64,000 nucleotides of DNA from Heminiphilus faecis. Its GTDB lineage: Bacteria > Bacteroidota > Bacteroidia > Bacteroidales > Muribaculaceae. The notes under the pieces are model-generated. The model saw nothing but the letters and a program-made list of their open reading frames with translations, did no database searches and was not told the DNA's origin. The position numbers and the translations under genes are program-made. Positions within the stretch are counted from its first letter, which is position 1, and each line of letters opens with the position of its first letter. Positions 1-64,000 of this stretch are shown piece after piece. The stretch lies in contig NZ_VSMC01000005.1 in the NCBI RefSeq assembly GCF_008728965.1, positions 1 to 64,000 on the forward strand. Direction: 5' to 3'.

Positions 1-4
1 TTCG

Positions 5-12
5 TACCTTTG
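5..12 (+). promoter_or_regulatory. -7 promoter box (TAnnTTTG) of a small transcript
   Basis: TACCTTTG matches the Bacteroidetes -7 consensus TAnnTTTG. The -33 element would lie outside the window, so only half of the promoter can be seen. It sits just ahead of a structured segment ending in a terminator hairpin at 61-84. Confidence 0.5.
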
Positions 13-16
13 TTCC

Positions 17-92
17 GAGGTTAAGTGTTTCATTTTAGCAATACAAAATTACTTAATCTTAAGGAGACTTCGGTCTCCTTTTTTGTATTGCT
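17..92 (+). ncRNA. Candidate small structured RNA ending in a terminator
   Basis: A transcript starting about 4-7 bases after the -7 box would run from about 17 to 84. GGTTAAGT (19-26) can pair with ACTTAATC (51-58) over 8 bp with one G-U. AAGGAGAC (61-68) and GTCTCCTT (73-80) form a perfect 8-bp stem closed by a TTCG loop and followed by a T run to 84. In addition, 12 bases at 37-48 are the exact reverse complement of 81-92, a pairing that competes with the 5' stem if transcription reads through. No convincing protein is encoded here. It could instead be a leader or terminator belonging to a gene left of the window. No RNA family was recognised. Confidence 0.4.
61..84 (+). terminator. Intrinsic terminator with UUCG tetraloop
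   Basis: An 8-bp perfect stem (61-68 with 73-80) is capped by TTCG and runs into six T's. This is a textbook Rho-independent terminator on the plus strand. Confidence 0.75.
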
Positions 93-132
93 GTTTTACT
101 CGTTGATGAATCTCTTGAAACGGATCGTTCTT

Positions 133-154
133 GGGGGCGGACTCGGCCGCCCCC
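133..154. repeat. GC-rich inverted repeat
   Basis: GGGGGCGG (133-140) and CCGCCCCC (147-154) form a perfect 8-bp GC stem around a 6-base loop. It stands out from the surrounding AT-rich sequence. No T run follows and no gene could be assigned to it. The stretch from 155 to about 235 holds nothing else recognisable. Confidence 0.5.
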
Positions 155-238
155 GCCACTCCGGGCATCCCCTGCCGAGGAGAGAGGGAGGCTTTGGTTA
201 TGTGGATTGAAAGCTAATACTGTGCGTTTCTATTTGGA

Positions 239-298
239 TTCTTCAGAGTCAGTGACATTAAATTCTTCATGTTCAGACTGGCCACATTATACTCTTGA
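239..298 (+). pseudogene. Remnant 1: C-terminal tail of an ISL3-family transposase
   Basis: Reading plus frame into the stop at 296-298 gives FFRVSDIKFFMFRLATLYS and stop. This matches the pattern with which ISL3-type (IS204/IS1001/IS1165) DDE transposases end, a 'GVxDxKFFxFRLxxLY' tail. Only about 20 residues survive and there is no open frame of transposase length upstream. It is a fossil, not a working gene. Confidence 0.55.
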
Positions 299-329
299 CA
301 TCTTACCACCCACCGGGAAAATCCGCTGA

Positions 330-476
330 CCCGAGATACTCAACTTCTTTGACAACCGCTCAACAAACGCATCTGCCGAAGCGATCAACTCAAAAATCAA
401 GGCATTCAGAGCCAAACTACACGGCGTAAACGATACTAAATTTTTCATCTTCCGACTTTGCAAAATATACGCTTAA
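330..476 (+). pseudogene. Remnant 2: C-terminal fragment of an ISL3-family transposase
   Basis: The frame ending in the stop at 474-476 encodes about 48 residues, including FFDNRSTNASAEAINSKIKA, then FRAKLHGVNDTKFF and FRLCKIYA. The NRSTNASAE motif and the VxDxKFFxFRLxKIYA end are characteristic of ISL3-type transposases. The catalytic DDE core is absent and an in-frame stop lies at 327-329, so this is a truncated copy. It lies directly after another tail of the same family (239-298), suggesting two insertions or a nested and decayed element beside tRNA-His. Confidence 0.75.
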
Positions 477-550
477 ACACAGGTTTTTTACCATGCGCCC
501 AAATTAGTCCATCCGCTGCCCGGTTTACCATACGCCGTACGGGAGTAAAG

Positions 551-584
551 AAAAAGGTCTGTGTCGGATGACACAGACCTTTTT
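551..584 (-). terminator. Terminator behind tRNA-His (symmetric)
   Basis: A 15-base arm (551-565) pairs perfectly with 570-584 around a GGAT loop. A-runs on one side and T-runs on the other let it act in both directions. It lies 6 bases beyond the 3' end of the minus-strand tRNA-His, so it is probably that gene's terminator. Confidence 0.8.
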
Positions 585-590
585 CTGAGG

Positions 591-665
<75 letters not shown>

Positions 666-677
666 ATTTCGATGGTG

Positions 678-708
678 CAAAGGTACAACTATTTTTGTAA
701 CCCACCAA
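678..708 (-). promoter_or_regulatory. Promoter of tRNA-His
   Basis: On the minus strand TTG (706-708) is followed after exactly 20 bases by TACCTTTG (678-685). This fits the Bacteroidetes sigma consensus and would start transcription a few bases before the tRNA. The box overlaps the stop-codon region of the upstream capA-like gene. Confidence 0.7.
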
Positions 709-1819
709 ATGTTTTGAGAAAAAATCTATCAATAGGCGACATTTTTTTATCAGGGAACGATGTCGTGTCACGCAAGACATCGACATTATGATGAATAAAG
801 ATATTCTCGGCAGAAGCCTCAAAAGCCTTACACTGTGACTTCCATGTCGCATCATAGTACTTTTCAACAGGCACCAATCTGAAATTACCACCATCGGATG
901 GTGGAACAGTAAACACCAGACGATAATCGGCCTTATCGACAACAGCACGTCCATCGGCATCGCGCTTCAGCGACACTTTAACCATGGCACCACCACGAGT
1001 ATCACGTGTTTTCATATTGGAAATGAAATTTCCAAGCGAATATACCAACAACACTTTGCGGCCCTGCGCATTATAGCGCATCTCCATAGGCTGTATTACA
1101 TGAGGATGAGAACCGATTATAATATCAACACCTTCATCAATAAGAAAATCGGCAAGAGCACGCTGCGAAGATGCAGGTAATAACTCATACTCGTTGCCCC
1201 AATGTATGCATACCGCAATAAGTTCAGCTCCGGCCGACCGTGCGGCTGAAATATCGCCTCTCATCAAAGTGCGGTCAATATAATCTACCTTTGCCGGTGT
1301 AGTAAGTTTTATGCCGTTTGTGCCGTAAGTATAATTAAGGAAAGCCACTCTAAAACCGTTAATCACCTTCACAAATGGCACAACCGAATCACGCTCCTGT
1401 TGATTGCGGTATGTACCGATATGATCCACTCTCCTGTCGTCAAGACAATCTATGGTGCGCAACAGTCCCTTGTCGCGCTTGTCAAGGGTGTGGTTATTGG
1501 CCGTAAGCATCATATCGAAACCGGCATCGACAAGAGCATCGAGGTAACTGTCGGGCGCACTGAAACATGGATAGCCGGTATAAGGTTTTCCGGCAATCGT
1601 AGTCTCAAGATTAACTACAGCATAATCGGCGGCATCTATGTATGCCTCGACTGCGGAGAAGCACTGCGAGTAGTCATGCATACCGTCATCTCTACGAGCG
1701 GCATCAATCTGCGCCTGATGTTGCATGGCATCGCCGGCAAATACGATATCAGCCCCGGGCCCGTCAGCAAATAACGAGCCCAAGGTGAACAATATGATAT
1801 TAAAAAAAGGAGAGAGCAT
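689..1819 (-). CDS. CapA-family metallophosphatase-like protein
   Basis: This 376-residue protein belongs to the CapA/PgsA family, whose calcineurin-like fold is linked to poly-gamma-glutamate or capsule synthesis. The family motifs are all visible: AGDAMQ (residues 28-33), NLETT (70-74), ANNHTLD (107-113), HWGNE (206-210) and GSHPHVIQ (236-243). The hydrophobic N-terminus (about residues 5-18) looks like a signal peptide. The start lies 12 bases after the folD stop, so the two are probably cotranscribed. The true substrate is unknown, since many Bacteroidetes carry CapA homologues without making polyglutamate. No capsule genes are nearby. Confidence 0.85.
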   Translation of the reverse strand: MLSPFFNIILFTLGSLFADGPGADIVFAGDAMQHQAQIDAARRDDGMHDYSQCFSAVEAYIDAADYAVVNLETTIAGKPYTGYPCFSAPDSYLDALVDAGFDMMLTANNHTLDKRDKGLLRTIDCLDDRRVDHIGTYRNQQERDSVVPFVKVINGFRVAFLNYTYGTNGIKLTTPAKVDYIDRTLMRGDISAARSAGAELIAVCIHWGNEYELLPASSQRALADFLIDEGVDIIIGSHPHVIQPMEMRYNAQGRKVLLVYSLGNFISNMKTRDTRGGAMVKVSLKRDADGRAVVDKADYRLVFTVPPSDGGNFRLVPVEKYYDATWKSQCKAFEASAENIFIHHNVDVLRDTTSFPDKKMSPIDRFFLKTFGGLQK

Positions 1820-1831
1820 ATTATTGTATTG

Positions 1832-2716
1832 TTATTTTCCGTATATGGCACCTTGTCCGGCAAGAAGCGTATTCTTCATAAGCGAACATATGGTCATAGG
1901 ACCTACTCCACCGGGAACAGGGGTAATATAAGAACACAACGGAGCCACATTGTCAAAATCGACATCGCCCCGCAGACGGAATCCGCTTTTACGAGTAGCA
2001 TCGGGCACACGGGTAGTACCGACATCAATTATAACCGCACCCGTCTTCACCATATCGGAAGTAACAAAACCGGGACGTCCCAAAGCCGCGATTATAATGT
2101 CGGCTTCACGGCAGATATCCTTAATATTTTCAGTGGCACTATGGCATACGGTTACAGTAGCGTCGCCCGGATTGTGCTTCTGCATCATCAGTGAAGCCAC
2201 CGGCTTGCCCACGATATTGCTGCGTCCGAGCACCACACACCGCTTGCCTTTGGTGTCAATGTCGTAACGTGCGAGCAGCTCCATTATGCCGGCAGGTGTA
2301 GCCGACAGATAACAAGGTAGTCCTATAGACATACGGCCTACGTTTATCGGATGAAATCCGTCGACATCTTTACGATAGTCTATGGCTTCGATTATTTTCT
2401 GCTCCGAAATATGAGAAGGCAGAGGAAGCTGCACTATGAAGCCGTCGACATCATTGTCGCGGTTAAGTACATCAATGGCTTCAAGAAGACGCTCCTCAGT
2501 GACATCAGACTCAAACCGTATAAGCGTGGACTTGAACCCACACTGCTCGCAGGCGCGTACCTTATGAGCCACATAGGTCTCGCTACCCCCGTCGTGGCCA
2601 ACCAATATGGCCGCCAAGTGAGGGCGTTTCTTACCCTCGGCAAGCATTTTTTCGACTGTCGCCGCTATCTCTTCTTTTATGGTATCGGCTACTTTTTTAC
2701 CGTCAATAAGTGTCAT
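1832..2716 (-). CDS. folD: Bifunctional methylenetetrahydrofolate dehydrogenase/cyclohydrolase
   Basis: FolD interconverts 5,10-methylene-THF and 10-formyl-THF in the cytoplasm, feeding purine and formyl-Met synthesis. The 294 residues fit the family. Visible signatures are YVAHK with Tyr48 and the catalytic Lys52, QLPLP (96-100), the NADP-binding GRSNIVGKP (164-172) and PGGVGPMT near the C-terminus. The start ATG at 2716 gives the usual [10 protein letters not shown] opening. It is followed at 12 bases by the capA-like gene, probably an operon. No promoter matching the local consensus was found between it and rpmH. Confidence 0.96.
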
Positions 2717-2748
2717 TACAACTAATGATTTTTAAGTTTTCCTAAATA

Positions 2749-2785
2749 TAAAAACAGCGCACCGGCAACTGCATACCGATGCGCT
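2749..2785 (-). terminator. Terminator of rpmH
   Basis: On the minus strand AGCGCATCGG pairs with CCGGTGCGCT over 10 bp (one G-U) around a 10-base loop. A T-rich run follows at 2749-2755. It lies 26 bases beyond the rpmH stop. Confidence 0.75.
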
Positions 2786-2811
2786 TTATGAGTTAACGTT
2801 CTACGCGTGTA

Positions 2812-2967
2812 TTACTTGCGAGCGATAGTATCACTTACAGTAAGATGAGCACGACCCTTAGCGCGACGGCGAGCAAGTACCTTGCGGCCATCGGGGGTAG
2901 ACATGCGTTCACGGAATCCATGCTTGTTCACTCTTTTTCTGTTAGAGGGCTGAAACGTTCTTTTCAT
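2812..2967 (-). CDS. rpmH: 50S ribosomal protein L34
   Basis: The 51-residue product opens [20 protein letters not shown] and continues [19 protein letters not shown], the near-invariant core of L34. Bacteroidetes L34 commonly has the short C-terminal extension seen here ([11 protein letters not shown]). The protein binds 23S rRNA in the large subunit. It has its own promoter (3016-3046) and a strong terminator (2749-2785), so it is probably transcribed alone. It is not next to rnpA or dnaA, unlike in many other bacteria. Confidence 0.97.
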
Positions 2968-3015
2968 CGTTTTATAATGTTATTGTTTTTATAATCAAGA
3001 CGCATAAAGCGAGTG

Positions 3016-3046
3016 CAAAATTACATAAAACATTTTATTAATGCAA
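3016..3046 (-). promoter_or_regulatory. Promoter of rpmH
   Basis: On the minus strand TTG (3044-3046) is followed after exactly 20 bases by TAATTTTG (3016-3023). It sits about 50 bases upstream of the rpmH start. Confidence 0.7.
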
Positions 3047-3064
3047 CACTATTAGTATCTTTTT

Positions 3065-3376
3065 TCAGCGTTGCAATACAATAAGCCGCGGCACATCGCC
3101 GGCATTTACAAAAAGTGACCGTCCTTTCATATAACGCATGGCCCGCAATATGGCAGTTTCGACAAGCGGCGCGGTCTTGACTATGCGGTCGAGCTGACCG
3201 ATATTTACATTTGTCACACGGTTATCGGCAACCACGGCTACAAGCCCCGAGACGAATACGGTAGAGTGCTCCTCCCTATCAAAACGGCTCACTTCGACTT
3301 TGCCATCGACAATCGCCACAAGTGACTGCCGGTAAACCTGTCCGGCATGCAGCACGGCATGACTAAGATACCTCAT
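3065..3376 (-). CDS. Small conserved-looking protein of unknown function
   Basis: This 103-residue frame starts 12 bases after the DUF4296 gene and is the last member of the ileS-lspA operon. It has no signal peptide, membrane segment or motif I recognise. The N-terminal part (VYRQSLVAIVDGKVEVSRFD) reads like a short beta-rich domain, and the C-terminal third is helical and basic. The tight operon spacing and the good coding pattern support a real gene. No function is proposed. Confidence 0.6.
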   Translation of the reverse strand: MRYLSHAVLHAGQVYRQSLVAIVDGKVEVSRFDREEHSTVFVSGLVAVVADNRVTNVNIGQLDRIVKTAPLVETAILRAMRYMKGRSLFVNAGDVPRLIVLQR

Positions 3377-3388
3377 GACTGCACCACC

Positions 3389-4180
3389 CTATTCTTTCTT
3401 GCCGTTAAGATAGCGCTTCACTCCGGAGCGGTCGTACCTATCAGGGTTGAACCGTGTACGTATCAGCGATATGCTGTCGATATAAGTCACCTCGCCTTTC
3501 TCGGGCGACACACCGAGCATGCCATAGACATAGCGCAGGTGCTTGGCTGTGTCGACAGGGAATGTTATGGTATTCCATCCGTCCTGCCCTATCTGGTGTG
3601 CAATGTAGTCGGTGGTGCCGTCGTTGTATTCCCCCGCAATAGTCCAGCGTATAGGCGACCGGCGATTGCGCACATACACACTCCATGTGTATACGTCGCC
3701 GTCCTCCCAGTTGTCATCACGCTTAAGGCCGAACTTCATGTTGTCGGACGGCATGCCATAGGCAAAACGGCGGTATTTGGCGTCACTCCAAGCATCGACA
3801 GAGTCACCGACAACCGCAAGTTGCACCCTCTCGCCGCTATTTGACACATCGGCATCTTTAAGATCGGCCTCAAGACGCTCTATGACCATGTCATACACCT
3901 CAATGTACTTCTCCACGTTATGCCCGTACCACACAAGCGAAGTATCGACCTGCTCGGCGGTGACTCCATGCTTCATGTATACCGACTGCTTAAGCACCTT
4001 GCGCAATGAGTCGTTGCGATAAGAAGCGCTGTTAAGGTCTATGACACCTTCGCCTTTATGTATGTCGACCAACAGGTCAGCCATGTCATCGGGCTTTATC
4101 ACATAATCGGGCGTCCGGTCGCATGCGGCCGAACCGAGCGCTATGACGCCACATATCAAATATTGCCGGAATTTATTCAT
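3389..4180 (-). CDS. DUF4296 lipoprotein
   Basis: The 263-residue product begins with a lipoprotein signal ending in GSAAC, with the lipidated Cys at residue 20. The DUF4296 region follows (MADLLVDIHKGEGVIDLNSA, about residues 33-52). The family is Bacteroidetes-specific and of unknown function. The start overlaps the lspA stop by 4 bases (ATGA), indicating translational coupling. A substrate of lipoprotein signal peptidase encoded next to the peptidase is a recurring arrangement in Bacteroidales. The C-terminal half (about 130-263) has no domain I can name and looks beta-rich. Confidence 0.8.
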   Translation of the reverse strand: MNKFRQYLICGVIALGSAACDRTPDYVIKPDDMADLLVDIHKGEGVIDLNSASYRNDSLRKVLKQSVYMKHGVTAEQVDTSLVWYGHNVEKYIEVYDMVIERLEADLKDADVSNSGERVQLAVVGDSVDAWSDAKYRRFAYGMPSDNMKFGLKRDDNWEDGDVYTWSVYVRNRRSPIRWTIAGEYNDGTTDYIAHQIGQDGWNTITFPVDTAKHLRYVYGMLGVSPEKGEVTYIDSISLIRTRFNPDRYDRSGVKRYLNGKKE

Positions 4181-4812
4181 TTTTCCTTTTCAACACTCTT
4201 TTCCGCAATAGGAGCGGAAAGGTATTTGGAATAAAACAATATCAATATAAATATGCCTACCGTAATAGCGGAGTCAGCGATATTAAATATAGGCTGGAAG
4301 AACAGGAAATACTCGCCGCCGACAAAAGGCACCCATGAAGGCCAATAAAAACTGAACAGCGGAAAATAAAGCATGTCCACGACCTTGCCGTGAAACAACG
4401 GCGCATAACCGCCATCCGGCGGGAACATGACAGCCACTTCCGGCGGATATGGATTATTGAATATCATGCCGTAAAACACGGAGTCAACGATATTGCCAGC
4501 CGCGCCCGCAGTAATCAACGCGCAACAGGCTATATATCCGGCCTTGATATCAGGACGTTTTCTCATATGACATATATACCATATGCCAAATCCCACAGCC
4601 ACGATACGAAACAACGTCAGAAACAACTTGCTTCCGAGTTCCATACCGAAAGCCATGCCGTTATTCTCGATAAAATATATTCTAAACCAGTCGGTTATTA
4701 CAAACTCCTGTCCGATATACATATGGGTTTTCACCCATATTTTCACCAATTGATCGACCAGAAGCACTCCGGCTATGATTATAACGGCAAGCCAGCCTTT
4801 AGACAGCTTCAT
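4177..4812 (-). CDS. lspA: Lipoprotein signal peptidase (signal peptidase II)
   Basis: LspA cleaves the signal peptide of diacylglyceryl-modified prolipoproteins in the inner membrane. The 211 residues contain four hydrophobic segments and the two catalytic Asp motifs, GNIVDS (Asp110) and FNIADS (Asp180), plus the ENNGMAFG motif near 49-56. The protein is longer than the roughly 165-residue E. coli enzyme. The extra length is a periplasmic segment around 118-172 rich in Pro and aromatic residues, which I recall as typical of Bacteroidetes. It lies 8 bases after the DksA/TraR-like gene and overlaps the DUF4296 lipoprotein. Confidence 0.95.
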   Translation of the reverse strand: MKLSKGWLAVIIIAGVLLVDQLVKIWVKTHMYIGQEFVITDWFRIYFIENNGMAFGMELGSKLFLTLFRIVAVGFGIWYICHMRKRPDIKAGYIACCALITAGAAGNIVDSVFYGMIFNNPYPPEVAVMFPPDGGYAPLFHGKVVDMLYFPLFSFYWPSWVPFVGGEYFLFFQPIFNIADSAITVGIFILILFYSKYLSAPIAEKSVEKEK

Positions 4813-4820
4813 CTATATAA

Positions 4821-5213
4821 TTATCTTATAGGGTGTTTCTTTCCGCTTTCTTTGGCCTCGACGCTCAATGTGGCATGAGGCACGGCAAGAAGACGTTCCT
4901 TAGGTATAAGCTTGCCTGTCTGACGACATATACCGTAAGTTTTATTTTCTATTCTCACGAGAGCGGCCTGCAGATGCTGAATAAACTTCATCTGACGCTG
5001 AGCCAACTGACCGGCCTCCTCCTTACCGAGAGTGCTGGCACCCTCTTCAAGCACTTTAAATGTAGGCGACGTGTCGGCCGTGTCATTTCCGTCACTGTTC
5101 ATGACATTGGCTTTCAACAGGTCATAATCGCGCTGTGCCTTTTCAAGTTTTTTCAGGATAAGTTCTTTGAACTCCTGCAACTCCTCATCTGTATAACGTG
5201 TTTTTTCACTCAT
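4821..5213 (-). CDS. DksA/TraR-family protein lacking the four-cysteine zinc site
   Basis: This 130-residue protein has the family layout: an N-terminal coiled coil (about 8-90) and the C-terminal block YGICRQTGKLIPKERL (93-108). DksA proteins bind RNA polymerase through the secondary channel and modulate initiation with ppGpp. Canonical members hold zinc with four Cys. Here only Cys96 remains, and positions of the others are Thr, His or Ser. The acidic tip (DGNDTADTSP, 41-50) that acts near the polymerase active site in DksA is plausibly retained. It lies 21 bases downstream of ileS and 8 upstream of lspA. Confidence 0.85.
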   Translation of the reverse strand: MSEKTRYTDEELQEFKELILKKLEKAQRDYDLLKANVMNSDGNDTADTSPTFKVLEEGASTLGKEEAGQLAQRQMKFIQHLQAALVRIENKTYGICRQTGKLIPKERLLAVPHATLSVEAKESGKKHPIR

Positions 5214-5234
5214 AATAAAAATGTATAATTTAGG

Positions 5235-8200
5235 TTAGGATATCAAATTAATAACTGCGTTAAGCTCTATGCCGTCAAGGTCGAGAGTCTCAACCTTGTC
5301 ATCAGCAGCTATCGGAGCCACAGACACCGATGAAGCAAGCACCTGCTTCGCTATATAGTCGCCATAGGCCTCAATAGCCGCATCGGTATTTTCATTAGGA
5401 GCGAAAACGACGACAATCTTGTCCACTATGTCGTAATTACGTCCTTTACGTATGTTCTGAATACGATTAACAATATCGCGGGCAATACCTTCACGACGCA
5501 GGGCGTCAGTAACCGTCACGTCAAGGGCCACCGTAAGATTGCCCTCATTGGCCACCTGCCATCCGGGGATATCCTCCGATATTATCTCCACATCAGCCAG
5601 CTCGACGTCAGCAACCGCACCGTCAATGTCAAAAGTAAATCGTCCGTCACGCTCAAGAGCGAGTATATCGGCCTGTGACATAGACGATACTTTTGCGGCA
5701 AGCGCTTTCATAATCTTGCCATATTTCGGGCCGAGTTTTTTGAAGTCGGGTTTTACGCGCTTAACGAGCACACCCTCATCGTTTCCTACAAATTTTATCG
5801 ACTTGACATTTACTTCACTCAATATCAGATCGGACATAGTCGCTATCATGTCTTTCTGACGATTGTCAAGTACGGGTATCATAAGAGTCGACAGCGGCTG
5901 ACGTACTTTTATGTTTACCTTACGACGCAGGGCGAGCACCATCGAAGTCACATCCTGCGCGAGCTTCATACGCTCTTCAAGATCGGAATCGCTCTCGCCC
6001 GCAACAGGGAACAAGGCAAGATGTACCGACGAAACACTATCCTTAGTCACTGAAGTAAGGTCAGTATACAAGCGGTCGGCGAAGAACGGAGACACAGGCG
6101 CAATAAGCAACGCCACAGTCTCAAGACAGGTGTATAGAGTCTGATAAGCGGCAAGTTTATCCTTGTCCATCTCTCCTCCCCAGAAACGTTTGCGATTAAG
6201 ACGCACATACCAGTTGCTGAGGTTGTCATTGACAAATTCATTTATGGCACGCGCAGCCTTGGTGGGTTCATAGTCATCCAATGCCGACTCAACCTCACGT
6301 ACAAGCGTGTTCAGCAGCGAAAGTATCCATCGGTCTATTTCAGGTCTTTCAGCGACCGGCACCTGCGGCTGTGAATTGTCAAAGCCGTCAACATTGGCAT
6401 ATAGAGCGAAGAAAGAGTAAGTATTGTAAAGTGTAGCAAATAACTTGCGGGCCGTCTCCTTCACACCTTCGGGATCATATTTAAGATTATCCCATGGTGA
6501 AGAATTTGCAATCATGTACCATCGCAACGGATCGGAACCGAACTCGTTTATAGCCTCAAACGGATTCACGGCATTGCCGAGACGCTTCGACATCTTGTTT
6601 CCGAAACGGTCAAGCACAAGCCCGTTGGAAATTACAGCCTTATAGGCCACCGAGTCAAAGACCATACCTGCAATGGCATGAAGAGTAAAGAACCATCCGC
6701 GCGTCTGATCGACACCCTCTGCTATAAAATCGGCCGGATAAAGGTCACCGGAGTCAAGGCCCTCTTTGTTCTCAAACGGATAATGTATCTGCGCATAAGG
6801 CATAGCGCCTGAGTCAAACCACACATCGATCAGGTCAAGCTCACGATGCATAGGCTTGCCGGTTGATGACACAAGCACTATGTCATCGACATAAGGTCGG
6901 TGAAGGTCAATCTTCTCATAATTTGCCTTGGAATAGTCACCGGGCACAAAACCCTTATCCTTATAGGGGTTTGCTTCCATCACTCCGGCCTTGACCGATT
7001 TTTCGATCTCATCATACAACGTCTGCACGCTGTCGATACATATCTCCTCAACACCGTCGTCAGTACGCCATATCGGAAGCGGCGTACCCCAATAGCGGCT
7101 ACGCGACAGGTTCCAGTCCTGAAGGTTCTCCAACCATTTGCCAAAACGGCCCGAACCGGTGGACTGGGGTTTCCATTTTATAGTCTCATTATTGGCCATG
7201 AGCTTTTCGCGGGCGGCTGTAGTGCGTATAAACCAGCTGTCGAGCGGATAATAAAGCACGGGCTTGTCGGTACGCCAACAATGAGGATAGTTGTGCACAT
7301 GCTTCTCTATCCTGAACGCTTCACCGGCCTGCTTCATCTCTATGGCTATGACCACATTAAGATCCTCGGACTTCTCGGCGGCCTTGTCATCATACTTGCC
7401 GTCGACGTTAAAACGCGGGTCGTAAGCATTTTTGACATAATCGCCTTCATGACGCCCGTACAGCTCCACATTGACGCAGTGCTCAACAAACGGCTTGGCG
7501 CAGTCATCGAGGAGATAATACTTTCCGGTAAGATCCACCATAGGACGGGTCTCTCCCTTCGCATTGATCATAAATAACGAAGGTATGCCGGCGGCTTTAG
7601 CCACACGTGCGTCATCGGCGCCGAAAGTAGGCGCGATGTGTACTATGCCGGTACCGTCTTCCGTAGTAACATAATCGCCGGGGATCACACGGAACGCCTC
7701 GGAAGAAAGTTCGACAAAATCATCCTTGCCGACAGCGAAAACCTTTTCAGGGCATCGGGCGGCATATTCTTTTACAAATTCGGGCGAATTGTCATTAAGC
7801 TTTTCGGTGGGCTTCACCCAAGGCATCAACTGGTCATACTTCATGCCTATAAGGTCGGAGGCCTCATACTCGGCCACAATACGGTAAGGTACCGTCTTAT
7901 CACCGGGCTTATAGGTATCCATCGGCAGTTCGGCGCCTTCGGGTTTGAAATAAGCGTTCACCCGTGCCTTTGCCAAGACAACGCTTATCTTATCTCCGTT
8001 ATAAGGATTATATGTATTGACAAGCACATACTCGATTTTCGGCCCCACACAGAGAGCGGTATTGGATGGCAGAGTCCAAGGAGTGGTAGTCCATGCGAGA
8101 ATACAGGGAGTACCCCACCCGAGCATTTCGGGTTTAGGCTCCGAAATACGGAACATGGCCGTCACCGTGGTATCCTTGACATCGCGATAGCATCCGGGCT

Positions 8201-8792
8201 GGTTAAGCTCGTGTGTGCTCAATCCGGTTCCTGCTGCGGGTGAATAAGGCTGAATGGTATAGCCTTTATATAGATAGCCGTTCTTATACAGCCGGCTCAA
8301 CAACCACCATACAGTCTCGATATACCGGTTGTCATATGTTATATACGGGTCATTCATGTCGACCCAATATCCCATCGAGTTGGTAAGATTTTCCCACTCT
8401 TTGGTATATTTCATCACTTCGCGGCGACAGGCGGCATTATAGTCGTCAACCGAGATTTTTTTACCGATATCCTCCTTGGTTATACCGAGAGACTTCTCGA
8501 CTCCAAGTTCTACCGGAAGTCCATGAGTATCCCATCCGGCCTTACGCTTCACATGGAAGCCTTTCATAGTCTTGTAACGGCAAAATATATCCTTTATGGT
8601 ACGAGCCATCACGTGATGAATACCCGGCATACCGTTGGCCGACGGAGGTCCTTCGTAAAACACAAACGACGGCGCACCCTCACGCACTTTCATGCTCTGC
8701 TCAAAGAGGTTCTCTGAATTCCAGCGTTCAAGGACGCTTCGATTTATCTCGGAAAGATTGAAATTGTTATATTCGTTAAATTTCTTTTTCAT
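5235..8792 (-). CDS. ileS: Isoleucyl-tRNA synthetase (long type)
   Basis: IleRS charges tRNA-Ile in the cytoplasm. At 1185 residues it is longer than the E. coli type (about 940). The HIGH-equivalent GMPGIHH is at 54-60 and KMSKR at about 733-737. The large CP1 editing domain lies between them. The C-terminus ends in ELNAVINLIS and lacks the Cys-rich zinc finger of E. coli-type IleRS. Length and tail point to the eukaryote-like IleRS2 class, which in other bacteria is tied to low mupirocin sensitivity (family knowledge, not shown here). It heads the operon ileS-dksA-like-lspA-DUF4296-unknown. Confidence 0.97.
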   Translation of the reverse strand: MKKKFNEYNNFNLSEINRSVLERWNSENLFEQSMKVREGAPSFVFYEGPPSANGMPGIHHVMARTIKDIFCRYKTMKGFHVKRKAGWDTHGLPVELGVEKSLGITKEDIGKKISVDDYNAACRREVMKYTKEWENLTNSMGYWVDMNDPYITYDNRYIETVWWLLSRLYKNGYLYKGYTIQPYSPAAGTGLSTHELNQPGCYRDVKDTTVTAMFRISEPKPEMLGWGTPCILAWTTTPWTLPSNTALCVGPKIEYVLVNTYNPYNGDKISVVLAKARVNAYFKPEGAELPMDTYKPGDKTVPYRIVAEYEASDLIGMKYDQLMPWVKPTEKLNDNSPEFVKEYAARCPEKVFAVGKDDFVELSSEAFRVIPGDYVTTEDGTGIVHIAPTFGADDARVAKAAGIPSLFMINAKGETRPMVDLTGKYYLLDDCAKPFVEHCVNVELYGRHEGDYVKNAYDPRFNVDGKYDDKAAEKSEDLNVVIAIEMKQAGEAFRIEKHVHNYPHCWRTDKPVLYYPLDSWFIRTTAAREKLMANNETIKWKPQSTGSGRFGKWLENLQDWNLSRSRYWGTPLPIWRTDDGVEEICIDSVQTLYDEIEKSVKAGVMEANPYKDKGFVPGDYSKANYEKIDLHRPYVDDIVLVSSTGKPMHRELDLIDVWFDSGAMPYAQIHYPFENKEGLDSGDLYPADFIAEGVDQTRGWFFTLHAIAGMVFDSVAYKAVISNGLVLDRFGNKMSKRLGNAVNPFEAINEFGSDPLRWYMIANSSPWDNLKYDPEGVKETARKLFATLYNTYSFFALYANVDGFDNSQPQVPVAERPEIDRWILSLLNTLVREVESALDDYEPTKAARAINEFVNDNLSNWYVRLNRKRFWGGEMDKDKLAAYQTLYTCLETVALLIAPVSPFFADRLYTDLTSVTKDSVSSVHLALFPVAGESDSDLEERMKLAQDVTSMVLALRRKVNIKVRQPLSTLMIPVLDNRQKDMIATMSDLILSEVNVKSIKFVGNDEGVLVKRVKPDFKKLGPKYGKIMKALAAKVSSMSQADILALERDGRFTFDIDGAVADVELADVEIISEDIPGWQVANEGNLTVALDVTVTDALRREGIARDIVNRIQNIRKGRNYDIVDKIVVVFAPNENTDAAIEAYGDYIAKQVLASSVSVAPIAADDKVETLDLDGIELNAVINLIS

Positions 8793-8826
8793 CTCAGTGA
8801 CTAATTTGCCTAATGTAAATTTTTTG

Positions 8827-8834
8827 CAAATTTA
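8827..8834 (-). promoter_or_regulatory. Probable -7 box for ileS
   Basis: TAAATTTG on the minus strand lies 35 bases before the ileS start codon. No good -33 TTG was seen at the 20-base spacing, so the call is moderate. Confidence 0.45.
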
Positions 8835-8893
8835 CAACAAATCAGCCAAATTAAAAACTTTTATACGTTCTTACTTATAAAAGACCGGGATGA

Positions 8894-9469
8894 TTAATGT
8901 ATGTCACGAAGAAGGCTAAAAAATTCAGCTCTCATCTCTGGAGTTGAAAAAAGCCCGTTGTATTCAATTGTGGTCGTGCTTGAATCCTGCTTCTCCACAC
9001 CACGCATCTTCATGCACAGATGCTGGGCATTGCAAGCGACAATAACCCCTTTGGTATGCAACGAGCGCGAAATACTGGCGCATATTTCGGCCGTAAGACG
9101 CTCCTGAACCTGAAGGCGGCGGGCATATACGTTTACCGCACGGGCGAGTTTTGAAAGGCCTATCATCTCTCCGTCGGGAATATAACCGACCGATACACGT
9201 CCGAAAAACGGCAGGATATGATGCTCGCAGAACGAGTAGAACTCTATATCCTTTACTATGACCATCTGAGAGCCGGCATACTCAAATATCGCCGATTTCA
9301 TTATATCATCGGCATTTTCGCGGTAACCCTGAGTTGCATAATACAAAGCCTTGGCCGCCCTCACAGGCGTCTTTTCAAGGCCATGTCGCGACGGGTCGTC
9401 GCCGAGAAGCCTTATTATGCCTTCATAATGCTCCGCTATCCGCGCTATTACCTGATCCTTATCCATCAC
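8894..9469 (-). CDS. folE: GTP cyclohydrolase I
   Basis: FolE converts GTP to 7,8-dihydroneopterin triphosphate, the first step to folate. The 191 residues cover the whole family. Zinc ligands Cys81 and His84 are in SFCEHHILPF, and the third, Cys152, in AQHLCMKMRGV. Other family blocks are YIPDGEMIGLSKLAR (97-111) and QERLTAEI (122-129). It starts 10 bases after the SPOR gene and is probably cotranscribed. With folD at 1832 it gives the window two folate genes in different operons. Confidence 0.97.
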   Translation of the reverse strand: MMDKDQVIARIAEHYEGIIRLLGDDPSRHGLEKTPVRAAKALYYATQGYRENADDIMKSAIFEYAGSQMVIVKDIEFYSFCEHHILPFFGRVSVGYIPDGEMIGLSKLARAVNVYARRLQVQERLTAEICASISRSLHTKGVIVACNAQHLCMKMRGVEKQDSSTTTIEYNGLFSTPEMRAEFFSLLRDIH

Positions 9470-9479
9470 TTGAAAAAAA

Positions 9480-9965
9480 TCAGTCGTCCGCCACTATTAT
9501 ACGATCGCGCACGACCCTTATCTCTCTGCTATAACGGGGAAAAGCCTCCTTAAGCTCATGAGCGGCAGCATTTGCGTCGTCCTGAGTACGGAAATTTCCC
9601 ACACGCAGTCTCCAATATGGAGAACTATACACTACGTAAGTCGGATATTGAGGAAACCGTGCGGCCACATTGCGTGCCCGGGTACGGGCTTCAGCCTTTG
9701 CAGTACGGGCATTGTTGTCGGAAAACACCTGAATACGATAACCGCCCGTCTTGCCTGACGCGGGGCGCGCTTCCACAGTCGCGTGCGGGGCCTCGTATAT
9801 CAGCCTATGCTCCAATGCCTCTGGCATGATGACTGTTATGGCACTATCGGCCTCGATATGCTCCACAATCGACGCCCTCCGCGATAGAGAATCGACAGTC
9901 TCGGCGCTTGCTGACATGTGCCACATACCGAGAAGCAACATTATCAAAATCCTTGTTATCTTCAC
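9480..9965 (-). CDS. SPOR-domain periplasmic protein
   Basis: The 161-residue product has a signal peptide (MKITRILIMLLLGMWHMSASA) and a C-terminal SPOR domain (about 92-158) with the typical YRIQVF start and the WRLRVGNF core. SPOR domains bind peptidoglycan stripped of stem peptides, often at division sites. The linker (about 30-85) carries no motif. It has its own promoter (9990-10020), separated from tpiA by a terminator, and is followed at 10 bases by folE. The domain call is secure; the exact role is not known. Confidence 0.88.
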   Translation of the reverse strand: MKITRILIMLLLGMWHMSASAETVDSLSRRASIVEHIEADSAITVIMPEALEHRLIYEAPHATVEARPASGKTGGYRIQVFSDNNARTAKAEARTRARNVAARFPQYPTYVVYSSPYWRLRVGNFRTQDDANAAAHELKEAFPRYSREIRVVRDRIIVADD

Positions 9966-9989
9966 TTATGTATCGGATTGAATTTCGTG

Positions 9990-10020
9990 CAAAGTTAGTT
10001 AAAATATAATATACTTGCAA
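9990..10020 (-). promoter_or_regulatory. Promoter of the SPOR-folE operon
   Basis: On the minus strand TTG (10018-10020) is followed after exactly 20 bases by TAACTTTG (9990-9997). The start codon at 9965 is 25 bases further on. Confidence 0.72.
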
Positions 10021-10023
10021 TAT

Positions 10024-10065
10024 AAAAAAGACGGATGCCTGCCGGAATATACCGGAGCATCCGTC
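10024..10065 (-). terminator. Terminator of tpiA
   Basis: GACGGATGC (10030-10038) pairs with GCATCCGTC (10057-10065), with an inner CCGG/CCGG stem. In the minus direction the hairpin runs into six T's (10024-10029). It lies 35 bases after the tpiA stop. Confidence 0.82.
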
Positions 10066-10099
10066 GTTCAATGATTTATTTCTATATCGGAAATCCGAA

Positions 10100-10855
10100 T
10101 CAGAATGCATTTACAATGCCCATGAACGATGCTGCATCAAGAGCGGCACCGCCGATAAGTCCGCCGTCAACGTCGGGCTTTGCAAACAGCTGGGGAGCAT
10201 TAGAGGGCTTACAGCTTCCGCCATAAAGGATGGAGGTATCCTCAGCCACTTCCTTGCCGTAACGCTCGGCTATGACACCGCGGATAAACGCATGCATGTC
10301 CTCAGCCTGATCATCGGTAGCGGTCTTGCCTGTGCCGATGGCCCATACCGGTTCGTAAGCGAGTATAATCTTTCCGAAATCCTCAGCCGACAAATGGAAA
10401 AGAGCATCCTCGATCTGCTTCTTAACTACCTCGTTGTAGGTGCCGTTCTCGCGTTCTGCAAGCACTTCTCCGATACAGAAGATAGGAGTCAGATTGTTTT
10501 CAAGGGCGAGAGCCACTTTTTCCTTAAGAGTCTCAGAAGTCTCACCATAGTACTGACGACGCTCCGAGTGTCCGAGTATCACATAAGTGGCACCGGTAGA
10601 AGCTACCATTGAAGCCGATACCTCGCCGGTATAAGCGCCTGACTTGTGGTCAGCGCAGTTTTCAGCACCAAGACCAAGCTTGCTCTTGTCAATCACTTCA
10701 TTTACAGTTGCGAGATGAGTAAAGGGAACGGCAATAACCACATCACACTTGGGAGTTGCATCCTTCAAAGCCTTGTTCACTTCACATGCAAGAGCCACAC
10801 CTTCCTGAAGATTGGTGTTCATCTTCCAGTTTCCTGCTACAATTTTCTTTCTCAT
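10100..10855 (-). CDS. tpiA: Triosephosphate isomerase
   Basis: TpiA interconverts dihydroxyacetone phosphate and glyceraldehyde 3-phosphate in glycolysis. I chose the ATG at 10855 rather than the longer frame to 10906, because it gives the standard opening [13 protein letters not shown] and the usual length of 251 residues. The catalytic residues are all present: Lys10 in GNWKMN, His95 in GHSERR and Glu167 in [11 protein letters not shown]. The phosphate-binding YGGSC lies near the C-terminus. A TAATTTTG box at 10904-10911 may give it an extra promoter, though the gene also follows the DoxX gene closely. Confidence 0.97.
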
Positions 10856-10912
10856 TCTTAATATATATATTAATTGATATATTTGGTATTGCTTTATTAT
10901 CTGCAAAATTAA

Positions 10913-12166
10913 TTATTTTTTCCGATTTCTACGCGAGAAATGCAATTTTACTGCCCTTCCGCTTCTATCGATACCCCACAGCACCGCTTCAACACCCAAG
11001 AACAGAACGGTAAGCAGCCAGAACAAGAAAGTTCCGGAATATGTCAACAGATCAAGGGCATTATCGTCAGCCGATGCAAACCAGTCGCTGTCAATCGATG
11101 ACAAAGAGCGCTTCCATACTATATGGCCGTCTTTAAGATACACCACCGACACATTACCTCGGGCCAGCTCTTTAAGCGAAGTATCTTCAGCCGTATAGAT
11201 GTCATATGACGCCAATGAGAAATCTCGCCAGAACTCCACTCCTTTGCTGTCGGCTCCAAGAATGGCTATCATCTCTCCCCCGAGCGACCTCACATAGCGG
11301 TTCATGTCATTTATAAGATATGTCGATGAAGCATCCAGATTTTTCATCTCCGGAATCAGCACCAGAACCTGTATGCCTTCTCTGGCAATAACCTCTTCGG
11401 TTACATCCTCATCACCGTCAAACACAGCCAACGTCCGCTCCTCCTGAACGTTCACCCGCTCCGGCTCAACCCGGTCGACAAAAGTCCATGTACTGTCGGG
11501 CAATTCATTCTCGCCGAACTCCCTGCTCTCACCGTTTTTTTCATATATAAACCGCCATGCGCCTTCATAATCATCGTCACGGTCATATAACAATGCAGTA
11601 CCCTCCTTGTAAGGACGGAAATCGACAAGAGGCTGCACATTATATCCGAAAAGACCGATTATAACGATGTACACGACCGCCACAAAACCGACGAGCCACT
11701 GCGAATATGCAGAGAATAATCCACGCACCTCTCGATTATGAAACAGAAGATAGGCCAACATCACCGATATGACTACATTCTTAATAAATGTGGCCGTATT
11801 GGATATAAGCAGAAAATCGCCGAAGCATCCGCAATCGCTTACAGGATTGGCAATGGCTATATAGAGCGTAAGCGGCAACATGCCCAGCATAGTCAAAGAC
11901 ATCAGCCATACACATGTTCGCTTATAACATCCGGTTATCAGAAACCATCCGGTAAGAAATTCAAGAGCCGAAAGCCCCATAGCCACCACAAGGACCAGAG
12001 AACGGGGCTGCGGCCATGACCATACATTGAGGTATTGCTCTATCTTGTAGACAAAACCCCATACGTCAATCATTTTTGTCGTTCCCGACACAATGAACAC
12101 CGCACCGACCAGTATGCGGAAAGCCCATACGATAGCCTTGTTGTGACGGCTTAAAAACTCACTCAT
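10913..12166 (-). CDS. BT_3928-type DoxX membrane protein with extracytoplasmic thioredoxin-like part
   Basis: This 417-residue protein begins with a DoxX/MauE-like four-helix membrane domain (about 15-180) that carries the conserved SDCGCFGD motif. A soluble segment (about 190-370) follows. It reads like a thioredoxin or peroxiredoxin fold (VLVLIPEM, then GAD, then VSVVYLKDGHIVWK) but has no CxxC. A last membrane helix lies at about 383-403. I recognise it as the NCBI 'BT_3928 family'. The start overlaps the DUF1599 stop by 8 bases. A link to redox or cytochrome biogenesis is suggested by the MauE-like CGC motif but is inference. Confidence 0.8.
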   Translation of the reverse strand: MSEFLSRHNKAIVWAFRILVGAVFIVSGTTKMIDVWGFVYKIEQYLNVWSWPQPRSLVLVVAMGLSALEFLTGWFLITGCYKRTCVWLMSLTMLGMLPLTLYIAIANPVSDCGCFGDFLLISNTATFIKNVVISVMLAYLLFHNREVRGLFSAYSQWLVGFVAVVYIVIIGLFGYNVQPLVDFRPYKEGTALLYDRDDDYEGAWRFIYEKNGESREFGENELPDSTWTFVDRVEPERVNVQEERTLAVFDGDEDVTEEVIAREGIQVLVLIPEMKNLDASSTYLINDMNRYVRSLGGEMIAILGADSKGVEFWRDFSLASYDIYTAEDTSLKELARGNVSVVYLKDGHIVWKRSLSSIDSDWFASADDNALDLLTYSGTFLFWLLTVLFLGVEAVLWGIDRSGRAVKLHFSRRNRKK

Positions 12167-12704
12167 TTCCTTCAGTCAGCTTTATTATGGCGAAAACGGA
12201 GTAATTTATCATGTCCTGATAATTGGCGTCTATGCCTTCAGACACGAGTGTCACTCCGGCATTGTCCTCAATCTGCTTGGTCCGCATAAGTTTCTGAAGT
12301 ATGATGTCGGTATACGAATGTATCCTCATGCCGCGCCAAGCCTCATCATAGTCATGATTTTTCTTAATCATAAGCTCGCGTGTAAAGGCTACGTAGCGGT
12401 CATAAAGCTGTATGGCTTTATCCATATCAAGGTCCTCCTTGTCGCAGAATCCGAGTTCAAGCTGAATAAGTCCTATGACACCATAATTGACAATAGCCAT
12501 AAACTCCGGAAGTATGCCCTCGCCTACCTTTGACACTTTTTTAGTCTCCAGCGACCTTATGCGTGTGGCTTTTATAAATATCTGGTCAGTGACCGACTCC
12601 GGACGCATTATTCGCCACGAAGCACCGTAATCCTTCAACTTCTTAACAAACACGTCACGACACTTTTCAAGCGCGCGATCAAACTGAGCTATTGTATCGG
12701 CCAT
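12159..12704 (-). CDS. DUF1599 protein
   Basis: The 181-residue protein matches DUF1599, visible as two related halves: KKLKDYGASWRIMRPESVTD with its following helix (22-41), and KKNHDYDEAWRGMRIHSYTD (about 113-132). The repeat of DY-x-x-(S/A)WR-x-MR suggests an internal duplication. No catalytic motif or signal peptide was seen. The family is typical of Bacteroidetes and usually sits ahead of the BT_3928 gene and tpiA, as here. A minus-strand TATCTTTG (12727-12734) probably belongs to its promoter. The function is unknown. Confidence 0.82.
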   Translation of the reverse strand: MADTIAQFDRALEKCRDVFVKKLKDYGASWRIMRPESVTDQIFIKATRIRSLETKKVSKVGEGILPEFMAIVNYGVIGLIQLELGFCDKEDLDMDKAIQLYDRYVAFTRELMIKKNHDYDEAWRGMRIHSYTDIILQKLMRTKQIEDNAGVTLVSEGIDANYQDMINYSVFAIIKLTEGNE

Positions 12705-12870
12705 AAAAATATTGCTTTTATCATTGCAAAGATAGCATTATTACACGATATCCCGAAAACAAGAGTATGTTTAAAATATATCTCGGACTCAACAATAATA
12801 CGAAATACGCATTTATTTTATATAATTACGAGAAAATATTACTATCTTTACGTAACCAAACAAGACTTAG

Positions 12871-13485
12871 ATGAATATCACTTCTGCAAAATTCGAGATA
12901 AGCAATTCAAATGTGGCAAAATGCCCTGACACCGCACGCCACGAGTATGCCTTCATAGGACGCTCCAATGTCGGCAAGTCATCGCTTATAAACATGCTTA
13001 CCGGCCGTAAGGGGCTGGCCATGACCTCATCCACGCCCGGAAAGACCACGCTTATCAACCACTTTCTGATAAACGACGAGTGGTATATCGTGGACCTACC
13101 CGGCTATGGATATGCCCAGCGCGGCAAGAAAATGCAGACCGAAATAAAACGTATCATCGAAGACTATATACTCGAACGACGTCAGATGACCAATCTGTTT
13201 GTGCTCGTCGACTCCCGCCATAATCCACAGAAAATAGACTTGGAATTCATGGAATGGCTCGGAGAAAACGGAGTGCCGTTCGCGATAGTATTTACCAAAC
13301 TTGACAAACTGTCGTCGGCCGCAGGCAAAATACAGACCGGCAAATACCTCGACCGCCTGCGTGAACAATGGGAAGAGCTGCCGCCGGTATTCTACACTTC
13401 AAGCAGCAACGGCCGTGGGAGAAAAGAACTTCTTGATTATATAGAAGAGCTGAACCGGCTACCTTTGGCATCGCCCGACGAATAA
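12871..13485 (+). CDS. engB: Ribosome biogenesis GTPase YsxC/EngB
   Basis: EngB is an essential GTPase in 50S subunit assembly. The 204 residues carry the G motifs in order: GRSNVGKSS (G1, 30-38), STP (G2, 54-56), DLPGYGYA (G3, 75-82) and TKLDK (G4, 142-146). The N-terminus ([14 protein letters not shown]) is the usual opening strand. It is followed by relA after 45 bases and is likely transcribed with it. A TATCTTTA lies 30 bases upstream, one base off the -7 consensus. Confidence 0.96.
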
Positions 13486-13530
13486 CCGTAAACTCCGATA
13501 ACACGTTCCATTTTAAAAGACTTTTTAATT

Positions 13531-15729
13531 ATGGAAGAAAAATATCTTACTCCTGAAGAAAAAAAATACATGCTTGCTGCATTTCGCAAGTTGCTCGTAC
13601 ACACACATGATGTAACCGAGCACGGCGACATTGCAAAAGTAAGACACATAATAAACGAAGGCATACACCAGAACCATTATCGCCGCGACCGTTACGGCAT
13701 AAATCCGACGGTACACAACCTGTCGACCGCGCTTGCACTATGTGAGATGATAAGCCCCGACAGAAACATGATAATAGCCATTCTGCTTTTCAATCTGTGC
13801 AAAACGGAGTTTATACCGGAAGAAGAACTCGTAAAAGAATGGGGTGACGACATAGCCAAACTCATACGCGGACTTTTAAAAGTGTCGACCCTTTACAGCC
13901 GGCAAGCAGCGGTTGAAAGTGACAACTTCCGCAAACTTCTGCTGACATTTGCCGATGACATACGCGTCATCATAATCATGATCATAGACCGCCTTGTGCT
14001 CATGAGGGCCATCAACCATCACCCCAACGAAAAGATGGTGCACGATGTAGCTTATGAGGCAAACTATCTGTATGCCCCACTCGCCCATCGTCTCGGCCTG
14101 TATGCCATAAAGTCGGAGCTTGAGGATATGTCGCTCAAATACACCAACAGAGATACGTACACCGAAATAGCCCGTAAACTCAACGAGACAAAGACAAGCC
14201 GCGACGCCTACATAGCCGAGTTCATACGCCCGATAAAAGAAAAATTGGGCATGACCAACCTGAAGTATGAGGTGAAAGGCCGCACAAAATCCATATACTC
14301 GATATGGAACAAGCTGCGCAAGCAGAAAAACGACATTGAGCATATATATGACCTTTTTGCCATAAGGATTATAATCGACAGCGAACCTACAAACGAGAAA
14401 AGCGACTGCTGGCTCGCATACTCCATAATAACCGACCTGTACCGCCCAAATCCTTCGCGTCTGAAAGACTGGCTCAGCATACCTAAAAGCAACGGGTATG
14501 AATCGCTGCATATAACCGTATACGGGCCTGACCAACGCTGGGTGGAGGTACAGATACGCACCAAACGCATGGACCTTATAGCTGAAAAAGGCCTTGCCGC
14601 ACACTGGCGTTACAAAGGCATAAAGAGCGAAGGCAATCTCGACGTGTGGATGAACAACGTGCGCGACATACTCGAAACCGCCGAAACCGGGCCGATGGAG
14701 CTGATGAAAAACATGAAGATGGACATTTACGACAAGGAGGTGTTTGTCTTTACACCGAAAGGCGACCTGTACAAATTGCCTTACGGCGCATCGGTTCTTG
14801 ACTTCGCGTTTAACATACACTCCAATCTGGGAATAAAGTGCACCGGAGCAAAGGTAAATGAAAAGAACGAAAGGCTTAACTACAAGCTTAAAAGCGGCGA
14901 CACAGTCGAGATACTGACATCCAGCACTCAGGTACCCAAACTCGACTGGCTTAACTTTGTAGTTACATCAAAAGCCAGAAATAAAATACGCCAGACCGTT
15001 CACGAGATGAACAACCGCTCGGCCACTCTCGGCAAAGAGCTGGTAGAGCGCCGCTTCAAAAACCGCAAGATTGAGCTTCAGGAGCCCACAATAATGAAGG
15101 TCATCAAAAAGATGGGCTACAAGACTGTCACCGACTTCTATTATGCCGTCGGCGACGAACGCCTTGACATAAACGACATAATAGCCGAATATGAGGCCGT
15201 GGAGCGAAAAGCAGCTGAAAGCGCCGAGATAAGATCGGCTGAAGAATTCCAGCTTGTAAAGGAAGAGGATGACAATACCGATGACGTACTCGTAATCGGC
15301 GATAACATAAAGGGCATCAACTATCGCCTTGCCAAGTGCTGCAATCCAATATTCGGCGACGATGTATTCGGGTTCATCTCTGCGGAAGGAGTCATAAAAG
15401 TACACCGCAGCGACTGCCCCAATGCCGCAAACATAAAGGAGAAGTATCCTTATCGTGTCATTACCACCCGATGGTCGGGCAAACTTGGACAACAGTTCGG
15501 AGCCACACTGCGTATCATCGGCCATGATGACATAGGTATCGTGACCAACATCACGTCAATAATAAACAAAGAAAAAGATGTGACACTCCGCAGCATATCG
15601 ATAAACTCTGACGACAATATATTTCAGGGCTTCCTGATTGTGGGTGTAAATGACACCACGACCCTTAACAACCTTATAAAGAAATTAAAAACAGTAAAAG
15701 GAGTAAAAGATGTACAACGCAGTAAGTAA
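13531..15729 (+). CDS. relA: RelA-type (p)ppGpp synthetase with degenerate hydrolase domain
   Basis: The 732-residue protein has the RSH order: HD region (about 35-190), synthetase (about 240-360), TGS (about 400-460), zinc-finger-like region (CCNPIFGDD, about 605) and ACT (about 660-732). The synthetase looks intact, with KGRTKSIYSIW (249-259), IPKSNGYESLHI (317-328) and catalytic Glu339 in VEVQIRT. The metal-binding HD pair is replaced by LLFNLC (85-90), and the nearby DRLHNMR-type motif reads DRLVLMR (153-159). It should therefore make but not hydrolyse ppGpp. The RLKD motif (310-313) is the RxKD form usual in bifunctional Rel enzymes. Confidence 0.93.
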   Translation: MEEKYLTPEEKKYMLAAFRKLLVHTHDVTEHGDIAKVRHIINEGIHQNHYRRDRYGINPTVHNLSTALALCEMISPDRNMIIAILLFNLCKTEFIPEEELVKEWGDDIAKLIRGLLKVSTLYSRQAAVESDNFRKLLLTFADDIRVIIIMIIDRLVLMRAINHHPNEKMVHDVAYEANYLYAPLAHRLGLYAIKSELEDMSLKYTNRDTYTEIARKLNETKTSRDAYIAEFIRPIKEKLGMTNLKYEVKGRTKSIYSIWNKLRKQKNDIEHIYDLFAIRIIIDSEPTNEKSDCWLAYSIITDLYRPNPSRLKDWLSIPKSNGYESLHITVYGPDQRWVEVQIRTKRMDLIAEKGLAAHWRYKGIKSEGNLDVWMNNVRDILETAETGPMELMKNMKMDIYDKEVFVFTPKGDLYKLPYGASVLDFAFNIHSNLGIKCTGAKVNEKNERLNYKLKSGDTVEILTSSTQVPKLDWLNFVVTSKARNKIRQTVHEMNNRSATLGKELVERRFKNRKIELQEPTIMKVIKKMGYKTVTDFYYAVGDERLDINDIIAEYEAVERKAAESAEIRSAEEFQLVKEEDDNTDDVLVIGDNIKGINYRLAKCCNPIFGDDVFGFISAEGVIKVHRSDCPNAANIKEKYPYRVITTRWSGKLGQQFGATLRIIGHDDIGIVTNITSIINKEKDVTLRSISINSDDNIFQGFLIVGVNDTTTLNNLIKKLKTVKGVKDVQRSK

Positions 15730-16558
15730 ACTACATCCGCTACTGATAGCAACGGCTCTGCTGCTTGCATCATGCGGAAGCAAAAATGACGAGTCAGCAC
15801 AGGCCGGCAAGCTGGTGGCCGAAGCGGATTCTGCCCTTAAAGCCGGCGACTATGCCACAGCTCTTGAACGGCTCGACACTCTTAAGGTCAAATATCCGGC
15901 GCAAATCGAAGCCCAGCGTGAAGGCATGCACCTCAGACCACAGGTCATCGAGGGACAGACGATAAAAGAACTTGAGTCCACCGACAGCCTTCAGTCATGG
16001 TACAGCCATCTTCAGGACTCGCTTATGCAATACTTCACACTTGTAGACAACCCGCAGCTCGTAGAGGGATATTATGTTATAAAGGAGTATGCCAAGTCCA
16101 CACTGTTCAATCGCACCGGAGTCGAATCACGAGTATCGCCCGACGGGCAGTTTTACATGATAAGTTCGCTTGCATCAAACCCCGTAAAGCATACATCCAT
16201 ATCGCTCACCGACGGAAACGGCAAAGTCACAACAGCGACAGTGGACTATGACGGAGAGCGAAATTACCGTTCAGGAGGTACGGAGATGATAACCTTCACC
16301 GGAGCCGAATGCGATACGCTCGGACATTTCCTGACCGATAATAAGGCAAAAAACATCAAACTTATATTTAACGGCAAAAAATCGCATACGACAACACTGT
16401 CAGCTAACGACCGCCTTGCAATGCAACGCGCCTACGGTCTGTCACAAGCCATGACAGGTAAACGCCGCATGGCCGCCAAACGCGATTTTCTCGACAAGCA
16501 ATTGCTTCTTGCCCGTGACCAAGCAGCACGTACTTCCCATACAGAAGACGACAAATAA
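15710..16558 (+). CDS. Lipoprotein of unknown function
   Basis: The 282-residue product has a lipoprotein signal ending LLLASC, with the lipidated Cys at residue 22. A TPR-like helical stretch follows (AEADSALKAGDYATALERLD, about 38-57), then a mixed domain with no motif I recognise. The gene starts 20 bases inside the 3' end of relA in another frame, so translation is probably coupled. It ends 5 bases before the convergent alpha/beta hydrolase gene. A role with relA is not implied by the sequence itself. Confidence 0.78.
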   Translation: MYNAVSKLHPLLIATALLLASCGSKNDESAQAGKLVAEADSALKAGDYATALERLDTLKVKYPAQIEAQREGMHLRPQVIEGQTIKELESTDSLQSWYSHLQDSLMQYFTLVDNPQLVEGYYVIKEYAKSTLFNRTGVESRVSPDGQFYMISSLASNPVKHTSISLTDGNGKVTTATVDYDGERNYRSGGTEMITFTGAECDTLGHFLTDNKAKNIKLIFNGKKSHTTTLSANDRLAMQRAYGLSQAMTGKRRMAAKRDFLDKQLLLARDQAARTSHTEDDK

Positions 16559-16563
16559 TCTGC

Positions 16564-17568
16564 TTACAGACCTTGACGGGAGAGCCATCCGAACATATAT
16601 TCATACAGCGCCTCCCTTACCTCTTGTCTTGACAGCACAAGGTCATGAAGGCCTCCGTTGACTGTAATTTCAGTAACCATTATTCCAAGCCGATGCCCGT
16701 AACGTGATATATCTTCGACATCAAGTACGGCGTCGGCTTCGCCATACGTCGCCGAAGGATCACCCTCTTTCACACTTCGGTCAGAATGCATAAGCAGCAC
16801 CGGCACTCCGATATGCGGATCATTCTGCAATATGCCTTGCGCAAGGTCGATAGCCCTTATCCAGCCGGTATCCACATCCGGTGACACTTCGAGTTTCCAA
16901 TCGGTATTGTATTCCCACTCTCCACCATAACGCTTAAGCAGGCTCTCGCTATATCCGCGGCTGTCACCCTGCGATATAGCCATATCGGGGAATATGCCGC
17001 CAAATGTATCCACAACCGGTATCAGGAGTTTTTCCTGAAAGGAGCTCTGGTTCCAATCAAGGAAAGGACTGTTCAGGATAAGCGCCTTTATAGACGGGTC
17101 AGGGCTTTCATTCATATACAACGCAGTGGTAAGCCCTCCGGTAGAATGCCCCATAAGTATTACCTCTTCAATACCGTCACGCTTCATACAAGACAAAGCC
17201 GAGTCTATATCGGCAAAGTATTCATGCATGTCTCTTACCTGAAACTTCTTTTGTCCACGCATGATGGAGCGTCCGTATTTGCGCAAGTCAACTGCGTAAA
17301 AATTATAACATGAATCGACAAACATGTCACCCATCTCCTTCTGAAAAAAATAGTCATTGAATCCATGTACATACAACACTCCCCTATTGCCGCCACACGG
17401 CGACAGTTTGCGTACAACGGTGCTTCTTACCGATCCGCTATAGTCACTCCCTTGGTCCACATAACTCATCTCATAGCCGTCGCCGAGCACATCAGGCTCC
17501 CACACCCGTGCCTGTAGCCCTACAAATGTACAGGCCACACATAACGCCGCAATAAATATCTTTTTCAT
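16564..17568 (-). CDS. Secreted alpha/beta hydrolase (S33-like)
   Basis: I chose the ATG at 17568 over longer frames because it opens with a signal peptide (MKKIFIAALCVACTFVGLQA), giving 334 residues. The hydrolase fold shows VLYVHGFNDYF (64-74, oxyanion strand), DLRKYGRS (94-101) and the nucleophile elbow GHSTGG with Ser142. Candidate acid and base residues are a late Asp in LMHSD and the His of NGGLHDL. It resembles monoacylglycerol lipase or 'serine aminopeptidase S33' proteins. The substrate is unknown. The gene stands alone between convergent relA and upstream alaS. Confidence 0.86.
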   Translation of the reverse strand: MKKIFIAALCVACTFVGLQARVWEPDVLGDGYEMSYVDQGSDYSGSVRSTVVRKLSPCGGNRGVLYVHGFNDYFFQKEMGDMFVDSCYNFYAVDLRKYGRSIMRGQKKFQVRDMHEYFADIDSALSCMKRDGIEEVILMGHSTGGLTTALYMNESPDPSIKALILNSPFLDWNQSSFQEKLLIPVVDTFGGIFPDMAISQGDSRGYSESLLKRYGGEWEYNTDWKLEVSPDVDTGWIRAIDLAQGILQNDPHIGVPVLLMHSDRSVKEGDPSATYGEADAVLDVEDISRYGHRLGIMVTEITVNGGLHDLVLSRQEVREALYEYMFGWLSRQGL

Positions 17569-17687
17569 ATAGATGTTAACAATCCACGCCAAAAACGGGT
17601 TCATTATATATAATAATGTGTATTTGAAAACACACAAGGACGCCATGATGACGCCCTTGCATATGAATCATTGTTTATTTTCTAATC

Positions 17688-20309
17688 CTACAGGCCTAAA
17701 GCCGAACGCATCTTCTCGTAAGCACCGGCTATGCCGTCTTTGTTCTTGCCTCCGGCCTGCGCGAAGCCCGGCTGACCTCCGCCACCGCCTTGTATGAGCT
17801 TGGCGGCCTCCCTTACGGTCGACGAAGCATTCATGCCCTCCTTTACAAGATCCTCGGTAACCATGAGTGTAAGCAACGGTTTGCCCAACGGGTCGAAAGT
17901 GGCGCCGATAAATACCGTATGTTCAGGAGACTGTGCCCTAACGCCGAATGCCACATTCTTTACCACTTCGGGAAGACGAAGACCCTGAAGCTCCACTACC
18001 TTTATACCGTGGACTTCGTATGCCTTGTCAAGCAACTCACGTGTAAGATTATTGACCCTCTCGTTGAAATACTCTTCCGCCTGATGTTTAAGCTCCGCAT
18101 TCTCTTCAATAGATTTTTTAAGAGCCTGAACAAGATTGGGTGTATTATTAAACATTGAGCCTATCTCGCGCAGTGTATCCTGCATGTCATTGACCATCTT
18201 CTCGACACGTTCTCCAGTAATAGCCTCAATACGCCTTATGCCCGCGGCTATACTGCTCTCCGACACGATTTTTATCATGCCTATATTACCAGTATTGGCC
18301 ACATGTGTACCACCACACAGTTCTACCGAAGATCCATAACGGATTACACGCACCTCATCGCCGTACTTTTCACCGAACAGAGCCATGGCTCCCATATCGC
18401 GGGCCTCCTCGATAGGCACATTACGGTGCTCATCGCAGGCTATGGCCATGCGCACCCTTTCATTGGCTATGCTCTCTACCTTGCGTATCTCCTCGGTAGT
18501 CAGCTTTTGAAAATGCGAGAAGTCAAAACGGAGCACATCGGGTGACACAAATGATCCGCGTTGCTCGACATGAGTGCCGAGAACCTCTCTCAAAGCCTCA
18601 TGAAGCAAGTGAGTGGCCGTATGGTTGCACGATGTAGCCTGACGCGCTTTCTCATCTATGACCGCTTCAAAAGTAACGTTTACATCGGCCGGCATGCGCT
18701 TGGCAAGATGCACACCTACACCGTTCTCACGCTTGGTGTCATATATCTCAATCACCTCGTCGCCATTTACAAGACGGCCCCGATCGCCGACCTGTCCGCC
18801 CATCTCCGCATAGAAAGGAGTAGCAGACAATATTATCTGGTAGAATTCGTTGTTTTTCTGTTTTACTTTACGGTAGCGGAGTATGTTGACAGGTACTGAT
18901 GTATTGTCATATCCGACAAACTCCTGTTCTCCGTCACGAAGTATGACCCAGTCACCGGTCTCCACGGCAGCGGCGTTGCGCGCACGCGCTTTCTGCGCCG
19001 CCATCTCTTCATCAAATTCCTTATGATCAAGAGTCATGGCGTTTTCTTTCAGGATAAGCTCCGTAAGGTCAAGAGGAAAACCGTAAGTATCATATAGCAC
19101 AAATGCTTCCTTACCGGAAATCTCGTTTTTACCGTTGCTCTTCGCTGCGGCGATAGCATTGTCGAGAAGTCTTATGCCGTTATCAAGTGTGCGCAGGAAA
19201 GCGTCTTCCTCCTCCTTTATGACACGCATGATCAGTTCACGCTGCTTGGGAAGCTCCGGATAAGCCTCGCCCATGCTCTCTATAAGTGTGTCGAGCAGAC
19301 GGTACATGAACGCCTGCTTCTGCTCCAAGAAAGTATAAGCGTAGCGCACGGCTCGACGCAATATGCGACGTATCACATAACCGGCCTTGGCATTGCCCGG
19401 CAACTGCGAGTCGGCAATGGAAAAAGCGATAGTACGCACGTGATCGGCAATCACCCTCATGGCGATATCCACCTTTGGATCATCGCCGTAACGCTTTCCG
19501 GAGAGTTGGGCTATTTTTCCTATAAGCGGAGTAAACACGTCAGTATCATAGTTGGAAGTCTTTCCCTGAAGGGCCATGCACAAGCGTTCAAAACCCATGC
19601 CAGTATCAATCACCTTGGCGGGAAGCGGCTCAAGCGAACCGTCGGCCTTACGGTTATACTGCATGAAAACCAAGTTCCAGATCTCTATTACCTGCGGATG
19701 GTCATGATTCACAAGCTCTCTACCGGGTATCTGTGCTTTTTCCGCGTCAGAACGCAGGTCGATATGTATCTCCGAACAAGGTCCGCAAGGGCCCGTATCG
19801 CCCATCTCCCAGAAGTTATCGTGCTTGTTACCGTTTATTATATGATCGGCAGGCAGATGCTTCTCCCATATCGCGGCCGCTTCGTCGTCACGACCGAGAC
19901 CCTCGGCCGGAGATCCTTCAAACACAGTAGCATAAAGGTTTTCCGGATTAAGCTTAAGTACATCTACAAGATACTCCCAAGCCCAATCTATAGCCTCTTT
20001 TTTAAAATAATCGCCAAACGACCAATTGCCAAGCATCTCAAACATGGTATGATGATATGTATCCATACCCACCTCCTCAAGGTCGTTATGCTTTCCGCTC
20101 ACGCGCAAACACTTCTGCGAGTCAGCCACACGCTTGTACTTCGCCGCCGCATTACCGAGTATTATATCTTTAAACTGGTTCATACCGGCGTTGGTAAACA
20201 TAAGCGTAGGATCATCTTTTATAACCATCGGTGCAGAGGGTACGATCTGGTGTCCTTTGTCTCGGAAAAAGTCTTTGAAAGACTCACGTATCTCTTTTGC
20301 TGTGAGCAT
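17688..20309 (-). CDS. alaS: Alanyl-tRNA synthetase
   Basis: AlaRS charges tRNA-Ala. The ATG at 20309 gives [15 protein letters not shown], the usual start, and 873 residues. The class II catalytic domain fills the first third ([11 protein letters not shown], then [10 protein letters not shown]). The editing domain shows the zinc ligands in [13 protein letters not shown] and in [12 protein letters not shown]. The C-terminal DHHA1 segment ends with the Gly-rich [16 protein letters not shown]. It has a promoter at 20385-20415 with about 75 bases of leader. No clear terminator follows. Confidence 0.97.
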
Positions 20310-20379
20310 TTTATTTAAATTATTACTTGATTCACAATAGGCATGCGATTCTACAATCAATCACATTTGCCGTAAATAA

Positions 20380-20412
20380 TTGTGCAAAATTAGCTTAATA
20401 ATATTATTTTTG
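20380..20412 (+). promoter_or_regulatory. Promoter of the M23 peptidase gene
   Basis: TTG (20380-20382) is followed after 22 bases by TATTTTTG (20405-20412). Transcription would begin about 25 bases before the ATG at 20443. This promoter interleaves with the oppositely oriented alaS promoter. Confidence 0.55.
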
Positions 20413-20415
20413 CAA
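20385..20415 (-). promoter_or_regulatory. Promoter of alaS
   Basis: On the minus strand TTG (20413-20415) is followed after exactly 20 bases by TAATTTTG (20385-20392). It overlaps the plus-strand promoter of the divergent M23 peptidase gene. Confidence 0.7.
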
Positions 20416-20442
20416 ATAGAAGAAGATGCCAATCTCCACAAA

Positions 20443-21414
20443 ATGAGTAAAAAGGTCTTTTATCGATATAATCCGGCAACGGAAGAATATGAACGCGTAT
20501 ATCCCTCAGGACGGCAACGGCTGTGGATAATGCTGCGCAAGCTGTTTGCCGGTATTCTGGTCACGGCCATACTTTTTGTAATAATATATCTGCTCGTGGG
20601 TACGCCGCGAGAGACTGCTCTGCGCGATGAAAACACGCAGTTGCGCACACAGCTCGACATTCTTAACCGGCGCCTCGACGCCTCACTTGAAGTAATGGCC
20701 GATATAGCGGCACGCGACGACAACTTCTATCGCGTCATCATGGGCACTCCGAGAGTATCGACTTCGGAGCGCTTCTACACCGCCAACAACGAACAACGCT
20801 ACAGTTATCTTAACTCATTGCGCGACGCCGAACTCATAAAAGACCTTACTATAAAGACCGACCTGCTTGACCGGCAACTTTATGTACAGATCAAGTCATT
20901 TGACGAACTGCAACAACTTGCCCGCAACAATCGCGACCGTATAGACCATATACCGTCTATCCAGCCTATTTCAAGTGAAAACATGAAGAAAATGGCATCG
21001 GGTTACGGCTATCGGCGCGACCCTATATACGGTACCGGACGTTTCCACGAAGGTCTGGATTTTGCCGCCGACACCGGTACGCCCGTCTATGCCACCGCCG
21101 ACGGCAAAGTGGTTCATGCTGACTGGCAGAGCGGCTATGGCAACTTGTTGGAGATTGACCACGGCTACGGCTACGTGACGCGTTACGCCCATTTGAGCAA
21201 GTTTAAAGTAAAAGAAGGTGACGAAGTAAAACGCGGTGACCTGATAGCGGAAACCGGCAATACCGGAAAATCCACCGGCCCTCATCTGCACTATGAAGTA
21301 CGTTACCGCAACTCGCCGCAGAATCCGATAAACTACTACTTCATGGACATAACTCCCGAAGAGTACGACAACATGATAAGGCAAGCTGAAAATGCCGGAC
21401 ATGTCATGGACTGA
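20443..21414 (+). CDS. M23 family peptidoglycan endopeptidase
   Basis: The ATG at 20443 gives 323 residues starting MSKKVFYRYNPATEEYERVY. A membrane anchor follows (about 35-57), then a coiled coil (about 65-105) and a C-terminal LytM domain (about 190-310). All zinc and catalytic residues are present: HEGLDFA, YAHLSKF and GPHLHYEVR. M23 enzymes cut peptide cross-links of peptidoglycan in the periplasm. A MerR gene begins 12 bases later, suggesting an operon. The cut-off gene at the right edge of the window appears to encode a protein of the same general type. Confidence 0.92.
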   Translation: MSKKVFYRYNPATEEYERVYPSGRQRLWIMLRKLFAGILVTAILFVIIYLLVGTPRETALRDENTQLRTQLDILNRRLDASLEVMADIAARDDNFYRVIMGTPRVSTSERFYTANNEQRYSYLNSLRDAELIKDLTIKTDLLDRQLYVQIKSFDELQQLARNNRDRIDHIPSIQPISSENMKKMASGYGYRRDPIYGTGRFHEGLDFAADTGTPVYATADGKVVHADWQSGYGNLLEIDHGYGYVTRYAHLSKFKVKEGDEVKRGDLIAETGNTGKSTGPHLHYEVRYRNSPQNPINYYFMDITPEEYDNMIRQAENAGHVMD

Positions 21415-21426
21415 CAATACACAACA

Positions 21427-21762
21427 ATGAGTTCGACCGATAAAAAATATTACAAGATAAGGGAAGTGGCGGAAATAATAGGACTGCCTCCGTCAACACT
21501 GCGTTTTTGGGAAAACCGTTTCACCATAATCAAACCAAAGCGCAATGAACACGGCTCACGCTTCTATACAGCCGATGACATTGAAAAAATAAAGATGGTA
21601 TACTTCCTTGTAAAAGAAAAAGGACTTAAACTTGAAGCTGCAGAAGAGCAGATAAAGCACAATCATTCCGGAGTGTCACGGCACGCCGCCGCAGTAGAAC
21701 GTCTTAAAGAGATAAGGGCTGAACTTTGCGGCATGCTCGAAGCCATGAACAGTCTTCGATAA
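21427..21762 (+). CDS. MerR-family transcriptional regulator
   Basis: The 111-residue protein is little more than a MerR winged-helix domain: YYKIREVAEIIGLPPSTLRF (8-27) is the DNA-binding helix-turn-helix, followed by the wing (NEHGSRFYTADDIEKI). A short coiled-coil region (about 85-111) probably serves dimerisation. There is no effector domain and no conserved Cys set. Similar short MerR proteins follow M23 peptidase genes in Bacteroidales. Its target is not evident. It lies between the peptidase (12 bases) and glycerate kinase (12 bases), so the three likely form one transcript. Confidence 0.9.
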   Translation: MSSTDKKYYKIREVAEIIGLPPSTLRFWENRFTIIKPKRNEHGSRFYTADDIEKIKMVYFLVKEKGLKLEAAEEQIKHNHSGVSRHAAAVERLKEIRAELCGMLEAMNSLR

Positions 21763-21774
21763 CTTACAAAGGCA

Positions 21775-22839
21775 ATGAAAATAGTCGTTTGTCCCGACTC
21801 GTTCAAAGGATCGCTCACTGCCGCCCAAGCATCCGAAGCCATAAAGGAAGGCATAAGTTCGGTATGCCCCGATTATCATGTGGTAACGTTGCCTTTAGCT
21901 GACGGAGGCGAGGGCACATCATCGGTCATAGCTTCCATAACCGGAGGCACAGCCATCGTGACCGATACAATCAATGCAATCGGAGAAAACATCACCGCCA
22001 CCTACTACATAATCAACCGAGGCAAAAAGAAGACCGCATTGATAGATGTGGCTGCCGCAAGCGGACTCACCCTCGTGAGCCCTCAACGGCGCGACGTCAT
22101 GACCGCATCGTCATACGGAACGGGGGTGCTTATTAAAAACGCATATGAACGCGGGTGCCGCGACTTCATAATAGGGCTTGGAGGCAGCGCCACATGCGAC
22201 GCCGGCACCGGAATAATGGAAGCTCTCGGACCCGACATGCCTGCAATAGCATCGGACATAAGCGTGACGCTGCTGTGCGATGTCGACAATCCGCTATACG
22301 GACCGAAAGGAGCCGCCAATGTTTTCGCGCCCCAAAAAGGAGCCACGCCACGGCAGGTGGCCCTGCTTGACGAAAGGCTGCGGCAATGGAACATCAAAAC
22401 CATTCTCGACACCGGACGCAATGTGGCAGGACAACATGGAGCCGGTGCGGCCGGCGGCATAGGAGCCATGTTCATGGCCTACTTCAATACAACAACAAAA
22501 GCCGGCATCGATGCGGTGCTCGATATGTACGGGTTTGACTCCGTCATTGCCGATGCCGATCTTGTCATTACAGGAGAAGGGTGTATAGACTCACAGACTC
22601 TTCACGGCAAAGTCGGCATGGGTGTACTAAGACGATGCAATGTTCACAGGGTGCCGGTGATTGCTATGGGTGGTTCGGTAGAGTACGGCGACCTCCCAGA
22701 CAATGCGGGCTTCACCGCCGTGTTTTCTATCGTGCCCGGCATCATGACTCTTGAACAAGCCGTGGATGCGACGGAAGCACGGCGCAACCTTGCCGAGACA
22801 TCACGTCAGATTATAAGAATCATCAGAAGTCGATTGTAA
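21775..22839 (+). CDS. Glycerate kinase (GlxK/GarK family)
   Basis: This 354-residue protein opens MKIVVCPDSFKGSLTAAQAS, the signature of the GlxK/GarK glycerate kinase family. Further family blocks are LADGGEGT (about 41-48), GLGGSATCDAGTG (about 134-146) and VITGEGCIDSQTLHGK (about 264-279). The enzyme phosphorylates D-glycerate to 2-phosphoglycerate and links glycerate use to glycolysis. Its 3' end overlaps the stop end of the convergent TonB-dependent receptor gene by 17 bases. Confidence 0.94.
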   Translation: MKIVVCPDSFKGSLTAAQASEAIKEGISSVCPDYHVVTLPLADGGEGTSSVIASITGGTAIVTDTINAIGENITATYYIINRGKKKTALIDVAAASGLTLVSPQRRDVMTASSYGTGVLIKNAYERGCRDFIIGLGGSATCDAGTGIMEALGPDMPAIASDISVTLLCDVDNPLYGPKGAANVFAPQKGATPRQVALLDERLRQWNIKTILDTGRNVAGQHGAGAAGGIGAMFMAYFNTTTKAGIDAVLDMYGFDSVIADADLVITGEGCIDSQTLHGKVGMGVLRRCNVHRVPVIAMGGSVEYGDLPDNAGFTAVFSIVPGIMTLEQAVDATEARRNLAETSRQIIRIIRSRL

Positions 22840-25201
22840 GACGCACATTAAACTGCCGCCGGGTAAGATAATCGGGCACGGCATAGGCCACTCCTCCTGT
22901 ATCGGATACCCAATAATAGTTGCTGATATTGGATATGTCGAGAAGGTTAAAGCATTCGACACCGAGCCACATCGACTTTATGCACCGCCACGCTCCGGAA
23001 CGTGGCCGCCCATCACTTTGCGGTGATATCAGAGCATAGGAAAGCCCCGCATCCACTCGCTTATAGGCGGGAGAGCGGAAACAACCCTCGTCACGCGACC
23101 TGCCGGGAGCAGTAACCGGCAATCCGTCGGAAAAGACTCCGCGCAGACTGAACTTTAGCTTCGGCACCCGGGGAAAATAATCGTTGAAATACATGGCGAA
23201 GCTATAACGGCGGTCATTAGGACTCGGCACTTTCACACCATTGATGTTCTCTTGTGTCTTCATCAGAGAAGCGCTTATCCAAGAGTCGCTTCCCGGGACA
23301 AATTCGCCAAACAATTTCAGGTCGATACCCGCAGCATATCCGTCAGCACAGTTGCAGCCGGCATAAACTACTTTCATATTGTCCATCACATAAGGATTGA
23401 TACGGGACAATAGTTTGTAATAGACCTCTCCCGAAAGACGGAACGGACGGTTAAAGGCGCTGAACGTATAGTCGGTACCGGCTATCATCTGTAGGCTTCG
23501 CTGCGCCTTTATACCGCGGTTCAACTCTGTAACTCCGTCAACAGGATATTTTATCTCCTTATAAAACGGAGCCTGATAATAGAGTCCGGCCGACAATCGA
23601 AACGCAAAATGTCGGTCTGCATCAGGGACAAGCCCCAGACTTATCCGAGGACTTACGGTCCACTCTTTGTTAAAGTCCCAGTAACCGGCTCTGACACCGG
23701 CATTCAGCCACCAGTGGCCCAGTGATGATGAGAACCGTAAAGCGTCCTGCAAAAACAGACTAAGCCTGCTGCTCCCCACGTCATGGTCAGACATCAATAC
23801 CCGCGACATTTCAAGCCGTGCATCCGATACCGGAGATACATACCCGGCCGAGTCAAGCAGCTCCCACTCTCGGGAACGGTCGCGCACATGTTCTCGGTTA
23901 TATGTCACCCCGTATGACAGATTGTTATAACCGATGGCGGTATTGCCGCGTAACCCAAGGGAAAACACCTTTGTTTTAAGACGATTGCGGGCATGTTCAA
24001 GGTAGCGTCCCACCCCTATGGCCTCATTTTCATCAGGCATTCCGGCCTCATTCAACCAGTATTCACCCGCTATGTCGTAACTTACAAGCTCGTCGGTAAG
24101 ATATCCTGACGCAAGGACGGTGAAGTCGCTGTTTTCCGACGGACGGTAACGTAGCGTAAGCGCTCCAAGCCATGTGTCGAAACGGTCCTTTTCCTGCCCG
24201 TCAAAATACACGGTAAAACGCTTGGCATCATCGACAGTACCGAAATCGGTACTTCTGCTCTCTGGCTCAAACCGATACTTGTTTATGGATATGTCGCCTA
24301 AAAAAGCCATCTGCCACCGGGAACCAAACCGAAAATTAAGATTGGTCTGATAGTCAAAAAAGGAAGGGTCATAGCGACCTTTGGCATCCATACCGTCAAG
24401 CAATGAATTATTGCGTTTATATCTAACTCCGTGCAACTGAGAAAAACTGTCGGAACTTTGCCCGAAAGACAGGCTTCCACCCATAAGACCGATATCGACC
24501 GACGCCTCCAGCCGTTCTGGTCGACGATACGTAATATCAAGAACCGATGACATGCGGTCGCCGTACTCTGCCGGAAATCCTCCTGCTGAAAACTCCACCG
24601 CACCTACCATGTCAGGATTTATTATACTCATGCCCTCCTGCTGTCCGGCATTCACCAACATCGGCCTTCTGACTTCTATGCCGTTGACGTATACTGCATT
24701 TTCATCATAAGAGCCACCACGCACCGAATAAGCCGACGAGAGTTCGTTAGCCCCGTTAACTCCCGCCATAGTCATAACAAGAGACTCGACACTTCCTCCT
24801 GACACATCGGGGGCCAGCCTGTAGGAGGCGGCATTTATACGCTGCATATTGCCCGTCTGCTTTCTGTACTCCGTTATGTTCACCTCCTTAAGTCTGCGCT
24901 TGTCAAGCCTCATACGCACATTCATTGTAATATCGCCGGAAGCACCTGCCAACACGCGCGTAACCTCGCGATAACCGACACACGAATATATCAACCGTAT
25001 GGTATCACGAGGCGCCAACGACAGACTATACCTACCGTCGCGGTCAGTCATGGTGCCTTTGGCCGTACCCGCCACACGCACAGTCACCAACTCCACCGGT
25101 TTCTTGTCAGAATCAGTGACCCTGCCATGTATATTTACATCAGCGGCAACATATAATGAAGAAATAGCGGCAATAACTAAAATAAAACAATGCTTTAACA
25201 T
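22823..25201 (-). CDS. TonB-dependent outer-membrane receptor with carboxypeptidase-like N-domain
   Basis: The 792-residue protein has a signal peptide (about 1-20), a carboxypeptidase-regulatory-like beta domain (about 22-105, VNIHGRVTDSDKKPVELVTV), a plug domain (about 110-230, with SAYSVRGGSYDENAVYVNG) and a 22-strand-type barrel ending in the aromatic LTIDF. It imports an unidentified substrate across the outer membrane using TonB energy. No SusD-like partner, ECF sigma or anti-sigma gene is adjacent, so it is not a classical polysaccharide locus. It stands alone between convergent glycerate kinase and divergent ugd. Confidence 0.9.
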   Translation of the reverse strand: MLKHCFILVIAAISSLYVAADVNIHGRVTDSDKKPVELVTVRVAGTAKGTMTDRDGRYSLSLAPRDTIRLIYSCVGYREVTRVLAGASGDITMNVRMRLDKRRLKEVNITEYRKQTGNMQRINAASYRLAPDVSGGSVESLVMTMAGVNGANELSSAYSVRGGSYDENAVYVNGIEVRRPMLVNAGQQEGMSIINPDMVGAVEFSAGGFPAEYGDRMSSVLDITYRRPERLEASVDIGLMGGSLSFGQSSDSFSQLHGVRYKRNNSLLDGMDAKGRYDPSFFDYQTNLNFRFGSRWQMAFLGDISINKYRFEPESRSTDFGTVDDAKRFTVYFDGQEKDRFDTWLGALTLRYRPSENSDFTVLASGYLTDELVSYDIAGEYWLNEAGMPDENEAIGVGRYLEHARNRLKTKVFSLGLRGNTAIGYNNLSYGVTYNREHVRDRSREWELLDSAGYVSPVSDARLEMSRVLMSDHDVGSSRLSLFLQDALRFSSSLGHWWLNAGVRAGYWDFNKEWTVSPRISLGLVPDADRHFAFRLSAGLYYQAPFYKEIKYPVDGVTELNRGIKAQRSLQMIAGTDYTFSAFNRPFRLSGEVYYKLLSRINPYVMDNMKVVYAGCNCADGYAAGIDLKLFGEFVPGSDSWISASLMKTQENINGVKVPSPNDRRYSFAMYFNDYFPRVPKLKFSLRGVFSDGLPVTAPGRSRDEGCFRSPAYKRVDAGLSYALISPQSDGRPRSGAWRCIKSMWLGVECFNLLDISNISNYYWVSDTGGVAYAVPDYLTRRQFNVRLTIDF

Positions 25202-25301
25202 GAGTGTTAAAAATCCATATACATTATATATTTTTTAACGACAATTTCATCCACAAATTATACTTACACGGCATTTTATCCACATACGTTATAATTTTTG
25301 C

Positions 25302-25309
25302 TAAATTTG
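25302..25309 (+). promoter_or_regulatory. Probable -7 box for ugd
   Basis: TAAATTTG lies 20 bases before the ugd ATG. No clear -33 TTG was seen at the usual distance. Confidence 0.45.
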
Positions 25310-25328
25310 CGACATAAAACGCATACTG

Positions 25329-26639
25329 ATGAAAATTGCTATTGTAGGAACGGGTTATGTGGGTCTTGTATCAGGAGCATGTTTTGCCGAAGTAGGTATT
25401 GACGTAACGTGTGTTGACATAGACTTCCGCAAAATCGACAATTTGAAAAACGGAATAATTCCGATATACGAACCGGGACTTGATGATCTTGTGTCGAGAA
25501 ACGTCAAAGAAGGAAGACTGCATTTCACTACCGACCTCACTTCGTGTCTTGACGATGTGGAAGTCGTATTCAGTGCCGTAGGCACCCCACCCGACGAGGA
25601 CGGCTCCGCCGACTTGCGCTATGTAAAGGAAGTTGCACGCACATTTGGCCGCAACATCAACAAATATACGATATTGGTCACAAAAAGCACCGTGCCGGTA
25701 GGTACCGCGGCAAAAATAAAAAATATCATCAATGAAGAACTGAACGCCCGTGGAGTAGATGTACCCTATGAAGTGGCATCCAATCCCGAATTCCTGAAAG
25801 AGGGAGCCGCCATCAAGGACTTCATGTCGCCCGACCGTGTGGTCATAGGCATAGAGAGCGACCGCGCACGCAAAGTCATGGAAAGGCTATACCGTCCGTT
25901 TCTGCTAAATAACTTCAGGGTCATATTTATGGACATAGCATCGGCAGAGATGACCAAGTATGCCGCCAACTCGATGCTTGCCACACGCATATCGTTTATG
26001 AACGACATCGCGAATCTGTGCGAGCTGGTTGGCGCAGATGTCAACATGGTGCGCAAAGGCATAGGTACGGATGCAAGAATCGGCAACAAATTTTTATATG
26101 CCGGCTGTGGATACGGCGGTTCCTGTTTTCCCAAAGATGTAAAAGCCCTTATAAGCACAGGCCGTGAAAACGGCTATCGCATGCGCATAATCGAAGCTGT
26201 CGAGGAAGTAAACGACGCCCAGAAAAGCATCGTGCTCCGCAAACTGAAAAATACGCTCGGCACATTAAAGGACAAACAGATAGCCATATGGGGCCTTGCA
26301 TTCAAGCCAGAGACCGACGACATGAGGGAGGCTCCGTCGCTTGTTGTGATAGAAGGACTTCTAAAAGAGGGAGCCGAAGTGACGGTATATGATCCGGTGA
26401 GTATGGATGAATGTCGCCGACGGCTCGGCGACTCTGTAAAATATGCCCGTGACATGTATGAGGCTGTCATCGACACCGACGCCATAGCACTTATGACCGA
26501 ATGGAAACAGTTCAGAGTACCGTCATGGAGTATAATAAAACGAGTGATGCGCGGCAATACGGTGATAGACGGACGTAATATATACGACCCGGCGGAACTT
26601 GCGGAAGAGGGCTTCGAATACCACTGCATAGGCAAATAG
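25329..26639 (+). CDS. ugd: UDP-glucose 6-dehydrogenase
   Basis: Ugd oxidises UDP-glucose to UDP-glucuronate with two NAD+, supplying precursors for surface polysaccharides. The 436 residues show the Rossmann start MKIAIVGTGYVGLVSGACFA, the catalytic GYGGSCFPKD block with Cys266, and the late LAFKPETDDMREAPS motif. The gene has its own probable promoter and no polysaccharide genes nearby. After its stop, 157 bases without features separate it from the endonuclease-like gene. Confidence 0.95.
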   Translation: MKIAIVGTGYVGLVSGACFAEVGIDVTCVDIDFRKIDNLKNGIIPIYEPGLDDLVSRNVKEGRLHFTTDLTSCLDDVEVVFSAVGTPPDEDGSADLRYVKEVARTFGRNINKYTILVTKSTVPVGTAAKIKNIINEELNARGVDVPYEVASNPEFLKEGAAIKDFMSPDRVVIGIESDRARKVMERLYRPFLLNNFRVIFMDIASAEMTKYAANSMLATRISFMNDIANLCELVGADVNMVRKGIGTDARIGNKFLYAGCGYGGSCFPKDVKALISTGRENGYRMRIIEAVEEVNDAQKSIVLRKLKNTLGTLKDKQIAIWGLAFKPETDDMREAPSLVVIEGLLKEGAEVTVYDPVSMDECRRRLGDSVKYARDMYEAVIDTDAIALMTEWKQFRVPSWSIIKRVMRGNTVIDGRNIYDPAELAEEGFEYHCIGK

Positions 26640-26796
26640 CTCATGATTTAGCACACCGACGCCTTGCATTGCGAATGCCATGCAAGGTGTTAGACGATAT
26701 GCAACATATTTTTATGTTGAAGTGGTTTTATATGTGATACGGTTGCGTAATTCATTGTCATTACGTATATTTGCGATAATAAAGTACCTTAATCCT

Positions 26797-27813
26797 ATGA
26801 AGTCTGAAAAAATAACGTTACTAATTCTATCGGCCGTCATGACCGGTTTGATAAGCCGTGCCGACGATATAGATGACTATGCTATAGGCCGCAAGGGGGA
26901 AGCACTGAAAACAACCATACAAAAGCACTATACCCCGACGCGTCTTATTGAGAGCAGTAGCATATATGAGACAGTAGTGAAAATAAACGGTAACATTGAC
27001 CGCTTTACGGGCACGGCAACGGATACGGATACGGAAACGAGCCACACAACGGCAGGAGCCGCACTGCATCCCGATTGGCTAAGGATGTGGCCCGAGAAGA
27101 AAGATGCTGTATCGCGAGACATGCACAATCTCGGACTAATCGACAAAAGTGTCGCAGCAGACAGGGCCACACGTCCGCTCGGGAATGTGACTGACGTCAG
27201 AATACAAGGCAGCGGATGGGCCATAGGCTATGCACCTTACGGAGAACACGACCAAATGGAATGTTTTGAACCCGCTGCAGAATACAAAGGTGATTTTGCC
27301 CGTACCATGTTTTATATGGCAACGATATATACGGCCACATTATGGTATGACTGGGGCAATATAGTATTCGAGCCAAACATATATCCCTCTTTAAGAAAAG
27401 AAGCGGCCGCGACATATATGAAATGGCACAGAGAGGATCCGGTGGATGAACAAGAACGCTTACTCAATGACAAAATAGAGGATATTCAAGGCAACCGCAA
27501 CCCGTTTATTGATCATCCAGAACTTGCCGAATACCTTTGGGGCGATAAAAAAGATATACCGTACCGTTCTGAAAATCCGTCCGATCCTGACAATACAGAC
27601 CGTCCCAAAATACCGCTTCACGGAGTATACAAACTAAACGACGGATATATCGACTTATACTCACCGTATGTAAGTGCAGAGGCACAGTGGAGCGTAGACG
27701 GCAAAAGCGCCTCAGGCACATTAAGCATCCATACACTCGGCACCGGAGTCCACGAACTGCGCTACACCACTGAAAATGAAAAAGGAAAACTTTTAATAAC
27801 CATAGAACCATGA
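26797..27813 (+). CDS. Diverged secreted endonuclease I-like protein
   Basis: From the ATG at 26797 the product has 338 residues and a signal peptide (about 1-22). It follows the endonuclease I (EndA/NucM) layout: a counterpart of the active-site block around ALHPDWLRMWP (89-99), DMHNLGLIDK (108-117), CFEPAAEYKGDFART (156-170), WHREDPVD (210-217) and QGNRNPFIDHPELAEYLWG (231-249). Working relatives carry an N-R-E-H-S-x-P catalytic segment. That segment is not recognisable here, so activity is doubtful. A C-terminal beta-rich module (about 275-338) follows. It overlaps the lipoprotein gene by 4 bases. Confidence 0.78.
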   Translation: MKSEKITLLILSAVMTGLISRADDIDDYAIGRKGEALKTTIQKHYTPTRLIESSSIYETVVKINGNIDRFTGTATDTDTETSHTTAGAALHPDWLRMWPEKKDAVSRDMHNLGLIDKSVAADRATRPLGNVTDVRIQGSGWAIGYAPYGEHDQMECFEPAAEYKGDFARTMFYMATIYTATLWYDWGNIVFEPNIYPSLRKEAAATYMKWHREDPVDEQERLLNDKIEDIQGNRNPFIDHPELAEYLWGDKKDIPYRSENPSDPDNTDRPKIPLHGVYKLNDGYIDLYSPYVSAEAQWSVDGKSASGTLSIHTLGTGVHELRYTTENEKGKLLITIEP

Positions 27814-28268
27814 AATTCAGTCTGCCTATAATAGTGCTGACAGCGGCATCATTCTGTCTCACCGGATGCAATCACGAGAAGCCATATAAAATAGACGATC
27901 CTTCGCTATTATTGCCCGATGATCCGGATAATCCCGCGCCACCACCCTACTCCTTTGCTCAGGAACTTGACAATCCGGACACGCGATACGTCTCAGCATC
28001 ACTCGATATGGCGTATAGTCACGGAGGGATACTTGTATCCACATTGCCCGGCAGAATAGTCATGACCGACCTTGCTACCGGTAACCGGATAGAGTTTTCA
28101 GGTGCGACAAACAAAACCGGCAACATAACCAACCCAGAACTTTTTGTAAACGGCTGCCGGCTCCCTATAGAGCAGGCTACTGTAGAACGGGCTGACAAAA
28201 AAGGGACTTGGATACACATCCAAGCCCCTGATAACGAACATATCGTAATAGTTGTAAGCGATCTATAG
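27810..28268 (+). CDS. Small lipoprotein of unknown function
   Basis: The 152-residue product has a lipoprotein signal ending CLTGC (Cys about residue 20), then a Pro/Asp-rich linker (DDPDNPAPPP, about 37-46) and a compact beta-rich domain (about 60-152). Its start overlaps the endonuclease-like gene (ATGA), so the two are translationally coupled. It ends directly against the convergent lgt gene. A perfect terminator for the opposite strand is embedded in its coding sequence at 28197-28228. No family was recognised. Confidence 0.72.
   Translation: MKFSLPIIVLTAASFCLTGCNHEKPYKIDDPSLLLPDDPDNPAPPPYSFAQELDNPDTRYVSASLDMAYSHGGILVSTLPGRIVMTDLATGNRIEFSGATNKTGNITNPELFVNGCRLPIEQATVERADKKGTWIHIQAPDNEHIVIVVSDL
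28197..28228 (-). terminator. Terminator of the lgt operon inside the opposing gene
   Basis: On the minus strand GGGGCTTGGAT pairs with ATCCAAGTCCC over 11 bp (one G-U) around GTGT and runs into six T's. It lies about 40 bases after the lgt stop and within the coding sequence of the plus-strand lipoprotein gene. Confidence 0.8.
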
Positions 28269-29129
28269 TTACTTGCGCCGTGCCGGAGTCTTATCATCGG
28301 CATATCTGTCAGGAAACGACAGATGCTGTCTCGGCCGTACCATGGCATATAATATAAGACACAAGCCCAAAACGATGAAAGGTATGCTCAATTGCTGTCC
28401 GATGTTAAGCGTCATGGTCGCTTCACGGGCCACCTGATCGTTCTTTATAAACTCAATCAGGAACCGGGGCAGAAAAATGCCAATGAAAAATACGCCGAGA
28501 ATAAGCCCGGGGCGTTCCTCCGCATTTTTCTTCCAATACATCCACATGAGCAGGCCAAACAAAGCGAAATAGCAAAGCGCCTCGTATATCTGCGTAGGAT
28601 GCACAGCCTGACCTTCATACAATTCATGCCATTCACGAGAACGCACAAACATGAAGCCCCAAGGCAATGTCGTGGCCGTACCGTAAATCTCGGAATTAAA
28701 CAGATTGCCGATGCGGATAAGACCTCCGACAAGAGCAATGGCCACTACCAGTCGGTCAAATGTCCATAAAGGGCTCTTTTTAGTGACAAATATAGAGAAT
28801 AGTATGACCGCGATTATGATAGCTATCGTACCGCCATGACTGGCCAGTCCGCCCTCCCATATATATAATATACGTATAGGATCGGTCTTGTATACGTCCC
28901 ATTCATAAAAGAACACGTGTCCGAGCCGGGCGCCTACCAGCGTAGCCACAACGACATAAATCAACAATATGCCTAGCCAACGCTCGGGCGCTCCCTCATG
29001 CTTGAACATGCGGGCCACAATCTCGTATCCTATCAGAAAGCCGACAGCAAACATGAGACCATACCACCGTATGGTCACGAATCCGCTGAACAGTTCAGGA
29101 TTGACATTCCAAGTAATGAAGTCGAGCAT
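28269..29129 (-). CDS. lgt: Prolipoprotein diacylglyceryl transferase
   Basis: Lgt attaches diacylglycerol to the lipobox Cys of prolipoproteins in the inner membrane, the step before LspA. The 286 residues hold about seven membrane segments. Family motifs are GLASHGGTIAII (about 114-125, with the essential His-Gly) and GLIRIGNLFNSEIYG (about 136-150, with Arg, Asn and Glu). The gene begins 7 bases after ddh. The window thus carries both lipoprotein-processing enzymes (lgt, lspA) and several of their likely substrates. Confidence 0.95.
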   Translation of the reverse strand: MLDFITWNVNPELFSGFVTIRWYGLMFAVGFLIGYEIVARMFKHEGAPERWLGILLIYVVVATLVGARLGHVFFYEWDVYKTDPIRILYIWEGGLASHGGTIAIIIAVILFSIFVTKKSPLWTFDRLVVAIALVGGLIRIGNLFNSEIYGTATTLPWGFMFVRSREWHELYEGQAVHPTQIYEALCYFALFGLLMWMYWKKNAEERPGLILGVFFIGIFLPRFLIEFIKNDQVAREATMTLNIGQQLSIPFIVLGLCLILYAMVRPRQHLSFPDRYADDKTPARRK

Positions 29130-29136
29130 ACAGCGA

Positions 29137-30036
29137 TTATACTAAATGACGTATAAGTTCCTCGCGGTCGCCGTAAAGCATGTCAATGACCGGTATCTCG
29201 ATCATGGTATAGGCACCGGGGCGCTCTATCATAGTGGCACGGGCCACGCCGACAAGTATCTGGGCCGTGAGCGCCGGATTGTTTATCGACATATTGAATT
29301 CGAAACGCTGGTTCTGGGTAGTGCCGGAAACACCTTTGCGCACCATATTCACACCATGTCCCATATCCTTTATGTCATCAACCGAAGGCACGGCAAATAC
29401 ATGAGTCTCGTCGCTGGCAAAATACGGATCTTCCTTTACAGCACGCGCTATATCATCTATATTATAGCCATCCTCAACCTCAACATACACCATACGGCGG
29501 TGTATACCGGTTCCAAGCGGAATTGTCATGGACAAGGCGTTTTTCACACCGGGCTTTGACTTTACGGCTACAGTGTGGCCCATACTCATACCCGGGCCGA
29601 AGTTGGTGTAGGTAACACCTTTAGGCGCAGCCGCCTGCATAAGAGCACGGACAATAGAGTCACTGCCCGGATCCCAACCGGCTGATATTATGGCCACAGA
29701 ATTATTGGCTTCCGCAATAGGTGCCAATTTAGACCGCAGGTCAGCGATACCGCCGTGAATATCATAACTGTCGACTGTATTTATACCCTTTGCCAGCAGT
29801 TCACAAGCATATTTTTCCACTTCACGGGTAGGAGTACACAACACCGCCACATCCACATCGTCAAGTGCCATTACGTCAGCGGTCACTTTATAACCTGACA
29901 ATTCGGCGGGACAATCTGCGGGATTACGTCTGACCACACCCGCTATCTCAAAGTCGGGTGCCTGCTGAAGTGCTTCAAGCACATACTTTCCAATATTGCC
30001 ATATCCAACAATGGCAGCTCTGATTTTTTTCATCAT
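29137..30036 (-). CDS. ddh: Meso-diaminopimelate D-dehydrogenase
   Basis: Ddh makes meso-diaminopimelate from tetrahydrodipicolinate and ammonia in one NADPH-dependent step, short-cutting the lysine and peptidoglycan pathway. The 299 residues start with the Rossmann motif AAIVGYGNIGKYVLEAL (about 7-23). The catalytic region shows AIISAGWDPGSDSI and the substrate-binding stretch NFGPGMSMGHTVA. MM start: the second Met at 30033 is equally possible. It is in line with ackA (24 bases) and lgt (7 bases). Confidence 0.94.
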   Translation of the reverse strand: MMKKIRAAIVGYGNIGKYVLEALQQAPDFEIAGVVRRNPADCPAELSGYKVTADVMALDDVDVAVLCTPTREVEKYACELLAKGINTVDSYDIHGGIADLRSKLAPIAEANNSVAIISAGWDPGSDSIVRALMQAAAPKGVTYTNFGPGMSMGHTVAVKSKPGVKNALSMTIPLGTGIHRRMVYVEVEDGYNIDDIARAVKEDPYFASDETHVFAVPSVDDIKDMGHGVNMVRKGVSGTTQNQRFEFNMSINNPALTAQILVGVARATMIERPGAYTMIEIPVIDMLYGDREELIRHLV

Positions 30037-30060
30037 AGTATAGTATTAATAATGACTATA

Positions 30061-31272
30061 TTATTCGGGCTGTCGTCCATTGACGATAGCTTCCGTATCA
30101 CGTGCAATCATCAACTCCTCGTCAGTGGGTATGACAACGACTTTCACCTTGGAGTCAGCTGATGATATAACTTTTTCTTCTCCTCTGGAAACAGCATTGA
30201 CCTCTTGGTCAATCTTCACCCCGAGATAACCAAGATGATCGCATACACTCTTGCGTAGCGGTTGCTGGTTCTCCCCAACACCACCGGTAAACACGATTAT
30301 GTCAACTCCGTCAAGCACAGCGGCAAATGCACCGATATACTTAATTATACGGTAAACATACATATCAAGGGCCAGCTTGGCTTTCTCATCGCCACGGGCT
30401 ATAGCGGCCTCAATGTCGCGCATGTCAGATGATATACCGGAAATTCCGAGCACGCCGCTCTTTTTGTTTATAAGATCACTGAGTTCCTTGGTCGACAGAT
30501 GTTCCTTATCCATAACAAAAGTAAGGGCACCGGGATCGATATCGCCTACACGGGTTCCCATCATAAGCCCCTCTACAGGAGTAAGCCCCATTGAGGTATC
30601 AACACTCTTTCCGTCTTTTACGGCAGTTATAGAACCGCCGTTGCCGATATGGCATGTGATTATGCGCTGCTTCTCATATGGCACACCAAGAAAATCACAC
30701 ACTCTACGGGCCACATAGCGGTGACTTGTGCCATGAAAACCGTATCGGCGTATGCCATACTTTTCATACAGGTCATAAGGAAGTGCGTACATATAGGCCT
30801 CTTTCGGCATAGTCTGATGGAAAGCGGTATCGAAAACGGCAACTTGAGGCACACCCGGCATAAGCTCCGTTATAGCCTCGATGCCTGCCATATTTACAGG
30901 ATTGTGCAACGGAGCCACATCATAGCACTCCTTTATTTTGGCTATAACCTCATCGTCAATCTTCACACTCTTGTTGAACTTCTCTCCGCCATGTACCACC
31001 CGATGACCCACGGCATCAATCTCTTTAAAGCTCTTTATACAGCCATAGTGCGCATCAGTGAGTGTATTGAGTATGTCATTGATGGCTTTACGATGATCAG
31101 GTATCGGCTCCTCGACTGTCTTCTTTTCACCGTCGGGCAATTTAAACTTTATAAATGATCCGGGAAGTCCGATTTTTTCAACACCTCCCTCGGCGAGAGT
31201 GACTTTACGGTCAACGTCAATAAGTTTATATTTTACGGAACTGCTGCCGCAGTTAAGTACAAGTATGTTCAT
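30061..31272 (-). CDS. ackA: Acetate kinase
   Basis: AckA transfers the phosphoryl group of acetyl phosphate to ADP, giving acetate and ATP. The 403 residues start MNILVLNCGSSSVKYKL, the acetokinase signature 1. Signature 2 is seen as RYGFHGTSHRYVA (about 175-187) and the nucleotide-binding block as VFTGGVGENQ (about 327-336). It follows pta by 30 bases. Together they form the fermentative acetate branch, which fits an anaerobic gut bacterium. Confidence 0.97.
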   Translation of the reverse strand: MNILVLNCGSSSVKYKLIDVDRKVTLAEGGVEKIGLPGSFIKFKLPDGEKKTVEEPIPDHRKAINDILNTLTDAHYGCIKSFKEIDAVGHRVVHGGEKFNKSVKIDDEVIAKIKECYDVAPLHNPVNMAGIEAITELMPGVPQVAVFDTAFHQTMPKEAYMYALPYDLYEKYGIRRYGFHGTSHRYVARRVCDFLGVPYEKQRIITCHIGNGGSITAVKDGKSVDTSMGLTPVEGLMMGTRVGDIDPGALTFVMDKEHLSTKELSDLINKKSGVLGISGISSDMRDIEAAIARGDEKAKLALDMYVYRIIKYIGAFAAVLDGVDIIVFTGGVGENQQPLRKSVCDHLGYLGVKIDQEVNAVSRGEEKVISSADSKVKVVVIPTDEELMIARDTEAIVNGRQPE

Positions 31273-31302
31273 TTTGATTATGTTTTTGATGGAAGTCCTT
31301 AT

Positions 31303-32322
31303 TTACTTTTTTCTGCTTTTGGCACCGATAGCCTGATTACAGGTTATGATTATGGTTTTATAAATATCCTCGGGGAAACATCCGCGCGACAGGTCATTTA
31401 CAGGAGCGGCAAGACCTTGTAGAATAGGACCTACGGCCTGCACACCCGCCAGACGCTGTACAAGCTTGTAAGCTATGTTGCCCGTTTCAAGCGAGGGGAA
31501 AACAAGCACATCGGCTTTTCCGCTTAAAGGACTGTCGGGGGCTTTGCTTTTTGCCACCCCGGGCACTATAGCGGCATCGGCCTGAAGCTCACCGTCTACA
31601 ATAAGCTCCGGATCGGCTTCATGTACAAGGCCTACGGCTTCTATAACCTTGTTGACCCTATCGTGCTTGGCACTGCCCTTGGTCGAGAAGCTAAGCATGG
31701 CTATGCGAGGTTCTATGCCGGCTATGTCACGAGCGGTATCGGCAGTAGAAAGTGCTATCTGCGCCAACTCTTTGGCAGTAGGATCGGGCAACACGGCACA
31801 GTCGGCAAATACCAAAATATTGTTTTCGCCAAAAGGACTTCCTTCGGGAAGCAGCATAAGGAACGCACCCGAGACCACCTCTATACCCGGTTTTGTCTTT
31901 ATCACCTGAAATGCCGCACGAAGCACATTTCCGGTAGTATTCAATGCGCCGGCCACCTGACCGTCGGCATCGCCGTTCTTAATCATAAGACATCCGAGAT
32001 AGAGAGGATTGGCTGCCATGCGACGGGCATCGTCCATTGTCACTCCTTTATTCTTGCGAAGTTCATAAAATATAGGAGCATATATATCAATAATCTCCTC
32101 ATCGGAAGGGTCCACGATACGGGCCTTGCATATATTGGTCAAACTTAATTCACATGCTACGCCGGCTATTTCGTCAGGGTTACCTATCAATATCACATCG
32201 GCTATACCTTCCATAATAATGCGGTCGGCTGCGGTAAGTGTACGAGGTTCAGTCCCTTCGGGGAGCACAATTCGCTGACGGCTCTGTTTAGCCTTTGAAG
32301 TCAACTTGTCAAAAAGTCCCAT
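31303..32322 (-). CDS. pta: Phosphate acetyltransferase
   Basis: Pta converts acetyl-CoA and phosphate to acetyl phosphate. The 339 residues cover the single-domain (short) form, without the N-terminal regulatory domain of E. coli Pta. Family blocks are [13 protein letters not shown] (about 17-29), [15 protein letters not shown] (about 113-127) and [15 protein letters not shown] (about 208-222). It probably heads the transcript pta-ackA-ddh-lgt. A minus-strand TAATTTTG at 32351-32358 may be its -7 box, though no -33 match was seen. Confidence 0.96.
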
Positions 32323-32432
32323 AGTTAAATCTGTTTTGTGTTTTAATACGCAAAATTAAAACTTTATACGTATAATATGAACGTCTTATTAATATTTTTT
32401 CACAAAAAATATTAACAGAGTCTTAAAACGAC

Positions 32433-32460
32433 GAAAGCACCGGAAAAATCCGATGCTTTC
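32433..32460 (-). terminator. Terminator of the TPR gene
   Basis: GAAAGCA (32433-32439) pairs with TGCTTTC (32454-32460), continued inside by CGG/CCG around AAAAAT with one mismatch. In the minus direction a modest T-rich run follows. It is 24 bases beyond the TPR stop. Confidence 0.55.
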
Positions 32461-32484
32461 TGTTATATACGTTTATGATGCCTG

Positions 32485-33741
32485 TTACATGGCCTCAATG
32501 CGCTTGAGGTTGACTGCATCGTCAAGAGTATAGTATATACTGCGGAGAAGAAGGCGGGCATCGTCAAAAGTTGTGCTGTCATTCAATGCCTCCTCAAGAT
32601 AAGGAATCGACTCTTTCAGCAGGGGTGTTACCTTCTCGGCACGCACTTTATTGAACTCTTCGGTAGGAAGATTGGCCGAAGCCTCGTCAATAGCACCGGC
32701 CTGAGCATAAATGGCACGACCGAGGTCAAACTTGGCCTTTACAAAATCAGGCTTCATACTAATGGCCTTGGCGAAGTTCTCACGGGCCTTTTCAAGATTG
32801 TTCTGACTCTGGTAAAGTATACCGAGCACATCATAAAGTTCAGCCTGCGTGGGGTTCATTGATATAGCCTTTTCAAGAAGGGTCTGTGCTTCCTCATACT
32901 TCTTGTTGTTGATCTTATCATTGATAATAATCAAAATATAGTTTGAAAGGGTATCGCCATAAAGCTTGTTGGCAGTCTCGGCAAGTTCAATAATCTTGGG
33001 ATCATCCTTCATCTGAGCGGCTACACCGATAGCATAATCAAACATCTGGGGCGAATGATAGTTGTTGGCATACGCTTTCTCAAAACGCTCAAGAGCCACA
33101 TCCAGCTTTTCAGCCTGCCATGCGGCAAGTCCTTGGTAGAAGCACATCTGACCTATCACAGTGTCGGCAGGAACGGCGGGAGCGTCAGAACCGAGAGACG
33201 GATTCGCAGGCATGCTTGTATAAATATTCCATGCCTCATAAGCTCCGTCATAATCCTTGGCATCCCAAAGATACTGACCTCCGCTTACATAGTCATTCCA
33301 GTGAGCAGTAAGCTTCTTGACCATATCCTTCGAATACTTTGTCTTTGTCTTGGGGCTTCCGTCCTTATTCAATTTCGGAGCTCCGGTCTTTTTATCAACC
33401 TCGACAATAGTGTCAAGAGGGAATGCTGTCATAAAATAGTTGTAACCGTTGATGAGTGCGCGTCCCATCGCAGCCTTCTCCTCTTCTTTACCCTGACCTA
33501 CGGCCTGCTTGCCATACATATTGTCAAAATCGCCAAACTCCACGGTTCCGGCGACATACCATGTCTGTGCTTCATTTTGTGTTTCAGGGTTTGTAAGCGC
33601 AGGCTTCAACTGGTTGCGTGCAGCGGCATAATCGGCATTAAATCCTTTAGCCTTTCCTTCCACTTCCTTCACCAGACTTTTCTGAGCCGATGCACCGGCA
33701 ACGGCCATCAGGCAAAGACCTAAGATAAATAATTTCTTCAT
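32485..33741 (-). CDS. Tetratricopeptide repeat protein, exported
   Basis: The 418-residue product opens with a signal peptide (MKKLFILGLCLMAVAGASA). The first half (about 20-200) is helical with no named motif. TPR units follow at about 205-340, for example CFYQGLAAWQAEKLDVALER and AELYDVLGILYQSQNNLEKA. Such proteins act as scaffolds in the periplasm; no partner can be named. The gene starts 35 bases downstream of the gyrA stop and may be read from the gyrA promoter. A terminator lies at 32433-32460. Confidence 0.88.
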   Translation of the reverse strand: MKKLFILGLCLMAVAGASAQKSLVKEVEGKAKGFNADYAAARNQLKPALTNPETQNEAQTWYVAGTVEFGDFDNMYGKQAVGQGKEEEKAAMGRALINGYNYFMTAFPLDTIVEVDKKTGAPKLNKDGSPKTKTKYSKDMVKKLTAHWNDYVSGGQYLWDAKDYDGAYEAWNIYTSMPANPSLGSDAPAVPADTVIGQMCFYQGLAAWQAEKLDVALERFEKAYANNYHSPQMFDYAIGVAAQMKDDPKIIELAETANKLYGDTLSNYILIIINDKINNKKYEEAQTLLEKAISMNPTQAELYDVLGILYQSQNNLEKARENFAKAISMKPDFVKAKFDLGRAIYAQAGAIDEASANLPTEEFNKVRAEKVTPLLKESIPYLEEALNDSTTFDDARLLLRSIYYTLDDAVNLKRIEAM

Positions 33742-33776
33742 GTTAGCTATTATTAATGAATAATATATTACTCTTT

Positions 33777-36359
33777 TTACAGATTATCGTCAGCAGTCTC
33801 CTCCTCGTCATCAATGACTTCATCGACCTCATCCTGAGGTTCTTCAGCATCATCTACCGGAAGCGGAGTCTGGTCGGCCTCATCTACAAGAATATCGGCG
33901 TCGGTCTCCTCTTCAGGATCGGAGTCCACACAACATACTGAAGCGATTTCGTCATTTCGTTTCTCAAGATTTATCAGTCTCACGCCCTGAGTGGCACGAC
34001 CCTGAACCCTGATATCCGACACTTTTATACGCAACGTTATGCCCGACTTGTTGATTATGACAAGGTCATTGTCATCGTTTACTGTATCTATCGCTACCAG
34101 TTTACCGGTTTTATCGGTAACATTAATCGTCTTTACACCCTTGCCGCCGCGGTTTGTGACGCGATAGTCAGCGAGAGGCGAACGCTTGCCGAAACCTTTC
34201 TCCGATATAACCATAACGTTATTAAGGGTGTCAGCGTTCATACATATCATGCCTACAACCTCATCTTCATCGCCGTCCAGCGTCATACCGCGCACACCGG
34301 TAGACACACGGCCCATCTCACGTACTTTTTCTTCGGAGAAGCGTATGGCTCTACCGTTACGGTTGGCAAGAAGTATCTCCGATTTGCCGTCGGTAAGTTC
34401 CACACCTATCAACTGGTCGCCTTCGCGTATGATTATAGCGTTTACACCATTGGCGCGAGGACGAGAATAGGCCTCCAGCGAAGTTTTCTTGATAACGCCA
34501 CGTTTGGTGGCAAATATAAGATTATGCGAAGAAACAAACTCCTTGTCATCGAGTTTCTTAATTCTTATGACAGCATTCACCGCATCGTCGCTGTCTATGT
34601 TGAGCAGGTTCTGGATAGCACGCCCCTTGGTGTTTTTGGCACCTTCAGGCAGGTCATATACCTTCAGCCAATAGCAACGTCCTTTCTTGGTGAAGAAGAG
34701 CAGATAGTTGTGCATCGAGGCGGGATATATGTGTTCGATGAAGTCCTCGTCGCGTGTGTCGCTGCCGCGAGAGCCTACGCCGCCACGGTTCTGTGCGCGG
34801 AACTCGCTCAACGGCGTACGTTTGATGTATCCCATATGTGATATGGTAATAATCATGTCATCGTCGGCATAGAAATCCTCGGCATTGAAATCACCTGCTG
34901 TATAATCGATATCGGTCTTGCGTACATCGCCGTACTTGTCACGTATGGCTATCAACTCGCTCTTTATCAACTCACGGCACTCATGCTCGTCATTGAGTAT
35001 AAGGTTAAGCCGCGCAATAAGCTGCTGAATTTCCGCATATTGATCATGAAGCTTGTCTTGTTCGAGTCTGGCGAGGTTTCGGAGTCTCATCTCCACGATG
35101 GCAAGAGTCTGCGCATCGGAAAGCTCAAACCTTACCGACAATTGCGCACGTGCGTCATCAACAGAGTCAGCACCCCTTATTATACGTATGACCTCATCAA
35201 TATTCTGCGAGGCTATTATCAGACCCTTCAATATATGAGCCCGCTCTTCGGCCTTACGGAGTTCAAACCGTGTACGACGTATCACAACGTCATGACGGTG
35301 TCCGATAAAGGCCTCAAGTATCTGCTTAAGGTTCAATGTCTTGGGACGTCCGTTGACGATAGCGACATTATTGACGCTGAACGATGACTGCATCTGAGTG
35401 AGCTTGTAGAGTTTGTTCAGCACCACATTGGCATTGGCATCGCTTTTGAGGCGAATGACTATGCGCATGCCCTTGTAGTCACTCTCGTCGTTCAGGTCGG
35501 CTATGCCGTCGATTTTCTTTTCATTTACAAGTTCGGCTATATCCTTTATAAGCTCGGCCTTGTTGACGTTATAGGGTATCTCGTGAACTATTATATTCTC
35601 GTGATTGGCATGAGGCTCAATATCAGCCTTGGCCCTTATCACTATGCGGCCGCGGCCGGTTTCGAAAGCGTCTTTAACACCGTTGTAGCCATATATGGTG
35701 CCTCCTGTCGGAAAGTCAGGCGCGGTAATATACTGCATCAACTCGGGAATAGTCAGCTCGGGATTGTCGATAAGCGCTATCGTAGCATTGATAGACTCGC
35801 TGAGGTTGTGAGGCGGCATATTGGTAGCCATACCTACCGCTATACCCGAGGTTCCGTTTACAAGAAGATTCGGTATACGCGTGGGCAATACCATCGGCTC
35901 CATTCTGGAGTTATCATAGTTGGGCTGAAAGTCCACCGTCTCCTTATCGATATCGCTAAGCATCTCTTCGCCTATGCGCTCAAGACGCACCTCGGTATAA
36001 CGCATAGCCGCAGGGCCGTCACCGTCGACCGAACCGAAGTTACCGTGGCCGTCGACCAGCGTATAGCGCAATGCCCACGGCTGTGCCATACGCACGACAG
36101 TACCGTATATTGAAGAGTCGCCATGAGGGTGATACTTACCCATAACCTCTCCCACGCAGTTAGCTGATTTTTTATGGGGATGATCGGAAGTGTTGCCCAT
36201 CTCGTTCATGCCGAAAAGCACTCTTCGCTGTACGGGCTTCAGACCGTCTCTCACATCAGGGAGAGCACGTGACACAATTACCGACATCGAGTAGTCGATG
36301 TAGGCCGATTTCATCTCGTTTTCGATATCAATTTTCAGAATTCTATCTTCTTCAAGCAT
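33777..36359 (-). CDS. gyrA: DNA gyrase subunit A
   Basis: GyrA cuts and rejoins DNA in the supercoiling enzyme. I chose the ATG at 36359 ([20 protein letters not shown]), giving 860 residues; the frame upstream is non-coding leader. The catalytic Tyr is residue 121 in [10 protein letters not shown]. The quinolone region reads [19 protein letters not shown] (78-96), with Ser82 present but Gly at 86 where E. coli has Asp87. Six beta-pinwheel repeats fill about 510-800. The tail (about 810-860) is strongly acidic. A TATCTTTG -7 box lies at 36409-36416. Confidence 0.97.
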
Positions 36360-36408
36360 ATATATGACATTGTTTACATTCCGTGCAGAAAGCACGAAAA
36401 AATTCACA

Positions 36409-36442
36409 CAAAGATAAAACTTTTTTATTAAAAAACGGGCAA
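36409..36442 (-). promoter_or_regulatory. Promoter of gyrA
   Basis: On the minus strand TTG (36440-36442) is followed after 23 bases by TATCTTTG (36409-36416). The box matches exactly but the spacing is slightly long. It lies 50 bases before the chosen gyrA start. Confidence 0.5.
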
Positions 36443-36497
36443 TTTTATCAGCCGTATTGTTTAAAATATGTTGAAGTACATTAAATATGCCGATTAC

Positions 36498-36529
36498 TTT
36501 GTTTTTTGGCACAATTATTGTTACTATTG
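36498..36529 (+). promoter_or_regulatory. Promoter of clpC
   Basis: TTTG (36498-36501) is followed after 20 bases by TACTATTG (36522-36529), one base off TAnnTTTG. The ATG at 36557 is 27 bases downstream. Confidence 0.55.
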
Positions 36530-36556
36530 CCGTTCAAAAGTATATAATGTAGCTCT

Positions 36557-39073
36557 ATGGACACTAATTTTTCTAACGAACTTAAGAAAGTGCTTGAACA
36601 AAGCCATACTGAAGCTGCACGTCACAACAGCAATGTGATAAGTGCCGAACATCTTCTGCTGGCTCTGTTGTCGCAGCCTGACAGCCATGCTTTCACTACA
36701 CTTCGACAACTCCTTGACGACGACACTATGTACCGGTTACGCGATAATCTTGACAACAGCCTCTTTGTAAAGGACGGAAACGACCGCAATATAGCGGTAA
36801 GCGACCTTGCAAACCGCATAATAAAGCTCAGTGTACTCGAAGCAAGAATGCTGAAAAGCAACGTCGTAGACTCGGAGCACCTCCTGCTGGCCCTATTTCA
36901 CAACAGCGAGGTGCAGGGGCTTGAGATAATGGAGCAATTCCGCAATTTAGGCATAACCTATGAGTCGATATACAAGCTGCTTGCCAATGTCACTGATACT
37001 CCCCAGATGGGAGCGTCGTTCAGCGATGATGAAGATGAAGAGGATGACGAGATGTTTCAGAAAGGCGACAATGAAAACCGGACAAGCAGCACGGCAAACG
37101 CTCCCAAGCGCGGCAATGACACCCCTGTGCTTGACAAGTTTGGCAACGACATGACACGGGCTGCCGAGGAGAACCGTCTTGACCCGGTGATAGGACGCGA
37201 TGTCGAGATTGAGCGTCTGGCACAGATACTGAGCCGCCGCAAGAAAAACAATCCGGTACTTATCGGAGAGCCCGGCGTAGGCAAATCGGCCATTGTGGAA
37301 GGACTCGCGTTGCGTATAGTGCAACGGAAAGTATCGCGCATACTTTTCGGCAAACGCGTCATATCGCTTGACATGGCGTCGATAGTCGCCGGCACGAAGT
37401 ATCGCGGACAGTTTGAGGAGCGAATAAAGGCCATACTCAACGAACTGTCAAAAAACAGAGACATAATACTCTTTATCGACGAGCTCCACACAATAGTTGG
37501 CGCAGGCAACGCCTCCGGCACAATGGACGCGGCCAATCTTCTCAAGCCGGCCCTTGCCCGCGGAGAGATACAGTGCATCGGTGCAACGACACTTGACGAG
37601 TACCGTAAAAACATCGAAAAAGACGGCGCTCTCGAACGCCGCTTCCAGAAAGTGATGGTCGAGCCTACATCGCCCGAAGAAACTCTAAGCATACTCAACA
37701 ACATAAAAGACAAGTACGAAGAGCATCATAATGTAAACTATACCGACGATGCGCTTGAAGCCTGCGTCAAGCTGACCGACCGATACGTCAGCGACCGCAA
37801 CTTCCCGGACAAGGCTATAGACGCCCTTGACGAGGCTGGCTCACGCGTTCACGTAACCAACATAGTGGTACCTAAGGAAATAGAGCATCTTGAAGAGCAG
37901 ATAGCCGAGGCCAACGCCAACAAACTCAAAGCAGCCCAGTCGCAGAATTTCGAGAGTGCCGCATCGTTCCGCGATAAAGAACAGCAACTCAAGGCCCGGC
38001 TTGAGGACGCCAAGCGCAAATGGGAAGAATCGCTGAACCAGCATCGCGAGACTGTTGACGAAGAAAAGGTAGCCGAAGTAGTGGCCATGATGACGGGAGT
38101 GCCGGTACAACGTATAGCTCAGGCCGAAGGAATGAGACTGCGCGAGATGGGTCCGAAACTGAAAGAAGCCATAATAGGACAGGACCCGGCAATCGACAAG
38201 ATTGTCAAAGCCATACAGCGTAACCGCGTAGGCCTCAAGGACCCAAACAAGCCGATCGGCACGTTCATGTTCCTCGGTCCTACCGGTGTGGGCAAGACGC
38301 ATCTGGCCAAGAAACTGGCCGAATATCTCTTCGACTCGGCCGACACTCTGATACGGGTGGACATGAGCGAATATATGGAAAAATTCACGGTGTCGCGACT
38401 GGTGGGAGCTCCTCCCGGATATGTAGGCTATGAAGAGGGCGGACAACTGACCGAGAAGGTGCGCACACACCCCTACTCCGTTGTATTGCTTGATGAAATC
38501 GAAAAAGCACATCCCGATGTGTTCAACCTGCTGCTTCAGGTACTTGATGAAGGCCGGCTCACCGACAGCCTCGGACGTCGTGTAGACTTCAAAAACACAA
38601 TCATCATAATGACCTCCAACATAGGAAGCCGTCAGCTCAAGGACTTCGGCTCGGGAGTGGGCTTCGCTACAAAACCCGTAGACAAGGAATATACCCACGG
38701 TGTTATCCAGAAAGCTCTCAACAAAGCTTTCTCTCCTGAATTTCTAAACCGAGTCGATGACATAGTGATGTTTGAGTCACTTGACAAAGATGCAATCTTC
38801 AAGATTATCGACATCGAACTTGCCGGCTTCTATAAACGCGTGGCCGGACTCGGATACAGGCTCACTATAACCGAGGAGGCCAAAAACTACATAGCCAACC
38901 GCGGATATGACACACAATTCGGAGCACGGCCTCTGAAACGTGCCATTCAGAAATATCTTGAGGATGAACTTGCCGAAATGATTATCAATGCGTCAGTCAT
39001 GCCGGGCAACCTAATCTATGTCGACTATGACAAAGAGGCCGACAAGATTGTCACTGAAATACGCACGGAATAA
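36557..39073 (+). CDS. clpC: ATP-dependent Clp protease ATPase subunit ClpC
   Basis: ClpC is a AAA+ unfoldase that feeds substrates to ClpP. The 838 residues contain two N-terminal Clp repeats (about 1-145), an acidic linker (about 150-175), AAA-1 with Walker A GEPGVGKS (about 236-243), a short middle domain with a UVR-like stretch ([20 protein letters not shown], about 456-475) and AAA-2 with GPTGVGKT (about 574-581). The short middle domain and length separate it from ClpB (about 860 with a long coiled coil). It is transcribed divergently from gyrA. Confidence 0.93.
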
Positions 39074-39096
39074 ACACAGTAAATGTCCTATCAGCA

Positions 39097-39138
39097 ATAA
39101 AAGCGGCAGAGCGCCTCCACACTCTGCCGCTTTTTATT
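39097..39138. terminator. Bidirectional terminator between clpC and the TonB-domain gene
   Basis: AAAAGCGGCAGAG (to 39111) pairs with CTCTGCCGCTTTT (39122-39134) around a 10-base loop, with A-rich and T-rich flanks. It serves clpC on the plus strand and could serve the convergent gene as well. Confidence 0.85.
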
Positions 39139-39196
39139 GTCTGTTTCACATATGCCATACACTATAGCATTTATTCTGAATTTCGCACATTACCGG

Positions 39197-39871
39197 TCAA
39201 GGCGCAAGCCTTACAACGAGTGTCTCGTGCGACTTTATGATTTTACCGTTCTTCTTCGCGGGAATCCATGGCGGCATTTTTTCTATTGCCGAAAGCACCT
39301 GCCTGTCCTGCGATGCGCTAAGACCTTTCAAAACACGCGCTCCGGTTATAGAACCGTTGACTTCCACAAAAAACTCCACCACAACATTTCCGGCGCGAAC
39401 ATTAGGTGCATCGCGCCATTTAAGCCTGTAAGCAAGATACTCGTCCATCTTGTTTTGTCCGCCGGGAAAACGGGCGGGAGTGTTTCCATCACCTCCTTGC
39501 AACTTTTCAGGATTCGAAAACATGACCGGAAGGATAAACGTGGAACGGACCGGGGCTCCGTCTGCAACAGCCGGCTCCCAACGCGGCATGCCACTTATAA
39601 GCCTTATAACTTCCGCATCCTGCATCGGAGTGAGATGCCGTTCAATCCATATGGAATCGATTATTCCGGTCTCTGCGACAATAAACCGGGCCACGACGCG
39701 GCCCTCCTCCCCGTCCTCAATCCATTCAAGATGCTCGGTAAGATATTCAGACAACGCTATCCTGCCGCCGGGAAACCGCGGAGGCTTGTCAGGAGCAAGA
39801 AATACGATATCTTCAGCTGCATACGACATCAGAGAGATAAACAGCCCCGCAATATATGCCACATGACGCAT
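39197..39871 (-). CDS. Exported protein with two TonB C-terminal-like domains
   Basis: The 224-residue product has a signal peptide (about 1-18) and two copies of a TonB C-terminal-type domain. Copy 1 (about 30-118) starts PPRFPGGRIALSEYL. Copy 2 (about 131-224) starts ARFPGGQNKMDEYL. Both continue with the VxxxFxVxxxGxIxxxxV strand pattern of Bacteroidetes TonB_C domains. A true TonB has a membrane anchor and a Pro-rich spacer, and neither is present. It lies 15 bases after the kinase-like gene, so they are probably cotranscribed. It may bind receptor plugs or a partner protein, but that is inference. Confidence 0.82.
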   Translation of the reverse strand: MRHVAYIAGLFISLMSYAAEDIVFLAPDKPPRFPGGRIALSEYLTEHLEWIEDGEEGRVVARFIVAETGIIDSIWIERHLTPMQDAEVIRLISGMPRWEPAVADGAPVRSTFILPVMFSNPEKLQGGDGNTPARFPGGQNKMDEYLAYRLKWRDAPNVRAGNVVVEFFVEVNGSITGARVLKGLSASQDRQVLSAIEKMPPWIPAKKNGKIIKSHETLVVRLAP

Positions 39872-39886
39872 AATCCAGATAATGAA

Positions 39887-41386
39887 TCAAGAGTGCAGTT
39901 CAAGGATGAAGCGGGCTCCGTGGATGTAGTCTACATCAAGCGACAGTTTACCGTTAAGCTTTATGGCCTTCAAAGAGCAGATGGGCAATCCAAGTCCGTC
40001 ACCGTCAGTAAGATCACGCACTTCCGTAAAAGGCTTGAACAGGGTGCAGTGCTGCTCTTCCGGAATGCCGCAGCCGGTATCGGTGATAATAAACTGCTGT
40101 GTATGAGCACCGCGCTTTTTGTATTCAAGAGTTATCTTACCGCCGCCATCAGTGTGCATTGCCGCATTATAAAGCATGTGATACAATACGTTGCTGACCT
40201 CTTCGGTATTGAATTTGGCATTCATTTTAGGAGCATTCACACTCAAAGTCACCCCCTGCTTGACATAAGGCTTGATCTGCGACATGAGCTCCTCGCAAAA
40301 AGAAAGCACATTATTGTCCTGAAGGTCATAGTGCTCCGACAAAGTGCTTTCAAGATCAGAAAGCACCTGAATATGCTCGGAGAAAGAGCGGAGAGCCTGA
40401 ACCGCCGGCAGTTTCTGGTCAAGAGTGTCAAGTGTCGGCTTCATCTGCTCCGAGATATTTCCGATAAACTGGGTCTTCAGTTCATTATGTTCGTTGGCTA
40501 CAGCTATATTTTTCTTTAATTTGCGATTGCGCACCACATAACGCATCAATACAATAAAACCGAATACCAAAGCTCCGGCAAGTACGGCAAGCAGTATCGA
40601 CAGAGTCACGATAATACCTGTCTTGACTTTTATGGATCCGTCTTTATCTTCAATTGTCTTAAGACTTTCATCATATTTACGCTTCATGACATTCAGTTCG
40701 TCCTGAGCTGTAAGCGCCCTTATCGAGTCAGACCAATGGTTATAGCGGTCATATGTACGTGCCACAAGACGCGCATTACCGTTGCGCGTAGCCATTTCAA
40801 TCAGTTGACGGTAACAATCATTGGCCTTGCCATAGTCTTTCTCCTGCTGATAACGGTCTATAAGTTTATTTATGGCGGCATCACCCTGCGAATTAAGTCC
40901 GAATGTATAATAGTAATTGGCCTGTGAGTAGAGCAGGTCGGTATTCAATGACGGATTGGCCTTGGCAATCTCTTCCATTCGTGACAGATTTTCCTTTACC
41001 TTGGGAGCGTTTTTAAGCTTTATGTACATGTTGGCTCTCTCTTTTGCCGTCTTGTATCTCAACGCCGACATAGGCTTGCCCGAGGCACTTTCGCCTTCTG
41101 TAAGGCAGGTCTCAATACGACTGAGCAGGTCAAAAGCCTCTTTATAATAATTTTCTCTATGATACAACGCCGCCGCATTCACTCCGGCGTCTACAGCTTT
41201 TTCATAGTCATTCTTGGATGCGAAGGCATTGTAAGCCTGCAAAAACAGATAGCGGGCTTTTATATATTCCTTATTTTCAAGATTAGTCTGCGCCTGTTTA
41301 AACAGTTCATCTCCACGAGTTGACTGAGCAAACACTGACATACAGCACAATACGGTAAAAAGCAATAATACTATAGATTTTTTCAT
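39887..41386 (-). CDS. Histidine-kinase-like membrane protein without the phospho-acceptor His
   Basis: The 499-residue protein has a signal peptide (about 1-20), a TPR-like periplasmic sensor region (about 24-240), one membrane helix (257-283) and a cytoplasmic kinase-like part. The H-box reads FIGNISEQMKPTL (307-319), where kinases have F-I-x-N-x-S-H-E. Glu313 replaces the phosphorylated His. The ATP-binding domain looks whole: Asn407 in MLYNAAMHT, DTGCGIPEE (436-444) and GDGLGLPIC (462-470). No response regulator is adjacent. It may act as a pseudokinase or ATP-dependent switch. Confidence 0.88.
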   Translation of the reverse strand: MKKSIVLLLFTVLCCMSVFAQSTRGDELFKQAQTNLENKEYIKARYLFLQAYNAFASKNDYEKAVDAGVNAAALYHRENYYKEAFDLLSRIETCLTEGESASGKPMSALRYKTAKERANMYIKLKNAPKVKENLSRMEEIAKANPSLNTDLLYSQANYYYTFGLNSQGDAAINKLIDRYQQEKDYGKANDCYRQLIEMATRNGNARLVARTYDRYNHWSDSIRALTAQDELNVMKRKYDESLKTIEDKDGSIKVKTGIIVTLSILLAVLAGALVFGFIVLMRYVVRNRKLKKNIAVANEHNELKTQFIGNISEQMKPTLDTLDQKLPAVQALRSFSEHIQVLSDLESTLSEHYDLQDNNVLSFCEELMSQIKPYVKQGVTLSVNAPKMNAKFNTEEVSNVLYHMLYNAAMHTDGGGKITLEYKKRGAHTQQFIITDTGCGIPEEQHCTLFKPFTEVRDLTDGDGLGLPICSLKAIKLNGKLSLDVDYIHGARFILELHS

Positions 41387-41495
41387 ATATTAAATCATAA
41401 AATTTAATGACAAAGATAGGATTAAAAATTATATTTAAACCTATTTTAACCGCTAATTTGCACAGCACACAACATTTTCTCGGCAAAACCATGAC

Positions 41496-41573
41496 ATGCC
41501 ATAAACGATAACGTAAATTTGTCACGTTGGTTAACGATTATTATGATAAAATGTCATGTTATCGAAATGGCAT
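41496..41573. repeat. Composite inverted repeat upstream of htpG
   Basis: ATGCCAT-AAA-CGATAAC (41496-41512) is mirrored by GTTATCG-AA-ATGGCAT (41558-41573). Two matched 7-base blocks per arm, with near-equal inner gaps, are separated by 45 bases. It lies 60 bases before the htpG start and could be an operator pair or a long-loop RNA hairpin. A TAAATTTG lies inside it at 41514-41521. Confidence 0.6.
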
Positions 41574-41632
41574 TTAATTTGTAAAGTGTTATTTCAGTAT
41601 ATATCTAAAAACAACCAAACAAAAAATATATT

Positions 41633-43681
41633 ATGAGTACTCAAAAAGGAACTATCGGGGTAACTACCGAAAATATCTTCCCCGTTATTAAAAAATTTCT
41701 TTACAGTGATCATGAAATCTTTCTGCGCGAACTTGTAAGCAATGCCATCGACGCTACCAACAAGCTGAAGACCCTTTCGTCATTTGGCGAGTATAAGGGC
41801 GATCTCGGCGAAATGAACGTAAAAGTATCGGTAGACAAAGAGGCCGGTACACTTACCGTAAGCGACCACGGCATAGGCATGACAGCCGATGACATAGAGA
41901 AATACATAAACCAGATAGCATTTTCAGGTGCCGAAGAGTTTCTGGCTAAGTACAAGGACAAAGCCGATAATATAATCGGACACTTCGGACTCGGTTTCTA
42001 TTCGGCATTCATGGTGGCCAAGAAGGTTGAGATACGTACCTTGTCATACAAAGACGGAGCACAGGCTGTAAACTGGATATGCGACGGTTCGCCAGAGTAT
42101 GAGATGCAGCCTATAGAGAAAACCGAAAGAGGTACCGACATCATACTTTACATCGATGATGACAACAAGGAATTTCTTGAACAGGCGCGCATAGACACCC
42201 TTTTGAAGAAATATTGCCGCTTCTTGCCGGTGCCCGTGCTATCCGGAAAAGAGCAGGAATGGAAAGACGGCAAATATGTCGACACCGATAAAGATAAAGT
42301 GATAAACAACACGGAGCCTGCATGGACAAAGAAGCCGTCGGAACTGACCGATGACGACTACCTCGCATTTTACCGCGAGCTTTATCCCGGTCAGGATGAC
42401 CCTCTGTTCTGGATACACCTCAACGTGGACTATCCATTCACCCTTACTGGCATATTGTATTTCCCGAAAATAAAAAACAATATCGACGTTACGCGCAACC
42501 GTATCCAGCTATATTGCAATCAGGTATTTGTCACCGACTCTGTCGAAGGCGTGGTGCCTGAATTCATGATGCTGATGCAAGGCGTGATAGATTCTCCCGA
42601 CATACCGCTCAACGTATCGCGGTCATACCTGCAGAGCGACACGGCCGTAAAGAAAATATCGACTTATATAACCCGCAAGGTGGCCGACCGCCTCGAAGAG
42701 ATATTCAAAAACAACCGCACCGAATACGAACAGAAATGGGACGACATAAAACTGTTCATCGAGTATGGCATGTTGACCGACGAGAAATTTTGCGAACGCG
42801 CTATGAAATTTGTCCTTGTCAAAGACACCGAAGGCAAATACTATACGCTTGACGAATACAAAACCCTTATCGAAGCGGAGCAGACCGACAAAGACAGCAA
42901 TATAGTATACCTATACTCGACCGACACGGTAGCCCAATACAACTATATCAACGCCGCTACCGACAAAGGGTATAGTGTACTTGTCATGGACGGACAATTT
43001 GACAGTCACTTCATAGGATTGCTGGAACAGAAGCTTGAAAAATCGCACTTTGTTCGTGTAGACTCCGATGTAATCGATAACCTCATCCGCAAAGAAGACC
43101 GCAAAGCCGCCGACCTTACACCCGAGCAGCGCAATATACTTACCACGGTGTTTAAGTCGCAGGTACCCAAGGTTGAAAAGGCCGAATTCCTCGTCACGTT
43201 TGAAGCGCTCGCAGCCGATGCCGCTCCGCTTGTCATCACTCAGAACGAGTATATGCGACGCATGAAAGACATGGCAGCCATGCAACCCGGCATGTCATTC
43301 TACGGAGAGTTGCCTGACAGCTACAATCTTATCGTAAACACCGAGCATACTCTTATAAAGGAGATACGCGATGACGCCGACAAAACCATAGGTGACAAAG
43401 TAAAACCGATAAGTACAGAAATCGAGAAGAAAAATGCCGAAATCACAACTTTACGCGACTCGGCAAAAGACGGCAAAATGAGTGAAGAAGACAACGGAAA
43501 AGTTTCGGAACTTGAGAAAGAAGTAAGTACGCTGCGTGATGAGGAGACTAAACTCATAAGCGACTACGCGGCTGAACAAAGCAAGGTAAAACAGCTGCTT
43601 GACCTTGCACTTCTCGGCAACGGACTTCTCAAAGGTCAGGACCTCAGCAACTTTATAAAACGCTCAATCAGTATGCTCTGA
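41633..43681 (+). CDS. htpG: Molecular chaperone HtpG (Hsp90)
   Basis: HtpG is the bacterial Hsp90, a dimeric ATP-driven chaperone. The 682 residues carry the GHKL ATP-binding domain (about 1-215) with LRELVSNAIDA, SDHGIGM and GHFGLGFYSAFMV. The middle domain shows NVSRSYLQSD (about 325-334). The C-terminal region contains a charged coiled coil (about 585-655, with EIEKKNAEITTLRDSAKDGK) not found in E. coli HtpG; I recall such an insert in Bacteroidetes. The start is preceded by an A-rich leader without a Shine-Dalgarno sequence. Confidence 0.96.
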   Translation: MSTQKGTIGVTTENIFPVIKKFLYSDHEIFLRELVSNAIDATNKLKTLSSFGEYKGDLGEMNVKVSVDKEAGTLTVSDHGIGMTADDIEKYINQIAFSGAEEFLAKYKDKADNIIGHFGLGFYSAFMVAKKVEIRTLSYKDGAQAVNWICDGSPEYEMQPIEKTERGTDIILYIDDDNKEFLEQARIDTLLKKYCRFLPVPVLSGKEQEWKDGKYVDTDKDKVINNTEPAWTKKPSELTDDDYLAFYRELYPGQDDPLFWIHLNVDYPFTLTGILYFPKIKNNIDVTRNRIQLYCNQVFVTDSVEGVVPEFMMLMQGVIDSPDIPLNVSRSYLQSDTAVKKISTYITRKVADRLEEIFKNNRTEYEQKWDDIKLFIEYGMLTDEKFCERAMKFVLVKDTEGKYYTLDEYKTLIEAEQTDKDSNIVYLYSTDTVAQYNYINAATDKGYSVLVMDGQFDSHFIGLLEQKLEKSHFVRVDSDVIDNLIRKEDRKAADLTPEQRNILTTVFKSQVPKVEKAEFLVTFEALAADAAPLVITQNEYMRRMKDMAAMQPGMSFYGELPDSYNLIVNTEHTLIKEIRDDADKTIGDKVKPISTEIEKKNAEITTLRDSAKDGKMSEEDNGKVSELEKEVSTLRDEETKLISDYAAEQSKVKQLLDLALLGNGLLKGQDLSNFIKRSISML

Positions 43682-43697
43682 AAAAACAGACCTTAGT

Positions 43698-43743
43698 ATA
43701 AAAAATAACCGAGGACTTTAAAAGTCCTCGGTTATTTTTTATA
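43698..43743. terminator. Bidirectional terminator between htpG and the DUF3127 gene
   Basis: A near-perfect palindrome with arms AAAAAATAACCGAGGACTTT and its complement ends in T's on both strands. It separates two convergent genes. Confidence 0.88.
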
Positions 43744-43766
43744 CTCGATAATTTAATTGGCAATTA

Positions 43767-44141
43767 TCAGAAAGGAAGGTCGTCGCTGGCATCGCTTCCC
43801 AAGTCAGGCATAGGAGGCGGAGGTACGGCTCCGGGAAAATCCTGAGGTGCGGGAGCGCCGGCTACTACGGGAGTCGCAGCTTTCTCCACTTTCCATCCGC
43901 TGATTGATGTAAACCAACGTCCGTTAAACTCACGACTGTTTATGTCAAAACTAAGCACAATCTCATCGCCTACGCTCAACGGATATTGATCGGCCTTGGC
44001 ACCGAAAAGGTCAAAGTGCACTTTACGGGGATATGACTCGTGAGTCTCCAGAACGTATTCGCGCTTTTTCCATTCGTTGCCGGCTTTGGACGTACCGGAC
44101 TGTTCAGGCAATGCCAATATTATTTTTCCTGCAATTTCCAT
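43767..44141 (-). CDS. DUF3127 OB-fold-like protein with SSB-like tip
   Basis: The 124-residue protein matches DUF3127 (MEIAGKIILALPEQSGTSKA, then EWKKREYVLETHE). The first 85 residues alternate strands as in an OB fold. A Pro/Gly/Ala linker follows (PAPQDFPGAVPPPPMPDLG) and the chain ends SDDLPF. This is strikingly like single-stranded DNA-binding protein, whose flexible tail ends in an acidic DDIPF tip that recruits repair proteins. The function is unknown; a nucleic-acid role is inference. It has a promoter at 44171-44201. Confidence 0.85.
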   Translation of the reverse strand: MEIAGKIILALPEQSGTSKAGNEWKKREYVLETHESYPRKVHFDLFGAKADQYPLSVGDEIVLSFDINSREFNGRWFTSISGWKVEKAATPVVAGAPAPQDFPGAVPPPPMPDLGSDASDDLPF

Positions 44142-44170
44142 GTTTGTTAATATTTTGCGTTATATTTTGT

Positions 44171-44201
44171 CAAAGATAGGCAATCGTTGAGCGACAGCCA
44201 A
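44171..44201 (-). promoter_or_regulatory. Promoter of the DUF3127 gene
   Basis: On the minus strand TTG (44199-44201) is followed after exactly 20 bases by TATCTTTG (44171-44178). The start codon is 30 bases on. Confidence 0.72.
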
Positions 44202-44204
44202 ATT

Positions 44205-45386
44205 TTACTCTAAAAATTTTTCAACACTTTCTATAGGCTTTTCATTATGCGGCATCGTTTTCGCTTCCGGACATGGCGGATTATCAACCAGATACTTGTA
44301 CAGCTCCTTCACTCGCTTGTCATCACCAAGTATATGGGCCGCTCTGAAAAAACAGACTCCGTCCACACCTTTTACCGCCGTAGCTTTTTTCATAAGTTGT
44401 ATGACATCGGATGCGGTCCATTTGCCCTCTACCATTTTATATGGCGCCAAACCCACTATCAGACTTTGGCCGTCGGCCACATCGACCCAAGTCGACAGAT
44501 GGGCGGAAAAACCGAAATCCTCGCCCCAATACATCTGCGGTATTATGACATCATGGTGGCGTGAAGCTATCCACGCCCCGGGATCTTGCTGAAACGACTC
44601 GTAGGCCGTCGTATTTTTATAATCTTTCACATTCTTATATGTACCTATAGGGGCAGATCCGACAATAATGTCCCTGTCGATTTTCTTTACTGTCTTATAG
44701 AGTTCGGTCACAAAACGGTTTATATTGTCGCGTCGCCAGTCATTTTTATCAAGTTTATGAGGATTGTGGCGCCTAAAAGACCCACTGTCGGGAAAGTCAT
44801 TGCCCGGATATCGGGTATAATCCAAATTTATGCCGTCGAAATCATACTTTTCAAGCAGCTCTTTATATAACTTTATCAGATATTTCCTGACTGACGGCAG
44901 CCCGGGATCAAGATAATATGCCCCTCGATATTTCACGCACATATCAGGGTGTTTGTATATGGCATGTCCCACATGGTTTTTACGGTATTTTGAAGCGGCC
45001 GCAGCAGTACCAAGCCTGTACGGCACCACCCAAGCATGACATTTCATGCCGCGCTTATGACACTCGTCAATAACAAAACCGCACACATCATAATCCAGAC
45101 GCCGCGCACCGTCGCCTGTAAACTGCTCCATAGCCGGCTGTATCTTGGAGTCCCACACAACATCGCCGTTGGCCTGTACTTGAAACAGCACATAGTTGAA
45201 ATGCGCTTTTTCAAGACGGTCAAGCATATTGACGAGCGCTTTCTTTCGTTCCTCAACCGTTGTGTTTTTTTCGGGCCAGTCAAGACCGGCGTTGGTAGTC
45301 AGCCATACACCCCTCACCTCCTGTGAAAGCAGATTGCAGTGAGCAAAAGCCGATAAAAGCATGAATATAAAGATGATACGATGCAT
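44205..45386 (-). CDS. Secreted GH10-like glycoside hydrolase (DUF187/FenI type)
   Basis: The 393-residue product has a signal peptide (about 1-22) followed by EVRGVWLTTNAGLDWP, the opening of the GHL10/DUF187 family. Barrel motifs include FNYVLFQVQANGDVVW, GMKCHAWVVPYRLG, DFDGINLDYTRYPG (about 188-201, candidate acidic residues) and IIPQMYWGEDFG. Relatives are predicted TIM-barrel glycosidases, some tied to peptidoglycan. The substrate is not known. It lies behind the DUF3127 promoter region and is probably transcribed on its own. Confidence 0.88.
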   Translation of the reverse strand: MHRIIFIFMLLSAFAHCNLLSQEVRGVWLTTNAGLDWPEKNTTVEERKKALVNMLDRLEKAHFNYVLFQVQANGDVVWDSKIQPAMEQFTGDGARRLDYDVCGFVIDECHKRGMKCHAWVVPYRLGTAAAASKYRKNHVGHAIYKHPDMCVKYRGAYYLDPGLPSVRKYLIKLYKELLEKYDFDGINLDYTRYPGNDFPDSGSFRRHNPHKLDKNDWRRDNINRFVTELYKTVKKIDRDIIVGSAPIGTYKNVKDYKNTTAYESFQQDPGAWIASRHHDVIIPQMYWGEDFGFSAHLSTWVDVADGQSLIVGLAPYKMVEGKWTASDVIQLMKKATAVKGVDGVCFFRAAHILGDDKRVKELYKYLVDNPPCPEAKTMPHNEKPIESVEKFLE

Positions 45387-45509
45387 ATTATTGTTATCTC
45401 TGCATAAAAACCGTATGTTGGTATAAACTTTTATTAAATTTCATCATTAAATAATTGAGACTTTGTACTATTTTAAGTAATTTCGGTACGGCTAACAGAA
45501 TTATTAATT

Positions 45510-45953
45510 ATGAAACTTGGAAACGACTGGTGGACATCGCCCACCGAGAGCGAATCAGGACGTCTTGTCATGGTCACCGGACGCCGTGGTGTTGAAAAAG
45601 CGCGCGAGTCGGGTAAATACAATATTCGCGTTGAAATCACATGGAAATATTCCGGAAATTCCGCCGGTATGCCCGACGACCCGACATCCACACTGATGGA
45701 AGCGGTTCAGAATGCAATGACCGATGTATTCGACAAAGACCCGGTAGCTATACTTACCGGCATATATACAGGCGACAACGAGCGCAACTGGATATTCTAC
45801 TGCACGTCGGTGCATATATTTGAAAAGAAGATCAACTTGGCCTTGGCTACGTTTGATCTTCTCCCGATAAGCATTTACACTGAAAATGATCCGCAATGGC
45901 TCGAGTATGACGAAATGCGCGAAGCATCGGAAATAACTCCAAGCGACGACTGA
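45510..45953 (+). CDS. DUF695 protein
   Basis: The 147-residue protein fits DUF695: GKYNIRVEITWKYSG (about 35-49), the middle AILTGIYTGDNERNWIFYC (about 80-98) and the end LLPISIYTENDPQWLEYDEM. There is no signal peptide. DUF695 is of unknown function; it often appears as a small cytoplasmic domain of about 130 residues. A small membrane protein gene starts 4 bases later. Confidence 0.8.
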   Translation: MKLGNDWWTSPTESESGRLVMVTGRRGVEKARESGKYNIRVEITWKYSGNSAGMPDDPTSTLMEAVQNAMTDVFDKDPVAILTGIYTGDNERNWIFYCTSVHIFEKKINLALATFDLLPISIYTENDPQWLEYDEMREASEITPSDD

Positions 45954-45957
45954 CCAT

Positions 45958-46167
45958 ATGGGTGCACCTTGGATGTGGCTGCTTTTCTCTATAGCATTTG
46001 GAGCAATCAGCGGCCCGATATACTCTTATGCCGACAACCGCAGGCTCAGACACCGTCGTCTCTCTCCCACCGCTTTACGGCGCAAGATACTTTTAAGCTC
46101 GATAATCTACGCTACGGCAGGATTCATCGGCATATGTATCTGCGCCATAATTTTCAAGTGGTTTTAG
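45958..46167 (+). CDS. Small membrane protein
   Basis: The 69-residue product has two hydrophobic segments (about 5-22 and 46-67) around a basic loop (NRRLRHRRLSPTALRRK), giving a hairpin with the loop inside the cytoplasm. It starts 4 bases after the DUF695 gene and is probably translated with it. It ends 3 bases before the convergent lpxA stop. No family was recognised. The hydrophobic layout and tight spacing support a real gene. Confidence 0.6.
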   Translation: MGAPWMWLLFSIAFGAISGPIYSYADNRRLRHRRLSPTALRRKILLSSIIYATAGFIGICICAIIFKWF

Positions 46168-46170
46168 TCG

Positions 46171-46947
46171 TTATACGTATCCGCGTATAATGCCTCGCTT
46201 GGCATTGCGGGCAAACAGTATTATCTCGTCACGCTCTTTAGTTGCGGGAAGTTCGGCCTCTATTCGCTCTATGGCATCAGTAACGTTAAGACCGGAAAGA
46301 TACAGATAACGGTATATCTCCTGTATCTCACGTATCTGCTCGTTGCTGAAATTACGGCGACGAAGACCTATTGAGTTGATGCCGGCATAAGCGATAGGAT
46401 CACGGGCGGCCTTGACATAAGGAGGTATATCCTTGTTTACAAGCGCGCCGCCTTGTATCATGACATGAGAGCCGATATGACAGAACTGGTGTACCAATGT
46501 ACCGCCTCCGATAACGGCAAAGTTATCCACAACTACCTCACCGGCGAGCTGAGTGGCATTTGACATTATGACATTGTCGCCTACTATACAGTCATGAGCC
46601 ACATGGCAATAAGCCATGATAAGGCAGTTGTTGCCCACTACTGTTTTATCGCGGGCAGCCGTACCGCGGTTTATTGTCACACATTCACGTATTGTAGTAT
46701 TGTCACCTATTATGGCAAGAGTGTCCTCGCCACGGAACTTCAGGTCCTGAGGAATGGCGCCAATGACAGCTCCGGGAAAAATGACACAATTTTTACCGAT
46801 ACGGGCTCCTTCCATAATTGTCACATTACTTCCGATGCGTGTGCCTTCGCCAATCTCTACGTTCTGATCAATTGTAACAAACGGATCAATAACCACGTTG
46901 GAGGCTATTTTGGCAGCCGGATGTACATATGCTAAAGGTTGCTTCAT
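46171..46947 (-). CDS. lpxA: UDP-N-acetylglucosamine acyltransferase
   Basis: LpxA adds the first hydroxyacyl chain to UDP-GlcNAc in lipid A synthesis. The 258 residues are largely left-handed beta-helix hexapeptide repeats (about 10-190), starting AYVHPAAKIASNVVI. The conserved active-site region GNNCLIMAYCHVAHDCIVGD carries the catalytic His at about 123. The C-terminal helical domain (about 195-258) is present. It closes the operon lpxD-lpxC/fabZ-lpxA, 16 bases after its neighbour. Confidence 0.96.
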   Translation of the reverse strand: MKQPLAYVHPAAKIASNVVIDPFVTIDQNVEIGEGTRIGSNVTIMEGARIGKNCVIFPGAVIGAIPQDLKFRGEDTLAIIGDNTTIRECVTINRGTAARDKTVVGNNCLIMAYCHVAHDCIVGDNVIMSNATQLAGEVVVDNFAVIGGGTLVHQFCHIGSHVMIQGGALVNKDIPPYVKAARDPIAYAGINSIGLRRRNFSNEQIREIQEIYRYLYLSGLNVTDAIERIEAELPATKERDEIILFARNAKRGIIRGYV

Positions 46948-46963
46948 TTATTTGGGATTTGAT

Positions 46964-48346
46964 TTACTTGTTTTTTACTATCTGTGCCATGAACTCGCAC
47001 TCGGTCACTATTTTCTCGCCAACGAAAGCATAGCCTTTCATGACGGCACATCCGCGACGCAATGGAGTGGAGAATGATACATGGAATATCAACGTATCGC
47101 CCGGCACAACCTTGTTGCGGAACTTCACGTTGTCTATCTTCATAAAATAGGTCGAATACTTTTCCGGATCGTCGACAGTACTCAATACGAGCAAGCCTCC
47201 GGTCTGCGCCATAGCCTCTACCTGAAGCACACCGGGCATAACGGGTTCCTGCGGGAAGTGCCCGAGGAAGTAAGGCTCATTGCCAGTTACGTTTTTAACA
47301 CCTACTATGTAATTGTCACCCTTTTCTATAACCTTGTCGACCAAAAGGAAAGGATAACGATGAGGGAGAAGTTCACGTATACGGTTGACATCCATTACGG
47401 GATCAGCCGACGGATTGTAGACCGGAGCCTGTATCTCCTGACGTTTTATCTCCTTGCGTATTTTCTTTGAAAAAGTCGTATTAATCGAGTGTCCGGGACG
47501 GGTGGCTATGACTTTACCCTTCAAAGGACGTCCGATAAGCGCTATATCACCGAGCACATCAAGCAGTTTATGACGCGCAGGCTCATTTTCAGCAAATAGG
47601 GGGAAATTGTTTATATAACCGAGTTCCGACACATTCTTGTGGGGCACATTCATAAGGTCGGCAAGACGGTCAAGATCGCTCTGTTCCATAGGCTTGTCAT
47701 AGATGACAATAGCATTGTCAAGGTCACCGCCCTTTATAAGATTGCCCTTTACAAGGGGCTCGATCTCACGTACAAATACAAATGTACGGCTCGCGCCTAT
47801 CTCACGGGAGAAGTCATCAAGACGGTCAAGCGACGCGAACTGATTGGTAAGTACCGGTGAGTCAAAAGCCACCATGGTATCGATGCTGAAATCATCGTCG
47901 GGCAGCACTACGATTGACGAACCGGTAGTGTCGTCGCGCACCTCGATTTTCTGCTTCACCACATAGTAGTCTTTTTCAGCATCCTGCTCAACGACTCCTG
48001 TCGACAGGATCTTTTCACAGTATTCCTTGGCGCTTCCGTCAAGTATAGGAAGCTCGGGAGCATTGACTTTTATGAGACAGTTATCTATACCGGCGGCATA
48101 CAATGCGGCGAGCGCATGCTCGATCGTACTGACCTTAAGATCGCCACGACTAATCACGGTACCGCGGTTTGTTGCGGTCACATATTCGGCAAGCGCATCT
48201 ATTTCAGGCTCACCTTCGAGATCCATACGCTTGAACTTATAACCGTGATTTTCGGTAGCCGGACAAAACTCTGCATCTATCACAAGGCCAGTATGCAGCC
48301 CCTTACCATGCACCTTAAACGGTTCTTTTAGAGTACGCTGTTTCAT
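46964..48346 (-). CDS. lpxC-fabZ: Fused LpxC deacetylase and FabZ dehydratase
   Basis: The 460 residues join two enzymes. Residues about 1-300 are LpxC, the zinc deacetylase that commits UDP-acyl-GlcNAc to lipid A, with EHALAALYAAG, SAKEYCEKI and HKLLDVLGDIALIGRPLKG. Residues about 310-460 are FabZ, the 3-hydroxyacyl-ACP dehydratase, with PHRYPFLLVDKV, GHFPQEPVMPGV (catalytic His) and EAMAQTGG (catalytic Glu). The fusion is known in Bacteroidetes and couples lipid A to fatty acid synthesis, which compete for the same hydroxyacyl-ACP. It lies 11 bases after lpxD. Confidence 0.97.
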   Translation of the reverse strand: MKQRTLKEPFKVHGKGLHTGLVIDAEFCPATENHGYKFKRMDLEGEPEIDALAEYVTATNRGTVISRGDLKVSTIEHALAALYAAGIDNCLIKVNAPELPILDGSAKEYCEKILSTGVVEQDAEKDYYVVKQKIEVRDDTTGSSIVVLPDDDFSIDTMVAFDSPVLTNQFASLDRLDDFSREIGASRTFVFVREIEPLVKGNLIKGGDLDNAIVIYDKPMEQSDLDRLADLMNVPHKNVSELGYINNFPLFAENEPARHKLLDVLGDIALIGRPLKGKVIATRPGHSINTTFSKKIRKEIKRQEIQAPVYNPSADPVMDVNRIRELLPHRYPFLLVDKVIEKGDNYIVGVKNVTGNEPYFLGHFPQEPVMPGVLQVEAMAQTGGLLVLSTVDDPEKYSTYFMKIDNVKFRNKVVPGDTLIFHVSFSTPLRRGCAVMKGYAFVGEKIVTECEFMAQIVKNK

Positions 48347-48357
48347 ATCTTATATCT

Positions 48358-49386
48358 TTATTTCTGATTATCGAGTTTCTTTTCAAGCTCAGCCACACGA
48401 CGGTAAAGCTCTGTAAGATTCTTTACATTCACAACCTGACGGGCAAAATCTTTGGCTTCGACCGCCGGATATCCCATTATGCGCGAACCTGACTCCACGT
48501 CACGGGGAAGTCCAGACTGAGCACCTATCATCACATTGTCGCCAACATGTATATGTCCGGCAAATCCTACCTGACCGCCGACCATACAGTTTGCACCGAC
48601 CTTTGTCGAGCCTGCCACGCCTACCTGTGAGGCCATTACGGTATTTTCGCCTATTTCACAATTGTGAGCCACCTGTATAAGATTGTCGAGCTTAACACCT
48701 TTACGGATGCGGGTACATCCCATAGTAGCCCTGTCAACGGTGGTATTGGCTCCAATCTCGACATTATCTTCCAAGATCACAATACCTATCTGCGGTATCT
48801 TGTTGTAAGAGCCATTTGCCGGAGCAAACCCAAAACCGTCGGCTCCTATCACCACGCCCGCATGCAGCGTACACCCCGCTCCTATTTTGCATCCGTGATA
48901 TATTTTGACTCCCGGATACAGAATGGTATTGTCACCTATCTCAACTCCGTCGCCCACATAAACCTGCGGATATATTTTCACGTTCTTACCGAGTGTGACA
49001 CCTTTGCCGATATAAGCAAATGCTCCTACATAAACATCATCCGGCACAACAACTCCATCCGATATGTAAGCAGGCTGCTCTACTCCCACAGGATTGGGAG
49101 CCGACATTTTGCTTACCATGTCAAGCAGGCTTGCGACCGTGGAATAAGGATCGGCTACCCTTATGAGGGTGGCTTTTACAGGATGTTCAGCGACAAATTC
49201 ATTGCCTACAAGTACTATCGAGCTTGCGGTATCATAGATAAAATGAGTGTATTTCGGGTTGGCAAGAAACGAAATAGCCCCGGGTTGGCCCTCTTCGATT
49301 TTGGCGAAAGTACTGACTTTAACATCGCCGTCACCTTCGACTGTACCGTTTACAAGGGCTGCTATCTGTATTGCGGAAAACTCCAT
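48358..49386 (-). CDS. lpxD: UDP-3-O-acylglucosamine N-acyltransferase
   Basis: LpxD adds the second acyl chain in lipid A synthesis. The 342 residues have the N-terminal uridine-binding domain (about 1-100, with [16 protein letters not shown]), a hexapeptide beta-helix (about 105-310) with the catalytic region [15 protein letters not shown] (His about 239), and a C-terminal coiled-coil helix (about 320-342). It heads the operon. Upstream sequence contains CAAAGTTG and CAAAATTT boxes close to, but not matching, the -7 consensus. Confidence 0.96.
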
Positions 49387-49534
49387 TGCAATCGTTTAAT
49401 TGTTAAAATAGTTTTATTTAATGTGCAAAGTTGCGCAAAATTTTTCAAAACAGCGGCATATTTAGACCAAAATTTATCCCCCGATTGGCGATTCAGCCCA
49501 GAATTAAGGTAATTTTGTAGAATCAGGCTTATCT

Positions 49535-49568
49535 TTTGTTCCGTTTAGATAAAAAGTCACTATCTTTG
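49535..49568 (+). promoter_or_regulatory. Promoter of rsmG
   Basis: TTTG (49535-49538) is followed after 22 bases by TATCTTTG (49561-49568). The rsmG ATG is 22 bases further. Confidence 0.55.
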
Positions 49569-49590
49569 TTATAATATCAAAGTACGGAAT

Positions 49591-50208
49591 ATGCAATCCA
49601 TAACGAAATACTTCAATCTCAGCGAAAGGCAAAAAGAGCAATTCGAAACGCTCGGCACTCTTTATCCGGAATGGAACGAGAAGATAAATGTCATATCGCG
49701 TAAAGATATCGATAACCTTTACGTAAACCACATACTGCACTCTCTGTCCATAGCCAAATTCATAAATCCTGTCGACGGAACACGAATACTCGACATGGGT
49801 ACAGGAGGAGGTTTTCCCGGAATACCGCTTGCTGTTATGTTTCCAAAATGCCACTTCCACCTTATTGACCGCATAGGCAAGAAAATTAATGTGGCCAGAA
49901 ATATAGCCGACAGCATAAAGCTCGATAATGTCACATTTCAGCACGGCGATATAGCCGAGTGCCGCGACAAGTACGATTTTGTGGTCAGCAGAGCCGTAAT
50001 GAGACTTGACGGACTGCTGCCGCTAATAAAAGCGAATATCGACAAAGTACAGCGAAACGGCTACCCCAACGGCCTTATATGCCTCAAAGGAGGCGACCTG
50101 AACGACGAAACGAAGAGTATCCAGAACCCCGTTATAGTAGAAGATATAAATCGTTGGTTTGATGAACCGTTTTTTGACACAAAGAAACTCGTATATGTAC
50201 AAATGTGA
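49591..50208 (+). CDS. rsmG: 16S rRNA (guanine-527-N7)-methyltransferase
   Basis: RsmG methylates G527 of 16S rRNA. The 205 residues contain the SAM-binding motif ILDMGTGGGFPGIPLA (about 69-84), preceded by the family stretch LYPEWNEKINVISRKD and HILHSL. The catalytic region FVVSRAVMRLDGLLPL is near 130-145. Loss of RsmG gives low-level streptomycin resistance in other bacteria (family knowledge). The gene leads a short transcript with the metallo-beta-lactamase-fold gene. Confidence 0.95.
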   Translation: MQSITKYFNLSERQKEQFETLGTLYPEWNEKINVISRKDIDNLYVNHILHSLSIAKFINPVDGTRILDMGTGGGFPGIPLAVMFPKCHFHLIDRIGKKINVARNIADSIKLDNVTFQHGDIAECRDKYDFVVSRAVMRLDGLLPLIKANIDKVQRNGYPNGLICLKGGDLNDETKSIQNPVIVEDINRWFDEPFFDTKKLVYVQM

Positions 50209-50225
50209 TTAAAATACTGGAAATC

Positions 50226-50867
50226 ATGCTGAAAATAAAGACATTTACATTCAATATGTTTGGGGTAAACACCTATCTCATATGGAACCCCGACACACGC
50301 GAAGCGGCCGTAATCGACCCGGGCATGATAAACGAAGACGAAGAGCTACAACTCGACAACTTCATAGAGGCTCACCGGCTCAAACTCATGCACTTAATAA
50401 ACACCCACATGCATGTAGACCATATATTCGGCGACTTATATGTAAAAAACAAATATGGTCTTGAAGTTACGGCCTGCGAAGATGATGCCTTTCTCGGAGA
50501 ACGGGCGGCAACCCAATGCCGCATGTTCGGTCTTCCCGACAACATGGCTGTAATAGAAATTGACCGCCGGCTCAGCCACGGCGACACAATAGACATATGC
50601 GGCGAGAATGTGGAAGTGCTTGGAGTACCGGGCCACTCACCCGGCAGCATCGTATTGTATTTCCCCAGATCCAAGTGGGCTATCACCGGCGATGTACTAT
50701 TTCGCGGAAGCATAGGACGCACCGACCTTGTAGGAGGCAATCACCAGTTGCTCATAGACGGCATACGCAACAAAGTTTTCAGACTTCCCGAGAATGTAAC
50801 CGTATATCCGGGACACGGGCTGCCGACCGACATAGGCTACGAACAGCGTTACAATCCATTTATATAA
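50226..50867 (+). CDS. Metallo-beta-lactamase-fold hydrolase (glyoxalase II-like)
   Basis: The ATG at 50226 (MLKIKTFTFNMFGVNTYLIW) gives 213 residues. A GTG at 50205 overlapping the rsmG stop would add seven. The fold's metal motif is HMHVDH, followed by further ligands in PGHSPGSIVLY, TGDVLF and YPGHG. It resembles hydroxyacylglutathione hydrolase-type proteins, though the glutathione-binding C-terminal domain is missing. The true substrate is unknown. It lies right behind rsmG and ahead of the aromatic leader region. Confidence 0.9.
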   Translation: MLKIKTFTFNMFGVNTYLIWNPDTREAAVIDPGMINEDEELQLDNFIEAHRLKLMHLINTHMHVDHIFGDLYVKNKYGLEVTACEDDAFLGERAATQCRMFGLPDNMAVIEIDRRLSHGDTIDICGENVEVLGVPGHSPGSIVLYFPRSKWAITGDVLFRGSIGRTDLVGGNHQLLIDGIRNKVFRLPENVTVYPGHGLPTDIGYEQRYNPFI

Positions 50868-50909
50868 TAATCAATTCGGTTAATTTCACACACTATTTTT
50901 GACTTTTTG

Positions 50910-50940
50910 TTGCATATTTAAAAGATTTGCTCTACATTTG
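50910..50940 (+). promoter_or_regulatory. Promoter of the aromatic amino acid operon
   Basis: TTG (50910-50912) is followed after exactly 20 bases by TACATTTG (50933-50940). Transcription should begin near 50944-50947, about 20 bases before the leader ATG. Confidence 0.75.
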
Positions 50941-50965
50941 TAGCGTAAAACAGAACCAAACAGAT

Positions 50966-51019
50966 ATGACTCGATTTTATGCATATTATTTTTCTTACTT
51001 TTATTTCGCAAGGAATTAA
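50966..51019 (+). CDS. Phe/Tyr-rich leader peptide of an attenuator
   Basis: The frame encodes MTRFYAYYFSYFYFARN and stops at 51017-51019. Nine of 17 residues are Phe (4) or Tyr (5), concentrated at positions 4-14. It follows a consensus promoter by 26 bases and precedes a terminator hairpin at 51071-51110, then the Phe/Tyr biosynthesis genes. This is the layout of pheL-type leader peptides in enterobacteria. The sequence is unrelated to them and no homologue is known to me. Confidence 0.85.
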   Translation: MTRFYAYYFSYFYFARN

Positions 51020-51081
51020 AGCGGGCAGATATGTATACATGACATCGACGATATAATAAAACGTATTTTTAAAGTCCCGCT
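50978..51081 (+). promoter_or_regulatory. Alternative RNA pairings of the attenuator
   Basis: Three segments can pair in alternative ways. Segment 1, TATGCATAT (50978-50986, codons 5-7), matches segment 2, ATATGTATA (51029-51037), over 9 bp with one G-U. AGCGGG (51020-51025), just behind the leader stop, is complementary to CCCGCT (51076-51081) in the 5' arm of the terminator. A ribosome stalled on the Phe/Tyr codons would leave AGCGGG free to disrupt the terminator. A ribosome at the stop codon would cover it. Folding energies were not computed. Confidence 0.65.
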
Positions 51082-51110
51082 CCTAACATTTAGGTCGGGA
51101 CTTTAATTTT
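51071..51110 (+). terminator. Attenuator terminator
   Basis: AAAGTCCCG (51071-51079) pairs with CGGGACTTT (51096-51104), and inside it CCTAA pairs with TTAGG around CAT. AATTTT follows. It lies between the leader peptide and pheA, 22 bases before the pheA start. Confidence 0.88.
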
Positions 51111-51132
51111 ATAACCCAACTAAACTCACGCA

Positions 51133-51981
51133 ATGAAAAAGCGCGTAACAATCCAAGGTGTGGCCGGCTGTTACCATGATGCCGCCGCCCGTAAATATTT
51201 CGCAGACGAAGATATCGACACGATACCTTGCGAATCGTTTCACGATATGTTCGAGACATTGTCTGACGACGCCTCGCTACTCGGCATTCTGGCTATAGAA
51301 AATACCATAGCGGGCTCTTTGCTGCAAAATCATGAACTCCTGCGCAAAAGCCACATGCAGATTGTGGGCGAATACAAGATGCGCATATCACACACTCTTG
51401 CGGCTCTTCCGGGACAAACTATCGACGAGCTTACCGAAGTCAACTCTCATCCGATGGCCCTAAGGCAATGCGAACAGTTTTTACACCGTCATCCCAATTT
51501 AAAAATGATAGAAGCGTTTGACACGGCCGGCAGCGCGAAAGAGATTGCGGAAAAAAAACTTATGGGACATGCAGCAGTATGCGGCGAATATGCAGCCGAA
51601 CTGTACGGACTGAATGTGTTGCAGCGCGAAATAGAAACCAACAGGCGCAACTATACGCGTTTTCTCATTATCACCGACCCTCTGATGGCCGCAGAAATGG
51701 CCCCTCCAGAAACCGATATCAACAAAGCGTCGATAGTATTTACCACTCCACACACTCAGGGAGCATTGTCGAAGGTGCTTACAATTTTCTCCTTCTACGA
51801 CATAAATCTCTCAAAAATACAGTCAATGCCCATAGTAGGGCGAGAGTGGGAATATCGTTTTTATGCCGACCTTACTTTTGACAGCTACGCGCGTTACCGC
51901 CAGTCCATAGAAGCCGTACGCCCATTAATCAACGACCTCCGCATACTTGGAGAATATACCGAATGTAAAAATGAAATCTGA
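51133..51981 (+). CDS. pheA: Prephenate dehydratase
   Basis: The enzyme turns prephenate into phenylpyruvate on the way to Phe. The 282 residues hold the catalytic PDT domain (about 5-185), with AIENTIAGSL (about 55-64) and the NYTRFLII motif (about 175-182), followed by a C-terminal ACT domain (about 197-275) with GALSKVLTIFSFYDINLSKI, the usual Phe feedback site. It is a stand-alone dehydratase; chorismate mutase is fused to DAHP synthase two genes on. It is the first structural gene behind the attenuator and overlaps the next gene by 11 bases. Confidence 0.95.
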   Translation: MKKRVTIQGVAGCYHDAAARKYFADEDIDTIPCESFHDMFETLSDDASLLGILAIENTIAGSLLQNHELLRKSHMQIVGEYKMRISHTLAALPGQTIDELTEVNSHPMALRQCEQFLHRHPNLKMIEAFDTAGSAKEIAEKKLMGHAAVCGEYAAELYGLNVLQREIETNRRNYTRFLIITDPLMAAEMAPPETDINKASIVFTTPHTQGALSKVLTIFSFYDINLSKIQSMPIVGREWEYRFYADLTFDSYARYRQSIEAVRPLINDLRILGEYTECKNEI

Positions 51982-53152
51982 CATCAAAATAATTCCGGCC
52001 GACAGAGTATCGGAAATTCAGGAGTATTACTTTTCCCGCAAACTGCGTGAGGTTGCAAAAATGAACGCCGAAGGCGCCGACGTAATATCGCTCGGAATAG
52101 GCGGCCCCGACCTGCCCCCCCACTCCGAGGTCATCGACACCCTTGCCGAAGAGACCCGGAAACCCGGCAATCACAGTTACCAACCATATGTAGGCATACC
52201 CGAGCTACGCAAAGCCATGGCTGACTGGTATGCAAGATGGTACGGCGTAGATCTTGATCCGACAACCGAGGTGCAGCCGCTCATAGGCTCCAAGGAGGGC
52301 ATACTGCATGTATCGCTCGCATTCCTGAACCCGGGCGACGGAGTACTTGTACCGAATCCCGGATACCCGACCTACTCTTCCGTAAGCCGACTGGCTCAGG
52401 CCACAATATACAACTACGACCTAACGGAAGAAAAAGGATGGCTGCCAGACTTCGACGCACTCGAGAAACTGCCTCTCGACAAAATAAAACTCATGTGGAT
52501 CAACTATCCGCACATGCCTACAGGCACTCCGGCCACCCTCGAACTTTTTGAAAAGATAGTAGCATTCGGCAAGAAGCACAATATAGTCATAGCACACGAC
52601 AATCCGTATAGCTTCATCCTTAACGACAAGCCGCTCAGTCTTCTTCAGACCAAAGGAGCCAAAGACATAGCCATAGAGATGAACTCAATGAGCAAGTCAC
52701 ACAACATGGCCGGTTGGCGCGTAGGCATGCTTGCCTCCAATCCTACATTTATAAACTGGATACTTAAGGTCAAATCAAATATTGACTCCGGACAATTCAA
52801 GCCCCTTATGCTTGCGGCGGTAAAAGGTTTTGAAGCAGGACAGGATTGGTATGACGGTATCAACGCCACATACTCGGGGCGCCGGAAAGTAGCTGAAAAA
52901 ATAATGACAGCGCTGCAGTGCACCTACGACCCGGCTCAGAAAGGACTGTTTCTGTGGGGACGTATTCCCGACAGCGAACCTTCAAGCGAATCCCTTGCCG
53001 ACAAAGTGCTGTATGACGCACACGTATTTATCACTCCGGGCTTCATATTCGGCAGCAACGGCGACCGATATATACGCATATCGTTATGCGCCAACGAACA
53101 AAATATGCTGCGGGCTCTTGACCGTATTAACGAAATGAATAAAAACCATTAA
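51971..53152 (+). CDS. PLP-dependent aminotransferase, likely aromatic
   Basis: The ATG at 51971 gives 393 residues and starts inside the pheA 3' end. It is a fold type I aminotransferase: the PLP-binding Lys is about residue 242 in SMSKSHNMAGWRVG, with NPGYPTYSS (about 132-140) and the AHDNPYSF stretch. Such enzymes act on aspartate, LL-diaminopimelate or aromatic amino acids. Its place between prephenate dehydratase and DAHP synthase suggests the last step to Phe and Tyr (phenylpyruvate and 4-hydroxyphenylpyruvate transamination). That role is inferred from context. Confidence 0.9.
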   Translation: MKSDIKIIPADRVSEIQEYYFSRKLREVAKMNAEGADVISLGIGGPDLPPHSEVIDTLAEETRKPGNHSYQPYVGIPELRKAMADWYARWYGVDLDPTTEVQPLIGSKEGILHVSLAFLNPGDGVLVPNPGYPTYSSVSRLAQATIYNYDLTEEKGWLPDFDALEKLPLDKIKLMWINYPHMPTGTPATLELFEKIVAFGKKHNIVIAHDNPYSFILNDKPLSLLQTKGAKDIAIEMNSMSKSHNMAGWRVGMLASNPTFINWILKVKSNIDSGQFKPLMLAAVKGFEAGQDWYDGINATYSGRRKVAEKIMTALQCTYDPAQKGLFLWGRIPDSEPSSESLADKVLYDAHVFITPGFIFGSNGDRYIRISLCANEQNMLRALDRINEMNKNH

Positions 53153-53164
53153 TCATAGACTGAC

Positions 53165-54244
53165 ATGAACGAATTAAAACCTCTCCTGAAAGATGAGACC
53201 GAAAAACTCCAACCCATCATAATAGCCGGCCCGTGCAGCGCCGAAACAGAAGAACAGGTAATGGCCACCGCCCGCGAACTCGCTAAAAACGGGGTGAAAA
53301 TATTTCGCGCCGGCATATGGAAACCCCGCACCAAACCCGGAGGCTTCGAGGGTATCGGCGTAGAAGGTCTACAATGGCTCAAACATGTAAAAGAGGAGAC
53401 CGGAATGCTTACCTCGACAGAAGTGGCTACAAAACAGCACGTGGAAGCCGCTCTTGAAGCAGGAGTAGACATTTTATGGATTGGAGCCCGCACATCGGCC
53501 AACCCGTTTGCCATGCAGGAAATAGCCGACGCACTCAAAGCATCGGGAGTAGACATACCGGTGCTTGTAAAAAATCCGGTGAATCCTGATCTCGAATTAT
53601 GGATCGGAGCTCTACAGCGTCTATACAATGCCGGCATAAATCGTCTCGGAGCCATCCACCGAGGCTTCAGCTCCTATGGCAAGCACCTGTACCGTAACCT
53701 GCCGCAGTGGCACATACCTATAGAACTGCGCCGCCGTTTTCCCGACTTGCCATTGCTCTGCGACCCGAGCCACATCGGAGGCAAACGCGAATTAGTAGCG
53801 CCGCTATCACAACAAGCTCTTGACATGGGCTTTGACGGACTCATCATCGAAAGCCATTGCGACCCGGACTGCGCATGGAGCGACAAAGCCCAGCAAGTAA
53901 CACCCGACGTACTCAACTTTATTCTAAACACCCTTGTGCTACGCGACTCTACCGTAACAACCGAAAGCCTCACCCTGCTCCGTCAACAGATTGATGAACT
54001 CGACAACGAGCTTCTTGAAGTACTCAACAAGCGTATGAGAATATCGCGCGAGATTGGCCAATACAAAAAAGAGCACAGGATGCCTGTACTGCAGATAGGC
54101 CGTCATGACGAGATAATGCAGTCACGCGCCAAACTTGCGGAAGATATGGGAATGAGCGGCGATTTTATGCGCTCGGTGCTGGCTGCAATACACGAGGAGT
54201 CGGTACGTCAGCAAATTGAGATATTTAACGACCGCACTCATTAA
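53165..54244 (+). CDS. Fused DAHP synthase and chorismate mutase
   Basis: The 359 residues combine DAHP synthase of the KDO8P-synthase-like class (about 15-255; IIIAGPCSAETEEQ, KPRTKPGGFEG, LLCDPSHIGG, DGLIIESHCDP) with an AroQ-type chorismate mutase (about 268-350; LRQQIDELDNELLEVLNKRM). DAHP synthase starts the shikimate pathway and chorismate mutase makes prephenate, so the fusion joins the first step with the Phe/Tyr branch point. In related fusions the mutase part carries feedback control. It starts 12 bases after the aminotransferase gene. Confidence 0.95.
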   Translation: MNELKPLLKDETEKLQPIIIAGPCSAETEEQVMATARELAKNGVKIFRAGIWKPRTKPGGFEGIGVEGLQWLKHVKEETGMLTSTEVATKQHVEAALEAGVDILWIGARTSANPFAMQEIADALKASGVDIPVLVKNPVNPDLELWIGALQRLYNAGINRLGAIHRGFSSYGKHLYRNLPQWHIPIELRRRFPDLPLLCDPSHIGGKRELVAPLSQQALDMGFDGLIIESHCDPDCAWSDKAQQVTPDVLNFILNTLVLRDSTVTTESLTLLRQQIDELDNELLEVLNKRMRISREIGQYKKEHRMPVLQIGRHDEIMQSRAKLAEDMGMSGDFMRSVLAAIHEESVRQQIEIFNDRTH

Positions 54245-54258
54245 ATATATACTGCATT

Positions 54259-55032
54259 ATGAAAATTCTTATTATCGGAGCGGGAAAGATGGGCTCGTTT
54301 TTCTGCGACCTGCTTTCCCAGAACCATGATGTGGCTATATACGACACCGAACCACGGCGACTTTTGTTCACGTTTATGTGCCGACGCTTCAGTGACCTGT
54401 CGGAAGTTGACAGTTTCGCCCCCGACATGGTCATAAACGCAGCTACAGTAAAGTATACACTCGACGCATTCAAAGCGGTAATGCCGCATCTGTCCGAAAG
54501 ATGTATTTTAAGCGACATCGCTTCGGTAAAAACCGGCTTGCCGGAGTTTTATGCCTCATGCGGCCATCCTTTTGTATCGACCCATCCTATGTTCGGTCCC
54601 ACATTTGCCTCGTTGAGCAATCTGAGCAATGAAAACGCCATAATCATCGCCGAAAGCGACCATCTGGGCAAAGTATTTTTCAAGGATCTCTATTCAGGAC
54701 TGGGTCTTCACATCGAGGAATACACTTTTAAAAAGCACGACGAAACAATCGCCTACTCTCTATCAGTACCGTTCGCGTCCACTCTTGTCTTTGCCGGCTG
54801 CATGAAACATCAGGATGCCCCGGGCACCACATTCAAGCGCCACAAGGCCATAGCCGACGGACTTATGAGTGAAGACGATTACCTACTCAGTGAGATACTG
54901 TTTAATCCACATACCTCAGGGCAGCTTACCAAGATACAGCAAAAGCTTGCCGAGCTGCAACAAATAGTCGAAGAGCACGACAACGAGGCCATGCAGAATT
55001 ACCTTGACTTGGTAAGACAAAATCTGAAATAA
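54259..55032 (+). CDS. tyrA: Prephenate dehydrogenase
   Basis: TyrA oxidises prephenate to 4-hydroxyphenylpyruvate, the Tyr branch. The 257 residues begin MKILIIGAGKMGSFFCDLLS, a Rossmann motif. The catalytic region shows STHPMFGPTFASL (about 112-124; conserved His) and the helical dimer domain follows. It is short for the family and has no ACT domain. It lies 14 bases after the DAHP synthase gene. All four enzymes for Phe and Tyr from chorismate are thus under one attenuator. Confidence 0.93.
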   Translation: MKILIIGAGKMGSFFCDLLSQNHDVAIYDTEPRRLLFTFMCRRFSDLSEVDSFAPDMVINAATVKYTLDAFKAVMPHLSERCILSDIASVKTGLPEFYASCGHPFVSTHPMFGPTFASLSNLSNENAIIIAESDHLGKVFFKDLYSGLGLHIEEYTFKKHDETIAYSLSVPFASTLVFAGCMKHQDAPGTTFKRHKAIADGLMSEDDYLLSEILFNPHTSGQLTKIQQKLAELQQIVEEHDNEAMQNYLDLVRQNLK

Positions 55033-55076
55033 CGGCATTTGCAGTAACCGACGTATTATGACAAAAAACATTTATT

Positions 55077-57521
55077 GTGACATATCCTGACAGCTTCGAA
55101 AATAAAATAGGTTTTACAGCACTTCGTTCATCAATCAATGAGCGTTGTCTATCCTCGATAGGAAAAGAATTTTGCGAAAGCATGTCATTTTCCAATGACT
55201 ACGATGTTGTTAAAAACAAGCTGGAGGCTACCGGCGAGATGCTCTCGATCATAACTTCGGGAGAAGCGTTTCCTCTTGAAGGCATACACGATATTAATAC
55301 TTTATTAGGAAGCATAAAAGTACCGGGCACCTTTATCGGCGCATCGGACCTGCTCACGGTCAGACGCACACTTACCACAATAAATGACATTGTAGCCTAT
55401 TTTAATTCCAAACGGCATGAAGAAGGTTCGGAGTATCCGGTGCTTGATGAAAAGGCATCCATGCTTACTCCTTTTCCCGAAGTAACAAAACTTATAGACC
55501 GCATAATCGACCGTTTCGGAAACGTAAAAGACAGCGCTTCGGCGGAGCTGGCTGACATACGTTCACGCATAAACTCTACATCAGGGGCCATAAACACCAT
55601 CATGAGAAGAGTACTCGCGCGAGCGGCTCAAGCAGGCTATATAGACACCGACACAACTCCGTCGGTACGCGACGGACGTCTGGTGATACCTGTACCTCCG
55701 ATGAACAAACGACGCATCAACGGCATCGTACATGACGAGTCGGCATCAGGCAAAACAGTATACATCGAACCGGCAGAAATAGTCGAGGCCAATAACAGGA
55801 TACGCGAACTACAGCTTGAGGAGCGCCGCGAAACGGTCAGGATACTAACGGCATTTGCCGACGATATAAGACCACACATAGAACCGATACTGGCCGGTAT
55901 GGACATAGTCGGAGAACTTGATTTCATTCACGCCAAAGCGCTTTTCGCCAATGACATAGGAGCGCATCTCCCGATTCTGGGCCAAGACGTAGAGATGGAG
56001 TGGTATCATGCCGTACACCCCGTGCTATTGCTTTCGCTAAGACGCCAAAACAAAGAAATCATACCACTTGATATAACTCTCGACCGACATGCACGCATAC
56101 TTATTATCTCCGGACCGAACGCCGGAGGAAAGTCAGTATGCCTTAAAACAGTAGGTATCGTACAGTACATGACACAATGCGGCATGTTGCCGCCGCTATA
56201 CGAGAACTCCCATATGGGTGTTTTCGACGATATTTTCGTCGACATAGGCGATGACCAGTCCATAGAGGATGACCTGAGTACCTACAGCTCACATCTGCGC
56301 AATATGAAATACTTTCTGGCCAACGGCCGAAATACGTCGCTCGTACTCATCGACGAATTTGGCAGCGGCACCGAACCGCAGATAGGAGGAGCCATTGCCC
56401 AAGCAATACTCAAACAGTTCAATGACCGCGGCATGTGGGGAGTAATCACAACCCACTTCCAGAACCTCAAACATTATGCAGAAGATACCGAGGGGCTCAT
56501 AAACGGCTCAATGCTTTATGACCGGCACCTGATGCAGCCCACGTTCAGGCTGTCAATAGGAAATCCCGGTAGCTCGTTTGCAGTCGAGATAGCCCGTAAA
56601 ATCGGTCTGCCTGAATATATAATATCGGAAGCGGAGGCTATAGTGGGAAGCGACTACATAAACATGGACAAGTACCTTCTTGATATCGCCCGTGACAAAC
56701 GCTACTGGGAAAACAAGCGCATAGCCATAAGACAGAAAGAGAAAAAGCTGGAAAATCAACTTAGCCGTTATGAGGACGAAGCGGAACAGCTCCGAGAAAA
56801 ACGTCGAGAAATATTAAACGACGCCAAAGAAGAGGCGCGAAAAATCCTTGAAGGCAGCAATGCTTCGATCGAACGCACAATACATGAAATAAAACTTGCG
56901 CAAGCTGACAAGACCAAAACACAGGAAGCCCGCAAAAGGCTCCAGACTGAAAAGGATGCGTTAGCACAAGGAGAGATCGGTGACCATCCGTTGCTAAAAA
57001 AAGCGCCGAAAAAGAAACGCCAATCCAAGCCGGCAAACGATATAGCTACAGCACGGCCGCTTAATGTAAACGACAATGTCAGACTTGACGGCCAAGGCAC
57101 TGTAGGCAAGATACTTGAAATAAACGGTAAAAACGCTACCGTGGCATTCGGTATGATAAAGACCACCGTAAAACTTGATCGGCTTAAAGCCACTATAGCA
57201 CAGGCACAATCAGGAGCCGGTCCGACTACTGTGGTGGGAGGAGCTGTATCGGACGCCCAACGTCGCAAACAGCTTGACTTCAAACAGGAGATTGACTTGC
57301 GAGGAATGAGAGTTGATGAAGCGGTGCAAGCACTCACCTATTATATAGATGATGCAATACGTTTCAATGCGGGAACAATAAGGATACTCCACGGCACAGG
57401 CACGGGAGCTCTCCGCCAATATCTGCGTCAATATCTTGACACTATCGATGGCATCAAGTCATATCGTGACGAACACGTACAGTTTGGCGGCGCAGGCATA
57501 ACCGTAGTCGAATTAAAATAG
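55077..57521 (+). CDS. mutS2: MutS2 endonuclease
   Basis: MutS2 acts on branched DNA and, in Bacillus, on collided ribosomes. I use the GTG at 55077 because MTYPDSFENKIGFTALR is the standard opening and no ATG lies in frame upstream. The 814 residues show the clamp helices, the ATPase with Walker A GPNAGGKSVCLKT (about 345-357), the long coiled coil (about 515-640) and a C-terminal Smr nuclease domain (IDLRGMRVDEAV, then LHGTGTGALR). It starts 44 bases after tyrA with no terminator between, so read-through from the aromatic operon is likely. Confidence 0.94.
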   Translation: MTYPDSFENKIGFTALRSSINERCLSSIGKEFCESMSFSNDYDVVKNKLEATGEMLSIITSGEAFPLEGIHDINTLLGSIKVPGTFIGASDLLTVRRTLTTINDIVAYFNSKRHEEGSEYPVLDEKASMLTPFPEVTKLIDRIIDRFGNVKDSASAELADIRSRINSTSGAINTIMRRVLARAAQAGYIDTDTTPSVRDGRLVIPVPPMNKRRINGIVHDESASGKTVYIEPAEIVEANNRIRELQLEERRETVRILTAFADDIRPHIEPILAGMDIVGELDFIHAKALFANDIGAHLPILGQDVEMEWYHAVHPVLLLSLRRQNKEIIPLDITLDRHARILIISGPNAGGKSVCLKTVGIVQYMTQCGMLPPLYENSHMGVFDDIFVDIGDDQSIEDDLSTYSSHLRNMKYFLANGRNTSLVLIDEFGSGTEPQIGGAIAQAILKQFNDRGMWGVITTHFQNLKHYAEDTEGLINGSMLYDRHLMQPTFRLSIGNPGSSFAVEIARKIGLPEYIISEAEAIVGSDYINMDKYLLDIARDKRYWENKRIAIRQKEKKLENQLSRYEDEAEQLREKRREILNDAKEEARKILEGSNASIERTIHEIKLAQADKTKTQEARKRLQTEKDALAQGEIGDHPLLKKAPKKKRQSKPANDIATARPLNVNDNVRLDGQGTVGKILEINGKNATVAFGMIKTTVKLDRLKATIAQAQSGAGPTTVVGGAVSDAQRRKQLDFKQEIDLRGMRVDEAVQALTYYIDDAIRFNAGTIRILHGTGTGALRQYLRQYLDTIDGIKSYRDEHVQFGGAGITVVELK

Positions 57522-57546
57522 ATTATCAGCATACACAAAATAAAAC

Positions 57547-57596
57547 AGAAGTCAGGCAGAAACCATGTATATTCTGCCTGACTTCTATTTTATTTT
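57547..57596. terminator. Bidirectional terminator between mutS2 and the M3 peptidase
   Basis: A 15-bp perfect stem (57547-57561 with 57572-57586) is flanked by A-rich and T-rich sequence. It ends the aromatic-mutS2 transcript and probably the convergent M3 peptidase transcript. Confidence 0.9.
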
Positions 57597-57607
57597 GTCA
57601 ACGATTG

Positions 57608-59752
57608 TCAGTCCTTATTAACCGGAACCGTCTGCGGTAGCTCAAGCGAAGGCTTTATGCCGTCGCGTTCGAGAAGCGCATCGATAGTAGGCTCCTGACC
57701 GCGGAAACGTTTGTATAAGGTCATCGGATGCTCGGTGCCTCCGCGAGTAAGTATATTCTTACGGAATGAATCGGCCGTCTTGCGGTCAAACAGACCATTT
57801 TTCAAAAATACCGAAAAAGCATCGGCATCAAGAACCTCCGCCCATTTGTAACTATAGTATCCCGCGGCATAACCGCCCGAAAAAATGTGGCTGAACTGGG
57901 GCGAGAATGAGCAACCGTCAACTTCGGCAAACATGGCTACAGGTTCATTGGCCTTACGCTCAAGTTCCGCAGGGTCATCGACCTTTTCCGTAACAGAATG
58001 CCATGCCATATCGGTAAGTCCGAACCCGAGCTGACGCAGACATGCATAACCGGCGCCAAACTGCGAAGTCGCCACAATCTTGTCAACAAGCCGCTGCGGT
58101 ATAGGCTCGCCGGTCTGATAATGCTTTGCGAAACCGTCAAGAAACTCTTTCCGGGTAAGATAATTCTCATTAAACTGCGACGGCAGTTCTACAAAGTCGC
58201 GATACACAGCCGTGCCCGACAATGAAGCATACTTGGTATCGGCAAGGAGTCCATGCAACGCGTGACCAAATTCATGAAGGAAAGTCTCTACCTCATAAGG
58301 TGTCAACAATGAAGGTTTGGAGCCTGTGGGCTTTGTAAAATTCATCACTATCGAAACATGAGGCCGCACACTGTCGCCCGAAGCAGAAATGCACTCATCG
58401 CGGAAACCAGTCATCCATGCACCCGGGCGCTTGCTGTCACGCGGGAAAAAGTCGGCATATATTATACCTATATATTTACCGTTATCATCTTTTACCTCAT
58501 AAGCCTTGACATCGGGATGATATACTTTTATATCCGGATTATATGTAAACGACAGGCCATACAGTTTGGTAGCGAGTCCGAACACACCGTCAATGACATT
58601 GTTCAGTTCAAAATAAGGCCGCAGCTCCTCCTCGTCATAATTGTACTTGCGCTCTTTCAGCTTATTGGAATAATAACTGTAGTCCCATGCCTGAAGCTTC
58701 ACAGGATGTCCCTCGATAGCCTCCGCACACTCCTCTATCTCGGCAAACTCCTTCAGCTGAGCCGGGCGGTAAGCTTCGGTAAGCTGCGTGAGCAGTTTAT
58801 TGACATTATCGGGTGTCTCGGCCATCGTCTTTTCAAGAGCATACTCGGCATAAGTGGACTTGCCGAACAGATTGGCGATACGGCGGCGTGTATCGGCGAT
58901 ATCCGACATTATGTCAATATTGGAGTATTCCCCTTTTGTATTGCGGCTGTTGTAAAGCCGATAAAATTTCTCTCTCAGGTCACGTCGGTCACTGTACTTC
59001 ATGAACGCCATATAGTCAGGCTGCGCCAAAGTAAACAGATACATGCCCTCCTTGCCTTTCTCCTTTGCGGCAAGAGCGGCTGCTTCTACAGAACTTTCAG
59101 GAAGACCAGACAGGTCATCGGCCTCAAGCCATATCTCGTAAGTGTTCAGCTCTTTCAGTACATTCTGCCCGAACTTGGTAGTCAAGTCAGACAAGTGCGA
59201 CGACAGCTCCCTGTACTTATCGCGCTGCTCCCCTTCAAGTTTGGCTCCGTTTCGGGCAAATGAATCGTAAGTGCGCTCCAGAAGCATAGCATCCTCAGGC
59301 AACAAGTCAAGTCTGTCACGGTCATCGTAAACAGCTTTCACCCTTTTCCACAGCTCCCCGTTAAGCGAGATGCCGGTAGAGTGTTGCGACAGTTTTCCTG
59401 ATACTCTCAGCGAAATATCCATCAGTTCGTCATCGCTCATAGCCGAAAGCAACGGATAAAACACGTTAAGCACACGGTTAAGATCAGCACCGGTGCGTTC
59501 AAGAGCCACAATCGTGTTTTCAAAAGTGGGCTCCGCGCTCTGCGTCACGATAGCATCAATCTCTTGATTCTGTATCTTCATGCCGCGATCTATCGCTTCC
59601 TCATAATATTTATTTGATATGCGGTCAAAAGGCACGGTATTATGAATACCGTCATACTCATGGAAAAACGGGTTGTCGGACGATGCCGCGGATTGTTGCG
59701 CTTGTGTCATAACTGCAAATAGAGTCAGAAAGGCGGTTAAAGCTTTTCTCAT
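57608..59752 (-). CDS. M3 family oligopeptidase (dipeptidyl carboxypeptidase-like), exported
   Basis: The 714-residue protein has a signal peptide (about 1-20) and the M3 zinc motif FLHEFGHALHGLL (about 492-504) with the later Glu in the same region. It matches Dcp/oligopeptidase A across its length (NPFFHEY at the N-terminus, MTGFRDECI near 450). It should cut small peptides in the periplasm. The gene stands alone, between a bidirectional terminator and the TPR gene. A minus-strand TATATTTG at 59780-59787 may be its -7 box. Confidence 0.93.
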   Translation of the reverse strand: MRKALTAFLTLFAVMTQAQQSAASSDNPFFHEYDGIHNTVPFDRISNKYYEEAIDRGMKIQNQEIDAIVTQSAEPTFENTIVALERTGADLNRVLNVFYPLLSAMSDDELMDISLRVSGKLSQHSTGISLNGELWKRVKAVYDDRDRLDLLPEDAMLLERTYDSFARNGAKLEGEQRDKYRELSSHLSDLTTKFGQNVLKELNTYEIWLEADDLSGLPESSVEAAALAAKEKGKEGMYLFTLAQPDYMAFMKYSDRRDLREKFYRLYNSRNTKGEYSNIDIMSDIADTRRRIANLFGKSTYAEYALEKTMAETPDNVNKLLTQLTEAYRPAQLKEFAEIEECAEAIEGHPVKLQAWDYSYYSNKLKERKYNYDEEELRPYFELNNVIDGVFGLATKLYGLSFTYNPDIKVYHPDVKAYEVKDDNGKYIGIIYADFFPRDSKRPGAWMTGFRDECISASGDSVRPHVSIVMNFTKPTGSKPSLLTPYEVETFLHEFGHALHGLLADTKYASLSGTAVYRDFVELPSQFNENYLTRKEFLDGFAKHYQTGEPIPQRLVDKIVATSQFGAGYACLRQLGFGLTDMAWHSVTEKVDDPAELERKANEPVAMFAEVDGCSFSPQFSHIFSGGYAAGYYSYKWAEVLDADAFSVFLKNGLFDRKTADSFRKNILTRGGTEHPMTLYKRFRGQEPTIDALLERDGIKPSLELPQTVPVNKD

Positions 59753-59821
59753 ATATTAAATAATAAAGTTAATAATGGACAAATATACTATAAATATTCG
59801 ACAATCGGCCTTATTTTACAG

Positions 59822-62026
59822 TCAATCGCGCGAATAAAGCAATGCGTCCACTACCAGCGGAAGCAGTGCGGGAGCCACACCTGCGTCGGTCAGATAATGC
59901 TCATCTTCCTTGAAGCGGCTTATAAACTTCTCGGCATCGCCGTTATCGTTGTCTATCGACAGATTATAGTAGTTTATCGCCTCCTTAATATCGCCTGTCA
60001 CAAGATTAAGATGCCCCATATTGAGATAATCATTGGCCGACGGCGCATCGCCAAGGACTTTCTCATAATACACTCGGCTCCGTTCATACTCTCCTGCGAC
60101 AAAAGACGCCCAAGCGACAGGACGCCATGCGCGTGTAGACTTGTTATCAAGAAACTCCACTTTATAATAGTAGTTCAACGCCTCTTTTACCTGCCCAAGT
60201 TCAAGCAGGCAGTGTCCTATGCTTAAGGCAGTGTTGAGATCATCAGGCTTCTTAACTTCTATACGACGATAATATTGCAGGGCCTGTTCACGCCGGTCAA
60301 GCATTCTGTTGCATGCGGCAAGACGGCGCAATGTCCAAAGGCTGTCGGCATTTAACAACTCGGCCTGTTCGTAATATTCCAGCGCATTGGCGATATCGCC
60401 TTTCTGCTGCATACAATAACCCATTTTCTGAAACAGCTGCGCATCGGGCGGCATCTTGTCGGCAAGCATCCGGAATACATGAAACGCATCGTCATAATAT
60501 CCTCTTTTGAAATAAAACTCGCTGACAACAGACAAGGTCTCAAGGTCGGTTAAATCGGGGACAAGCTGTGGCAACTGAAGAAGATTCAACGGACGGCTGA
60601 ACGGGTCGTTAAAATCGCCTTTACGCCGAAACAGTTTAAAGAATCGATAGACTCCCTGCACATATTTATTGACCAAGTTGTTTTTTTCTTCAGAAACCGT
60701 ACCGAGACCAGCATTACGCAGTTCAAGCTCATTAATATTCTGGGCACCAAACTGCGACAGCATCATCTTTTTCTGCATAGCCGGCACAGAGGACAGAGCA
60801 AATACGAACGAAAACTTATCGCCGTCACACAAAAAAGGCGAGGCCTGTATGATACCGCCGACAGCCGCCAACTCGCTTCCGAGAGCACCGGTCACTGCAG
60901 TATGTTCAATATTGAACGGCATAAACCAGTTGGCCACTTCCGAAAAAAAAGGGAATCCTTTCAGACTGGAGAATGTAGACATGAAAACATCACCCCCATC
61001 TTCCTGCATTTTTGACAATTCCTTTATCTTATCGGTAATGCCCGACCGGTCAAGCAGTTCCTGCCATTCGGGGTTTTCTTCCATATCGACTATATCGGGC
61101 ATCGACGTGATGTCGCGCATGCGTTTGGCAATATCAGGACGCAATTTCATCATTTCAGGAATCAGTTCATCCATCATTTTACGGTTTATACGCTCGGTAT
61201 CGCGTGTCCTGATAAACTGTAAAAACACAGTCTTTACATCCTCATGCCATGATGTGACATCACGGAGCACCTCTATTCGTTGCGACACCTTGATGCCGGT
61301 AATACGATTGCGGTTGACAAACATGGCCAACAAAGCTCCACATAATGCAATAAGCGATATGCGGCTACTGCCGGCCAACTGATAAAAGTCGAACAGCATT
61401 AAAAGACGACGTTCGTCATAATAATGTGTAAGACCGAGCATAAGAGCGGACACAAGCATTTCCCGGAAATAATCGGGCACCTCCTCCGCTTCAAACAGCA
61501 TCTTGACAGCGTTTTCTTCATCAGACGAAAACGGATAAGCAATCCATACCTGATTGAAAACCCTGCGCTCAAGCATCTCAAGTTCAGTGCGCGCACGGGA
61601 TGCAGGGCTGTTTTCTGCACCGGTGACAAGATTGTATATCGACATCTCCGACAAAAGACTTCTGTACCTCTCGGCAAGCACGGGCAAATTACCGTCAGAC
61701 TGCATAGCCTCATACCTAAGCGTACTGAAGTAGACCGAGGATGACAACGGCTTTGTCATATCCCTCGATATACGGTCGGTCATATCATATATACCACGTA
61801 CAATCGATGCGTATATGTCAGACCGTCCGGGATCATCCACACCCTGTGTGGCATAACGGAGCATCATCGAATAGGATTGCTCCAGACGGTCAATCTCGTC
61901 AGTCAAACGCCAGTCGCCCAAACGAGCGCTGTAAGAGCGCAATTGCTGAAAGGCGTCGCGAAGACGATTACGTGACACATATGATTCTATTTTGGCGGGA
62001 ATGTTTTCCGCAGAGGCATGCTTCAT
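59822..62026 (-). CDS. Large TPR protein of unknown function
   Basis: The 734-residue protein has no signal peptide. The first 440 residues are helical and unrecognised. TPR units fill about 515-710, for example YYDDAFHVFRMLADKMPPDA and QLFQKMGYCMQQKGDIANAL, with the W-LG-Y-A-P pattern. Similar proteins are found in Bacteroidales without an assigned role. It is monocistronic, 69 bases upstream of the M3 gene and 76 bases beyond the ompA terminator. Confidence 0.88.
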   Translation of the reverse strand: MKHASAENIPAKIESYVSRNRLRDAFQQLRSYSARLGDWRLTDEIDRLEQSYSMMLRYATQGVDDPGRSDIYASIVRGIYDMTDRISRDMTKPLSSSVYFSTLRYEAMQSDGNLPVLAERYRSLLSEMSIYNLVTGAENSPASRARTELEMLERRVFNQVWIAYPFSSDEENAVKMLFEAEEVPDYFREMLVSALMLGLTHYYDERRLLMLFDFYQLAGSSRISLIALCGALLAMFVNRNRITGIKVSQRIEVLRDVTSWHEDVKTVFLQFIRTRDTERINRKMMDELIPEMMKLRPDIAKRMRDITSMPDIVDMEENPEWQELLDRSGITDKIKELSKMQEDGGDVFMSTFSSLKGFPFFSEVANWFMPFNIEHTAVTGALGSELAAVGGIIQASPFLCDGDKFSFVFALSSVPAMQKKMMLSQFGAQNINELELRNAGLGTVSEEKNNLVNKYVQGVYRFFKLFRRKGDFNDPFSRPLNLLQLPQLVPDLTDLETLSVVSEFYFKRGYYDDAFHVFRMLADKMPPDAQLFQKMGYCMQQKGDIANALEYYEQAELLNADSLWTLRRLAACNRMLDRREQALQYYRRIEVKKPDDLNTALSIGHCLLELGQVKEALNYYYKVEFLDNKSTRAWRPVAWASFVAGEYERSRVYYEKVLGDAPSANDYLNMGHLNLVTGDIKEAINYYNLSIDNDNGDAEKFISRFKEDEHYLTDAGVAPALLPLVVDALLYSRD

Positions 62027-62102
62027 CTTATATTTTTTGACAATTATAACAAACTATAGAGCAAAACATATGCCAAACTAAGTATAAAAAATATAAAGGC
62101 AT

Positions 62103-62135
62103 AAAAAAAGTCTCCGCCCTGTATGGGGCGGAGAC
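62103..62135 (-). terminator. Terminator of the OmpA-type gene
   Basis: On the minus strand GTCTCCGCCC pairs with GGGCGGAGAC around a 6-base loop and runs into seven T's (62103-62109). It lies 29 bases after the ompA-type stop. Confidence 0.9.
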
Positions 62136-62164
62136 CAAGGGTCTATTTAGGAGTTTCCTGAAAA

Positions 62165-63361
62165 TTAGTCTTGAGAGAAGATTACGATACGGTTCCAGTT
62201 GTTGGTGTCGTAGATCTGAGAGTCGCTACCTTCAGCCTTGATAGTAAGACGGTCTGCAGAGATACCATATTCTTTGGTAAGCATATTGTATACGTTCTGT
62301 GCACGACGCTCTGAAAGCTTCATGTTGTAAGCGGCAGTACCGGTATCCTTATCAGCATAACCCTTGATAACCACGTTAGACTCGGGATTAGCCTTCATCC
62401 ACTGTGCGATGTTGAATACATTGACAGCTTCAAGTGAAGTGATCTTGGCAGAGTTGATGGTGAAGCGTACGGTAGACATAAGAGGAGCACCTGCTTCGGG
62501 GCATTCAACAGCAACAACTTCGGGGCAGGGAAGCTGAGCCTCGGCAGCAGCAAGGCGTGCGCCACAGTTGGCGAGCTCACCGCGGAGGTCATTAACCTGA
62601 TTGTTGAGCTGGTTGATATAACCGAGATATTCGCAGGGGTTGAACGACTTGAAGTTCTTGCCACCGATATTGAAAATGAAACCACCCATAGCAGTCATAT
62701 TCATATCAATAGAGTTGGTACCGTATGCGATGCCGTCGAAAGTGTCGCCATAGAAAGAGTAACGACCTTCAGCAAAGAAGTCAACATACTTGCTGAGACG
62801 GAAACGGAACTGCAAACCTACAGATACGGGGATTTGCCATACGCGAGTTTTGTACTTACCGTCATTGATGGGGGTATAAGCGTGGTTGAAATCCCAAGAG
62901 TAAGAGCCACCGACTCCGACGAAAGGAACGATGCTGAATACACGGTCGGCGTTAACATTGCCGAAGCTATTGAACATATCCCACATCAAATCAACGTTTG
63001 CATTCACAAATTTAGCCTTCTGATAAGTCTTCATAGCCTCAAAGTGATAAGCGGCAGCCTGAGCTGAAACACGCCATCCCAAGTAGGGAGTAAACCACTT
63101 ACCGAAACCGATACCATAAGCGGCAGTGATGTGATGCTTGCCATGTCCGGGATTGTAATGCTCAACGATGGGAGTTTCGATACCAGCACCAATCTGGATA
63201 AACCAATTGTCTTTCTTCTGAGAATAGTAATGATCAGCGCATTCTGCAACTTCAGTAAATGTGGCCTCCTCAATTACTACAGCCTCCTGAGCTTGAGCAA
63301 CGTTTGCTGACATAAGCATTGCGCCACATACAGCAAAACCAAAAAGGATGTTCTTTTTCAT
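62165..63361 (-). CDS. OmpA-type outer-membrane protein
   Basis: The 398-residue product has a signal peptide ending VAQAQ (about 25), an N-terminal beta-barrel (about 50-235; aromatic strands such as KDNWFIQIGAGIETP and WFTPYLGWRVSAQAAAY), a short coiled coil (about 248-275) and a C-terminal OmpA domain (about 295-398) that binds peptidoglycan (VVIKGYADKDTG, LSERRAQNVYNML). Codon choice is more biased than in the neighbours, fitting an abundant protein. It has a consensus promoter with a long leader and a strong terminator. Confidence 0.93.
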   Translation of the reverse strand: MKKNILFGFAVCGAMLMSANVAQAQEAVVIEEATFTEVAECADHYYSQKKDNWFIQIGAGIETPIVEHYNPGHGKHHITAAYGIGFGKWFTPYLGWRVSAQAAAYHFEAMKTYQKAKFVNANVDLMWDMFNSFGNVNADRVFSIVPFVGVGGSYSWDFNHAYTPINDGKYKTRVWQIPVSVGLQFRFRLSKYVDFFAEGRYSFYGDTFDGIAYGTNSIDMNMTAMGGFIFNIGGKNFKSFNPCEYLGYINQLNNQVNDLRGELANCGARLAAAEAQLPCPEVVAVECPEAGAPLMSTVRFTINSAKITSLEAVNVFNIAQWMKANPESNVVIKGYADKDTGTAAYNMKLSERRAQNVYNMLTKEYGISADRLTIKAEGSDSQIYDTNNWNRIVIFSQD

Positions 63362-63505
63362 TCTTCTTTAATTTTAATTTATACAAATTATTTTAAACCC
63401 TTTGTTTCCTCTATTATGCCCGCCTCTTACTGCCACGTGAAACAGTATCGGCGAGTTTTGATATATTAACACGATTGTAAATATCTTTGTTCAGAAAATT
63501 TTTCA

Positions 63506-63536
63506 CAAAGGTAAACTATTGTTGAATATCATGCAA
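63506..63536 (-). promoter_or_regulatory. Promoter of the OmpA-type gene
   Basis: On the minus strand TTG (63534-63536) is followed after exactly 20 bases by TACCTTTG (63506-63513). The resulting leader is about 135 bases, unusually long for this window. Confidence 0.72.
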
Positions 63537-63669
63537 CTTTTTTGGACATAATTTAACACTGAAATGTTAACCTTCACATTATTAAATTATACGTCGATAT
63601 CAAAATTTATTTTAATCACAGCATATTAAGTCATCAGGCCATTAATCGGTAATAATCGTAAATTATACG

Positions 63670-63677
63670 TATATTTG
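63670..63677 (+). promoter_or_regulatory. -7 box for the gene at the right edge
   Basis: TATATTTG matches TAnnTTTG and lies 17 bases before the ATG at 63695. No -33 TTG was found at the 20-base spacing. Confidence 0.45.
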
Positions 63678-63694
63678 CATATTAGATTTTACAA

Positions 63695-64000
63695 ATGGAA
63701 GAAAAAAACAATAACAAAAAGAATATAAGACATCCGTTACGGACTCCGAGGCGCTTCAGGCTATCATTTATTAATGAAAATACTTTTAATGAAGTATGGA
63801 CACTGAAGTTCACCGGACCTAAAATTATAGCGGCTGTGGCATTTGTGATATTCGCCATAGGGTGCATGGCAGCGACGATAATAGTGCTTACTCCCATACG
63901 TACCCTACTCCCGGGCTATCTGAAAAAAGAGCAGAGACAGGAGAATATAGTCAACGCCATGCGGGTCGACTCACTTTCGGAGATAGTAAAAACCAATAAT
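63695..64000 (+). CDS. N-terminal part of an envelope protein, probably an M23 peptidase (cut by window end)
   Basis: The frame is open from the ATG at 63695 to the window end (102 codons seen). It starts MEEKNNNKKNIRHPLRTPRR, with a FRLSFINENTFNEVW stretch, then one membrane helix (about 46-68), PIRTLLPGYLKKEQR and NAMRVDSLSEI. This opening is the one I know from Bacteroidales M23 peptidases with a membrane anchor and coiled coil. The LytM domain itself would lie outside the window, so the activity is inferred. Confidence 0.65.
   Translation, partial: MEEKNNNKKNIRHPLRTPRRFRLSFINENTFNEVWTLKFTGPKIIAAVAFVIFAIGCMAATIIVLTPIRTLLPGYLKKEQRQENIVNAMRVDSLSEIVKTNN

Follow-up and report, generated by a model that had tools for sequence, protein, structure and literature searches.

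A conserved Phe/Tyr leader frame and covarying terminator and antiterminator helices upstream of pheA point to a leader-peptide attenuator in Bacteroidia

The window, i.e. the whole 64 kb stretch of DNA that was analysed, contains four genes for aromatic amino acid synthesis on the forward strand (Table 1). Domain matches confirmed the earlier calls of a prephenate dehydratase (pheA), an aminotransferase, a DAHP synthase-chorismate mutase fusion and a prephenate dehydrogenase. Upstream of pheA, the 17-codon frame MTRFYAYYFSYFYFARN runs from an ATG at 50966 to a TAA at 51017-51019 on the plus strand. It comprises four Phe and five Tyr codons, and these nine aromatic codons, which had been pointed out before, can be read directly in the sequence. 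When both strands of the window were searched for ATG frames with a length of 8-60 codons in which 8 or more of 12 codons are Phe/Tyr, MTRFYAYYFSYFYFARN was the sole hit, and 20 dinucleotide-shuffled windows yielded none.

The earlier note had placed a consensus promoter in front of this frame. A sigma-70 scan revealed no site directly upstream of the leader, and a promoter of that type was dropped, as a Bacteroidetes-type box accounts for the promoter: TACATTTG (50933-50940) matches the -7 box TAnnTTTG, the consensus given for Bacteroidetes promoters in PMC9723704. What stands is a promoter-like box of the Bacteroidetes rather than the sigma-70 type. A TAnnTTTG element lies at most 70 nt upstream of the leader in 120 of 161 loci, compared to 7.4% of shuffles, at a median of 29 nt before the leader ATG.

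Table 1. Features of the pheA upstream region and operon in the window.
Feature	Position	Strand	Basis
Putative Bacteroidetes-type promoter	50910..50940	+	TTG 50910-50912, 20 nt, TACATTTG 50933-50940
Leader peptide frame MTRFYAYYFSYFYFARN with stop; putative sensing element	50966..51019	+	sequence, orthologues
Regulatory codons of leader frame	50975-51007	+	
Candidate segment 1, TATGCATAT; possible protector helix partner of post-stop region	50978..50986	+	full-length fold
Segment 2, antiterminator 5' strand, core AGCGGG 51020-51025	51020..51034	+	fold, covariation
Segment 3, antiterminator 3' strand, core CCCGCT 51076-51081	51063..51081	+	fold, covariation
Intrinsic terminator	51069..51110	+	fold, covariation, conserved in relatives
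pheA, prephenate dehydratase	51133..51981	+	PF00800, 186 bits
Class I/II aminotransferase, probably for aromatic amino acids; start codon inferred	51971..53152	+	PF00155
DAHP synthase-chorismate mutase fusion	53165..54244	+	PF00793 + PF01817
tyrA-like prephenate dehydrogenase	54259..55032	+	PF02153

Between the leader and pheA lies an intrinsic terminator (-20.2 kcal/mol, z -4.0). Its presence had been noticed, but the limits given then (51071-51104) were slightly too narrow, as the hairpin spans 51069-51106, with a stem of 51069-51079 and 51096-51106 and an inner stem of 51082-51086 and 51090-51094. The U-tract (TTTT, 51107-51110) is short, which we count against an attenuator. Because of its long loop, the window terminator was overlooked by a simple terminator scan; its arms and those of two relatives, likewise overlooked by the automatic finder, were placed by hand from the sequence. 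A terminator was found in 159 of 163 leader-bearing loci.

The motifs AGCGGG and CCCGCT are located where the earlier note had put them, and they form the cores of a longer antiterminator helix whose 3' strand overlaps the 5' arm of the terminator. For a covariation analysis we used 50 relatives that were aligned by sequence, without structure. In the antiterminator, 84.4% of cells are paired and 8 of 13 pairs show double changes; 46 double-change cells stand against 18.6 in shuffled alignments, a number that none of 500 shuffles reached, and slid controls were at most 53% paired. Compensated helices can be recognised by eye, such as GGCAGGA:TCCTGCC in two relatives (L049 and L081) and ATCGGGAT:ATCCCGAT in another (L020). 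The terminator behaves similarly, with 93.0% of cells paired, double changes in 7 of 10 pairs and 34 double-change cells as opposed to 10.1 shuffled (0 of 500 shuffles reach it), exceeding both shuffles and slid controls. An alignment of the regions upstream of pheA had been proposed as a check on the attenuator, and in it the Phe/Tyr-rich frame is kept while the pairs of both helices covary. A further pairing had been suggested between TATGCATAT (50978-50986), within the leader codons, and ATATGTATA behind the stop. This pairing is possible and partly formed in the full-length fold, but covariation lends it no support: 70% of the cells of this 1:2 protector helix are paired, and its covariation is not above that of shuffles. 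The protector helix is therefore possible but unproven.

For the complete transcript, the predicted fold consists of a leader hairpin and the terminator (-39.1 kcal/mol, z -5.3). When the leader was masked to 51010 and the 3' arm of the terminator had not yet been made, the antiterminator 51020-51034:51063-51081 formed; masking to 51030, which mimics a ribosome on the stop codon, left the terminator alone. Folding with and without the leader blocked, as had been advised, thus gave mutually exclusive structures that switch with ribosome position. The window antiterminator (-14.5 kcal/mol, shuffle z -1.1) is weaker than the terminator, which wins thermodynamically in the window fold once its 3' arm is present. 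Therefore, antitermination would have to be kinetic, as in classic systems. Over 159 loci, the predicted capture of the terminator arm was 0.85 with a stalled ribosome; it fell to 0.58 when the spacer was shuffled and to 0.18 when the ribosome sat at the stop, the last drop being partly trivial as less RNA is exposed; for the window alone the probability was 0.68, compared to 0.53 shuffled. The null is high because G-rich spacers pair with CCC by chance, and covariation is for this reason the stronger evidence.

To follow the arrangement through the phylum, we collected 77 pheA loci from named Bacteroidales genomes and, in addition, loci from other genomes of this order and of the phylum. In relatives, pheA is preceded by leaders such as MTRFYAYYFFFYFYFAKNKNGILCA, MNSFAYTFSFFFYFYFSHKVEREFVCI and MTRTYFWNRFYFYFFYQRGAGLF. 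Leader and terminator together precede pheA in 54 of 60 Bacteroidales, 44 of 46 genomes from other Bacteroidia orders and 5 of 14 from other classes of the phylum, counts that are not unbiased frequencies, since the genomes were sampled from the top of pheA similarity lists. Among the six genomes of the order in which the pair was not detected, one locus (L162) lies at a contig edge without upstream sequence, one (L158) has a leader but no passing terminator, and three carry a leader at the aroF operon rather than at pheA. Phe and Tyr account for 64% of the last 14 codons of the run when these are read in frame; the share is 21-22% in either shifted frame and 34% when the cores are shuffled. 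The enrichment lies in the reading frame and thus indicates a coding signal, not mere T-richness.

The geometry is conserved as well. The 3' end of the antiterminator core 5' strand lies a median of 17 nt past the last aromatic codon (quartiles 16-21; 159 loci), a distance at which the core would sit just outside a ribosome stalled within the aromatic run. In many relatives the leader frame extends through the antiterminator (...NKNGILCA and stop), elsewhere, as in the window, it ends just before; in 86% of loci a ribosome that terminates at the leader stop would cover the antiterminator strand or sit next to it. Two variations were observed. The leaders of other Bacteroidia orders (L178-L185, L218-L234) contain a Trp codon more often than those of Bacteroidales (39% vs 16%); possibly, leaders of operons that include DAHP synthase respond to a third aromatic amino acid. 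In genome G444 (L114 / L142), another frame rich in Phe and Tyr, MKRNIRFYFYYFFYFMINRK..., lies between the first leader and pheA and has a terminator-like hairpin of its own, an apparent case of tandem attenuators.

We then compared leader codons and operon content for 104 leaders with neighbourhood data. In joint operons, the Tyr share is about 0.42 (0.41-0.44 across Bacteroidia). Phe-only leaders, on the other hand, occur at all three stand-alone pheA genes (0 Tyr of 22) and at none of the 101 others (Fisher p 5e-6, with loci treated as independent). These three genes, which belong to different families and are not followed by an aminotransferase, a DAHP synthase or tyrA, are preceded by MRRNSFRFFFFFAFFFCNG... 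(L140), ...MTRFFTHFFFFFTQQ (L150) and ...NNSFFFFFFRS... (L204), and they represent a natural experiment on the match between codons and product. In the genomes with stand-alone pheA, separate aroF and/or tyrA genes carry their own leaders with Phe and Tyr codons: MNNTFGYYAFYYYFFYNN stands immediately before tyrA-aroF in G405, MIKNISVFAYFYYYFYFSKK about 1.4 kb upstream of aroF in G415 and ...HTYYAWSFFFFYFQNKRG upstream of tyrA in G425. Another member of the family of L150 (L168), in which pheA is followed by an aminotransferase and aroF, has a mixed Phe/Tyr leader. As Phe-only and mixed leaders match the gene content of their operons, the leader codons follow the operon products.

These data suggest that the element is, with high probability, a ribosome-mediated transcription attenuator of the trpL/pheL type that senses Phe-tRNA and Tyr-tRNA. 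Its hallmarks are present, namely a frame of product codons, an intrinsic terminator before pheA and an exclusive antiterminator that is masked at the stop. The earlier reading as an attenuator is supported by the conserved frame, the two conserved and covarying helices, the switching folds and the match between codons and operon; apart from the folds, all of these are legible in the sequences themselves. We infer where transcription starts, that the leader is translated, that ribosomes stall on it and that read-through changes. RNA polymerase would start near 50946 and a ribosome would translate the leader. With plentiful Phe and Tyr, it would reach the stop codon and cover AGCGGG, the hairpin 51069-51106 would form, and transcription would end at the U-tract. 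If either amino acid were short, the ribosome would stall on a Phe or Tyr codon, leaving the strand with AGCGGG (51020-51034) to capture that with CCCGCT (51063-51081). This would block the terminator and allow transcription of pheA, the aminotransferase gene, aroF/CM and tyrA.

One may ask whether Phe alone is sensed and the Tyr codons are neutral passengers, for the pheL leader of E. coli contains Phe codons only. A Tyr fraction of 0.41-0.44 in joint operons and of zero in three stand-alone pheA of different families, together with the Tyr-rich leaders of split aroF/tyrA operons, makes this improbable, and the confinement of Phe-only leaders to stand-alone pheA supports the earlier proposal of dual sensing. 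It is also conceivable that the small frame is incidental and that the aromatic supply is registered by another RNA sensor, such as a T-box, a riboswitch or an RNA-binding protein. Terminator and antiterminator alone would suit any attenuator, and a database prediction of 2005 for B. thetaiotaomicron, as tabulated in PMC1173090, gave the attenuator without a sensor. However, conservation of the aromatic frame is high, the choice of its codons follows the operon content, and the antiterminator core keeps a tight spacing to the last aromatic codon. Moreover, an Rfam search of the window and 12 related loci returned no T-box or other family at threshold. We consider such a sensor very improbable.

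Equally, a translated leader could act by reinitiation or translational coupling to pheA instead of transcription termination, since short upstream frames near a gene can raise downstream initiation (PMC4833913). The same study sets the range of this effect at about 10-15 nt, whereas 113 nt separate the leader stop from the start codon of pheA, and the terminator in this interval is strong and covaries; control of this kind is hardly to be expected.

The attenuator proposed here resembles pheL/trpL-type systems in its leader of product codons, the mutually exclusive antiterminator and terminator, and the geometry of ribosome stall and stop. It differs from them in the Bacteroidetes promoter type and its unrelated sequence. 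Moreover, it mixes Phe and Tyr codons, whereas the enterobacterial pheA leader has Phe only. RF01859 (Phe_leader), the Rfam family of this enterobacterial leader, gave no significant match to the window (14.2 bits, cut-off 55, E 8). Leaders that sense several products of their operon are known from enterobacteria, e.g. ilvL (Ile/Val/Leu) and thrL (Thr/Ile); the window leader shares this multivalency, but for Phe and Tyr in place of other amino acids. A comparative paper by Vitreschak et al. (2004) reportedly mentions Bacteroidetes/Chlorobi in its abstract.

Naville and Gautheret (2010; PMC2965389) knew leader-peptide systems only from Proteobacteria and Actinobacteria until they described one in Firmicutes. 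The earlier note knew of no described case in Bacteroidetes, a statement that we have to correct in view of two precedents. Table 7 of PMC1173090 (2005) assigns, after Merino's database, a putative attenuator to the operon pheA>hisHb>aroA-aroQ>tyrA in B. thetaiotaomicron, i.e. in the same phylum and the same operon; terminator and antiterminator are predicted, and the entry names no leader peptide or sensing mechanism and no comparative test. The transcriptome study of Flavobacterium psychrophilum (PMC9723704, 2021) infers from strong clues that amino-acid operons are subject to leader-peptide attenuation, and it describes the 5' regions of pheA and hisG as structured in Flavobacteriaceae. These 5' elements belong to the same phylum, are transcribed, have no Rfam match and are proposed to act by the same mechanism; they are described for Flavobacteriaceae only, and the main text gives neither covariation nor a codon/operon match. 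In addition, leader-peptide-like frames in B. thetaiotaomicron are reported in PMC7366714. The window attenuator is a deeply conserved case of a known mechanism rather than the first hint of it in Bacteroidetes, and the conservation depth, covariation and codon/operon match go beyond the table entry of PMC1173090 and the main text of PMC9723704.

Other operons in the window's genome show a similar layout. The His leader MMTSRLNQHHHHHFLQH and a terminator-like hairpin lie just upstream of hisG at 554 (G000:C14, L135), and in 19 of 25 genomes of the order, including this one, hisG follows a His-rich frame in which 4 or more of 12 codons are His, compared to 4 of 500 shuffles. Upstream of ilvD (G000:C31, L306), the Ile/Leu/Val-rich leader MTTTGCILSIVVLLSVVITILKCTGGAIGCM is followed by a terminator-like hairpin (GCCTCTC...GAGAGGC) and a T-rich stretch. 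A Thr-rich frame upstream of thrA was discarded because it lies inside another open frame.

From the comparative data it seems likely that a dual Phe/Tyr attenuator is conserved across Bacteroidia, where it is perhaps ancestral, and that its codons were re-tuned when the operon was split. If so, transcription and translation would be coupled closely enough at Bacteroidota leaders for a general attenuation strategy (Phe/Tyr, His, Ile/Leu/Val). Bacteroidota lack classical Shine-Dalgarno initiation. Since ribosome-mediated attenuation needs a ribosome closely behind RNA polymerase, the leaders make this coupling directly testable. In a phylum that is dominant in the gut, they would provide a concrete control point, conserved widely, for the synthesis of aromatic amino acids, and ready candidate Phe/Tyr sensors for Bacteroides genetics.

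Two further observations concern the genome and the window. No trpE/anthranilate synthase (PF04715) was found in the window's genome, and the family was detected in 14 of 14 control genomes; possibly, the organism cannot make Trp. At 57535-57598, in the intergenic interval behind the MutS2 gene, sub-threshold matches to eukaryotic miRNA families of Rfam appear on both strands; this hairpin is probably a bidirectional terminator.
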